Of a DNA stretch of 46,019 nt, positions 1 through 46,019 are shown one piece after another; position 1 is the stretch's first letter; each line of letters opens with the position of its first letter. The notes under the pieces were generated by a model, which saw only the letters and a program-made list of their open reading frames with translations, was not told the DNA's origin and searched no databases. The stretch covers positions 3,463 through 49,481 of the forward strand of contig RCNO01000018.1 of the NCBI GenBank assembly GCA_003731685.1, written 5' to 3'. This stretch comes from Bacteroidetes/Chlorobi group bacterium MS-B_bin-24 (lineage in GTDB: Bacteria; Bacteroidota; Ignavibacteria; Kapaibacteriales; UBA2268). The position numbers and the translations under genes were made by a program.

Positions 1-1197
1 TACTTTTCCCGCCCGGGAATCTACGGCAATCCCGACGAATACCCCGATAACGACCGCCGTTTCATTTTCTTTTCGCGGGCGGTTTTCGAGACCGCAAAAG
101 CAATCAACTTTAAGCCCGATATCATTCACTCCCACGATTATCACACCGCATTTGCAATGGCATTTTTGAAATCCTTTTATCGGTGGGAACCTCTTTTCTC
201 TTCGACTGCTGGCGTTTTTACTATTCATAATCTTGCATATCAAGGGATTTTCGACCCTTTGCGCGCAATGGAATTTTCCACATTCGGTATGAAGGAATTT
301 TATCCCGGCTCTTGGTTCGAACATCACGGCAGAGTGAACACGATGAAAGTTGGAATTATGTTCGCCGATAAAATCACCACAGTAAGCCCAAACTATGCAA
401 ACGAAATCCGCTTGCCCTATTTCGGCGAGGGGCTCCACGATGTCCTTTCCCATCGTGCAGCCGATTTAATCGGAATTCTCAACGGTGTTAACTATAAAGA
501 ATGGTCTCCCGAGAACGATTCTCATCTTTTCGTTCGATTCAATTCAAACAATTTCGATGAAGGCAAAAGAATTAATAAATACCAGCTGTTAAAATCTTTC
601 GGCGTCCCTGAATCGGATAATTACGATTTGCCTTTGATTGGTTCGGTAACCCGACTTGCCGAGCAAAAAGGTATTGATTTATTGATGTATTCACTGGAAA
701 ATCATATAATGAACAATTTTTATCGATTTGTTATACTTGGCTCGGGCGAAAGACGCTACGAAGATTTCTTCCGCTATCTGCAATGGGAATATCCAACACG
801 AGCATTGGTTCAGATAGGTTATTCCAATGAATTAGCTCATAGAATAATTGGTTCGAGCGACTATCTGATTTTACCTTCCCGGTATGAACCTTGCGGACTT
901 ACCCAAATGTATGCCCTTCGCTATGGCACAATACCAATTGCACGCTACACTGGTGGCTTTGTCGATACAGTTGAAGAATACAATCCGCAAACCCAAACTG
1001 GCGACGGCTTTACCTTTTACCAATATAATGCCGACGATATGAACTACGCTATTCGCCGAGCTTTGGACATCTATCACGTTGAGCCTCATTGGTCTATTAT
1101 CCGCAAAAATGCAATGCAAAGAAACTTTTCTGCCGAAAAAACTGCAATGGAATACCTTCAAGTTTTCAAATGGGCACTCGAAAAAATTGGAAGGTAG
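1..1197 (+). CDS. glgA: Glycogen/starch synthase, GT5 family (5' end outside window)
   Basis: Transfers glucose from a nucleotide sugar (ADP- or UDP-glucose) to the growing alpha-1,4-glucan in the cytoplasm. The frame is open from base 1, so the gene enters from the left; an ATG at 157 is internal, because the codons before it already encode conserved GT5 sequence (RPGIYGNPDEYPDN, then HSHDYHT). Further family motifs follow in order: KVGIMFADKITTVSP, GILNGVNYKEW, the GT-B second-domain start GSVTRLAEQKG, the nucleotide-sugar binding stretch SRYEPCGLTQMYALRYG, and TGGFVDTVEEYN near the C-terminus. About 398 codons are visible, roughly the C-terminal four fifths of a normal 470-500 residue enzyme. 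It ends in TAG. The next gene starts 28 bases before this stop, suggesting cotranscription. Recognition is firm; only the N-terminus is unseen. Confidence 0.95.
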   Translation, partial: YFSRPGIYGNPDEYPDNDRRFIFFSRAVFETAKAINFKPDIIHSHDYHTAFAMAFLKSFYRWEPLFSSTAGVFTIHNLAYQGIFDPLRAMEFSTFGMKEFYPGSWFEHHGRVNTMKVGIMFADKITTVSPNYANEIRLPYFGEGLHDVLSHRAADLIGILNGVNYKEWSPENDSHLFVRFNSNNFDEGKRINKYQLLKSFGVPESDNYDLPLIGSVTRLAEQKGIDLLMYSLENHIMNNFYRFVILGSGERRYEDFFRYLQWEYPTRALVQIGYSNELAHRIIGSSDYLILPSRYEPCGLTQMYALRYGTIPIARYTGGFVDTVEEYNPQTQTGDGFTFYQYNADDMNYAIRRALDIYHVEPHWSIIRKNAMQRNFSAEKTAMEYLQVFKWALEKIGR

Positions 1198-3182
1198 CCA
1201 CTCTTTCTTTTTTCGATAATTTTTTCAATCCTATAATAACGGGATTTCTGAAAACCCTTGTCGTTTTTCTTTCTTTTTTCTCACTTTATCGGCTTGCACT
1301 ACTTGTTGCAAATATCCAAGAGTTCAAAGATATACCTCTGTCTATCATTCTTCAATCCTTTGTGGTAGGGTTGCGATTTGACCTTTCAGTTTCGCTCTAT
1401 GCACTTTCTCTCTTATTCGTTTTGAATTACTTTTTCTTCTTTTTCAATAGAGAAAATTGGCTTCGATTATTCAATCTCGTTTATTTAACGCTGGTTCTCT
1501 TTGTCTTTGTTTTTCTTTCAGTAGTCGAAATTGAGTTCTATAAATACTTTCATACCCGATTGAACATATATGTTTTCAACATCGAAAAGAATCCCGGATT
1601 TGTAACCAAAATGATTTGGGAATCCTATCCAGTAATCCCGCTTTTGCTGATTGTCTTATTAATCACACTCGTAGGATTTTTCATTTTTAGAAAAATAACA
1701 TTCTCCCGAAAAGTAAAAACTGCTCCTCTGCCGATTTTCAAACTGCTTTCATTTGTTGTTTTCGGTATTTTGATGTTCATAGGAATTCGTGGAACGCTTT
1801 CGGAAAAAACTCCGCTACGCTGGGGTCACGCTTTCTTTTCGACTTACAATGCCTGCAATAAACTTGCTTTGAACGGCATCTTTACACTTTTCGACGATTG
1901 GCTGAAAAATCCACAACGAGAAGAAGACCCCGAAAAAATTTTCACTTCCATAACTCCGAACACTAAAAATCTTATTATTTCTGTACTCGATGATTCTCTG
2001 TCGAAATTCATCGAATTCCCTTTGAGAATGTATGAATTCGATACTCATCCAACGAAACTCAATGTTGTGATTTTTCTTTTGGAAAGTTTTTCCTCGACTA
2101 AAATCGAAGAATACACCAGTCGTGGGATACCATTATTTTTCAATCGACTTAAGTCGCAATCTGTCTACTTCACAAATTTCCACTCCAATGGTATTCACAC
2201 TTATATGGGGGTCTTTAGTTCGCTATTCGGATATCCTAATCTTCTCGGGAAAAATCTGATGGTGCGTAACATTGGACAACAATCGTTCAATGGTTTGCCA
2301 AATATTTTAAAGGAGAACGGATACACTGGATATTTCGGAGTTTCGCACGACCCAAATTTCGACAATATGGCTGGTTTTCTTCGGGGCAATGGTGTTGAAT
2401 TTGTCATTTCGCAGTTCGATTTCCCCCAAAATTTGGTTTTAAGTACACTCGGCATTCCCGACCATATCCTTTTCGAAAGAATGAACACAGTTTTTGCTTC
2501 TGCTCGTCGCCCCTTTTTTGGAATCATTCTTTCGACAAACAACCACGGTCCTTGGATTATCCCAAAAGTTGAAGGGAAAAACTTCATTTCAACTTTCGAC
2601 TATACAGATTGGGCATTAGAACGTTTCTTTGAACTTGCTCAGAAGGAAAAATATTTCGATAGCACGGTGTTCGTTATAACAGCAGACCACGGCGTGGTCG
2701 AAAATCCCCGCTACGACCTTTCGCTCGATGGAGTTCATATCCCTCTGTTAATTTATTGCCCAAGATTCCTAAAACCTGCAGAAATAAACACTATTGGCTC
2801 GCAAATGGATATTCCAAACACAATTCTCTCGATTCTTAAAATACCATTCTTTACGAATAATTTTGGGAAAAACCTTTTCAAATATGCAAGAGAGGATAAA
2901 AAAGGCTTCGCCATCTTCCACGAAAGCCAGACATTGGGAATTATCTACAACGACTGGTTCCTAATCGATAGGCTAAAAGCAAAACCTTCGCTTTACAGAT
3001 ACAATAACGAAGAGCCATTGAAAGATTTTGCAGAAATTTATCCCGATACTGTAAAATTCTTGAAAGAAATTCTCGAAGGTATGTATTATTTCACAACAAA
3101 GATGGTCTTTGAAAGAAAAGTTAGCGAGATTTCTTCTTCAAACGCAAATACACAAGGTAGATTACAACCAAAGCAACAATGA
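1170..3182 (+). CDS. LtaS-like membrane sulfatase/phosphotransferase
   Basis: Alkaline-phosphatase superfamily membrane enzyme of the lipoteichoic-acid-synthase type; in Gram-negatives such proteins are usually thought to transfer phosphoglycerol or phosphoethanolamine-like groups to envelope glycans or lipids, but the substrate here is unknown. About five hydrophobic N-terminal segments (through roughly residue 215) precede a periplasmic catalytic domain with VVIFLLESFSS (metal-binding Glu), SNGIHTYMGVFSSL (candidate nucleophile Thr), STNNHGPW and FVITADHG (Asp-His metal ligands). I chose the ATG at 1170 (MGTRKNW), inside the glgA end, because an upstream ATG at 1089 would overlap glgA by over 100 bases and adds no family-like sequence. 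The last 62 bases overlap the convergent DedA gene. Family is confident; reaction is inference. Confidence 0.88.
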   Translation: MGTRKNWKVATLSFFDNFFNPIITGFLKTLVVFLSFFSLYRLALLVANIQEFKDIPLSIILQSFVVGLRFDLSVSLYALSLLFVLNYFFFFFNRENWLRLFNLVYLTLVLFVFVFLSVVEIEFYKYFHTRLNIYVFNIEKNPGFVTKMIWESYPVIPLLLIVLLITLVGFFIFRKITFSRKVKTAPLPIFKLLSFVVFGILMFIGIRGTLSEKTPLRWGHAFFSTYNACNKLALNGIFTLFDDWLKNPQREEDPEKIFTSITPNTKNLIISVLDDSLSKFIEFPLRMYEFDTHPTKLNVVIFLLESFSSTKIEEYTSRGIPLFFNRLKSQSVYFTNFHSNGIHTYMGVFSSLFGYPNLLGKNLMVRNIGQQSFNGLPNILKENGYTGYFGVSHDPNFDNMAGFLRGNGVEFVISQFDFPQNLVLSTLGIPDHILFERMNTVFASARRPFFGIILSTNNHGPWIIPKVEGKNFISTFDYTDWALERFFELAQKEKYFDSTVFVITADHGVVENPRYDLSLDGVHIPLLIYCPRFLKPAEINTIGSQMDIPNTILSILKIPFFTNNFGKNLFKYAREDKKGFAIFHESQTLGIIYNDWFLIDRLKAKPSLYRYNNEEPLKDFAEIYPDTVKFLKEILEGMYYFTTKMVFERKVSEISSSNANTQGRLQPKQQ

Positions 3183-3732
3183 TTATGAGTACAACTCTCC
3201 AATAAAGTTCCAGAAAGTCTATAGCCACTTTCCAATTTTTTCCCAAGGTGAAACCCAAGTAAACAATTAGAAAATTCCATAGTAGGGCACTAACAGATGC
3301 CAGCAAAGTACTTTTAAGCGTCGACAGTTCCGAAATTCCAGCAAAGAAGGAAATAACGGCCCTTGTCCCCGAAAGGAAACGATTTGCCACGACAATCCAG
3401 TAGCCATATTTCCCGAACCAATGCCGAACTTTGTTCAACGATTCGATGTTGATAAATTTTAGCCTGCCTTCGTCAAGAACCCTTTCCCCAAGTAATTTGC
3501 CAATCAGGAACATAGTTAAAAATCCAAACGAGGAGCCAAGAGTCGAAACAAGAAGAAGCGGGATAAAATCCACTCGACCGAAGCTAATCAAACTGCCAAG
3601 GAAAAGCAAAACAACATCGCTGGGCGATGGAGGAAATAAATTTTCAATGAAAGAAAAGAAAAAAGCCACTCCTAATATTAGGAGCTGAGATACGAATGGC
3701 GACGATAGAAACTCAATTACCTTTTCTTCCAT
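3121..3732 (-). CDS. DedA/VTT-family membrane protein
   Basis: Inner-membrane protein of the DedA family, whose members are linked to lipid-carrier or phospholipid scrambling and envelope homeostasis. It is 203 residues, the usual size. The re-entrant-loop motif is seen as FIENLFPPSPSDVV (residues 28-41), followed by GSSFGFLTMFLIGKLLGE, and the second conserved loop NRFLSGTRAVISFFAGI around residue 117. About five hydrophobic segments and a basic tail (RLKKKSR) are visible. It starts immediately after the stop of the HAD phosphatase gene with no spacer, so it is the last gene of the nitroreductase-ftsH-HAD-dedA run. Its 3' end overlaps the convergent sulfatase gene by 62 bases, so the two transcripts would be complementary at their ends. 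Confidence 0.9.
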   Translation of the reverse strand: MEEKVIEFLSSPFVSQLLILGVAFFFSFIENLFPPSPSDVVLLFLGSLISFGRVDFIPLLLVSTLGSSFGFLTMFLIGKLLGERVLDEGRLKFINIESLNKVRHWFGKYGYWIVVANRFLSGTRAVISFFAGISELSTLKSTLLASVSALLWNFLIVYLGFTLGKNWKVAIDFLELYWRVVLIIIVALVVIYLVYLRLKKKSR

Positions 3733-4257
3733 CTACTCGAATAATTCAAGTATTTCCAAAAGATTATTCACCGAAACATCGGGCTCGATATTTAAAGATT
3801 CATCTGCTAGACCAACAAGAATGGTTTTGATTCCAGCCCGTTTCCCAGCAAGTATATCTTTCGAAGAGTCTCCGACTATCCACGAAAGCGATGACTCGAT
3901 ATTCCATTTCTCTATTGCTTCGATTATCATTCCGGGATTAGGTTTCAAGCGAGGACTAATCTCTTCGTTAGCATCCGTACAATAGAAAACATCATCGAAA
4001 CTTTCGCCCGTTCGTTCGTAAAGTTCCTGAATCATAAATTCATTGATTTGCTTCAGCTCTTCAAGTGTCATCAAACCCTTGCCAACGCCTTTTTGGTTCG
4101 ACACAAGAATAACCAGATAGCCAAGCTCCTTTAACCGGGAAAACACTTGGAAAAAGTCGGGAATGAAATGAAAGTTATCCTTTTGATTAATGTATTCGCC
4201 GACGATTCTGAAGTTTACAATTCCATCCCTATCGAAAAAAACAGCCTTCCGCTTCAC
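3733..4257 (-). CDS. HAD-IIIA phosphatase, GmhB/histidinol-phosphatase-like
   Basis: Small cytoplasmic HAD phosphatase related to D-glycero-manno-heptose-1,7-bisphosphate 7-phosphatase. Visible motifs: FFDRDGIVN (residues 7-15; nucleophile Asp8 and acid/base Asp10), LVSNQKGVGKG (motif II), KPNPGM (motif III Lys) and GDSSKDI (motif IV). Two departures from GmhB: the usual DRDGT has Ile instead of Thr, and the zinc loop with its Cys/His cluster is missing, only one Cys (FYCTDANE) remaining. It might therefore act on another sugar phosphate. The start is GTG, and its GTGA overlaps the TGA of ftsH, which implies translational coupling. No other heptose or LPS gene is nearby. Family confident, substrate open. 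Confidence 0.82.
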   Translation of the reverse strand: MKRKAVFFDRDGIVNFRIVGEYINQKDNFHFIPDFFQVFSRLKELGYLVILVSNQKGVGKGLMTLEELKQINEFMIQELYERTGESFDDVFYCTDANEEISPRLKPNPGMIIEAIEKWNIESSLSWIVGDSSKDILAGKRAGIKTILVGLADESLNIEPDVSVNNLLEILELFE

Positions 4258-6290
4258 TGGTTATTTCGATATTTCCACTTGTTTATCACAGATACTGGTT
4301 GTGTTTCCTTTTCGGATGTTCCATCTATACGCAAGCTTTTCAAAGCACGGAGCTTGTGGATGTTTATTGGTGGCAAATCCTCGCCACGAATCAACATATC
4401 GAGTTCCTCGCCTTCCAAAGTTTCTCGTTCGAGAAGAATTTTGGCAGTTTTGTGTAGTAATTCTTCTTTCTCTCGCAATAAATCTTCGGCTTTCTGATAT
4501 GCATCGAGTAGAATTTTTCGCACTTCTGCATCAATAATTTGGGCGGTTGCCTCGCTGTGGTCACGAGGTTGAGCAATTTCGCGACCTAGGAAAACTTCTT
4601 CGTGCTTGTTTGCAAAGGTAACCGGACCGAGCACCTCGCTCATCCCCCAATCGCATACCATCTTGCGCGCGATATTTGTTGCTCTTTCCAAATCATTGGC
4701 AGCACCTGTGGACAATGTATTGAACACAATCTTCTCGGCGGCTCGCCCAGCCATTAACACTATAAGTTGTGCGGTTAAGTATTCCTTCGAAAGTGTATGG
4801 AAATCTTCCTTTGGCAAAGTTGCTGTAACGCCCAGCGCCCTACCTCGTGGAATAATCGTTACTTTGTGAACGGGGTCGGCATTTGGTACAAACTTTGCAG
4901 CAAGAGCATGCCCCATTTCGTGGTAGGCTGTGATTTCCTTTTCCCGTTCCGAAATCACAAGGCTCTTCCTTTCGATACCCATCAGAACCTTGTCCTTTGC
5001 CGCTTCGAAATCGTACATTGTAACTTTGTCGCTGTTTCGTCGGGCAGCAAGCAAAGCAGCCTCGTTGACGATATTAGCAATATCGGCTCCCGAAAGCCCC
5101 GGAGTAGAGCGGGCAAGCAATTCAAAATCAACATCATCGGAAAGTGGCAATCTTCGAGCATGAACTTTGAAGATTGCCTCCCTGCCTTTGACATCAGGCC
5201 GGTCGACCACAATCTGTCGGTCAAATCTCCCGGGCCGCAACAATGCAGGGTCGAGAACATCAGGCCGGTTCGTTGCAGCAATTACAATCACGCTACTATT
5301 TTGCTCGAAGCCATCCATTTCGACAAGTAGCTGGTTCAAGGTCTGCTCACGCTCGTCGTGTCCACCGCCCAGCCCAGCTCCACGCTGCCGGCCAACTGCA
5401 TCGATTTCATCGATAAATACAATACAGGGGGAATGCTTTTTTGCTTGGTCGAAAAGGTCGCGGACACGACTGGCTCCAACTCCAACAAACATCTCGACAA
5501 ATTCTGCCCCAGAAATTGAGAAGAACGGGACGTTGGCTTCGCCAGCAATTGCTCGTGCAAGCAAAGTTTTCCCCGTCCCCGGTGGTCCAATTAATAGAAC
5601 CCCACGAGGGATTCTACCTCCAAGTCTTTGAAACTTCTGCGGGTCTTTTAGAAATTCGACTACTTCTTCCAGCTCTTCCTTTGCTTCGTCGCATCCAGCC
5701 ACATCTTTAAAAGTAACTTTGTTTTGGCTGTCGGAAATAAGGCGGGCACGAGATTTTCCAAAGGAAAATATGTTTCGGCTCGAGGCGCCCCCGCTTCCAA
5801 TCTGCATCTTCCGCAGAAAGTAAATATAAATTCCAATTAAAACAACCCAAGGAAGAATCGAAATAAAAGTATTCCACCACGGATTATCGGCACTTTCGTA
5901 TTTTATGTTTATTCCTTTCGAAAGCCACAGTTCCTCGGTCTTGGAATCGACAACGCCAAGCTTGGTAACGAAATTACGAACATCGCGAAGGCGTCCTTCG
6001 ATATTTATCTTAACAGGCTCACTCAATTCCCCATGAAATTCATAATCGTTAAGGTGGGATTTCGTAATCACAGCCGAACGGATTTTCCCTTGATTAAGCA
6101 ATTCAAGATATTGATTGTATGGAAGAGGCCATTCGGGTTTTTGTACCGAATTCATCATCATATAAATTGTAATCACACTCGAAAATATAATTAGCCAAAG
6201 CAATAGATTGCGAAAAATCTTTGGCTTCTGGTTTTCACCAAAAAATTGATTCTTCTTGAATGGGTTTTTGTTTTCAGAACCATCAGACAT
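4254..6290 (-). CDS. ftsH: ATP-dependent zinc metalloprotease FtsH
   Basis: Membrane-anchored AAA+ protease that degrades misfolded membrane proteins and short-lived regulators. Layout in 678 residues: transmembrane segment about 27-46, periplasmic domain about 47-135, second transmembrane segment about 139-160, AAA domain with Walker A GPPGTGKT (235-242), Walker [10 protein letters not shown] (about 289-297) and arginine-finger region [10 protein letters not shown] (351-359), then the peptidase domain with zinc site HEMGH (457-461). All catalytic motifs are intact. The ATG lies inside the end of the nitroreductase gene (8-base overlap), and its TGA overlaps the GTG of the next gene, so this is a tightly packed operon. 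Confidence 0.98.
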
Positions 6291-6918
6291 TTACTGTTTC
6301 TCCAATTATTTGCTCAACATTTATTGAATTTCCCCAAAAATTTACAAAGAAATTTTCTTCCAAAGGTCGTCGCCTTCGAGCTTGAAACTCCCTTTCGCGA
6401 TAAGGAGATTCAAGCGAATCGGGATTACCGGGATAGCCAACTGCAATCATCGCCATAGGTTCATACATTTCGGGAATATTGAATTCTTGGACTAATTTTT
6501 TTGCATCGAAGCCTGCCATAGGATGGGCATAAAGACCAACGTCGAATGCTTGAAGATACAAAGACATCGCAGATGCCCCAGTATCGAATTGAGCCCAATG
6601 GTTAACTTCGTTGCTGTTACCACGCCATTTTTTGTAGGCAAATACTCCGATAAGAATTGGTGCATTGCGAACCCACTTTTTATTTCCTTCATCGAGAGTT
6701 TCGAAAGCTTTCTGAAATTCAACAGGCGAGGTAAAGCGATTCCACAGAACAAATCTCCACGGCTCGTCACCACCACACGAAGGAGCCCAACGAGCCGCCT
6801 CGAAAAGGCTGATAATCTTCCATCCTTCGACTTCACGATTTGGGTCGAATGCACGAGCACTCCACCGCCGTGCAATCAACTCATTTATCTTAACTCTTGT
6901 CGTTGCTTTCTTTTCCAT
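6283..6918 (-). CDS. Nitroreductase-family FMN oxidoreductase
   Basis: FMN-dependent NAD(P)H oxidoreductase of the nitroreductase fold, probably cytoplasmic; physiological substrate unknown. Near the N-terminus it has the phosphate-binding pattern RRWSARAFDP, then AARWAPSCGGDEPWRFVLW, and near the C-terminus the glycine motif IAVGYPGNP. Length is about 211 residues, normal for the family. I chose the ATG at 6918 (MEKKATTRV); an in-frame ATG at 6948 would add ten mostly hydrophobic residues encoded by an AT-rich stretch that looks like a leader. It is the first gene of a four-gene minus-strand run ending with dedA, and its stop overlaps the ftsH start. Confidence 0.88.
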   Translation of the reverse strand: MEKKATTRVKINELIARRWSARAFDPNREVEGWKIISLFEAARWAPSCGGDEPWRFVLWNRFTSPVEFQKAFETLDEGNKKWVRNAPILIGVFAYKKWRGNSNEVNHWAQFDTGASAMSLYLQAFDVGLYAHPMAGFDAKKLVQEFNIPEMYEPMAMIAVGYPGNPDSLESPYREREFQARRRRPLEENFFVNFWGNSINVEQIIGETVNV

Positions 6919-7134
6919 TTTTTCAAATAAAAAAAATAATTTAAACATTCCAAAAATTCAATTAAATTAACGATTTAAAAAGTTTGATATTTTATTTGCT
7001 TCCCTTCATAGGGTCTTTTAAAATGTTTCTGCTGAATGGCTGAAATTCTATGAAATTCTGCATAAATGAAAAAAGTTCTGAAAATAGGCTTTTGTAACTT
7101 GCAAAACTTTAGGGCTTTTTCAGTTTTTCATAAA

Positions 7135-7167
7135 AGTCATCGGTTGTTTTTTAAACATCCGATGTCT
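7135..7167. repeat. 33-nt hairpin repeat, copy 1
   Basis: Imperfect palindrome with a 15-base left arm (7135-7149), 3-nt loop TTT and 15-base right arm AAACATCCGATGTCT (7153-7167). The left arm differs from the consensus AGACATCGGATGTTT at two places. The right flank is CTGGA, shared with the two copies near 42 kb. It lies in the spacer ahead of the histidine kinase gene, which argues that the long upstream extension of that reading frame is not coding. Confidence 0.85.
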
Positions 7168-7256
7168 GGATACCCTTCGTTATTGCCCTTTCTCAATCAA
7201 AAAACAATAAGCAACAATTATATTCTATTAATAATTTTCATTTTTCAAAATTTTTG

Positions 7257-7264
7257 TAATTTTG
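7257..7264 (+). promoter_or_regulatory. Putative TAATTTTG -7 promoter element
   Basis: Matches the TAnnTTTG -7 consensus known for Bacteroidota housekeeping sigma factors. It lies 28 bases before the GTG at 7285 and 34 before the TTG at 7291, similar to the spacing seen before crotonase, hemB, secG and trmH in this window. No clear -33 element is seen. Confidence 0.5.
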
Positions 7265-7284
7265 TCATTTTAAATTTTACGCTT

Positions 7285-8529
7285 GTGTGTTTGGAGACAG
7301 AAAACCTTTATAAAGCAGTTCTAATAAATGCTCCTATTGGCTTTGCCCATCATAAAATTGTTTTGGATGAGGATGGGAAACCAATTGATTATATTTTCCT
7401 TGACGCCAACCCTGCCTTCGAGGAATTAACTGGATTGAGCATCGAAAAGATAATAAACAAAAGACTTGGCGAAGTTGCACCAGAAATCCTTAAAGACAAA
7501 TTCGATTGGGTTCGATTTTACGGAAATATTGCTTTGAACGGGGGCAAATACACATTTGTACAATATTCCGATGCTTTGAAACGCTGGTATAAAGTTTATG
7601 CTTTCTCCACGGAAAAATTTTACTTCACAACTTTTTTCCTCGATATCTCCGACGAGTACCAAAAATTACTTGATTTCAAGGAAAAAGAAGAACTTGCAGA
7701 AAAATTTTATCAGGACACGCAGAAATTAGCCGAAGATTTGGCTCTTTCCCAATCCGTTCTCGAGGATGCTCTGTACGAAAAGAATCTGCTACTTTACGAA
7801 ATCACAGAGGTAAAAGAAAAATTGGAAGAGGCTTTGCGCGAAAAAGACAAACTCTTTTCCATAATTGCTCACGACTTGAAAAGCCCATTTTCGGGTTTCC
7901 TTGGCATAGCCAATCTTTTGTCGACAAATATCGAAGATTTGTCCCGCGAGGAATTGATTGAAATTGCCAAAATGCTAAAAGAGTCTGCCGAAAAAACTTA
8001 CAAGTTAATCGAAAATCTTTTGGAATGGTCTCGTGTTCAAAGGGGAATGATTCAATTTAAACCCGACTGGGTTAATCTCTTTTATTTGGTTAACGAAATC
8101 TCGAGCCAACAAGCTGTAAATTTGCAGAAAAAAGAATTGCAATTTTTAAATGAGATTCCCCCCGAATTGGAACTTTTTGCCGATATGAATATGCTTTCAA
8201 CAATATTCCGCAACCTTATCTCCAACGCAATAAAGTTCACCCCACGCGGGGGGAAAGTAATTGTTTTTGCTACCAAGAATGCCGATGGCGAAACCTTAAT
8301 AGCTGTTCGCGACACAGGAATCGGAATACCAGCGGATATGCTTCCTGTTCTTTTCAAAGTGGGAGCCAAAACCTTCCGTCCCGGCACCGAAGGCGAGTCG
8401 AGCACGGGGCTTGGGCTTGTCCTTTGCAAAGAATATGTCGAAAAACACGGCGGCAAAGTCTGGGTCGAAAGCACCGAAGGTTCAGGAACAACTTTCTTCT
8501 TCACAATCCCGAACCAAACGAAGGAATAA
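7285..8529 (+). CDS. PAS-domain sensor histidine kinase (orphan)
   Basis: Soluble-looking sensor kinase. An N-terminal PAS domain (about residues 5-120, with APIGFAHHKIV and DANPAFEELTGLS) is followed by a heptad-like linker (about 120-195), a HisKA domain with phospho-acceptor His in SIIAHDLKSPFSGF, and an HATPase_c domain with N-box NLISNAIKFTP, G1 VRDTGIGIP and G2 TGLGLVLCKEY. The frame stays open upstream to an ATG at 7066, but that stretch holds a palindromic repeat, a promoter-like motif and AT-rich DNA, so I place the start at GTG 7285; TTG 7291 is equally possible. No response regulator is adjacent; the lone receiver protein at 37725-38342 is a possible but unproven partner. The ligand is unknown. 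Confidence 0.88.
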   Translation: MCLETENLYKAVLINAPIGFAHHKIVLDEDGKPIDYIFLDANPAFEELTGLSIEKIINKRLGEVAPEILKDKFDWVRFYGNIALNGGKYTFVQYSDALKRWYKVYAFSTEKFYFTTFFLDISDEYQKLLDFKEKEELAEKFYQDTQKLAEDLALSQSVLEDALYEKNLLLYEITEVKEKLEEALREKDKLFSIIAHDLKSPFSGFLGIANLLSTNIEDLSREELIEIAKMLKESAEKTYKLIENLLEWSRVQRGMIQFKPDWVNLFYLVNEISSQQAVNLQKKELQFLNEIPPELELFADMNMLSTIFRNLISNAIKFTPRGGKVIVFATKNADGETLIAVRDTGIGIPADMLPVLFKVGAKTFRPGTEGESSTGLGLVLCKEYVEKHGGKVWVESTEGSGTTFFFTIPNQTKE

Positions 8530-8617
8530 GGAAAAAGGAATTTACCTCTGCATACTTTGTATGCAAAACGGGGATGCTTTTTTGGTAAAATTTGCAGAAA
8601 TTCCGCTGTTTGTTTTG

Positions 8618-9400
8618 CTATTCTCCGGTGAAGTTTGGCTTGCGTTTCTCCAAGAACGCCAAAGTTCCTTCCTTAAAGTCTTTAGTTCCACACAATTTTC
8701 CGAACCAGCGACTTTCGTATTCCAAACCCTCTGCCAAAGGCAAATAATCGGCAGCCAGAACGCAATTCAAAGCAGTTCGGACGGCAAGTATACCTTTGCT
8801 GAGCATATTTTCGACAAATTCAATTGTTTTGGGCAACAATTCTGCGCGGGGAAATACTTTGTTAACCAAGCCTATCTTTTCGGCTTCGAAAGCATCAATC
8901 ATCGCCCCGCTCAGAATCAGATCCAAGGCTTTCGCTCTACCAACGAGGCGAGGAAGTCGTTGCGTTGCCCCATAGCCGGGAATGATACCTAAATTAACTT
9001 CGGGTTGACCAAACTTTGCGTTTTCCGAAGCAAAACGAATGTGGCAAGCCATCGCAAGTTCGCATCCGCCACCAAGAGCGAATCCATTCACCGCAGCAAT
9101 CACAGGTTTGCCGATGTTCTCGAGTCGATACATAACTTTTGAGCCGTGTTGGGAAAAATGAACACCAGTCAAGTCGTCCGACTCGTGAAGTTCTTTGATA
9201 TCGGCACCGGCAGCGAAAGCTTTGTCGCCCGTACCGGTAAGGATGACAGCATTAATTTCCCTGTCAAGTTCAACCAATTTGATTGCTTCGTTCAAATCGT
9301 TGAAAAGCTGAAAGTTCAAAGCATTCAGCTTATCGGGTCGGTTCAATGTGATAATGCAATAATTATTCTTTTTCTCGTAAAGAATAGTAGAGAAATTCAT
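8618..9400 (-). CDS. Enoyl-CoA hydratase/isomerase (crotonase family)
   Basis: Cytoplasmic crotonase-fold enzyme, most likely hydrating short-chain enoyl-CoA in beta-oxidation or butyrate-type metabolism. It is 260 residues, the standard length. Oxyanion-hole motifs AFAAGADIKEL and NGFALGGGCELA are present. Both catalytic glutamates of classic hydratases are seen, in GGGCELAMAC and in FGQPEVNLGIIPG. The Gly-rich PGYGATQRLPRLVG segment also fits. It stands alone between convergent and tandem neighbours, with its own TAAATTTG promoter-like box and an AGGTGGGCG stretch just before the ATG. Family certain; exact CoA substrate not determinable. Confidence 0.93.
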   Translation of the reverse strand: MNFSTILYEKKNNYCIITLNRPDKLNALNFQLFNDLNEAIKLVELDREINAVILTGTGDKAFAAGADIKELHESDDLTGVHFSQHGSKVMYRLENIGKPVIAAVNGFALGGGCELAMACHIRFASENAKFGQPEVNLGIIPGYGATQRLPRLVGRAKALDLILSGAMIDAFEAEKIGLVNKVFPRAELLPKTIEFVENMLSKGILAVRTALNCVLAADYLPLAEGLEYESRWFGKLCGTKDFKEGTLAFLEKRKPNFTGE

Positions 9401-9423
9401 CGCCCACCTTTTAATGAAAAAAA

Positions 9424-9431
9424 CAAATTTA
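9424..9431 (-). promoter_or_regulatory. Putative TAAATTTG -7 promoter element for crotonase
   Basis: Minus-strand TAAATTTG, an exact match to TAnnTTTG, lying 31 bases before the crotonase start codon. Confidence 0.45.
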
Positions 9432-9547
9432 TAAATTTTATTCGATTTTGTAAAGAAAAATAGGTTGCTTTTAAACTAAAATCTTACGAAAGACAAGAGT
9501 AATTTTTCATAATTTTTTGACTAACACCAGAATAAAACAAAGAAAAA

Positions 9548-9570
9548 GGGACTGCCTTTTGAGCAGTCCC
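9548..9570 (-). terminator. Rho-independent terminator after the Fn3/T9SS gene
   Basis: Perfect 8-bp stem GGGACTGC/GCAGTCCC with a 7-nt loop, followed on the minus strand by CCCTTTTTCTTTG-type T-rich sequence. It lies just past the stop at 9591. A second hairpin (7-bp stem CATAAGG/CCTTATG, 9576-9595) overlaps that stop codon, giving two stacked hairpins. Confidence 0.85.
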
Positions 9571-9590
9571 ATTCTCATAAGGGGGTTGCC

Positions 9591-10631
9591 TTATGGGATT
9601 AAAAGAATTTTTTTCAAAAGCAAATCACACGGGGTTTGAATTTTAACGAAATAGATTCCGGGCGATTGTGTTGAAACGTCCCAAAGGAAAGAATTTGTTG
9701 GAATGTTGTATTCAAGTATTTCGTTGCCGAGCAAATTGAATATCTGAAGTTTAAGGATTTCACCTACGAATTGTATTGTCCGAAAATTATTGTTCTGAAA
9801 GATTTTCACAGCACTTTCTTTTTGATTTTCTTCGGCACTATTAACTTTTGGAATAAGGAAAGACTTTGTCTCCGACCAGTCGCTTTCAAGTTTGCCCGAG
9901 ACCACTTTAACTCGCCAATAGAACCAAGTCTCGGTTGGAGCAGTATTCAAAATGAATGAATTTTGGTTATAAAGAGTTGCTTGCTTCAAAACGAATTCGA
10001 AATCGGAATCGTAAGCAATCTGAAAATTGTAGAAAGCATCCGCTGTTGTCATTTCCAAAGTGAATTCAATTGGCAAGTCAATAATCGACTTGTCTTGGGG
10101 TGCGAACAAAGTAGGAGTTCGAAGCGATGTGGTAAACGAATAGACTTCGCTCCAAAAACTTACAGAAGTTTGGTTAATTGCCCGAACTCTCCAATAATAC
10201 CTTGTTCCATATGCAAGCGAACCGATTTGATAAGTTGTATCGGCTATTTGTTCACTGAAAACAACACTTGCAAAGATTGGGTCGGTAGCGATTTGGATTT
10301 CGTATCTTTCGGCTTTATCGACAGGCAGCCAGCGAAGTTTATCACCAATTTTTAAATTTAGAACATTATTCACTGGGTAAACTAAAATAGGGCTTGTCAA
10401 ATAATTTTCGGGAACTGTTCTGAACCAAGAAACATCCGACCAGGAGCTTTCGAGTTCATCATTTAAAGCGCGGACTCGCCAGTAATATTTTGTCGAATAC
10501 ACCAAATTGGAATAGATGTAATAAGTCAAGCCAGTTATTTTATAAGTTTGAGCACCGAAAATAAGATTTGGGTCTTCGGAAATTTGCAACTCATAACTTG
10601 TGGCGCTGGGAACTTCTTTCCAGCGAAGCAA
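9591..10631 (-). CDS. C-terminal Fn3 repeats and T9SS sorting domain of broken gene A
   Basis: Last part of a large secreted protein whose N-terminal half is at 11456-13039. It carries the end of one Fn3-like repeat and further ones, recognisable by YYWRVRALNDELESSWSD, YYWRVRAINQTSVSFWSE and FYWRVKVVSGKLESDWSE. The tail has a type IX secretion sorting domain (NLLGNEILEY, then SPGIYFVKIQT and a Lys-Lys-Ile-Leu ending). The frame is the same as that of the preceding fragment; only a TAG at 10647-10649 separates them. It has no plausible start, signal peptide or promoter of its own, so it is expressed only if the TAG is read through, or else it is a pseudogene remnant. Coding character is intact over all 346 codons. 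Confidence 0.8.
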   Translation of the reverse strand: MLRWKEVPSATSYELQISEDPNLIFGAQTYKITGLTYYIYSNLVYSTKYYWRVRALNDELESSWSDVSWFRTVPENYLTSPILVYPVNNVLNLKIGDKLRWLPVDKAERYEIQIATDPIFASVVFSEQIADTTYQIGSLAYGTRYYWRVRAINQTSVSFWSEVYSFTTSLRTPTLFAPQDKSIIDLPIEFTLEMTTADAFYNFQIAYDSDFEFVLKQATLYNQNSFILNTAPTETWFYWRVKVVSGKLESDWSETKSFLIPKVNSAEENQKESAVKIFQNNNFRTIQFVGEILKLQIFNLLGNEILEYNIPTNSFLWDVSTQSPGIYFVKIQTPCDLLLKKILLIP

Positions 10632-10646
10632 ACCACAAATTGGAGC

Positions 10647-11446
10647 CTATGTATCGGCAAAAGGTGGAACAATCAATTCTGGTTTTGGCAACTGAGTTTT
10701 AAAATTAAAGACTTCCGACCATTCGCTTTTACCATTCTCGCCCGTGGCACGAACTTTCCAGAAGTATTCTTTTGCGGGCTCAAGGTTGGTGTAGTCAAAC
10801 TGGTTATCTTTTAAGTCCACTATTTCAATCTGGTTATTAATAAACTGTTTATTTGTCGAAACAACCAAGTAATAATGAATTGCACCGGGCACAGGACTCC
10901 ACTTTAAAGTTCCCGAAGTAGGTATGTTTTTGCTACCATTTTCGGGGAACAGCAGCAAAGGAGCCGAAAGCATCGTTTTAAATTTCCTGATCTCGGACCA
11001 GATGCCATATTGTTCTCCACGAGTCAGCCTAACTCTCCAAAAATATTCGGTGAAGAAATCAAGATTGGAAATAGTTACAATAGGATTAAAAACAGTTGTG
11101 TCTATAACAATCTTTTGGAAGTTCTTATCAATCGACAATTGGAATTGATAAGCCCAGGCATTGTCGCTTGCCAGCCAAGTAAACTGGACACTTATTGGCA
11201 TATCGAGTGTGCTATCCAATGGCGAAAGGAGAGAAATTCGTTCGTAAATAGTCGTAAATCTTTGAGTTTCTGCCCAACTACTGGTACAATTTTCTCGCTC
11301 AGCACGAACTCGCCAAAAATAAGTTTTCCGGGCAGAAGTTGCGAAGTGTATACATAAAAAGTATCTATTATGTTTGATGTGTCCTTTACTAAATATTGAA
11401 AATTTGGGTCTGTTGCTATCTGGATATGATATCTTTCACCAGACAT
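10647..11446 (-). pseudogene. Middle Fn3 segment of gene A with frameshift
   Basis: Encodes about three Fn3-like repeats. It opens in the same frame as the upstream half (MSGERYHIQIATDPNF follows the TAG at 11456). At about 11324-11327 the frame breaks: the expected TYFWRVRAEREN appears only if one A is added to a run of four (GGAAAACTTAT). After that the other frame runs on through FTWLASDNAW, EYFWRVRLTRGEQYGIWSE and EYFWKVRATGENGKSEWSE to a TAG at 10647. The missing base in a homopolymer may be a real deletion or a sequencing error. The upstream TAG falls where sister repeats have Trp (PKFI-stop-KKFMSGERYHIQIA), compatible with TGG to TAG. Confidence 0.7.
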
Positions 11447-11455
11447 AAATTTTTT

Positions 11456-13039
11456 CTAAATAAACTTTGGGGATAAAGAAACATTTATTTCATTATTGGA
11501 AGGCGACACTGGGACTGGCACTCCAATTCCTGCGGTTCCTATGCAATATTCTCCAATACCAGCGAAAGAAGTTTCCAATCTGTTTGCTTGGCTGTTGAAG
11601 GTAGTATTTAATTCCGTAAAACTGCCAAAACCTTCTGCCGAACGGAAATAAACCTTAAGTTCTCTGGGGTCGTTGAACCCACTAAGTCCCGAAAGGTTAA
11701 AATATAAATAACCACCGAGAGAATTTATTCCTTGCTTTGTAATAACCCAACGATAGGGGAGCACTGAACAAGGACCGCCTTGATTCAAATTGTAGGGAGG
11801 GTATCGATGCTTTTCTATCGTTACCTTTCCCGTCCCGCTTATGCTGTTAAGAACAAAAGTAGTGTTTGTGTTGTAAGTGCTGTTGACGAAATTATATTGT
11901 CCGGCGGAATTTACCGAAAGTGTAACAGGATCGGATTTGAAAATAAAGCGAAGAGCCCTATATGTCCCACTATTTGAAAGCAATTCTAAGGCAATTTCGC
12001 CCGTTGGGGTAACCTCCGAAAGTAAATAATTGTGACCGCCTTCGGAAAACGAACCACTCCAACCAATTAAAGTGTTTCCATTTGGCAATCGCTGCACACT
12101 ACCTCCGGCATCAGAAATGATATTGTTGGGACCACGGTATTCCCAGACCTTTGTAGCTCTTCGATTAGCCTCGTCGATACTATATTCAACTGCACGAGAG
12201 AATGGATTTCGCCGGAGGTTCCCATTGTCGAATAGAAGAATATTCCCATTTGGCAATTCCCGAGGGTCGTGTTGATGCGAAAACCCAAAGAAATTATCAA
12301 TAGTATCGTTTACAAAAGTGAATTGATTGTTTCGACTTTTGCTTCCACCCATCCGCCAGATTATTTCCCCAGTTTGTTTGTTGATTTTAATGATCTCATC
12401 CATATGCCGACACGAAATCAAAAGATTGCCATCGCTCAACATTTCTACTGAGTTAATGTGAAAAGGCCTGATATAACTGTCTTGCAAATCGATATCTTCG
12501 GTAGCATCAAGAACCGAAAAGTGGTCGATGGCATTCCATTGCCAAACTACTTGCTTTGTGCTCGGGTTAATTTCCTGCAAAATGAAATCGTTTACTCTCG
12601 CATTGGGATGACCATTCGGGACGTATTGCCGCATATCGATATACACATCAGCCTCGGCAATCACCAGATAGTTTCCATTGGGCAATATCAAAAAGTCGTG
12701 AAAATCCGTTGTGTATCCAATGGCACCAGCTGTATCCAGAACATTGAAATTTGAATCCAAAACGATAAATTTTGGGCTCAAAAGATCGTAAGCAGACAGT
12801 TTGCCGTTTGGGTGCATTTTAAAGTCCATAAATCCTTGATTTAAAAATCCAAAAGATTTTGAAAAAGCTTTATAGCCGGAATTGTCGTAAACTGCAAGCG
12901 AATTATCCATTGGAGCCAGAAAGAGATACCCCGGAGAAGGGTTGTTCCAAACTGTTCTTTGAATTAATTCGCTTTCTGAATGTAATAAATAATTATTCCA
13001 GAAAATAAGGATAATGAAAATTGTGAAAAATCTATTCAT
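11456..13039 (-). CDS. Arylsulfotransferase-like secreted protein A (N-terminal part)
   Basis: Secreted protein with an N-terminal signal peptide (MNRFFTIFIILIFWNNYLL) and a beta-propeller of the arylsulfotransferase type (Arylsulfotran_2/ASST). Typical motifs are DFHDFLILPNGNYLVI, HINSVEMLSDGNLLISCRH, GEIIWRMGG, HQHDPRELPNGNILLFDNG, and VQRLPNGNTLIGW near residue 320. ASST enzymes move sulfate between phenols in the periplasm, but in this lineage many such proteins are uncharacterised, so the activity is not assured. It starts 8 bases after the stop of paralogue B, so the two form a tandem pair read in the order B then A. The visible product ends at a TAG (11456-11458), beyond which the same frame continues into Fn3 repeats and a T9SS tail. 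Without readthrough the product would lack a secretion tail. Confidence 0.82.
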   Translation of the reverse strand: MNRFFTIFIILIFWNNYLLHSESELIQRTVWNNPSPGYLFLAPMDNSLAVYDNSGYKAFSKSFGFLNQGFMDFKMHPNGKLSAYDLLSPKFIVLDSNFNVLDTAGAIGYTTDFHDFLILPNGNYLVIAEADVYIDMRQYVPNGHPNARVNDFILQEINPSTKQVVWQWNAIDHFSVLDATEDIDLQDSYIRPFHINSVEMLSDGNLLISCRHMDEIIKINKQTGEIIWRMGGSKSRNNQFTFVNDTIDNFFGFSHQHDPRELPNGNILLFDNGNLRRNPFSRAVEYSIDEANRRATKVWEYRGPNNIISDAGGSVQRLPNGNTLIGWSGSFSEGGHNYLLSEVTPTGEIALELLSNSGTYRALRFIFKSDPVTLSVNSAGQYNFVNSTYNTNTTFVLNSISGTGKVTIEKHRYPPYNLNQGGPCSVLPYRWVITKQGINSLGGYLYFNLSGLSGFNDPRELKVYFRSAEGFGSFTELNTTFNSQANRLETSFAGIGEYCIGTAGIGVPVPVSPSNNEINVSLSPKFI

Positions 13040-13047
13040 AAATCACC

Positions 13048-14184
13048 TCAATTTTTCAAGATAATTAAAGGCATTTTAAAAACTTGTCCGTTTGAACGAA
13101 AAACAAGAAAGTAAAACCCATTGGGCAAATGCGAAATGTTCAATTCAATAACGGAATCCTCCGTAGTAAATAAGTCATAATCGAAAACTTTTATTCCATA
13201 AAGGTTAATAACTTCAATTTTTTGAATTTGTGTTTGGTTAAATTTCAAGTTCAGCTTCCCATTGCAAGGATTTGGAGAAACAACAACAGAATTCAATATC
13301 TCTTCGACGCTGTTTGGTTCGGTAATAGAAAATGGCATACTTTCGGCAAAAATTTTCCTGTTTTTTAAAGACGTTATGCGAATCTTATAATCATTACCAG
13401 GTTGAACAAGATTCGATACATTCCAAATATATTTTCCAAAGGCGCTATAAAGCGAGTCGGAAATATTCATAAATGGAGTTGTTCCTTTCAATAGTGTGAT
13501 TTCGAAAGCAGGATAAATATTATGTTTCCATACGATTGCAACATCGGTTTCCTTTATCCATTTGGCACCACTGTCGGGATAAACAATCACAATAAATGGT
13601 TCGGAAATGTGGAACGAACGAACCTCCGACCATTCGCTGGCTCCGACTTCATTAAATGTTTGAACTTTCCAGAAATAATCACCAGCGGGCAATTTCCCCG
13701 CATTAAAATGGTTCGTTTTGATACTATCGATTTCAGTTGCTTCGATGAAATTAACACTGTTCGAAATAACCAACTTGGAGAATTTAGTTAATCCCTGCGG
13801 TGTCCATTGGAACATCACTGAATCCTCGGTGTTCAATTTTGCCTCGTTAGGCGGAAAAGTAAGAATCGGTTTCAAAGGGGCAGAGGGCAGTTTTGATGTA
13901 CCAAAAATGTATTCCCCATCGAGATTATCTACCGAAGCCACAAGAATTTGCTTTTCGGAATCGTAACTGCTGAGCAAAGGCTCAAATGGTGAATCTTTCG
14001 AAACTCTACGCCATACTATTAAGTCCTTTTTATGCAAGGACAATGGAAATTTTGACATATCGAAAGTCAAATTTGCTTTGCAATTAAGTATATTTTGAGT
14101 TTTAATTATCACTTTGTACTGATTTACAAGAGGAGTTGAAGTAGTAAAGCGGGGATAAAGTGGTGCATACGGATATTTTTCCAA
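13048..14184 (-). CDS. C-terminal Fn3 and T9SS part of broken gene B
   Basis: In-frame continuation of the arylsulfotransferase-like gene B beyond a TAG at 14203-14205. It contains a linker (EKYPYAPLYPRF), an Fn3-like repeat ending DYFWKVQTFNEVGASEWSEVRSF, a second beta-sandwich-like region (IVYPDSGAKWIKETDVAIVW) and a type IX sorting domain (VVVSPNPCNGKLNLKF, then INLYGIKVFDY and LPNGFYFLVFRS). The candidate ATG at 14184 has no signal peptide, so an independent product would stay in the cytoplasm with a useless sorting tail. It is either reached by readthrough or is a pseudogene part. It ends TGA, 8 bases before gene A. Confidence 0.78.
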   Translation of the reverse strand: MEKYPYAPLYPRFTTSTPLVNQYKVIIKTQNILNCKANLTFDMSKFPLSLHKKDLIVWRRVSKDSPFEPLLSSYDSEKQILVASVDNLDGEYIFGTSKLPSAPLKPILTFPPNEAKLNTEDSVMFQWTPQGLTKFSKLVISNSVNFIEATEIDSIKTNHFNAGKLPAGDYFWKVQTFNEVGASEWSEVRSFHISEPFIVIVYPDSGAKWIKETDVAIVWKHNIYPAFEITLLKGTTPFMNISDSLYSAFGKYIWNVSNLVQPGNDYKIRITSLKNRKIFAESMPFSITEPNSVEEILNSVVVSPNPCNGKLNLKFNQTQIQKIEVINLYGIKVFDYDLFTTEDSVIELNISHLPNGFYFLVFRSNGQVFKMPLIILKN

Positions 14185-14202
14185 ATTGATTTTCGAGCCG
14201 GG

Positions 14203-15867
14203 CTAGTCGTTTAGCTCCGTAAAGTTTATGATTATTCCTGTATCAGTTGTATCATTCCTAAAATATAAGCTATCGTTTTGATTTTGAACCAAGGACGAAA
14301 TATTTTCGAAAGAAACTACCGCCTCGGGTAGATTTGTTGGATAAGGATACCGATAGGCACAGTACGAAGTAGTTTGGAACGATACTCCCTTGGGGAAGGA
14401 CAATTCAAATTCGACTTCGCCTTGGGGGTTCACTTCGGTAACAATTCGGATATGCCCAGTGCTAACTCCGCCCCAACCGATTACAGTATTTCCATTCGGA
14501 AGTCTTTGGGTGGAACCCATAGTTTCCCCGAATACATCAGGATTATTTCTATATTCCCAAACAAGTTGGGCTTTAAGATTCTGCTCGTCAAGTTTATATT
14601 CAACAGCTCTCGAATATTGTGGGTTGTGCTGAACACCATTATCGTAAAGAGTGATGTTCCCATTTGGTAGTCGCCTAATGTCGTGTTGATAAGAAAAATA
14701 TGTTGGGGCATTTTCGGGATGTTCGTTGATAAAGGTGAATTGGTTCCTTTTTCCGCCAAGTCGCCAGATAATGTTTCCCGTTTCACGGCTGATTTTTGTT
14801 ATCTCTGAAAGGTGGCGAGACGAAATCAAAAGATTTCCGTCGTAATCAAGCTCGACAGCATTTATATGAACAGGGTCGAGGGCAATACCATCGAGCGGAG
14901 CATAGGTATCGGTAATCGGTATGTAGTCCCAGCTTCGCCATTGAAAGACAACGTTCTTGTCGGCATCAAGTTCTTGAACGATACTTCCTAAAACAATAGC
15001 ATTGGGATTTCCATTTGGAACAATCTGGCTCATATCCACAGGTTGTGGGTCGTAAGAAATAAGGAGATAATGCCCGTTCGGTAACATTTTGAAGTCGTGG
15101 AAATCGGCTATGTATCCGCCTTTGCATTGCAAAGTGTCGATTACCTTCAAATTTCCATCCATTACTTCCATATATGCTTCTGCCCAGCCCCATCCCTGTG
15201 GGATATGTGAAGTAATAATGCGAGCATTAGTCAATAGCCCATTCGGTTGCATTTTGAAATCAAATCCCGGAAGCGGAACTTTACGATATTTGACAGGTGT
15301 CCCATCGTTGTTTAAAATCATTAAATAACTTCTGTCCACGCCACTCCCAAAGTTCGCTAAATAAATATAACCCGGTGCAGGATTCCGCACCGAATTAATA
15401 ATTATCTTCGGGAAGTCGGATGGTATCGAATCCAAAGGAATGTCGTCTGTCTCTTTCGGTGCATTTGCAAAAATCTTTGAAATTTCGGGATAAGAGGGCA
15501 AGAAATATTTAGCAAATAATTCCTTCTGCTCTTGAGGCGAAATTTTGCTTGTTCTGAACGAAAACTTTTCCCCGTTGATGGAAACAATTACATCCTCGTC
15601 GAGGGCAAATGGTCGAGATGTTCGAATCGAGACTGTGCGGTTGTCGTCGGAAATTCGGACATCGAAAGAATGGTCTCCCGACTTTTCGCCTAAAATTTTG
15701 ATGGAGAGAGAAATTTTGCTTGGGTCAATCGCACGGTCGAAACGCAAAACAATAGGTGTTTGGATTGAGTGCTTATCGGTGTTAGGTTTTGGATAAATAT
15801 ACGACAAAGATTGTGAAAACGCTGGGAAATTCAATAGAACCAAAAACAAAAGAATTAAATTTCGCAT
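14203..15867 (-). CDS. Arylsulfotransferase-like secreted protein B (N-terminal part)
   Basis: Signal peptide MRNLILLFLVLLNFPAFSQ fixes the start at 15867; in-frame ATGs at 15882 and 15906 only add hydrophilic residues. After it comes an Ig-like domain of Big_5 type (IYPKPNTDKHS to about residue 95), then an arylsulfotransferase-type propeller with FHDFKMLPNGHYLLI, HINAVELDYDGNLLISSRH, GNIIWRLGGKRNQFTF, HDIRRLPNGNITLYDNG and TQRLPNGNTVIGWGG. It is the first gene of the B-A tandem and clearly paralogous to A, differing by the extra Ig-like domain. The frame ends in TAG at 14203, after which the same frame stays open for 378 more codons to a T9SS tail. Sulfotransferase activity is inferred from family only. 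Confidence 0.82.
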   Translation of the reverse strand: MRNLILLFLVLLNFPAFSQSLSYIYPKPNTDKHSIQTPIVLRFDRAIDPSKISLSIKILGEKSGDHSFDVRISDDNRTVSIRTSRPFALDEDVIVSINGEKFSFRTSKISPQEQKELFAKYFLPSYPEISKIFANAPKETDDIPLDSIPSDFPKIIINSVRNPAPGYIYLANFGSGVDRSYLMILNNDGTPVKYRKVPLPGFDFKMQPNGLLTNARIITSHIPQGWGWAEAYMEVMDGNLKVIDTLQCKGGYIADFHDFKMLPNGHYLLISYDPQPVDMSQIVPNGNPNAIVLGSIVQELDADKNVVFQWRSWDYIPITDTYAPLDGIALDPVHINAVELDYDGNLLISSRHLSEITKISRETGNIIWRLGGKRNQFTFINEHPENAPTYFSYQHDIRRLPNGNITLYDNGVQHNPQYSRAVEYKLDEQNLKAQLVWEYRNNPDVFGETMGSTQRLPNGNTVIGWGGVSTGHIRIVTEVNPQGEVEFELSFPKGVSFQTTSYCAYRYPYPTNLPEAVVSFENISSLVQNQNDSLYFRNDTTDTGIIINFTELND

Positions 15868-15960
15868 AATTTTTTCGTGCATTGTTTTACAAAATTGTAA
15901 TAACACTTCATTTGGCTTTTGGTTACAATTTTAGACTTTTCTGCGTCCATTTTGTTTACT

Positions 15961-16019
15961 TATCTATTACCAAAAAATAAAATAGGCAAGAGTTTGAAAA
16001 GATAAAGTAGTAATAGATA
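15961..16019. repeat. 10-bp inverted repeat in divergent spacer
   Basis: TATCTATTAC (15961-15970) and its exact complement GTAATAGATA (16010-16019), 39 bases apart, midway between divergent gene B and the ABC permease. It could be an operator or chance in AT-rich DNA. Confidence 0.4.
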
Positions 16020-16140
16020 TGAAAGTTTTGTAAGGGTTTATAGTTAATTTTTGTCAAAGAAATAACTACATTTTCGTTTTATGCAACCAATTAATAGCCA
16101 AAATTTTTGTAAAATTGCAAATTAATTTTTTGGGATTGAA

Positions 16141-17430
16141 ATGCCACGTTCAAAATTTTGGACAATAGCAAGCAACGAATATCTGCGTTATATTCGCTCC
16201 AAAAGCTTTCTAATCACAACATTTATTTTGCCTATTATTTGGCTCATAATTATAATTCTACCAAATATAATTGCAGTATTATCGTTCGAGAAAACAGAAA
16301 GGAAAATTGCAGTGGTAGACCAAACCGATAAGAAGCTTGGCGCCGAAATCGTCGCTCGCGATAGCAATACCTTCTACCTCGAAAGTCGTAATATCGAGGT
16401 ACTAAATCGTGAAATAGTCGAAGGGAAATTGGACGGCTACCTTTTGCTTCGTAATCAAGATATAGAAGACAATACCGTGGAATTATACACCAAAGGTGGC
16501 GGTGGCTTGGGTTTAATCAATGTTGTCGCAAATACTCTGACCGATGTTTTCCGTCGAATTAGACTACTCGAAAAAGGGATAGACCCTTCGGTTGCAAGCT
16601 TCATTCTAAAGGAAGTTAAAGTCGAAACGAAGAAAGTAACAACCGAAGGAGTGCAAAAAGATTACGCAAGCTTCTATGGTGTAGTTGGCTATATTATGGC
16701 ATTTTTGATTTACATTCTCCTATTTATTTACGGGGCGATGGTGATGCGTGGCGTTATCGAAGAGAAAGCCAGCCGAATTATCGAGATACTACTCTCTTCG
16801 GCTCGACCTTTCGATATTATGTTTGGAAAGATTCTTGGCATTGGTTCCGTTGGACTTACCCAAATTATAATCTGGTTTGTCATTCTTGGAATTCTAAGTC
16901 TATTTTCCACTCAAATCCTCAGCCTTTTCGTTAGCCCTTCGAATTTGCCTTCGGAATTTGTTTCGAATCAACAAATTGGAGGATTCAAATCATTCGAAAT
17001 TCCACCAATACCGTTATTTTCTGTTGTCGCCTTCGTTGTGTATTTCCTTTTGGGCTACTTCCTGTTTGCAACATTGTTTTCGGGGATAGGTGCCGCTGTT
17101 GACCAAGAACAAGATGCACAAACAATAAGCACACCCGTTTACCTTTTCCTGATTATTCCAATACTGTTTGTTTCGGCAGTAATGGCAGACCCCGATAGCA
17201 CTCTTTCGGTCGTGCTTTCGCTTATCCCGACATTTACTCCAATTTTGATGATAGTAAGGATTTTTTCAACCTCAGTGCCTTTGTGGCAAATAGTCTTGTC
17301 GTTCATACTTTTAATTCTTACGATTTGGGGAAGCGTAATATTATCGGCAAAAATCTACAGAATTGGCATATTAATCTATGGCAAAAAACCTACATTCAAA
17401 GAAATCTACCGCTGGCTGAGCGAAGCATAG
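16141..17430 (+). CDS. ABC-2 type transporter permease (NatB-like)
   Basis: Membrane permease of an exporter of the NatB/ABC-2 class. Residues 1-20 are a basic cytoplasmic head (IASNEYLRYIRSKSF), residues about 23-48 form the first membrane helix, followed by a large external domain to about 175, and then five further hydrophobic segments up to the C-terminus (GAMVMRGVIEEKASRIIEILLSSARPFDIMFGKILGIG is the typical cytoplasmic coupling region). 429 residues is normal. The ATPase subunit that normally precedes this permease is absent; the upstream neighbour is a divergent secreted-protein gene. The dciA gene follows after 6 bases. Transported substrate unknown. Confidence 0.88.
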   Translation: MPRSKFWTIASNEYLRYIRSKSFLITTFILPIIWLIIIILPNIIAVLSFEKTERKIAVVDQTDKKLGAEIVARDSNTFYLESRNIEVLNREIVEGKLDGYLLLRNQDIEDNTVELYTKGGGGLGLINVVANTLTDVFRRIRLLEKGIDPSVASFILKEVKVETKKVTTEGVQKDYASFYGVVGYIMAFLIYILLFIYGAMVMRGVIEEKASRIIEILLSSARPFDIMFGKILGIGSVGLTQIIIWFVILGILSLFSTQILSLFVSPSNLPSEFVSNQQIGGFKSFEIPPIPLFSVVAFVVYFLLGYFLFATLFSGIGAAVDQEQDAQTISTPVYLFLIIPILFVSAVMADPDSTLSVVLSLIPTFTPILMIVRIFSTSVPLWQIVLSFILLILTIWGSVILSAKIYRIGILIYGKKPTFKEIYRWLSEA

Positions 17431-17436
17431 GGAAAA

Positions 17437-17736
17437 ATGAAAGCCAAACGATACGGGAAAAGTTTAAAGGTCGAAACAATACTTGGCGATTTACTCCAAA
17501 GTATTGTCGATAAGAAGAAAAATCCATTGCTTAAAATAGAATTGGCTTGGAACGAAGTTCTTCCTGAATCGATATCCCGCAATTGCCAACCCTCGCAATT
17601 TCGTAAAGGTATCTTGACTGTAAAATGCTCCAACTCGCTCTGGAAATCTGAATTGATGTTTTATAAATTCCAAATAATTGAAAAAATTAACAGCAAATTG
17701 GGCGAGGACTTGATTTTTGATATTATTTTTAGATAA
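17437..17736 (+). CDS. dciA: DciA-type protein (DUF721), replicative helicase loader
   Basis: Small 99-residue protein with the DUF721 pattern: AWNEVLPESISRNCQPSQFRKG, then LTVKCSNSLWKSELMFYK and INSKLGEDLIFDIIFR. In bacteria lacking DnaC or DnaI, DciA helps load the DnaB helicase. It is only the core domain, as is usual in Bacteroidota, and has no C-terminal disordered tail. It starts 6 bases after the ABC permease stop, so the two are probably cotranscribed although functionally unrelated. Confidence 0.85.
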   Translation: MKAKRYGKSLKVETILGDLLQSIVDKKKNPLLKIELAWNEVLPESISRNCQPSQFRKGILTVKCSNSLWKSELMFYKFQIIEKINSKLGEDLIFDIIFR

Positions 17737-17773
17737 ATTTTATTAATTTTAAGTTTTTAATTATGGAGGACTT

Positions 17774-19791
17774 ATGAGGGAACTTTTCTCTTTTTTGATT
17801 CTTTTCTCTTTTCACTTACAATTTCAATGTGTGGACAATATGTCCGTCGCGTTATTGTCGAAGAAGCCACAAATGCTTCTTGTGGACCTTGCGCCGCCCA
17901 AAACCCAACTTTCCAGCAATGGCTCAGCAATCACTTGGACAGGGTTATTCCAGTAATTTATCACGCTTGGTGGCCCGGCTCGAATGACCCAATGTACCGT
18001 TACGACACAAATATGAACCGCACGAGAATCATTTATTATGGCATCAGCGGTGTTCCGAACGGAAGGGTGAATGGCAAAATTGCACCGCCGTCTTCAAGCG
18101 GTTACTACGCAGGTGCCGTCGCCGATACCATTGCTTTGAATAATCAATTAAACCAAGAAAGTTTCTATTCCTTGATTGGCATAAAATTCACAATTTTTGA
18201 CGTTAATACCAACGATGGTTCCGGCTCTGTAAAAGTTGAAATCCAAACCGATGTCCCAATCAAAAATAAATACCTTCGTATTGCAATTTGCGAAGAGCAC
18301 CATTATTACGCCAGCGCAGGAAATAATGGCGAAAAAGATTTTTACTATCTCGCTCGGAAAATGTTGCCTGACGCCACTGGTACAATTTTGAATATGGAAG
18401 CAGGCGAAACCCAAAGCTTCTCTTTCAATTTCAATGTCGACCCATCCTTTACCGACGACCTTTATGCTGTGGCTTTCATTCAGGATGATGCAACGAAAGA
18501 AATTCTCCAAGGCAATTGGACAAAAAATAATCCAATCAAAGAACCAGATTATTTTGTTATTATTACAAATCCCCAGCTTATCGAGATTGGTAATACAGGC
18601 GATTCCTACCAACTTGATGCTTATGTACTAAATAATACACCCGCAGCTATCGACTTTGATGTTGAAGCAGACATTGTCGGTAGTATCCTATCGGATTGGA
18701 CTACTGAAATCGTTAACGGTACCCAGAACATTACTGTTCAGCCAAATTCCAAAGAGAAGGTTTCTCTTGCAGTCCAAATTGGCTCGACACCCTATGCAGC
18801 CGAAGTTGGTTTAAAGTTAAAAAATACTGCGAAGAATATTTATATGAACTCTGCCACCCTTAGGGTCTACCATAGTGGTATCCAACGATTGCACATTCTT
18901 GCGGGAGAAGAACAACATTCTATTATGCCAATAATTAAAGCAACACTTGGTGACAATTATATCTTCGACATTTCTTTATTGGATTTTGCCGCGAACGCAA
19001 GTAAATTTAATTCACTAAAAACAATCGTTTGGAACGGTAGTACAAATGGAGAATTTACCACTCCTTCTGCCAATATTATTACCGATGCCCTTAGTAACAA
19101 TAAAAACATTTTTATTCTTGGTGGCCATTTCAATCCTGGTATGACTTCCACAGGAATGTTACCCTATTTCGGAATTGCCTTTATCGCATATTGTCGCGAA
19201 GGTTATGGTACAGCCCCCTATCCAGTTAAACTTGCAGGACTTCCGGGCGACCCAATCACAGGGGATTTTGGAACCAACATCCAAGGCTATCTGATTAAAT
19301 ATTTGCTTCCACTATATAGAATTGTCAACAAACAAACTACCACCCCAATAATGACATTTGCTAAATCTGCCGACTCAATCTGTGCTGTAAAAGTTCAATT
19401 CGTAAATTCACGCGCTATTGTTCTTGGAATGAATCCATATATCATTGCAGACCCAACCCTCAGACAGAAATTAATTACTCGTTCATTGCAATGGCTCGAA
19501 GGAATCACCAGTGTCGAAGATGAAGTCCACTTCAGCAATGTTTCAATTGCTCCAAACCCAGCAACCTCTTTTGCATACTTGCATCTTACTTCCGATAAGT
19601 ACTTCGAAAATGTTGTTGTTCGCATCGTTGATAACACTGGCCGAATTTTACAAACTGCTTACAAAGGTTCGTTAGGTCAAGGCTCAAACACAATTCCAAT
19701 CCTGCTTACGGGGTTACCCAACCAGCAACTTTGGGTCGTAGTTGAGTCTAATGGCTCCACACAGGCAATTCCATTGATTAAGATAGAATAA
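17774..19791 (+). CDS. Secreted Omp28/thioredoxin-like protein with T9SS tail; frameshift in signal peptide
   Basis: Large secreted protein, about 670 residues. The ATG at 17774 follows a good Shine-Dalgarno GGAGG and encodes a signal-peptide start (MRELFSFLILFSF), but this frame closes soon. The body is in another frame from about 17812 (first in-frame ATG 17827). It begins YVRRVIVEEATNASCGPCA, a thioredoxin-like CGPC site as in Omp28-related outer-membrane proteins, and later SGVPNGRVNG. Adding one T to the run of four in TCTTTTCAC would join the two frames into a normal signal peptide followed by LTISMCGQYVRR. The C-terminus is a T9SS sorting domain (VSIAPNPATSFAYLHL to the end). The break may be a real mutation, a sequencing slip, or phase variation. 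A TAATTTTA box lies 30 bases upstream of the ATG. A strong terminator follows. Confidence 0.82.
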
Positions 19792-19821
19792 AAGTTAAAG
19801 ATATAATTGAAAATTTTCTTG

Positions 19822-19843
19822 GGGGGCGAAAAGTTTCGCCCCC
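19822..19843. terminator. Bidirectional terminator between convergent genes
   Basis: Perfect 10-bp stem GGGGGCGAAA/TTTCGCCCCC with a 2-nt loop (or 9 bp with a 4-nt loop). T-rich sequence lies on the right (TTTCTTTAAC) and A/T-rich sequence on the left, between the Omp28-like gene and convergent lysC. Confidence 0.85.
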
Positions 19844-19848
19844 TTTCT

Positions 19849-21213
19849 TTAACTAAACAAAATTGAATGGGATTCTTTCAGCAAATCCATTCCCAGTGTA
19901 GGTTTTGCAACTAAAAGCAAGGAATAATCGGACACAATGAGTGGAAATGGTAAAGCAAGATAATCAGAGAATGAAGTTAATATTTCATAAATTTTATTTT
20001 GCTCTTCTTCCTGAGCCCTAAGGACTTGATTTCCCACAATGGCAATTATTTCGACCGTGCGAGTTTCGATTTTCTCTGTTTGTAGAAGTTCGTGCAAAAA
20101 ATTCGATAAAATCGAGCCTTTTATAATTGCATAAAAATTGTTGCTATTTCCTGCAAAGAAAATAAGATTGGGAAAGTTCTTTTGCAGCAAATTGAAATAA
20201 AAGTGTGCATCTTTGGAATCTGTATCCAAACGCTTCGAAACCAAAACTGATGTGCCTACGAAAATTAAAGAGTGAAAGACCCCCGTCAGTTCCTTTGCCC
20301 TGTCGGGTGGAAGAATCAAAGTTCCTTCGAATTTTGAATTAAAAGTATTTAGAATCCTAACGGGGATATTCTTCGCGATTGCTGGCTTGATAGTTTCGGG
20401 ATGTAGAACCTTTGCACCAAAGAACGAAAGTTCCCCAACCTCCTCGAAAATCATTTTTCTAACAACTTGTACATTAGGAATAATCTTTGGGTCGGCTGTA
20501 AGAATTCCATCGACATCGGTCCAGATTTGAACTTCATGGGCATCAATGGAATAGCCAAAAAGTGCAGACGAAAGGTCGCTTCCACCTCTTCCCAAAGTAG
20601 TTGTCTCTTTCGACCAATTGCCAATAAATCCTTGTGTGATAATTATTTTGTAATTTTTGAAAATGTTGGTTATTTTCGTTCCATTCAGAGAAATTTTTGC
20701 CAAATCGGGCTTTGCATTCAAATAGACATTATCGGTATATATAACTTCCCTTGCATCAAGGAGATAACAACTCAATTCTTTTTGTAAAAGATATTGGTAG
20801 AAGATATTAGTCGAAAGAATTTCGCCATAGGAAAGAATTTCGGCAACGATTTTTGGCGTAATCTCTCCAAGTATTCTAACGCCTTCGATTAGTTTTTTCA
20901 AACTTTCGAAGATAAAATTAACTGTTTTAATACATTGTGCTGTTTTATAACCATCTCGAAAAAGGTCGACAATAAGTTGGATGTGCCTATTTTCTAACTC
21001 CTCAACAAGTTGGTTTGTTTCGGTTCTGTTTGAATCGAGGCACATTTCAGAAATTTTCAGCAAAGTATCGGTAACTCCCGAGCACGCCGAAAGAACCACT
21101 ATGAGTTTATTCCCGTTTGTATTTTGTTGAACGATGCGGTAGGCTTGTTCCATTGCGAGATGGCTTCCGACGGAAGTCCCACCAAACTTTAAGATCTTGA
21201 TAGGCATAGGCAC
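19849..21213 (-). CDS. lysC: Aspartate kinase
   Basis: Catalyses phosphorylation of L-aspartate, first step to lysine, threonine and methionine. Motifs: ILKFGGTSVGS (residues 7-17), VVLSACSGVTDTLLKI, AEILSYGEILST, TTLGRGGSDLSSA, WTDVDGILTADPKII, and SFFGAKVLHPETIKPA. The C-terminal regulatory part has two ACT-like stretches (LIFVGTSVLVSKRL and TRTVEIIAIVGNQVL), so feedback inhibition is likely. It is a monofunctional enzyme (454 residues), without a homoserine dehydrogenase part. Two ATGs (21213 and 21207) follow an AAGGTG ribosome site; either could start. It lies 3 bases downstream of hemB, a functionally unrelated operon partner. Confidence 0.95.
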   Translation of the reverse strand: MPMPIKILKFGGTSVGSHLAMEQAYRIVQQNTNGNKLIVVLSACSGVTDTLLKISEMCLDSNRTETNQLVEELENRHIQLIVDLFRDGYKTAQCIKTVNFIFESLKKLIEGVRILGEITPKIVAEILSYGEILSTNIFYQYLLQKELSCYLLDAREVIYTDNVYLNAKPDLAKISLNGTKITNIFKNYKIIITQGFIGNWSKETTTLGRGGSDLSSALFGYSIDAHEVQIWTDVDGILTADPKIIPNVQVVRKMIFEEVGELSFFGAKVLHPETIKPAIAKNIPVRILNTFNSKFEGTLILPPDRAKELTGVFHSLIFVGTSVLVSKRLDTDSKDAHFYFNLLQKNFPNLIFFAGNSNNFYAIIKGSILSNFLHELLQTEKIETRTVEIIAIVGNQVLRAQEEEQNKIYEILTSFSDYLALPFPLIVSDYSLLLVAKPTLGMDLLKESHSILFS

Positions 21214-21216
21214 CTT

Positions 21217-22200
21217 TTAAATTTTCCCTTCGTCTATAAGTTTTGCCAAATCCTTTGCAAAATAAGTTAAGATTAAATCAGCACCTGCTCGTTTAATGGC
21301 GTAAATCGATTCAACCATAACCTTCTGTTCGTCCAACCATCCGTGTATTCCTGCGGATTTAATCATAGCATATTCGCCGCTAACCTGATATGCGGCTACT
21401 GGAACTTCGAAACTTTGTTTTATGCGATAAATAATATCCAAATAAAAACTTGACGGTTTGACCATCACAATATCGGCACCTTCAACAATATCTTGTTCGG
21501 CTTCTCGAACTGCTTCGTTAGAATTGCGAAAATCCATTTGGTGGGATTTTCTATCCCCAAATTTTGGGGCCCCTTGTGCAGCTTCGCGGAATGGACCATA
21601 CAGTGATGAAGCAAACTTGGCGCTGTAACTCATAATTGGAATATCTGTAAAACCATTGTCGTCAAGAACTTGTCGGATAATCTGCACTCTTCCATCCATC
21701 ATATCCGAAGGTGCCACCATATCGGCTCCCGCTTGGGCTTGGGTCAATGCAATTTTGGCATAAAGTCCTATGGAGCGGTCGTTATCGATTATCTCCCCAT
21801 CAAGAACTCCGCAATGCCCGTGACTGGTATATTCACAAAGGCATACATCGGTAATTACAATCAGGTCCTTCACTTCTTTCTTAATTGCTCTAACTGCTCT
21901 TTGGATGATTCCATTTTCGGAATAAGCATCGCTGCCCAGCGGGTCCTTATGCTCAGGAATTCCAAATAAAATCACCGCAGGAATTCCCAGCTCTGCAACG
22001 ATTTTGCACTCCTCGACAATGTTGTCGATTGACATTTGGAAAACTCCGGGCATCGAGTTAACAGGGTTTTTGACCTTCTCGCCATAGATAACAAAGAGTG
22101 GATAAATTAAATCGTTTTTGCTTATTGTGGTCTCTGCAATCATATTTCGCAAAAGTTGATTTTTTCGCAAACGACGAAAACGCCAGAATTTTTCCGCCAT
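21217..22200 (-). CDS. hemB: Delta-aminolevulinic acid dehydratase (porphobilinogen synthase)
   Basis: Condenses two 5-aminolevulinate molecules to porphobilinogen in heme synthesis. Active-site lysines are in SYSAKFAS and VMVKPSSFY. The zinc-binding Cys triad is in DVCLCEYTSHGHCG, marking the Zn-dependent class. About 327 residues from the ATG at 22200 (MAEKFWRFRRLR); an ATG at 22227 would add nine residues and encroach on the promoter-like TAATTTTG. hemC lies 14 kb away in the window rather than adjacent. It is followed after 3 bases by lysC. Confidence 0.96.
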   Translation of the reverse strand: MAEKFWRFRRLRKNQLLRNMIAETTISKNDLIYPLFVIYGEKVKNPVNSMPGVFQMSIDNIVEECKIVAELGIPAVILFGIPEHKDPLGSDAYSENGIIQRAVRAIKKEVKDLIVITDVCLCEYTSHGHCGVLDGEIIDNDRSIGLYAKIALTQAQAGADMVAPSDMMDGRVQIIRQVLDDNGFTDIPIMSYSAKFASSLYGPFREAAQGAPKFGDRKSHQMDFRNSNEAVREAEQDIVEGADIVMVKPSSFYLDIIYRIKQSFEVPVAAYQVSGEYAMIKSAGIHGWLDEQKVMVESIYAIKRAGADLILTYFAKDLAKLIDEGKI

Positions 22201-22224
22201 CTTTTCACCAAAAATTTTAAAATT

Positions 22225-22232
22225 CAAAATTA
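22225..22232 (-). promoter_or_regulatory. Putative TAATTTTG -7 promoter element for hemB
   Basis: Exact TAATTTTG on the minus strand, 32 bases before the hemB ATG at 22200, in an AT-rich spacer shared with the divergent leucine-rich-repeat gene. Confidence 0.5.
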
Positions 22233-22304
22233 ATATTAAAATTTGTTTTGCTATTCCCTCTGGTTTTTATATTTTACATTTTGTTAAACAAATTCTTTTT
22301 TGAA

Positions 22305-23243
22305 ATGCAAAGTAAATCGGAAAATTTAAAGGTTTCGATAAGCGAAAGAACGAAGATTCAGCTTCGGGAGCTGTTGAAAAACCCTCTGGAAGTTTTGAAA
22401 TTGGACTTGCATCTCCGCGAACTCGAAGAAGTCCCACCCGAAATTTTTGAGTTCACAAATCTTCGTGAATTGAATTTAAGGAACAACCACTTAAAATCGC
22501 TTCCCAGCGAAATCTCTCGTCTGAAACATTTAGAAAAATTAGAACTTGGCGGAAACAATTTCCGTGAGTTTCCCGAGGTAGTTACAAAGATTCATACGTT
22601 GACCTACCTCGATTTGAGTTGGAATGCCATCGAATCGGTTCCCAATTCTATTGAAAGTCTAAGGAACTTAGAAACTTTGAGCCTGAACAATAACCAAATC
22701 AAAGAACTGCCCGAAGCTATCGGCAATCTTACAAATCTACGGATTCTTGCTCTCAACAACAATTCTCTCGAATATTTACCCGAAACTATTGGCAATCTGA
22801 TTAATCTCGAAGAACTTTATGCGTTCGAAAACAATCTTCGTGCAATCCCAAAATCCATTGGAAATTGTGTCAATTTGAAGAAACTCGAACTCCAAGAGAA
22901 CTTCATTTCCGAAATTCCCTGCGAGATTGGGAAATTGGAAAAGCTCGAAAAGCTTCGTCTTTATAAAAATTTGCTCCGCAATCTACCCGATACCATTGGA
23001 AATTTAAAGAGTCTTACCAAACTTTTGTTATATGAAAATCAAATTTCAGAATTGCCTGAATCTATTGGGAATCTACACAATTTGGTGGAACTGGATTTAA
23101 GCGGAAATGAATTAATGTCGCTTCCGGAAAGTTTGTATGGACTGAAGAATTTGTTTCGAATTTCGCTTGCAAACAACCAGTTTCCAAAAGATTTTATCTT
23201 TATTTTGCGCGAACGGTTCCCGGTTTCGACAATTGAGTTATAG
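22305..23243 (+). CDS. Leucine-rich repeat protein
   Basis: About 312 residues made almost wholly of 23-residue leucine-rich repeats of the LxxLxLxxNxLxxLPxxIGNLxN type, similar to the bacterial and plant intracellular LRR class. Some eleven regular repeats run from LDLHLRELEEVPPEI to LVELDLSGNELMSLPESL, and a degenerate last unit caps the array. No catalytic domain is visible, so it is a likely protein-binding scaffold with unknown partner. I start at ATG 22305 (MQSKSENLKV); an upstream in-frame ATG at 22248 would add a strongly hydrophobic segment (MLFPLVFIFYILLNKFFF) and would make the protein membrane-anchored. That upstream DNA is AT-rich and promoter-like (TACATTTTG), so the short cytoplasmic form is preferred. 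It converges on accC with an 11-base gap. Confidence 0.9.
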   Translation: MQSKSENLKVSISERTKIQLRELLKNPLEVLKLDLHLRELEEVPPEIFEFTNLRELNLRNNHLKSLPSEISRLKHLEKLELGGNNFREFPEVVTKIHTLTYLDLSWNAIESVPNSIESLRNLETLSLNNNQIKELPEAIGNLTNLRILALNNNSLEYLPETIGNLINLEELYAFENNLRAIPKSIGNCVNLKKLELQENFISEIPCEIGKLEKLEKLRLYKNLLRNLPDTIGNLKSLTKLLLYENQISELPESIGNLHNLVELDLSGNELMSLPESLYGLKNLFRISLANNQFPKDFIFILRERFPVSTIEL

Positions 23244-23254
23244 TCGATTAAGCA

Positions 23255-24595
23255 TCACTTTTGCCAGTCGACTCTTTCGAGATATTTAGTATCAATATTT
23301 CCCGCAAGGAAGTCGGGATTTTCCATCATTTTTAAATGGAAGGGAATTGTGGTCGGAACGCCTTCGATTACGAACTCTTCGAGTGCTCTCTTCATCTTTA
23401 CGATTGCTTCTTCGCGGCTCCGTCCCCAAGTAATTAACTTGGCAAGTAGCGAATCATAATATGGTGGAATCACATATTCCTGATAAATATGGGAATCGAT
23501 TCTTACCCCGTGTCCACCCGGGAAATGAAGACTTGTGATTTTCCCCGGCGAGGGACGAAAATCGTTGTATGGGTCTTCGGCAATGATTCGGCATTCAATG
23601 CTATGAAATTTCGGCTCTTGTATAGTTAAAGAAAGATGCTCACCTGAAGCTATCCTGATTTGCTCCTTGATTAAATCCACACACAGAGACTCCTCGGTAA
23701 CAGGATGTTCAACCTGAATACGCGTATTCATTTCCATAAAATAAAAATTTACGTCTTGGTCGACAAGGAATTCAATCGTACCCGGACCAATATAATTTAC
23801 TGCACGAGCACCAGCAATAGCTGCTTCGCCCATTCTTCGACGAAGTTCGGGCGTAACAACTGGGCTTGGAGCCTCTTCGATTAATTTTTGGTGGCGGCGC
23901 TGCAATGAACATTCTCTTTCGTTCAAATGAATTATGTTGCCGAACTTATCGCCAAGTACCTGAACCTCGATGTGGCGAGATTTGCCAAGCAATTTCTCGA
24001 TATAAACATCGGGGCTACCGAAGAAACTTCCAGCCTCGGCTTTGGCAATGCCAAAAGATTTTGCCAACTCTTCACGGTCGTGAACCACACGCATTCCACG
24101 CCCCCCACCTCCAGCCGCCGCTTTTATAATAATTGGGTAACCAATTTCTTCGGCAACCGAAATTGCTTCGTCGAGCGAATGCACTATCCCATTGCTCCCA
24201 GGGATAACAGGAACCCCAGCCTTTTGCATTGTTTCCTTGGCAACCGATTTGTTCCCCATCCGAGATATTGAATCGGGCTTGGGACCAATGAAAATAAACC
24301 CCGAAGCTTCGCAAATCTCGGCAAATGTTGCATTTTCGGCAAGGAAACCATAGCCGGGATGAATTGCATCGCAATTGGTGATTTGAGCAGCAGAAATTAT
24401 GGCTGGAATATAAAGATAACTTTTTGCCGGTGATGGCGGTCCAATGCAGACCGCCTCGTCGGCAAACTTAACCGGAAGCGAAAGTGCATCGGCTTCGGAA
24501 TAAACTACAACAGTTTTGATTCCAAGTTCCTTACAGGCACGAATTATTCTTAATGCTATTTCGCCACGATTTGCGATAAGTATTTTTTTTATCAT
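23255..24595 (-). CDS. accC: Biotin carboxylase subunit of acetyl-CoA carboxylase
   Basis: ATP-dependent carboxylation of biotin on AccB, first half of the acetyl-CoA carboxylase reaction. N-terminal [33 protein letters not shown], glycine-rich ATP-grasp loop [34 protein letters not shown], and [14 protein letters not shown] are all intact. 446 residues is the standard length. It is third gene of the efp-accB-accC run; a 10-base gap separates it from accB. Confidence 0.97.
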
Positions 24596-24605
24596 AGTAT
24601 TAAAA

Positions 24606-25088
24606 TTAATCCGGTTTAATAAGCATCAGGGTTTGGTTGTATTCCACAGGCTTGCCATTCTCAACAAGAATCTCGACCACAGTTCCGGCTATATCGCTTT
24701 CGATTTCGTTCATCACCTTCATCGCTTCGACAATGCACAAAGTTTGCCCGGGGACAACGTGGGAACCGACTTCGACAAATGGCTCCGCCTCGGGCGACGG
24801 TGCCCGGTAGAAAGTCCCCACAATCGGAGAATTAATTTTATGGTAAGTGGTTGTTGGTGGTGTGGATAGGGATTTATCTGCCTCTTTTGCCAAAGGCTCT
24901 TCGGGCACAGTTTGAATAGAGACTCGCGGTTGCTGAACTACCTGCTCCCCTAATGTATACGCTTGATTGTTTTGCACCGGTGCTTTCCGCGAAAGAGAAA
25001 TCTTTATCCCTTCCTCCTCGATTGTTAAATCGGTTAATGAACTTTGGTCAAAGATTTTTAAAATTTTTCTTAAATAATTTAAATCCAT
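24606..25088 (-). CDS. accB: Biotin carboxyl carrier protein
   Basis: Carries biotin for acetyl-CoA carboxylase. The biotinylation site [10 protein letters not shown] is near residue 123, within a normal C-terminal lipoyl/biotinyl fold ([24 protein letters not shown]). The N-terminal helix ([27 protein letters not shown]) and a Pro/Thr/Glu-rich linker with a PTTT stretch are typical. It is 160 residues. Located between efp and accC, spacing 8 and 10 bases, so translationally close-packed. Confidence 0.96.
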
Positions 25089-25096
25089 ATATTTCC

Positions 25097-25672
25097 TTAT
25101 TGATTTTCTTTAACCCGTTCAACATATTCCCCAGTTCGGGTATCGACACGAATTAAATCGCCTTCGTTAACAAAAATCGGAACTTGTATGGTGTACCCGC
25201 TTTCCAAAACAGCCGGCTTGAGTACATACGTTGCTGTGTCGCCACGAACTCCGGGCTCGGTTTGAACAACCCGCAGATTGACATGGGGAGGCAATTCAAC
25301 CCCAATCGGCTGTCCATCGACAAAGTTAATCTGGACCTCCTGATTTTCGGTTAAAAAATTCACGGCATTACCAACCAAATCCTCGTCGAGGGGAATTTGC
25401 TCGAATGTTTCCATATCCATAAAGTAAAAAGTATTGCCGTCCCGATAAAGATATTGATAATTCTTTCGTTCGACATAAACGAATTCAATAGACTCGCCCG
25501 AACGGAAGCGATATTCATTCAATCGACCGGTTTTCATATTGCGCATTTTAACTTGATAAAACGCGCGCAGATTTCCGGGAGTTCGGTGTTCCGATTCAAG
25601 GACGACGTGCAACTCGCCGTTAAAATTGATAACAGCCCCCGGTCTTAAATCCGATGTTGTTCCCATTGGCAT
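25097..25672 (-). CDS. efp: Elongation factor P with Asn at the tip position
   Basis: Relieves ribosome stalling at polyproline stretches. 191 residues with three beta-barrel domains; N-terminal [20 protein letters not shown] and C-terminal [18 protein letters not shown] are typical. The loop that normally carries the modified residue (PGKG in Escherichia coli, Lys34) reads [10 protein letters not shown], so Asn replaces the modified Lys or Arg. This predicts neither beta-lysylation nor rhamnosylation at this place. It is the first gene of efp-accB-accC, just downstream of tRNA-Cys on the same strand. I am sure of the family; how this variant works is not known to me. Confidence 0.96.
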
Positions 25673-25718
25673 AATTCTATCTCCGTTTTGTTTAACCTAT
25701 GTGTTGAGTATAAAAAAG

Positions 25719-25789
25719 AGGTGCCAGCCGGATTCGAACCGACGTAGGAGGTTTTGCAGACCTCTGCCTAACCACTCGGCCATGGCACC
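25719..25789 (-). tRNA. tRNA-Cys (GCA)
   Basis: Minus-strand cloverleaf of 71 bases. Acceptor stem GGTGCCA/TGGCACC, D-arm GCCGAGTGGTTAGGC, anticodon stem GAGGT/ACCTC with loop CTGCAAA giving anticodon GCA, T-arm GTCGG-TTCGAAT-CCGGC, discriminator T as expected for tRNA-Cys. CCA is not encoded. It lies 46 bases upstream of efp and could share a transcript. Confidence 0.97.
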
Positions 25790-25866
25790 AATCAGGATTA
25801 CAAAATTAAACAAAAATTTTTAAAAATCCAAACAATGATTAATATCCTCTGGCACATCTTTGTTTT

Positions 25867-26164
25867 GTAGGGGCGAAAAATTTTTCGCCCATCCAGATCG
25901 TTCTCATTTGTGGATAGTTTCGTGGGGCAATTCAGGAATTGCCCCTGCAAGATATTAAATTATTTGGTGTTTTAACTGAAAACCCGATTTCCTGCAGCAA
26001 ACAGGCTTCATTACAAAAAGACATCGGATGTTTTCGAAACATCCGATGTTTGAAAATATTTGTAGTGGCAACCGGCCAGTCGCCCCTATGGTTGTGATGA
26101 TGCAGTGGAAATGGTTGAGCATTATGTTTTGTTATGTAAGGGCAAGTTATGAATTGCCCCTACA
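25867..26164. repeat. Nest of unrelated palindromic repeats in a gene-free region
   Basis: The 618-base spacer 25790-26407 has no convincing gene. It holds at least five palindromes: GGGCGAAAAATTTTTCGCCC (25871-25890, perfect); GGGGCAATTC/GAATTGCCCC (25924-25945, 2-nt loop); the 33-nt hairpin repeat at 26019-26051; an imperfect one with core ACCGGCCAGT framed by GTAGTGGC and GCCCCTAT (26062-26089); and TGTAAGGGCAA/TTGCCCCTACA (26135-26164, one mismatch). Four of the five share a GTAGGGGC...GCCCCTAC-like outer frame with different inner cores. Confidence 0.75.
26019..26051. repeat. 33-nt hairpin repeat, copy 2
   Basis: Left arm AGACATCGGATGTTT (26019-26033), loop TCG, right arm AAACATCCGATGTTT (26037-26051); one base of the right arm differs from consensus. 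Unlike the other three copies the right flank is TGAAA, not CTGGA. Confidence 0.9.
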
Positions 26165-26320
26165 AATTTTGAATTACAAAGAATTTTGTAAATATTGGAC
26201 GGATTGTCTTGGGTAATCTCATAATTTTTAGAGCATATTTCACTTGTTCAATAAGTTTTCGAAGCCAATCGGTAAATCTTCTTCGGTTTGGCAATGATAA
26301 TATTTCCTGAGTTCTAAACA

Positions 26321-26373
26321 AAGAGCATCGGGAAGTTGTTCCAATGTAAATTTGGGTCAATCCCGATGCTCTT
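26321..26373 (-). terminator. Long-loop hairpin, possible terminator of the OPT gene
   Basis: 13-base perfect arms AAGAGCATCGGGA (26321-26333) and TCCCGATGCTCTT (26361-26373) with a 27-nt loop. It lies about 35 bases past the OPT stop; on the minus strand the right side runs into CTCTTTGTTTAG, a modest T-run. The loop is long, so a recombination or regulatory role is also possible. Confidence 0.5.
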
Positions 26374-26407
26374 CTTATGTTCAAATCTATTTTCCGTAGC
26401 CAAAAGT

Positions 26408-28444
26408 CTACATAATCGCTGATGGAGGTGCTGGTTCGTCGGGTGAACCTGCGTTTTTAACAGGAACTTGAACAAGTACCCAGCCCACGACGATAAATAC
26501 CAAAAGACTCAAAAGGAACGTAGGATGGCTGAATACAATCAGTGATTTAAGGAAGTCGTAGTTTATCACTGCAATTATTGCAAAAAGTAATCCTGTTAGA
26601 GCCTCGCCCGCAATCAAACCAGAAGCCAGAAGCACTCCTGTGTTATCGATTCGTGCTTTCTGGGCATCGTTGAAGTTCTTTCGAGCGATAACTTTGTCGA
26701 GAATGCCTCGAATCAACCCGCCGATAAAGATTGCAAAGGAGGTTTCGAGCGGTAGATACATTCCAACGCAAACCAGCATCGGGCTTCGGACTTTAAGCAG
26801 GATAAAGCCGATTGCCATCAGCATTCCAACAATAATCAGTGGCCAAGCCATATCGCCGCCGACAATACCTTTTGCCAGAATTGCCATCAATGATGCTTGC
26901 GGAGCAGGATAATTTTTTCCGCCAAGCCCAGTTCCCCCAGAAATTATATCACTTTGATGCAAGTAATACAATGGAATAAACATAACAAAAGAAGCAAGCA
27001 ATACCCCAAAGATATCGCCTAATTGCATTTTCCAAGGAGTTCCGCCAAGAATATGACCAACTTTAAGGTCTTGTAGCATTTCGCCAGCAACTGCAGCTGC
27101 GACGCAAATAACCGCTGCAACCCCCAAAACTGCAGCAACTCCCGATTGTTCCTTGACACCAAGGATAACCATCAAAAGTGCAGCAACAATTAATGTTGAT
27201 ATTGTCAAACCACTAATTGGATTGTTGCTCGAACCGATTAAGCCCACCAAATAGCCCGAAACAGCAGCAAAGAAAAATCCAGCAATAATCATTACTATTG
27301 TTGCAACCAAAGCTGCTACTATATCATTAGAAAAATAGTAATAGATAAAGAAAGTAGCTACCGAGGCAATGAACAATCCAATAAAGACCCACTTGAATGG
27401 TAAATCGCGTTCGGTTCTTAATTCAGTGGCCGAAGCGCCCGAAGCTGCCTTGCGAACATCGCCAATGGCGCGACTAAGCCCAGCGGCAAGACTTTTACGC
27501 ATTCGATACAATGTGTAGCCAGCACTCATCAACATCCCGCCGATTGCAACTGGTCGAACAAATTTTTTCCATACCTCGAACGAAATTGCAATCCACTGGT
27601 CTTCGCTTGTGATTGGGGTACCCATTGCCTCCATCGAGCGGACAATTTCGGGACCGAGGAAATACAACAGCAGTGGCACAAAAAGTCCCCACGCTAAAAG
27701 CCCGCCGGTGAAGTTCAATGCAGCAAGGTTTGGACCAATTATGAAGCCAACGCCCATATAAGCAGGGCTGACGCCCGGGGTAGTTAAAAGGGCACCACCG
27801 CCAGCCTGAACACCATCGGTTTTCCAAAATGCAAGCTTTTGCGTCGAAAAGGGAATGAACTTCTCCCAAGAAGAAGCAAAGATTTGAATCTGTTTGAACA
27901 ATTGAATTAAGAAACCAAGTCCCATTGCCCAGAATAGGAATTTGGCACCGCTACCGCCACGCTGCCCTGCTTTGTGTATTTCCGAAGCAGCAACAGATTC
28001 GGGGAATGGAAGCTCTCGGTCTTCGACCATAACACGGCGGAGAATTGCCACAAAGAGAATCCCAATAATTCCACCAATTAGCATAATGAAACTGGCTTCG
28101 AGGTAATGGGTAATTGAAGAGAAATCGCTCCAAATTCCAGCAATCAGAAAGGCGGGAATAGTAAAGATTGCTCCTGCGGCAACGCTTTCGCCGATTGAAC
28201 CAACTGTTCGGGCAAAATTTTCTTCAAGAATAGTTCCATTTTTGAACATGCGCAAGAAAGCCATCCCGATTACCGCAGCGGGGTATGTTGCTGCTATCGT
28301 CATTCCTGCTTTGAGACCGAGATACGCATTTGCGGCGCCGAGAACAACTGCCATAATCAAGCCAAGTATCAATGCACGAAGAGTGAATTCGCGCATTGTC
28401 ATATTTGCTGGAACAAAAGGAACATAAGGTTTGTTTTCGCTCAT
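26408..28444 (-). CDS. OPT-family oligopeptide transporter
   Basis: Polytopic inner-membrane symporter of the oligopeptide transporter superfamily, importing small peptides (metal-chelate substrates are also known in this family). 678 residues with about 14-16 hydrophobic segments from MTMREFTLRALILGLIMAVV to the C-terminus. Typical features are AYLGLKAGMTIAATYPAAVIG (residues about 42-62), EDRELPFPESVAASEIHKAG and SSNNPISGLT. It is 19 bases downstream of an M20 dipeptidase gene, so peptide uptake and hydrolysis are probably coexpressed. Substrate preference is not visible. Confidence 0.92.
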   Translation of the reverse strand: MSENKPYVPFVPANMTMREFTLRALILGLIMAVVLGAANAYLGLKAGMTIAATYPAAVIGMAFLRMFKNGTILEENFARTVGSIGESVAAGAIFTIPAFLIAGIWSDFSSITHYLEASFIMLIGGIIGILFVAILRRVMVEDRELPFPESVAASEIHKAGQRGGSGAKFLFWAMGLGFLIQLFKQIQIFASSWEKFIPFSTQKLAFWKTDGVQAGGGALLTTPGVSPAYMGVGFIIGPNLAALNFTGGLLAWGLFVPLLLYFLGPEIVRSMEAMGTPITSEDQWIAISFEVWKKFVRPVAIGGMLMSAGYTLYRMRKSLAAGLSRAIGDVRKAASGASATELRTERDLPFKWVFIGLFIASVATFFIYYYFSNDIVAALVATIVMIIAGFFFAAVSGYLVGLIGSSNNPISGLTISTLIVAALLMVILGVKEQSGVAAVLGVAAVICVAAAVAGEMLQDLKVGHILGGTPWKMQLGDIFGVLLASFVMFIPLYYLHQSDIISGGTGLGGKNYPAPQASLMAILAKGIVGGDMAWPLIIVGMLMAIGFILLKVRSPMLVCVGMYLPLETSFAIFIGGLIRGILDKVIARKNFNDAQKARIDNTGVLLASGLIAGEALTGLLFAIIAVINYDFLKSLIVFSHPTFLLSLLVFIVVGWVLVQVPVKNAGSPDEPAPPSAIM

Positions 28445-28463
28445 ATACTCCCTCTTTTATTAA

Positions 28464-29846
28464 CTAAAAACTCGTTTGGTTGTCTTGTCCCAACATTTTA
28501 TAGTACAAAGCGATTGCTTTAATACCACCAAAGAAATTATTTATTGAAAAACTTTCATTGGGCGAGTGAACGTTATCTCCGGGCAAACCAAAGCCCAACA
28601 GGACAGGGGATGCACCGAGCACTCGTTGGAAGGTTTCGCAAACAGGAATTGAGCCTCCCTCGCGCATAAACACAGGTTCAACACCAAAAGCTTGTTTCAA
28701 TGCAATTTGTGCCTTCTTTATCCAGATGCTGTCGATTGGTGTCATTACAGGATTTCCACCGTGAAGTTTTACAGTCTCAATTTTCACTGTTGGGGGTGCA
28801 AGGCTTTGTATGTGGTTGATGAATTTTTCGGAAATTTCGCTTGCAGTTTGATTTGGAGCAAGACGCATTGAAATTTTAGCCGAGGCTTCCGAAGGAATAA
28901 TTGTTTTGGCTCCTTCTCCTGTGTATCCACCAACAATTCCGTTGATTTCGAGAGTTGGTCTTGCCCAAATTCTTTCGAGTGTGGAATAGCCAAGCTCTCC
29001 AAAAAGTTCACCAACGCCAATTTCACTTCGAAAGTTGCTTTCGTCGAAAGGCAAACGGCGGAAAGCGTTTCGCTCTTCTTCGCTCAATGGTAAAAGGTTA
29101 TCGTAAAAGCCGGGAATTGTAATGCGGCCATATCTATTTTTTAGTTGTGTGATTAGCCAAGCTAATACCTCTGCGGGATTATCAACAGCCCCGCCAAAAG
29201 AGCCAGAATGGAGGTCGCGGTTCGGACCGATAACTTTCACTTCGATGAGTACAATTCCTCGTAATGCGTAACAAATCGAAGGTAAACCATCGGCAAACCA
29301 CTCTGTATCGGAGATAACAACGACGTCGCATTTCAAAAGCTCGGGGTTCTTTTCGACGAAATCGTCCAGATGATTACTTCCAGCTTCTTCTTCGCCTTCG
29401 AAGAGGAATTTAATATTTATCGGAACATTTCCTTCGGCTCGGAGCAGAGTTTCGAAAGCTTTTAAGTGCATAAACATTTGTCCTTTATCGTCAGAAGAGC
29501 CACGGGCATAGATTTTGCCATTTCTGACCGATGGCTCAAATGGTGGAGTTTCCCAAAGATTTAGCGGGTCGACGGGTTGAACATCGTAGTGTCCGTAGAC
29601 AAGTATTGTGGGGGCATTTGCCGAGTGGAACCATTCGCCGTAAACGATTGGATGGCCCAGTGTTTCGAACACATTTACATTGCCAATGCCAAGACTTTTC
29701 ATATGGTCTGCAAGCCACCGAGCGCATCGATGGACATCGTCTTTGTGCTCGCTTCTGCTACTAATACTGGGGAAACGAAGGAACTCGAACAATTGGTTCA
29801 AAAAAGCATCCTGATTCTGTTCAATAAATTGTAAAATATAATTCAT
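28464..29846 (-). CDS. M20-family dipeptidase
   Basis: Di-zinc peptidase that hydrolyses dipeptides or similar short peptides in the cytoplasm. Zinc ligands and catalytic residues are seen in VYGHYDVQPVDP, SSDDKGQMFMH, FEGEEEAGSNHLDDF (catalytic Glu then zinc Glu) and ISDTEWF, and the C-terminal His in GDNVHSPNE. The dimerisation insert includes RDLHSGSFGGAVDNP. I start at ATG 29846 (MNYILQFIEQNQD); an upstream ATG at 29861 would add five residues. The length, about 461, is typical. Probably one operon with the OPT transporter. A near-match promoter box (TAATTTG) lies upstream. Confidence 0.93.
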   Translation of the reverse strand: MNYILQFIEQNQDAFLNQLFEFLRFPSISSRSEHKDDVHRCARWLADHMKSLGIGNVNVFETLGHPIVYGEWFHSANAPTILVYGHYDVQPVDPLNLWETPPFEPSVRNGKIYARGSSDDKGQMFMHLKAFETLLRAEGNVPINIKFLFEGEEEAGSNHLDDFVEKNPELLKCDVVVISDTEWFADGLPSICYALRGIVLIEVKVIGPNRDLHSGSFGGAVDNPAEVLAWLITQLKNRYGRITIPGFYDNLLPLSEEERNAFRRLPFDESNFRSEIGVGELFGELGYSTLERIWARPTLEINGIVGGYTGEGAKTIIPSEASAKISMRLAPNQTASEISEKFINHIQSLAPPTVKIETVKLHGGNPVMTPIDSIWIKKAQIALKQAFGVEPVFMREGGSIPVCETFQRVLGASPVLLGFGLPGDNVHSPNESFSINNFFGGIKAIALYYKMLGQDNQTSF

Positions 29847-29912
29847 CAAAATCCTCATCATAAAATTTTCAAATTACAAAAAGAAAAGGAAAAATATAAT
29901 TGTGATAAAAAA

Positions 29913-29936
29913 AGTTGCCCCGAGAGCGGGGCAACT
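29913..29936 (-). terminator. Rho-independent terminator after the VWA gene
   Basis: 10-bp perfect stem AGTTGCCCCG/CGGGGCAACT with loop AGAG, followed on the minus strand by a run of seven T. It lies about 20 bases after the stop at 29957. Confidence 0.92.
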
Positions 29937-29956
29937 CTTGATAAAAGAAGTATTTA

Positions 29957-31747
29957 TTAGTAAACAAGAAACTTAAAGACTTGAGTTTCTGTACCATCGA
30001 TTAATTGAAGAACATAAAGACCGGGTGACATATTGTTATGAAAATATAATGTAGACTTAATATTAGAGATTTTCTCGTTATATAAGAGTTTCCCGGTAAG
30101 ATCGAAGATTTTTAGGTAGGAATTATCCGGGTATTTAAGTTTTGAAATCAAGTCATTTAAATCGATATCTTTATCGATAAATTTTATAGAATGTTGTAGG
30201 CTCACTTGTTTTTGATTATCATCATCATTTGGAGGCACAAATGATAATTTCGAACAATCAGCACATTTCAATTTAATTACCTTTGTTAAAAGAATAGTAT
30301 CTTTTGGGGCATAAATTAGACGAATAAATTTAATTGAGTCCTTTTCGCAAGATGGCACTTTGAAGTATATATTACAACAATCCTCTAAGGTAATTTCTTT
30401 TTGTATTTCACGATAAACAGAATCAAGCTTAGAAGCCGAGTACACATCGAATACTTTTCCTTTTGTAATTTGAGCAATTGTGTCCATAATTTGTCTTGCT
30501 TTCACTTCCTCGGGTTCATTAGAAAATCCCAAAGCTATTATATAGACCGGAATATTATACTTTGATATAGTAATTTTGAGGTCATTAGACCACTCAGGGT
30601 CTAAATTATTAATACCATCTGTAAGAGCAATAACAAATCTGTTGGGAGTTGGATTTTTAGAAATATGATTTAAAGCAAAAATTAATGCACCATAAAATTT
30701 AGTCTTGTCGGCGGGTTTCAAGCTGTTGATTGCATTATTCAATAAATTTTTGTCGTTAGTAATATCCTGGTCTAATGTTATGTCATCGGAAAAAGAAACA
30801 ATGAAGGCCGAATCTTTATCACTTAAATTATTAATAAAATTACTTATTGCATTTTTCGATGCAACCATCCTTATTGTTGTATCTGATACAGAAATAGGAA
30901 GGCTCATAGAGCCCGAGCGATCAATAACTATTCCAGTTAAAATCTTTTCGGTTCTTATATTACAGACGATAGAATCAATATCACATATAATACTCCCATC
31001 GAAAATTATACCTAATTGATGAATATCAATTGATGGTAAAATATTCCTTTTCCCTTTTATAGAAGCTGTATCTTCAACGAAAACTCCTGCGTCGAGTTTT
31101 ATACCGATAGGTTTTCCATCCTCACAAATTGTTGAAACATCGCAAATTTGAATATCTGTTTTGGTGACCTCTTCAATGGTAATTTTAAGTTCACCACAAT
31201 TGTCTTCATATCTTGGAACGATTGTTTCGAGAAGAATATTATAATTTGAATCAAGGATTTGGAATTTGAATGGTTGCCCTGTTCCAACTTTCTCAATTTG
31301 GTACCGGTGGGTTTGGGGATTAAAAGGGAACATTGGAAGAGGTTCATCGTCAATCCTAAAACCTGTATACTTTCGAAAATTTAATCTGAACTTAGGAAAC
31401 CCAATCTGAGGTGGTGGAAAATCCCAAGTTTTATCATCTCCAACCCAATGCGGTAGTTCCACAAAAGGAATTTCAAGGTTTCCAACTTTAATTTTCTGTG
31501 GTGGCCATCTAAATTGGTCAATCTCTTCTTGAGGTACATCATAAACATATACAGCGTCGACACCGTGGCAATCAGTAAATTGTGGCCACATTGAATAAGT
31601 TCCTTCGATCGTGATTAAGTATTTTTTCCCTGTGTCCGTTGGTTGCGAGTAAACTGGAACACCATCTGGCTTAAGGGTTATTTTTTCTGTTGCAAGTAAA
31701 GAAAAAGAAAAAATAAAAAATGCCAAGATGAAAATAGACTTTTTCAT
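29957..31747 (-). CDS. Secreted VWA-domain protein with T9SS tail
   Basis: Exported protein of 596 residues. Signal peptide MKKSIFILAFFIFSFSLLA, a beta-rich N-terminal region (about 20-260) without a recognised family, then a von Willebrand A domain (about 262-430) with an intact metal-site core: VIDRSGSMS (DxSxS), IVSFSDD and VIALTDGINN. The domain binds a divalent metal and usually mediates protein-protein adhesion. The C-terminus has a T9SS sorting domain (LKIFDLTGKLLYNEK, then SPGLYVLQLIDG). Four clustered cysteines (DCCNIYFKVPSCEKD, LKCADCSK) follow the VWA domain. It lies 13 bases after the 799-residue T9SS protein gene, so the two are likely made together and could meet at the cell surface. 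Confidence 0.85.
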   Translation of the reverse strand: MKKSIFILAFFIFSFSLLATEKITLKPDGVPVYSQPTDTGKKYLITIEGTYSMWPQFTDCHGVDAVYVYDVPQEEIDQFRWPPQKIKVGNLEIPFVELPHWVGDDKTWDFPPPQIGFPKFRLNFRKYTGFRIDDEPLPMFPFNPQTHRYQIEKVGTGQPFKFQILDSNYNILLETIVPRYEDNCGELKITIEEVTKTDIQICDVSTICEDGKPIGIKLDAGVFVEDTASIKGKRNILPSIDIHQLGIIFDGSIICDIDSIVCNIRTEKILTGIVIDRSGSMSLPISVSDTTIRMVASKNAISNFINNLSDKDSAFIVSFSDDITLDQDITNDKNLLNNAINSLKPADKTKFYGALIFALNHISKNPTPNRFVIALTDGINNLDPEWSNDLKITISKYNIPVYIIALGFSNEPEEVKARQIMDTIAQITKGKVFDVYSASKLDSVYREIQKEITLEDCCNIYFKVPSCEKDSIKFIRLIYAPKDTILLTKVIKLKCADCSKLSFVPPNDDDNQKQVSLQHSIKFIDKDIDLNDLISKLKYPDNSYLKIFDLTGKLLYNEKISNIKSTLYFHNNMSPGLYVLQLIDGTETQVFKFLVY

Positions 31748-31760
31748 AATATTTCACCTT

Positions 31761-34148
31761 TTAATTGTTAACAACAATAAGTTTATTTGTATAGTAAATT
31801 AAACCAGTTTTAGACTTTATGATTAGTAGATAAACACCGCTTTCGAGAATTCCTGTTGGCAAAGTAGTTTGCGACAAGGCGTTGGATTTGGTTTGAATAG
31901 TTTTATTCACTGCAATTTTACCTTTTAAATCATAGATTGATATTTCATAAGAATTTTCAGGGGAATTATAAAATGTAATTGTTAGGTCATTCCCTTTATT
32001 AATTGGGTTAGGATACATAGAAACATAAGATAAAGGGAATTCTTGGCCAGAATTTTGAAGGTTAATAACCTCAACTTCAGGTAGCTGTGATTGGATAATA
32101 TAATGTGTATTATTTGCAAGGAAAATTTTACCAGTTATTTTGCACTTTCGTGTTGGCTCAATCGCTGGGTGAGTATTAAAAGTTACTTTAGCAATATCCC
32201 CGCAAGGTTTTGTTGTATCTAAAACGCCCTCTATTGTTATTTTATTTTCTGTGACGGTTTTGGTAAAAGAGCTGTTAAAAATTAAAGAATTAGTAGTGAT
32301 GGGAATGGCATCTTTGAAAGTACAACAAGTTGAATCGTACTCTATCACTAATTTTACCTTTTTGGCAAAGTATTTATTATAGTTTGAAGAATTCCCAAAA
32401 ATTAATTCAATAGAATCACCAGAATTAGAAAAAACAAAAGGTGAATAGGACCCGGGCTTATTGTTTTCATCTTGAACCCTTGGAAAACAAAAGATTTCCC
32501 ATTCTCTCGGCGGTAAACCTTCCCAATCATCACAAAAACTTGAAGGTCCCGGATCGCAAAGAAATAGATGCCAAGGGCCTTCATTTGCCTTTATTGCAAA
32601 TTCATAAATGCAATTAGGCATGGTATCACCGGGAGATATATCAAAACCATAGGCACCTTCTAAAACAATATTTTTATCATCTGAAACATCTACTCCATTC
32701 CTAAATACTTTTATTTTCTTTCCCGGATCATTAAAGACAATGATGCCCCAATGTTCTGAACCCCCGCCGGTATAAAGTTCAAAGACATTATAACAATTAG
32801 GCTGAAATGGTTCCAATTTGGCTACTTTCCAATCATTTAAAATATATAAAATCCCGTTACAGTAATCAGCGAAGAGAAGTGAATACCTTCCCTCGGCTGG
32901 TATAATGTTTTTCCATTCGTTTTTAATTAAGCTATCGTTTGTGAATTTACCATCTATTTTATGTGGTGATTGGCAAGTGGAATTTTTTATTCGCTTTTGG
33001 TCCTTGTCATATATTACTATACTATCTTTTGCGATAATTCCGGAATATGTGTGTGGCTCAACCAACATACCTTGTATGCCTCCTATTGGAATATATCTTT
33101 CATTAATTAATGCTGTAATTCCGTTATCTTGAAGATTTGCAGTAACTAAGTATGGTTCATAAATTAATCCATAACCTTCGTCATTACAAACGACTCTAAC
33201 TTTCGGAGTGTAATCGAGCCACCCAACCTCATCCCTATATAATCTCATAGTAAACAAGCCAGTATTCGTCTTAATTCCAAATTCCCATAATGTATGAGGA
33301 GTATCGACTAAAAGTGATTTTGAATAACCATATCGTCCACCTATAACGTAATTAGTATCTTTTGATACATTTACCCCATTTAAAAAGACTTCGGTTCCCT
33401 TGGTAAAATTATTCCAAACTTTTACAATCCACTTTTTAGCACCATTTTCAGTAAAGAATTCAAATTCGTTGTAACAAGTGTTTGTGTCGTAATCTCCATT
33501 GCCCAATCTCCAATCATTCATAACATAAAGTATTCTATCACTAGAACAATAGTCAAGATATAAATTCGAAAATCTGCCTATTAACGGTGTAACACCAGTC
33601 CATTCTGGATAATTATTAACTAAACTATCGGTAAAAATTCCATCAATTTTGTGGAGTTTGGAACAGTTTTCTTTATTTTCATTTAGATAACCTCCAGTTG
33701 GTATAAAGACTGTTTTCCGATATGAAATTGGTATTGTTTGGTTCGAGAGATTAATAGGTTTTGGTTTGTTCTTTGTAGGGTCGGGATTATAACCATAATC
33801 GTCAGGTTCATCATATAATTTATTCTTTTTTATTATCCTGAATGAAAAATTTCCTTCATAATTATCTTTTAGAAGAATTTTGCAAAAATGTGTTCCAACA
33901 TCTAAATCAGTTGGGATTCGAATCTTCATTAAATCATTGTTGAAACTTAGGACCATATCTTTACGCTCTTGATTGTCGCAAATGAAAGATTTCAAACCTA
34001 CGTTAAAATATTTTCCACTTTTTGGCATTATGATTATTACATCCCCGTACGAAACTTCATAAGCACTTGTAAGAAGTTCGATTTCGATCGAAAGGAGTTG
34101 GTTTGTTAACAAAAAGAATAAGGATAAAATTATAAATGGATTTTTCAT
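31761..34148 (-). CDS. Secreted T9SS protein with duplicated unknown domain
   Basis: Signal peptide MKNPFIILSLFFLLTNQLLS sets the start at 34148; an ATG at 34160 would add four hydrophilic residues. The middle has two copies of a roughly 160-residue domain (about residues 165-320 and 395-550). Shared pattern: HKIDGxF, an aromatic-rich start (EW), GRxSxLxxDYC, ILYxxNDW, NxCYNxFE, a VFxNGVxVS turn, and ExxIKxNxG. No catalytic residues can be named; the KIDG...EW start resembles carbohydrate-binding (CBM9-like) or other jelly-roll modules, but this is a guess. The tail is a T9SS sorting domain (SYVSMYPNPINKGNDLTITFY, ISIYDLKGKIAVN, ESGVYLLIIKSK). It is the first gene of a two-gene run with the VWA protein. 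Confidence 0.82.
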   Translation of the reverse strand: MKNPFIILSLFFLLTNQLLSIEIELLTSAYEVSYGDVIIIMPKSGKYFNVGLKSFICDNQERKDMVLSFNNDLMKIRIPTDLDVGTHFCKILLKDNYEGNFSFRIIKKNKLYDEPDDYGYNPDPTKNKPKPINLSNQTIPISYRKTVFIPTGGYLNENKENCSKLHKIDGIFTDSLVNNYPEWTGVTPLIGRFSNLYLDYCSSDRILYVMNDWRLGNGDYDTNTCYNEFEFFTENGAKKWIVKVWNNFTKGTEVFLNGVNVSKDTNYVIGGRYGYSKSLLVDTPHTLWEFGIKTNTGLFTMRLYRDEVGWLDYTPKVRVVCNDEGYGLIYEPYLVTANLQDNGITALINERYIPIGGIQGMLVEPHTYSGIIAKDSIVIYDKDQKRIKNSTCQSPHKIDGKFTNDSLIKNEWKNIIPAEGRYSLLFADYCNGILYILNDWKVAKLEPFQPNCYNVFELYTGGGSEHWGIIVFNDPGKKIKVFRNGVDVSDDKNIVLEGAYGFDISPGDTMPNCIYEFAIKANEGPWHLFLCDPGPSSFCDDWEGLPPREWEIFCFPRVQDENNKPGSYSPFVFSNSGDSIELIFGNSSNYNKYFAKKVKLVIEYDSTCCTFKDAIPITTNSLIFNSSFTKTVTENKITIEGVLDTTKPCGDIAKVTFNTHPAIEPTRKCKITGKIFLANNTHYIIQSQLPEVEVINLQNSGQEFPLSYVSMYPNPINKGNDLTITFYNSPENSYEISIYDLKGKIAVNKTIQTKSNALSQTTLPTGILESGVYLLIIKSKTGLIYYTNKLIVVNN

Positions 34149-34227
34149 TTCTCTATCCATTGTTTATTGTCAAAAAACTAAATTAAATAATAATTGACAT
34201 TTTACAAAAAAATTTAAATTTTTTTAA

Positions 34228-34235
34228 TAATTTTG
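34228..34235 (+). promoter_or_regulatory. Putative TAATTTTG -7 promoter element for secG
   Basis: Exact TAATTTTG, 28 bases before the secG ATG, followed by a ribosome-site-like GGGAG. The upstream spacer is T/A-rich and shared with a divergent gene. Confidence 0.5.
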
Positions 34236-34255
34236 TTTTTTTGGGAGATTGAATT

Positions 34256-34585
34256 ATGTTTACTTTGGTTACAATATTGCTGATAATAGGGTCAATACTT
34301 TTGATTGGGGTTATACTTTTGCAGCCCGGCAAGGGTGACCTTTCGCCGACTTTTGGTGGGCTGGGCGCGCAGTTCGGAACTATGTTTGGTGCTCAAAGGA
34401 CGATGGACTTTTTGCAAAAAACCACCCGGGCTCTGATTGTTGCAATACTTTTGCTTTCTTTAATTGCAAATAAATTCCTTCTGCGAAGTTCTGGGCAAAG
34501 CGAGATTAAACCAGTTACCCAAGGGGCGCCAATTCCCAAAACTTTGCCAAACACGCCTCCGCCTGTTGAGGTTCCCAAAAAATAA
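34256..34585 (+). CDS. secG: Preprotein translocase subunit SecG
   Basis: Small subunit of the SecYEG channel. Two membrane helices, residues about 3-22 (LVTILLIIGSILLIGVILLQ) and 60-78 (RALIVAILLLSLIANKFLL), flank the conserved cytoplasmic loop QPGKGDLSPTFGGLGAQ. The 109-residue length with a Pro-rich tail (TPPPVEVPKK) fits Bacteroidota/Ignavibacteria SecG. The TonB-receptor gene follows on the same strand about 85 bases later. Confidence 0.95.
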   Translation: MFTLVTILLIIGSILLIGVILLQPGKGDLSPTFGGLGAQFGTMFGAQRTMDFLQKTTRALIVAILLLSLIANKFLLRSSGQSEIKPVTQGAPIPKTLPNTPPPVEVPKK

Positions 34586-34670
34586 ATTGTGCCAAAACTT
34601 TCCTCAACCCATTTTGTTATCTTATTGAATACCAGTGATTTTTTTTAAACTAAATCAAAAAGGTGTTCCA

Positions 34671-36806
34671 ATGAAAAAGACAATCCTTTTTGCTTTTGCT
34701 TTGTTATTTCTTGCCAATCATTTCAGTTTTGGCAAAATTGATACTACTTCGTTTCGCTTTAAGGAAGTTGTAATTTTGGCACTTCGCTATCCCGAAAAGC
34801 TGCTCGAAGTTCCATTGTCAATTAGCTACCTAACTTCGAAAGACTTTGCTGGTTATCGAGCACTTGGCATTGATGAGCCTTTGACGCGTATTCCGGGTGT
34901 TTTGGTTCAAACAAGGAGTGGTTCGTCCGACATTCGGATAAGTGTGCGTGGATTTGGCTCTCGTGGTGCTGGGGACCGCTCCAACAGCGGGACCGTGCGC
35001 GGGCTTCGATTTCTACTCGATGGGATTCCACAAACCGAGCCCGACGGTCGAACCTCGTTGGACTTCTTCGATATTGACTTTGTTGAACAAATCGAAGTAC
35101 TCCGTTCGAATGCTTCTGCACTGTGGGGAAATGCTGCCGGGGCTGTTCTTAGCTTCACTACAGTGCCTTCGAGCAATAAACCTTCGGCGAGTTTTTCGAA
35201 ATCGGTTGGGAGTTGGGGGCTCGACAAAAATGTCTTGAAACTTCGCACCAATTTGGGCAATGACGGAGTAATTTATCTTAATTCTCTCTATGGGAAATTT
35301 GATGGTTGGCGGGAAAATTCCAATTCCGAAAAGTTTCTCTTTAATTTTGGAATTAAAACACCAATAGGTAGCCCAAAAACCTCTTCGGATGAAGCATTTC
35401 CCCCAACAACTTTGCAGTTGAACATTAATCTGGCAAAGAATCTTTTTTACATTCCCGGTGCATTAACGAAACCTGTCTACGATAGCCTTCCCGAGTCTGC
35501 AAATCCAGTTTACTTAAAGAATAAAGAGCGTCGGAACAACCGACTGGCACAGATTTCGGTTACATTGAATCATAACTTCGACGGGAACAACTCGATAACT
35601 GGACAAGGCTTTTTGACCTCGAAATATCTTCAACGGTCCGAACGGGGCACTTTCCGCGACTTTAATCGCTACTTCATTGGTTCATCGGTTTATTATCAAA
35701 ACAAAACCCAATTTGGCAAGGTCGACAATATCGTTTTATTAGGTTTCGACCAAACTTTGCAAGATGGTGCAATCCTTTTCTACAATCTTGATTCTAATGC
35801 AAATCGTTCAAATCAACTCCGCACCGATAAAAAGGAAGGTGCCAGCACATTCGGTGCTTTTTTGCAGTATGAAATTATTTGGCAAAAATTTAGTTTCCTT
35901 GTAGGTGCACGATACGATGTCGTTAACTATTCGAGCCAAGACTTCTTGAATTTTACTTTTACCGAGGAGAAAAAGTTCTCTCGATTGATACCAAAATTTG
36001 GCATAACATATCGACTTTTAGATAATCTGTCGATATTTGGGAATGTTGGGGGAGGTATCGAAGTTCCTGCTGGGAACGAAACCGACCCACCACCGGGCGA
36101 AGATACTTTGCACCAAATTAATCCTCTTTTAGACCCAATAATTTCTACTACCTACGAATTGGGCTTGAAGTCTTTTGCCGAATTTCAAAGTCCACTCAAA
36201 GGTATTGAATTCGAACTTTCAGGCTATTATATCTCAACAAAGAAGGAATTAGTTCCGTATCGAGAAGGAAGATTCTACTTTTCGGCTGGCAAAACAAGCC
36301 GAATAGGATTCGAAACAGGATTGCGGGCAACTTTTGCCTATGGAATTACTCTTTCGGGAAATTTTACTTATTTAGTGGGCAAGTTCAACGATTACAAAGT
36401 TGACTCCTCTTTTTATGATAAGACGAAGATTGGGATTTATGCAGATTTCAAGGACAACAAGATACCCGGCGTTCCAAATTATTTTTATAATGTAGCTTTA
36501 TTAATTCCGTTTTATCTGAATTTTGAATTTTCACTTAACGGCGTTGGAAAATATTTTGCCGATGATGCAAATAGGATTGATGTTCCAGCATATAACATTT
36601 TGAATTTCCGTACTTGGTTCGATAAGATTTACATTAATCGAAAATTGCAAATTTCACTTGCTTTTAGTGTCAATAATGTTTTGAATACAAAGTATATCGG
36701 TTCGGTATTTCTGAATCCAATCTACGAAAAAGGCACAAATTTGCCATATTATATCGAGCCGGGATTGCCAAGGAATCTGGTATTTACGATTGGGTTGAAA
36801 TATTAA
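34671..36806 (+). CDS. TonB-dependent outer-membrane receptor
   Basis: Outer-membrane beta-barrel receptor with plug domain, importing an iron complex or other scarce ligand with energy from TonB. Signal peptide MKKTILFAFALLFLANHFSFG sets the start at 34671; an ATG at 34635 would add twelve hydrophilic residues. The plug shows LTRIPGVLVQ, ISVRGFGSRG, FLLDGIPQTEPDGRTSLD and IEVLRSNASALWGNAAGAV. The barrel runs through repeated aromatic strands to PRNLVFTIGLKY with a C-terminal aromatic. No SusC-like extra domain or SusD partner is present. Sequence resembles the FecA/ferric-siderophore group, but the ligand is not shown. Its end overlaps convergent hemC by 23 bases. Confidence 0.9.
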   Translation: MKKTILFAFALLFLANHFSFGKIDTTSFRFKEVVILALRYPEKLLEVPLSISYLTSKDFAGYRALGIDEPLTRIPGVLVQTRSGSSDIRISVRGFGSRGAGDRSNSGTVRGLRFLLDGIPQTEPDGRTSLDFFDIDFVEQIEVLRSNASALWGNAAGAVLSFTTVPSSNKPSASFSKSVGSWGLDKNVLKLRTNLGNDGVIYLNSLYGKFDGWRENSNSEKFLFNFGIKTPIGSPKTSSDEAFPPTTLQLNINLAKNLFYIPGALTKPVYDSLPESANPVYLKNKERRNNRLAQISVTLNHNFDGNNSITGQGFLTSKYLQRSERGTFRDFNRYFIGSSVYYQNKTQFGKVDNIVLLGFDQTLQDGAILFYNLDSNANRSNQLRTDKKEGASTFGAFLQYEIIWQKFSFLVGARYDVVNYSSQDFLNFTFTEEKKFSRLIPKFGITYRLLDNLSIFGNVGGGIEVPAGNETDPPPGEDTLHQINPLLDPIISTTYELGLKSFAEFQSPLKGIEFELSGYYISTKKELVPYREGRFYFSAGKTSRIGFETGLRATFAYGITLSGNFTYLVGKFNDYKVDSSFYDKTKIGIYADFKDNKIPGVPNYFYNVALLIPFYLNFEFSLNGVGKYFADDANRIDVPAYNILNFRTWFDKIYINRKLQISLAFSVNNVLNTKYIGSVFLNPIYEKGTNLPYYIEPGLPRNLVFTIGLKY

Positions 36807-37728
36807 CCGGGGAGCCTTCGAGGATTTCTCGGGCACCCATTGCCAGAAGGGTTTCTGCCAGTTGGGTCCCGACTTTTTCGGGGTTAAGTGCATCGCCAAA
36901 AGTTGAATGGCGTACAAAGCTTTCGCCATCGGGCGAGGCTACAAAGCCATCGATAAAAATTTCGTAGTCAATGATTGTTGCGAAGGCAGAAATTGGGTTC
37001 CGACACCCACCACCAAGCCTCCGCAGGAAGGCTCTTTCGGCTCGGACAGCAAATTCGGTCTCGATGTTATTCAAACTTTCGGTGATTTCGCGTGCAAAAT
37101 CGTTGTCTTTGCGAATCTCCACAGCAATTGCTCCTTGCCCAACAGCAGGAATGATGACTTCGGTGGGCAAAATTTCTGTGATTGTATAACCCATACCCAA
37201 TCTTTCGAGCCCAGCTCGGGCAAGAATAATTGCATCTAAATCGGAATGATAAAGTTTTTTTACCCTTGTCGGAACATTACCTCGAAGGGGAACAAAAACG
37301 AAGTCGGGTCGTATTCTTTTTAGTTGGACAATTCGCCTAAGGGAGCTTGTACCTATTTTGGCGCCTTCGGGGAGCTCGAGGAATAGTCTATTTTGCTTTG
37401 AAATCAGCACGTCTTCGGGATTATCTCTGGGCAAAATTGCAGATATTGTTAGCTCTTCGGGGAGTTCAGTTGGTAAATCTTTCAAGCTGTGAACAGCGAT
37501 GTCGATTTCCCCAGAAATCAACCGCTCTTCGATTTCTTTTGTAAAAATGCCTTTGCCTTGAATTTTAGAGAAATCTTCCTCTAAAAATTTATCTCCCTTG
37601 GTTTTGATTATTTTTAACTCAAAGACCAATTCGGGGAAAAATTTATTCAATTGTTTCAAAACAATATAAGATTGCATCGTAGCAAGTTTGCTACCACGGG
37701 AGCCAATTTTTAGCCTTCTTTCTATCAT
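36784..37728 (-). CDS. hemC: Hydroxymethylbilane synthase (porphobilinogen deaminase)
   Basis: Polymerises four porphobilinogen molecules to hydroxymethylbilane in heme synthesis. Motifs: KIGSRGSKLATMQ, AVHSLKDLPT (catalytic Asp), GTSSLRRIVQL, LRGNVPTRV and the cofactor-attachment Cys in LGGGCRNPISAFA. 314 residues. It is the fourth gene of the fliW-csrA-receiver-hemC run and its start overlaps the receiver gene stop by 4 bases. The 3' end overlaps the TonB receptor gene by 23 bases on the opposite strand. Heme supply is relevant to the cytochrome gene 3 kb away. Confidence 0.96.
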   Translation of the reverse strand: MIERRLKIGSRGSKLATMQSYIVLKQLNKFFPELVFELKIIKTKGDKFLEEDFSKIQGKGIFTKEIEERLISGEIDIAVHSLKDLPTELPEELTISAILPRDNPEDVLISKQNRLFLELPEGAKIGTSSLRRIVQLKRIRPDFVFVPLRGNVPTRVKKLYHSDLDAIILARAGLERLGMGYTITEILPTEVIIPAVGQGAIAVEIRKDNDFAREITESLNNIETEFAVRAERAFLRRLGGGCRNPISAFATIIDYEIFIDGFVASPDGESFVRHSTFGDALNPEKVGTQLAETLLAMGAREILEGSPVNISTQS

Positions 37729-38342
37729 TCAGAAGATTTTTTGGTTTTCAACAGAAGTTTTTTGATTGCATCGATGGTTTTTTGTTCGTCTTCTTCGCGG
37801 TAGCTTGAGGAGATTTTCTCCGGAGCAACATTTGTCGGCTGTTCACTTTCTTGTGTTACTTCTTCGGAGCTTCGCTCATCGTGCCTTGCTATTAAGGTTC
37901 TTAAATCGACATCTTCGTCTATTGTTAGTTTTTCGATAGGTTCCCCGGCAGCAATTTTTTCCATCCTGTCCTGACCGAAGATGTTAACAAGTTTTTCGTA
38001 AACGGTCGTTCGAGTGAATGGCTTGGAAATAAAGCCATTTACACCAATTTTAACTGCCTTGCCCAGATTTTCGGTATCCGAAAGTGCAGAAACCATCAGG
38101 ACGGGAATGTTTTTTGTCATCTTTATCGTTCTCAACAATTTCAACGTTTGGTGCCCCGACAAGTCTGGCATAAGAATATCCAAGATGATTATATCGGGTA
38201 GATGCTCTATCGCCAAACTAACACCTTCGTATCCATTCGATGCAAGCAGAGTCTTTCGGAATCCGTAGCTTTGAAGCGTCTTGGCAAGGATTCTTTGCAT
38301 CCACACATCATCATCGATTATCAAAGCACAATATTCAACCAT
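37725..38342 (-). CDS. Stand-alone response-regulator receiver protein
   Basis: Single receiver domain (residues about 4-125): acidic pocket IIDDD, phospho-acceptor Asp in IIILDILMPDLSG, Ser in VLMVSALSD, Lys in FISKPFTR. A long C-terminal extension (about 125-205) is rich in Glu, Lys and Ser (DERSSEEVTQESEQP, KLLLKTKKSSE) and has no recognised output or DNA-binding domain, so it acts by binding a partner. It starts 2 bases after the csrA stop and overlaps hemC by 4 bases. Partner kinase is not adjacent; the orphan PAS kinase at 7285 is a candidate only. Confidence 0.88.
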   Translation of the reverse strand: MVEYCALIIDDDVWMQRILAKTLQSYGFRKTLLASNGYEGVSLAIEHLPDIIILDILMPDLSGHQTLKLLRTIKMTKNIPVLMVSALSDTENLGKAVKIGVNGFISKPFTRTTVYEKLVNIFGQDRMEKIAAGEPIEKLTIDEDVDLRTLIARHDERSSEEVTQESEQPTNVAPEKISSSYREEDEQKTIDAIKKLLLKTKKSSE

Positions 38343-38344
38343 AT

Positions 38345-38665
38345 TTATTCACCCTCTTTATTTTTCTCTGAATTTTCTTTTTCCTTGCTCGAAACAATTG
38401 TTTGGTTGCTCAAATTGTCTTTGATGTTTTTATTGATTTTTACCGGATTGTTTTTCATAGCGTCTTTGAGTTTTTCGATTTCTGTTTTGGCTGCAAGGCG
38501 ATTGATTTCGATAATCTTGTCGTAAACTTCTTTTCTGTGAACTGGAATGGATTTCGGTGCTTCGATTCCCAATCGAACGACGCCACGATTATATCCTAAA
38601 ACAGTTATTTTAACTGTTGAACCTATTGTTATTACTTCGCCTATCTTCCTTGATAATACAAGCAT
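38345..38665 (-). CDS. csrA: Carbon storage regulator CsrA (extended C-terminus)
   Basis: RNA-binding regulator that blocks or activates translation of target mRNAs. Core residues 1-60: MLVLSRKIGEVITIG and VVRLGIEAPKSIPVHRKEVYDKI, the latter with the RNA-binding Arg. At 106 residues it is longer than the common 60-75; the extra 40-45 residues are rich in Lys, Asn and Glu (KNIKDNLSNQ, SSKEKENSEKNKEGE). Proteins that pair with FliW often have a C-terminal extension, which fits. It starts 9 bases after fliW and is directly followed by the receiver gene. Confidence 0.95.
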   Translation of the reverse strand: MLVLSRKIGEVITIGSTVKITVLGYNRGVVRLGIEAPKSIPVHRKEVYDKIIEINRLAAKTEIEKLKDAMKNNPVKINKNIKDNLSNQTIVSSKEKENSEKNKEGE

Positions 38666-38674
38666 AATATTCCT

Positions 38675-39112
38675 TTATTCTTGTTTTGTCTTTTTAGGTA
38701 TAACAAAATTGGTGGAGTACTTGTCGTTCATCAAAATAGTTTGCCATCCTTTTTGATTTTCGACATCGAACACAATCGGAGCCTTCATATTGGCTGTCAT
38801 CTGTTTGTTTTCGTCTTCTAAGGTTACTATTACCATCAGCACTTGCTTTTCGAGGTCGAACTCCGGACCGGGGTCATACATTAAATCCAAATGCCAAGGA
38901 CTTAGGAGTGGGAATCCAATTTCAGGATTTTCGATAGAAATTAGCCACTTGAATGGAAGGGTATCCTCGTCGGCAATCAAAACAAATTCGTGCAAATCCT
39001 CGAAACCAAGAATGCCATTCTCGAAATAGAATATGTGGTGCGGTTCGATTTCGAGAACCCCAAACTGTAAAGTTTTAATTATGCGTTTTTCTTTTACTTT
39101 TTCCAAACCCAT
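38675..39112 (-). CDS. fliW: FliW, CsrA antagonist
   Basis: Small cytoplasmic protein of 145 residues that binds CsrA and, in flagellated bacteria, flagellin, linking flagellin level to its translation. Recognised by YFENGILGFEDLHEFVLI, FKWLISIENPEIGFPLLSPW and NMKAPIVFDVENQKGWQTIL, typical FliW signatures. It is the first gene of the four-gene run with csrA. No flagellar genes are seen in the window, so its flagellar role cannot be judged here. Confidence 0.93.
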   Translation of the reverse strand: MGLEKVKEKRIIKTLQFGVLEIEPHHIFYFENGILGFEDLHEFVLIADEDTLPFKWLISIENPEIGFPLLSPWHLDLMYDPGPEFDLEKQVLMVIVTLEDENKQMTANMKAPIVFDVENQKGWQTILMNDKYSTNFVIPKKTKQE

Positions 39113-39274
39113 TTCAAACTTTGTAAAAAAATCAAGATTAAATTACAAAACTTTTAAACAATTTCAAAACATTTTCTTTGATTTTAGTAAGAATTTTTAT
39201 CTTGCAATATTAAAATTTACAAATCAACCCAGTTTACAAAATATTAATTTTATACATTTCTTTCCTCAAAAATT

Positions 39275-39295
39275 TAATTTTGAACCTTAATTTTG
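39275..39295 (+). promoter_or_regulatory. Two tandem TAATTTTG elements before trmH
   Basis: TAATTTTG occurs at 39275-39282 and again at 39288-39295, 13 bases apart start to start. The second lies 23 bases before the trmH ATG at 39311. Same octamer as before secG, hemB and the histidine kinase. Confidence 0.5.
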
Positions 39296-39310
39296 TTATT
39301 TTTAAATGAT

Positions 39311-39898
39311 ATGGAACGGACAGAGGAGAGAACCGAAAAGATTCGTCGTGTGCTTTCGAAAAGGCAACTGGACTTAACCGTGGTCCTCGAGAATGTGCAC
39401 GACCCACACAAGGTTTCGGCAGTGATTCGCAGCTGCGACGCTGTTGGAATCTACGAAGTCTTTTTGATTTACCACAGCGGGCAGAAATTCCCCGATTTGA
39501 GCAAGAAGAGTTCTGCCAGCGCAATCAAATGGGTCAAATTGAATTTTTTCGACAATGTGGGGGAGTGCTTTTTGGCTTTAAGGCAGCGGGGTTTCAAAAT
39601 CTTCACTACATCTTTGAAGGCAGATTCAATCTCGCTGTATGAGTTGAATCTTGCCGAACCCGTTGCTCTTGTTTTTGGGAACGAGCATTCTGGCGTTTCG
39701 GAAGAAGCAATATCGCTCGCCGATGGGAACTTTCTAATCCCGCAAGTGGGAATGGTCGAAAGTTTGAACATTTCGGTTGCTTGTGCTGTAAGTCTTTACG
39801 AAGCCTTCCGACAAAGGCTTGTTGCGGGCAAATATGATATCCCCCAACTGGTTGGCGATAAGTTTAAGGAAATTTTTGAAATTTGGTTGAGAAAATGA
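39311..39898 (+). CDS. trmH: TrmH-type tRNA/rRNA ribose 2'-O-methyltransferase
   Basis: SPOUT-class RNA methyltransferase, probably making Gm18 in tRNA. Motif 1 NVHDPHKVSAVIRSCDAVGIYEV, motif 2 ALVFGNEHSGVSEEA and motif 3 IPQVGMVESLNISVACAVSLYEA are complete and form the knotted SAM site. About 195 residues. I start at the ATG 39311 (MERTEERTEK) rather than a TTG at 39293 because that lies inside the promoter-like TAATTTTG. The stop overlaps the ATG of the cytochrome gene (ATGA), so the two are translationally coupled although functionally unrelated. Confidence 0.93.
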   Translation: MERTEERTEKIRRVLSKRQLDLTVVLENVHDPHKVSAVIRSCDAVGIYEVFLIYHSGQKFPDLSKKSSASAIKWVKLNFFDNVGECFLALRQRGFKIFTTSLKADSISLYELNLAEPVALVFGNEHSGVSEEAISLADGNFLIPQVGMVESLNISVACAVSLYEAFRQRLVAGKYDIPQLVGDKFKEIFEIWLRK

Positions 39899-41796
39899 AA
39901 ACACGCCGGTGGCAAGTAGTAATAACAATAACTTTGTTTTTTGCTTTTGGTTCGGCTTTTTTTCTGTTATTTCGTTATGTCGAAAAAAATTCCACCAAAT
40001 TTGAACAGTGGATTGTGTCAACTTACAAAAGTATTTTTTATAAGTCGGAGAATTATTCAAGTAAAAAAGAGCATTGTCAAGATTGCCATCTCGTTCAAGG
40101 AAGTTTTAGCTCATTCCATAATCCCAAAGTCATTGGTTGCAGTTCTTGTCATCTTGGAGAGCCATTGGGCGAAGACAAGAATACAGCCCATTCAGGTATG
40201 GTTTCAACTCCCGGAAATCTTTCGATAGTGGACAAAACTTGTGGCAAGGTTGAATGCCACCGGGAAATTGCTACCCGGGTTAGCAAAAGTCTGATGAATA
40301 CGATGTCGGGAGTTGTTTCCGTCGATAAATTCGTTTTTGGAGAATTGTCGAAACCAGAAGGTTTGTTCGACATTAAACAAATTGGACACTCTCCGGCCGG
40401 GACACATTTGCGAAATTTATGTGCTTCGTGCCATTTGGGGAAGGATAAAACTGAACCCGGTGCAATCGATGAACTTTCGCGTGGGGGTGGATGTTCTGCC
40501 TGCCATCTTTTTTATGATTCCGTTGCAATGAATGAATTAAGTTCCTATAAAAGAATGAAAAATATTGTTCCCCGAACCCATCCCGAAGTAAGTCTTAAAG
40601 TTCCTGTTCAAAGCTGTTTTGGATGTCATAGCCGTTCGGGTCGCATTTCGACAAATTATATTGGACTGATGGAAACTACTTTGGAAGAGTTGCCACGAAC
40701 ACATTCCCAAGATTTTGTGAAGTTGATGGATGGAAGGATTTTCGTCCGAGTGAAACCAGATGTGCATTACCAAAAGGGTATGGATTGTATCGATTGCCAT
40801 CTTTCATCAGAAATTATGGGCGACGGTAATTCCTACGAACATAAAGAGAAACAAATAAAAATATCGTGCAGCGATTGCCATCCGAGCGAAAGCCCTCGAA
40901 GTGTTGATTTCGATAATCTGGATGAGGAAAGCAAAAAAATCATTTCCCTTCGTGGATGGTATAATCTTTTGAAAGCAAAATTTGTTGTTGCAGGTAAATC
41001 GGGGAAACCATATTCTAACGTTGTTATGGAAAATGGGAAAATATTTGTTTATAAAAAGGGTGGCAACCGAACTTGGGTCTCTCCGAAACAAGGCCAAATT
41101 TGCCTTACGAGCCAAAAAATTCATTTCACGATGGATTGTAAAGTATGCCATACCCAATGGGTTCCTCGTTGTAGTTCTTGCCACACATCTTATGACCCAA
41201 ATTCTGTTGGATGGGATAATTTGCTTGATAATGAAACGAATGGGGGTTGGAAAGAAATTGGCGGAAATTTTTTAGCTACTTTTCCAACTTTGGGTAATAT
41301 CCAAAATGGTAAAGAGACTAAAATTTCAACTTTTATGCCGGGAATGATACTTGAAATCGATGGGAGTAAATTCCCCAGTAATGGGATAGCCAAAACTGGT
41401 AGATTTTTTGCACCAACATTTTCTCATACGATTTCGAAAGTGGTTCTCACGTGCAAAGAGTGCCATCTTAATCCACTTGTGCTTGGCTTTGGCTCTGGTG
41501 AATTTGAATTTCAAAAAAATGGGAAAAAGTTGAAATTGGAGTTCCATCCGACTTTTGCAAGTTCCCAATTCGATAATTTACCTTTGGATGCTTGGATTGA
41601 TTTTAAAAGATTAAGGAAGGGATTATCTACAAGAAGCGATGCAAGTTCACTACAACCCAAACAAATCCAGCGTGTTTTGAATATTGGCACTTGCTTTTAT
41701 TGTCATAATTGGAGTGATTCTCAATCACTAAATATATTTATGACCGATTACAGGAGGAGAATGAGTAGCAAGTGTTTGCAATTGGATATGAAGTAA
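39895..41796 (+). CDS. Membrane-anchored dodecaheme cytochrome c
   Basis: Exported multiheme electron carrier. N-terminal hydrophobic segment (residues about 8-26, VVITITLFFAFGSAFFLLF) with a basic head MKTRRW acts as an uncleaved anchor or signal. I count eleven CXXCH sites (CQDCH, CSSCH, CASCH, CSACH, CFGCH, CIDCH, CSDCH, CKVCH, CSSCH, CKECH, CFYCH) plus one CX4CH (CGKVECH, about residue 116), so up to twelve c-type hemes in about 634 residues. The first three are near 61-122. Between the seventh/eighth and ninth sites lies a heme-free stretch (about 345-410). The family is not one I can name; no nitrite- or hydroxylamine-reductase active-site motif (CXXCK) is seen. The ATG overlaps the trmH TGA. 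Likely role: periplasmic or surface electron transfer. Confidence 0.88.
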   Translation: MKTRRWQVVITITLFFAFGSAFFLLFRYVEKNSTKFEQWIVSTYKSIFYKSENYSSKKEHCQDCHLVQGSFSSFHNPKVIGCSSCHLGEPLGEDKNTAHSGMVSTPGNLSIVDKTCGKVECHREIATRVSKSLMNTMSGVVSVDKFVFGELSKPEGLFDIKQIGHSPAGTHLRNLCASCHLGKDKTEPGAIDELSRGGGCSACHLFYDSVAMNELSSYKRMKNIVPRTHPEVSLKVPVQSCFGCHSRSGRISTNYIGLMETTLEELPRTHSQDFVKLMDGRIFVRVKPDVHYQKGMDCIDCHLSSEIMGDGNSYEHKEKQIKISCSDCHPSESPRSVDFDNLDEESKKIISLRGWYNLLKAKFVVAGKSGKPYSNVVMENGKIFVYKKGGNRTWVSPKQGQICLTSQKIHFTMDCKVCHTQWVPRCSSCHTSYDPNSVGWDNLLDNETNGGWKEIGGNFLATFPTLGNIQNGKETKISTFMPGMILEIDGSKFPSNGIAKTGRFFAPTFSHTISKVVLTCKECHLNPLVLGFGSGEFEFQKNGKKLKLEFHPTFASSQFDNLPLDAWIDFKRLRKGLSTRSDASSLQPKQIQRVLNIGTCFYCHNWSDSQSLNIFMTDYRRRMSSKCLQLDMK

Positions 41797-41801
41797 GCCC
41801 G

Positions 41802-42164
41802 CTACTTTTCTTCTGCGGGGAGTTTTGTGAAATATCTTTCAGCGTCGAATTGGGTTGGGAAAATTTTAAAGATTAGATTTAATTTGGTAATCTTAAATAA
41901 ATTTTCAATGTAGTCCGAAGCACAGCAAAGAACAATTTGTCCATCGTTTTTTTCGAACATTGCATTGCCCGAAAGAAGAACGCCAAGCGAAGCGGAGCTG
42001 AGGAAATTGGTTTTTCCCAAATTAATTATCAGGCGATTGTTTTCCTTTTGCGAAAGTTCCTTCAGGGTGGAACGTAAAAGGTTGATGTCATCGGTCGAAA
42101 CGAAATCGCCTTCCAAATGGGCAACGAAAAACTTCTCTTTCTCCTCTACTCTTATTATTGCCAT
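41802..42164 (-). CDS. STAS-domain anti-sigma-factor antagonist-like protein
   Basis: Small STAS-domain protein, 120 residues, of the SpoIIAA/RsbV type that switches partner proteins by Ser phosphorylation. The signature region LIINLGKTNFLSSASLGVLLSG (about residues 45-66) has adjacent serines where the phospho-Ser lies in this family. N-terminus MAIIRVEEKEKFFVAHLEGDF is the first beta-strand pair. No anti-sigma kinase or sigma factor is adjacent. It converges on the cytochrome gene with a 5-base gap and diverges from the large secreted-protein gene across a 526-base spacer. Confidence 0.85.
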   Translation of the reverse strand: MAIIRVEEKEKFFVAHLEGDFVSTDDINLLRSTLKELSQKENNRLIINLGKTNFLSSASLGVLLSGNAMFEKNDGQIVLCCASDYIENLFKITKLNLIFKIFPTQFDAERYFTKLPAEEK

Positions 42165-42275
42165 AGTTCAACCAAATTTTTTAAAAAAACAAAAACGAAA
42201 TTAAATAAAAGATATTACATTTTGGTAAAATACACTTATTATAAATTGAACAAAAGACATTGGAAGTATGTATAA

Positions 42276-42308
42276 AGACATCGGATGTTTTAGAAACATC
42301 CGATGTCT
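42276..42308. repeat. 33-nt hairpin repeat, copy 3
   Basis: Perfect 15-bp stem: AGACATCGGATGTTT (42276-42290), loop TAG, AAACATCCGATGTCT (42294-42308), then CTGGAGG. It is in the 526-base gene-free spacer 42165-42690, which holds this copy, copy 4, a cluster of TTTACA/TGTAAA motifs and a promoter-like box, but no credible gene. Confidence 0.93.
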
Positions 42309-42430
42309 GGAGGTGAAATTCCAAAAGGGTTGCAACTCCTTGCTCAATTGTGTTATAAGCTTTGGGAAGGAATGAATGAGGAAATGTAACTCCTTGCCCA
42401 AGCCGCTATGTTTTTTACCTTTGCAAAGAT

Positions 42431-42463
42431 AGACATCGGATGTTTTTGAAACATCCGATGTCT
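42431..42463. repeat. 33-nt hairpin repeat, copy 4
   Basis: Perfect 15-bp stem: AGACATCGGATGTTT (42431-42445), loop TTG, AAACATCCGATGTCT (42449-42463), then CTGGAGA. It lies 122 bases beyond copy 3 in the same orientation. A shorter direct repeat (GYAACTCCTTGC) occurs between them at about 42332 and 42387. Confidence 0.93.
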
Positions 42464-42480
42464 GGAGAAGGTAGAAATAG

Positions 42481-42583
42481 GTGTGTAAAATATAGTTGAC
42501 AGTGTGGAATTTTTTACACACTTTTTTGACAAAAAAACAAAATTTTTTTACATTATGTAAAATTTTTTACATTTTTTTGTGTA
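42481..42583 (+). promoter_or_regulatory. Cluster of TTTACA/TGTAAA motifs, possible operator array
   Basis: About 100 bases ahead of the promoter-like box hold repeated RTGTAAA or TTTACAY in both orientations. They include the arms GTGTGTAAAA (42481-42490) and TTTTACACAC (42512-42521), the perfect dyad TTACATTATGTAA (42548-42560), a further TTTTTTACAT and TGTGTAAC (about 42564-42584). The pattern resembles multiple binding sites for a dimeric regulator. Base composition is very AT-rich, so some may be chance. Confidence 0.4.
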
Positions 42584-42602
42584 ACATTTTTCTCTGGATT
42601 TA

Positions 42603-42610
42603 TATTTTTG
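42603..42610 (+). promoter_or_regulatory. Putative TATTTTTG -7 promoter element
   Basis: TATTTTTG matches TAnnTTTG, and a TTTG lies 23 bases upstream (42576-42579), the -33 arrangement known for Bacteroidota. It leaves a leader of about 75 bases before the ATG at 42691. Confidence 0.45.
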
Positions 42611-42690
42611 CTATTGGTATTTAATTGAAGTTGTTGAAAATGTTTAGTATTTTAAAATATATGTATGTTTCACTATTTGGAGGTTCTACA

Positions 42691-45600
42691 ATGAAGTCCT
42701 TTTCTAAAATTACTGTTTTAACAGGAAGCTTTTTGTTTGCTCTCCTGTTAGCGTTTGTTCCAATTCGTCTCTCGTCGCAGCCAACTAATTACTGCGTAGT
42801 GTATCCACCTGATATTCCCTCGGGGTACTCCTATGTCTATTCCTATTGCTATGGACCTCTTTATTATGGTTACATCGTTAATGTCAAAATTAGAGATGTA
42901 GCCACAGGTAATTGGGTTCTCGATTGGACAACAGGAGACAATAACTGCTACACATTCACCGGACAAGAAGCGAAGCTCAAACTTGGAAAATCTTATCAAC
43001 TCTACTTTACGTTCTATATGCCAGACTATTGGTATTGCCAATATATGACCCAATATAGCTATTATAGATATTGCTATGGGCTTGTCTGGCTCGATTGGAA
43101 TATTAATGGAAGTTTTCGTGATGCTAACGAATTTATTGGTGTGCAAACATTGGAATTGGCAAACTGGAATTCATCTACTTGCACTGGAACATATGGACCA
43201 TTTAACATTAATGTTCCAAACACCCAAACTGTTGGCAAAACTCGTATTCGTGTAGCCCACAATATGTTTGGCCACTATGGTGGTGTGGGTAGTACAGGTT
43301 GCTATTTGTATTATCTTTATGACTATCCACCATATTATTTCTACTACTATGCTTATGGAGAAGCAGAGGATTATGTCATCGACTTCCAACCCGATATCGA
43401 GGCAACCTTCCCAGCTGATGGAGACATTCTTCGCGCCAACGAAACCTATGACGGTAGCGATGCAAACCATCCACGCCCAATGGTTCGTATGGGTTCGACT
43501 CAACCCAGCGGTGCAATTCTCCGCTATCGAATTGTTGGACCCAAGCCCTCGACAAATGTTGTTTACGAAGGTCTCGACCCATCTACTGGTTCAATAGATA
43601 TTAATATGAGTGGTTATCGCCAATATAATATCCAAAGGGCTCGCGGAACATTTGCAACATCTAACGCCGGCTTCCGTTCCAATCGTGGTGGTGAGTATAA
43701 ATTGTATGTTTCTGTGGGAGGTACTGCACCACCAGCCGAAGCAAGTCCTTCGTTTACCGTTGCATGGGATAATGATATTTCTGTAACGGGCGTAGTTTCG
43801 CCAAAAACCAATGGTGCACCTCGATTTATGAAATATTTGCGAGGTCAGACAATTCGTGTTATTGGTACTTTCCAAAATACTGGTCTAAACACAGTTACCG
43901 ATTTCTATGCTTATGCTCGAATAGTCGACCCGAACGGCACCGAAGTTTACAACCGTACTGTGCACTTCGATGCGAACAACAACCCAAGGTATTCGCCTTT
44001 GCAGTCTGGTCAGAAGGTGGACCTTGAGTTCCCAACATTCTCGACCAATACTGTTGGTATATATAAACTATACCTTGATTGCGATTTGCAGAGCGCAGTT
44101 GACCAAGAAGATTACAACGACCATCTACCTCGTCAGGGTGACCCCGATTATACTTTCGAAATTGCTTATGAGTTCCAAGTTAAAGCAAATCGTGTTGTAA
44201 AACCACCGTTAAATGAACAGCTCATCGGGAACCGACCTTATATCCCAGCTGGTGAATTTAAGAATATGGGTGTAAGTGTTGCTTCCGACTTCCCGGTAAC
44301 ATTGGCAATCTATCGCCTGCCCGACACATTAAATGCTGTTTATCAAAGCACAATATTAGTACAAGATATTCAATCCGGAACATACAATACCCGCATTGTG
44401 GATTTCGATGTATTTATACCACGACAATCGGGTAACTATTTAGCCAAGATGTACTGCACACATCCCGAAGACCCTGTTCGCACCGACGATACCGTTTGGT
44501 CGTACTTTAGCGTGCTTGGTGGCTTGGCTGGAACCTATCGTGTTGGTGTTGGGCAAGACTTCCCGACCATCGACTCTGCTATGAATGCTTTGTTCTATCG
44601 TGGTGTTGCCGGCAATGTAGTCTTTGAACTCACCGATTCTTATTACCAAGTGAAAGCAAGGTCCTATGTCGACCCAACTGCGCCAGCTTGGGACTTCCGT
44701 TCTTGGATTTTGAATCTTGGCCATAATGCCGATTTGAATACAACCTATACTGTGACTTGGAAGCCCTCGACTCAAAAATCGCTAACTCGTGGAAGTATTA
44801 CAATTGACCTTGTCTCGCCAACTGGCAAAGGTATTGCCTTTGGTCAATCAATTAAGCCATCGAACGAATATTCGGTTTACCGTGAATACCAGACCAAGGG
44901 TTCAATTTCGAGGAAATATGTAAATACTCCTGGTTACATTATCTTCGATGGCGGTCCGCAGAAGTCGATTAAGCTTCGCCTTGTAAGCTATTCGAACGGT
45001 GGGCAAGCCATTTATCTCGGTCCCGGCTCACATCATATCCAAATCAAGAACTTGATAATTGAGAATGCTAATTCGAACATAGCGAATAAGACCTGGCTGC
45101 CAATGACTGCATATAGCCCGGTTTATGGATTTACATATACTCCCGATACTTTGCTGCAAGGTACACAAGTGTTGGCATATTCGGCTGGTGTTGTCTTGCG
45201 TTCCAATCTGCCTTATGACCAATTGGAGCGCGAACAATCACAGATTATGGGACTGGACACCATTCCTTGCAACAACAATGTAATCGAGGGTAACGAAATC
45301 AATGGCTTTGGCTATGGTATTGTTTCGTTGGGTTATGGTCAACTCTGGCGCGAAACCAATTACGTCAAATACTATAACAACAACAATACCTTCGCAAAGA
45401 ATACAATTTATAATGTTGCTAGTGCGGGTATCTTCCTTGGTTACGAGCAAAATTCCCAGGTTGTTGGCAATAGGATTTATAACGTAAATGGTGGTAGCCA
45501 ACCAGCTTATGGTATTGCTCTTGGTGGCTTAGGCTCTTCGAGCTACAAAGGTTACCACAACATAGGTATCACAATTGATAAGAACGAAATCAGCGGTGTA

Positions 45601-46019
45601 ACTTCGAACGTTAGTGCTGTTGGTATTAAAGTCGAGCAAGAGCAAAACACTTTGCCGCATCCGTACCTCGGCGAAGTCAAATATCCTGATGTTGCTGAAA
45701 GCATTCAAATTACCAACAACAGCATTTGGGGAATTACGACTGGAACAGGGAATGCCTATCGTGCTGGTATTCATTTGTTCACAGCTCGAAAGCCAAGTAG
45801 TGATATTATTGCTTACTTCACAACACCAAAGGCTCCCGGCTACTACACACGAAACGACAAGATTGCAAACAATACGGTCGTTGTTAGTCCAAATCCTGGA
45901 ATTGTTACTGCATATCCAGTCGCAGGCATTGGTATTCAAAGCGCCAAGAACACTGTTGTGAAGAACAATGCGGTTGCGTTGTTGGATATGAATGTCGACC
46001 CGAACAACGCAGTTTACGC
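42691..46019 (+). CDS. Very large secreted protein, GEVED then beta-helix (3' end outside window)
   Basis: The ATG at 42691 follows a GGAGG ribosome site at 42679-42684; the frame is open without a stop to the end of the window, over 1100 codons. Signal peptide MKSFSKITVLTGSFLFALLL ending near LSSQ. Residues about 30-240 form a GEVED-like domain: VWLDWNINGSFRDANEF, then TVGKTRIRVAHN and GEAEDYVIDF. This part is unusually rich in Tyr and Cys (for example CYLYYLYDYPPYYFYYYAY just before the GEAEDY motif). Ig-like segments follow to about residue 620, then, from about residue 740, a right-handed beta-helix of asparagine-rich coils (NNVIEGNEINGFGYGIVSL, NTFAKNTIYNVASAGIFLG, NNSIWGITTGT). It probably ends in a T9SS tail beyond the window. 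Likely a surface adhesin or structural protein; function not shown. Confidence 0.88.
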   Translation, partial: MKSFSKITVLTGSFLFALLLAFVPIRLSSQPTNYCVVYPPDIPSGYSYVYSYCYGPLYYGYIVNVKIRDVATGNWVLDWTTGDNNCYTFTGQEAKLKLGKSYQLYFTFYMPDYWYCQYMTQYSYYRYCYGLVWLDWNINGSFRDANEFIGVQTLELANWNSSTCTGTYGPFNINVPNTQTVGKTRIRVAHNMFGHYGGVGSTGCYLYYLYDYPPYYFYYYAYGEAEDYVIDFQPDIEATFPADGDILRANETYDGSDANHPRPMVRMGSTQPSGAILRYRIVGPKPSTNVVYEGLDPSTGSIDINMSGYRQYNIQRARGTFATSNAGFRSNRGGEYKLYVSVGGTAPPAEASPSFTVAWDNDISVTGVVSPKTNGAPRFMKYLRGQTIRVIGTFQNTGLNTVTDFYAYARIVDPNGTEVYNRTVHFDANNNPRYSPLQSGQKVDLEFPTFSTNTVGIYKLYLDCDLQSAVDQEDYNDHLPRQGDPDYTFEIAYEFQVKANRVVKPPLNEQLIGNRPYIPAGEFKNMGVSVASDFPVTLAIYRLPDTLNAVYQSTILVQDIQSGTYNTRIVDFDVFIPRQSGNYLAKMYCTHPEDPVRTDDTVWSYFSVLGGLAGTYRVGVGQDFPTIDSAMNALFYRGVAGNVVFELTDSYYQVKARSYVDPTAPAWDFRSWILNLGHNADLNTTYTVTWKPSTQKSLTRGSITIDLVSPTGKGIAFGQSIKPSNEYSVYREYQTKGSISRKYVNTPGYIIFDGGPQKSIKLRLVSYSNGGQAIYLGPGSHHIQIKNLIIENANSNIANKTWLPMTAYSPVYGFTYTPDTLLQGTQVLAYSAGVVLRSNLPYDQLEREQSQIMGLDTIPCNNNVIEGNEINGFGYGIVSLGYGQLWRETNYVKYYNNNNTFAKNTIYNVASAGIFLGYEQNSQVVGNRIYNVNGGSQPAYGIALGGLGSSSYKGYHNIGITIDKNEISGVTSNVSAVGIKVEQEQNTLPHPYLGEVKYPDVAESIQITNNSIWGITTGTGNAYRAGIHLFTARKPSSDIIAYFTTPKAPGYYTRNDKIANNTVVVSPNPGIVTAYPVAGIGIQSAKNTVVKNNAVALLDMNVDPNNAVY

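Follow-up and report, generated by a model that had tools for sequence, protein, structure and literature searches.

Two neighboring arylsulfotransferase genes, here called B and A, are interrupted by in-frame TAG codons ahead of a T9SS tail, and the locus raises the question of whether both copies are decaying or whether the TAGs are read through to give a long, secretable form beside a short one. The original prediction had offered these two choices. The pair lies on the minus strand of the window, by which we mean the whole stretch of 46,019 nucleotides that was analyzed, and its features are as follows.

13048-15867, minus strand: gene B, arylsulfotransferase (PF05935/PF14269), split by one TAG
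14203-14205, minus strand: in-frame TAG of gene B, at a position that is Glu, Glu, Val and Lys in the genus-mates
13051-14202, minus strand: open remainder of gene B, 384 codons, with the Fn3-like region and T9SS tail
9591-13039, minus strand: gene A, the other arylsulfotransferase, carrying Fn3 repeats plus a T9SS-type tail, interrupted by a TAG, a frameshift and a further TAG
11459-13039, minus strand: front part of gene A, 527 codons still open, with a complete arylsulfotransferase match
11456-11458, minus strand: first in-frame TAG of gene A, at a TGG (Trp) codon invariant in the four genus-mates
11318-11334, minus strand: frameshift of gene A, at about 11324-11330, past which the Fn3 homology carries on in another frame
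10647-10649, minus strand: second TAG of gene A, lying in the post-shift frame, where all four genus-mates have Leu
9548-9570, minus strand: terminator-like hairpin just 3' of gene A (9 pairs, 6 of them GC, and a T-rich tail), a consensus match only

Arylsulfotransferase profiles (PF05935/PF14269) match the two genes at 98.2 and 123.4 bits, where the cut-off is 24.2, and a PF05935 search of the whole genome returned two matches, which are genes B and A themselves, with no other ASST copy. Gene B encodes a signal peptide, an N-terminal Ig-like domain, the propeller, an Fn3-like region and a T9SS sorting tail. The TAG reported at 14203-14205 is present in the assembly, and apart from it gene B is a single frame, with a front part of 554 codons and a remainder that closes at a TGA after 384 codons; the 378 codons originally given for this remainder are reached if counting begins at the first TTG. 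The T9SS tail claimed for the end of gene B is confirmed by a PF18962 match of 44.1 bits.

Gene A carries three disabling changes rather than two. Both of its reported TAGs are found in the assembly, on the minus strand, but the statement that the same frame continues after each TAG holds for gene B and fails for gene A, where a frameshift separates the two TAGs. The N-terminal frame of gene A (phase of 13039) reads ...YTSQLLPGKL and closes at 11192-11194, and from about 11327 the Fn3 sequence is picked up in a different frame as TYFWRVRAERENCTSSW... (...LLPGK, followed by TYFWRVRAE...). The net shift would fit the loss of one base from an A-run, and the two ORFs past the shift share a phase that is not that of the start. 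The Fn3 and sorting-domain sequence described downstream of the TAGs is still present in both genes, although in gene A it stands in the shifted frame, and the tail of gene A is weaker than that of gene B (28.1 bits against a cut-off of 27 in the genome search). Between them the two genes carry three nonsense changes and one frameshift, or four disabling changes in all.

The genus is represented in our collection by five genomes, the source genome and G001-G004, with no second genome of the same species. In all four genus-mates the B-A pair occurs in the same order, with the A orthologue directly downstream of the B orthologue, and is intact without stops over its full length of 947-1027 codons (B) and 1150-1157 codons (A). 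Protein identity to these orthologues is 58-60% for B and about 50-68% for A. Sense codons stand at every TAG site in the four genomes: GAA, GAA, GTT and AAG at the site in gene B, TGG at the first site in gene A, in agreement with the earlier assignment of that TAG to a Trp position, and CTT or CTC at the second site in gene A. At columns invariant in the other four genomes, genes B and A are changed at 7.5-20% of positions here, compared with 1.6-27% in the intact genes. The breaks therefore appear to be recent on the time scale over which the genus diverged, since the conservation of the B and A sequences falls inside, or not far from, what the intact orthologues show. Codon-model branch tests (dN/dS) gave no difference or relaxation on this branch, with synonymous sites saturated and little power. 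Gene B has its named relatives among metagenome assemblies of Ignavibacteria and Ca. Kapabacteria, which makes an uncultured Ignavibacteria-type bacterium the most likely host. The orthologous B-A pairs in such assemblies (L070, L071, L080; G002) share order, orientation, domain layout and length with the pair studied here; they differ from it in having no stops or shifts and in flanking genes unlike those of the window. The genes flanking the pair in G001-G004 (L088-L096) likewise hardly match the flanks of the window by tblastn, and therefore the B-A neighborhood seems to have been reshuffled within the genus.

The genome has no ASST genes besides these two, which between them carry four disabling changes; the orthologues are intact in every one of the four genus-mates, and the rest of the pair's sequence is conserved. 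This supports the first of the two choices, that both copies are young pseudogenes: genes B and A are probably a recently inactivated two-gene arylsulfotransferase operon undergoing ordinary gene loss. Judged by disabling changes set against intact orthologues, B and A both class as pseudogenes. Bacterial nonsense and frameshift pseudogenes likewise show several independent disabling changes where relatives have intact genes, and nothing tested sets the B-A pair apart from them. On this account the ancestor of the genus would already have had the pair, as an operon encoding secreted arylsulfate sulfotransferases, and selection for arylsulfotransferase activity would have been lost in the source lineage. 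Stop and frameshift mutations would then have accumulated in both genes, with polarity from the stop in gene B lowering the expression of gene A and speeding its decay. Fixation of these changes in the population, like the order in which they arose, is inferred. At most, the locus would still give truncated proteins with a signal peptide and catalytic propeller that lack the T9SS tail and stay in the periplasm. The source lineage may be able to do without a secreted arylsulfotransferase pair that all four other genomes examined from the genus possess. Nothing found requires a new mechanism; a search of the plasmid collection gave no match, and literature searches returned nothing on the B-A locus.

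The second choice, programmed or suppressor-mediated TAG readthrough giving a long secreted form beside a short one, was suggested by the long conserved open frame past each TAG and by the fact that three of three stops are amber, and we now consider it scarcely credible. Reading through the TAG restores an uninterrupted single frame in gene B but not in gene A, where because of the frameshift a full-length product could not be made even if both TAGs were read. RF1 is encoded (TIGR00019, 502 bits), as is RF2, and TAG is an ordinary terminator, ending 44 of the 231 long coding-like ORFs in the 446 kb scanned. The suppressor tRNA with a CTA anticodon that had been proposed as a check is absent from the 46 tRNA genes found in the genome (RF00005 search, anticodons read by ARAGORN). 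Genome-wide recoding of TAG was rejected, with TAG in use as a stop, RF1 present and no CTA tRNA. A pyrrolysine system was likewise rejected: the best PylS matches reach 25.5 bits against a cut-off of 178, and sub-threshold matches of this kind also occur in most control genomes. None of the three stops has the CARYYA readthrough context (TAG CCC, TAG AAA and TAG GCT), and the RNA structure 3' of the stops is unremarkable for two and modest for the third (z -2.0, 8 of 200 shuffles). The relatives have no conserved stop, only the sense codons given above. That all three interruptions are amber is correct for the assembly, but the pattern has a chance of about 5% given the one-step codon neighbors, and three identical stops of any kind a chance of 14%, so that we dismissed it as a signal. 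The case carries a caution: a run of amber codons with conserved sequence behind them mimicked readthrough, and the genus comparison, the frameshift, and the inventory of tRNAs and RF1 pointed instead to ordinary gene loss.

Gene loss has also to be weighed against sequencing, assembly or strain-mixture error, by which the genes would be intact and the consensus wrong at several positions. The source genome, G000, is a metagenome assembly of 2.60 Mb in 109 contigs, estimated to be 98.8% complete and 4.66% contaminated, and the window is positions 3463-49481 of its contig C18. Scattered single N bases were seen in many contigs (eleven loci), with none in the window. Several other genes with T9SS tails also seem to be split by frameshifts, as two long overlapping ORFs in different frames with the tail in the second, among them G000:C8:44793-46107 (site at about 45.46 kb), G000:C17:44787-46167 (about 45.4 kb) and G000:C62:2-1673 (about 1.0 kb). 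These reflect either a wider decay of large secreted proteins in the lineage or assembly indel errors. Because the assembly is in many contigs, with scattered Ns and frameshifted-looking T9SS cargo, some of the breaks in B and A could be sequencing or assembly errors; the frameshift in gene A, which fits one missing base, and the well-conserved coding sequence outside the breaks are in keeping with this.

A scan for genes split by nonsense changes, based on coding potential and same-frame ORF pairs, covered 446 kb, made up of the window plus twenty stretches of 20 kb. It recovered two of the three TAGs, missing the first TAG of gene A since the frame past that TAG is cut short by the shift, and the other top candidates inspected were ordinary adjacent-gene junctions. 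No other nonsense-split gene was found in the 446 kb, the scan detecting nonsense splits only. Three independent substitution-type nonsense changes thus fall within 6.3 kb of N-free window, against none in about 400 kb outside it, and random errors should not pick out the only two ASST genes of the genome. Error is unlikely, although it stands next to gene loss in probability.

A further alternative to gene loss is functional truncation, in which the front parts, 554 codons in gene B and 527 in gene A, would still be produced as periplasmic arylsulfotransferases lacking the T9SS tail and Fn3 region. His356, Asn358, Arg374 and His436 have catalytic roles in E. coli AssT, which is itself periplasmic (PMC13426309). 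All four have aligned counterparts in gene B before the TAG, and gene A has matching HIN, RH and QHD motifs before its first TAG by alignment to gene B and the relatives. Both first TAGs fall past the catalytic propeller. The catalytic parts of B and A are complete, and on this alignment evidence both are predicted sulfotransferases. The propeller is common to B, A and known AssT/ASST proteins (PF05935; E. coli AssT, 3ELQ; sulfotransferase, 9KF4/9KF6), with the AssT residues aligned in gene B as well, whereas the intact genus orthologues add Ig/Fn3-like domains and a T9SS tail, and B and A are interrupted by stops. The T9SS sorting tails of both genes are encoded behind the stops. The genome still possesses the T9SS route itself, with SprA in a 2263-codon open frame and about 70 Por_Secre_tail matches above cut-off.

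In the share of changes at otherwise invariant columns, the source-genome branch is the highest only in the post-TAG part of gene B (20% compared with 5.7-14%). In favor of truncation, the relative divergence of this part is greater here than in G002-G004, though not greater than in G001. The tail of gene A gives no signal of relaxation. The chance that all four breaks fall 3' of the catalytic part is about 11%, so this positional bias argues only weakly for a selected truncation. The TAG of gene B lies inside a stretch that is conserved in the relatives, where A and B align, so that the short product of gene B would break off partway through a domain. A comparably short form is absent from the relatives. 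We regard functional truncation as quite improbable. That parallel stops just past the catalytic domain re-targeted both enzymes from secretion to the periplasm, with the short forms functional and selected, is a shade less probable again.

Two further observations concern the genome at large. The RF2 gene (contig G000:C30, locus L034) has an apparent in-frame stop region near its start, as in prfB genes with a programmed frameshift. A dispersed 29-nt palindrome, ACATCGGATGTTT-NNN-AAACATCCGATGT, with a variable loop, is present in about 120 copies in the genome; it was not found in the four genus-mates, and a reversed control pattern gave no copies. The window holds four copies.

7135-7167: palindrome copy
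26019-26049: palindrome copy
42276-42308: palindrome copy
42431-42463: palindrome copy

The copies in the window seem to sit between genes or at a gene edge, and the palindrome has the look of a REP-like or mobile family restricted to this species.
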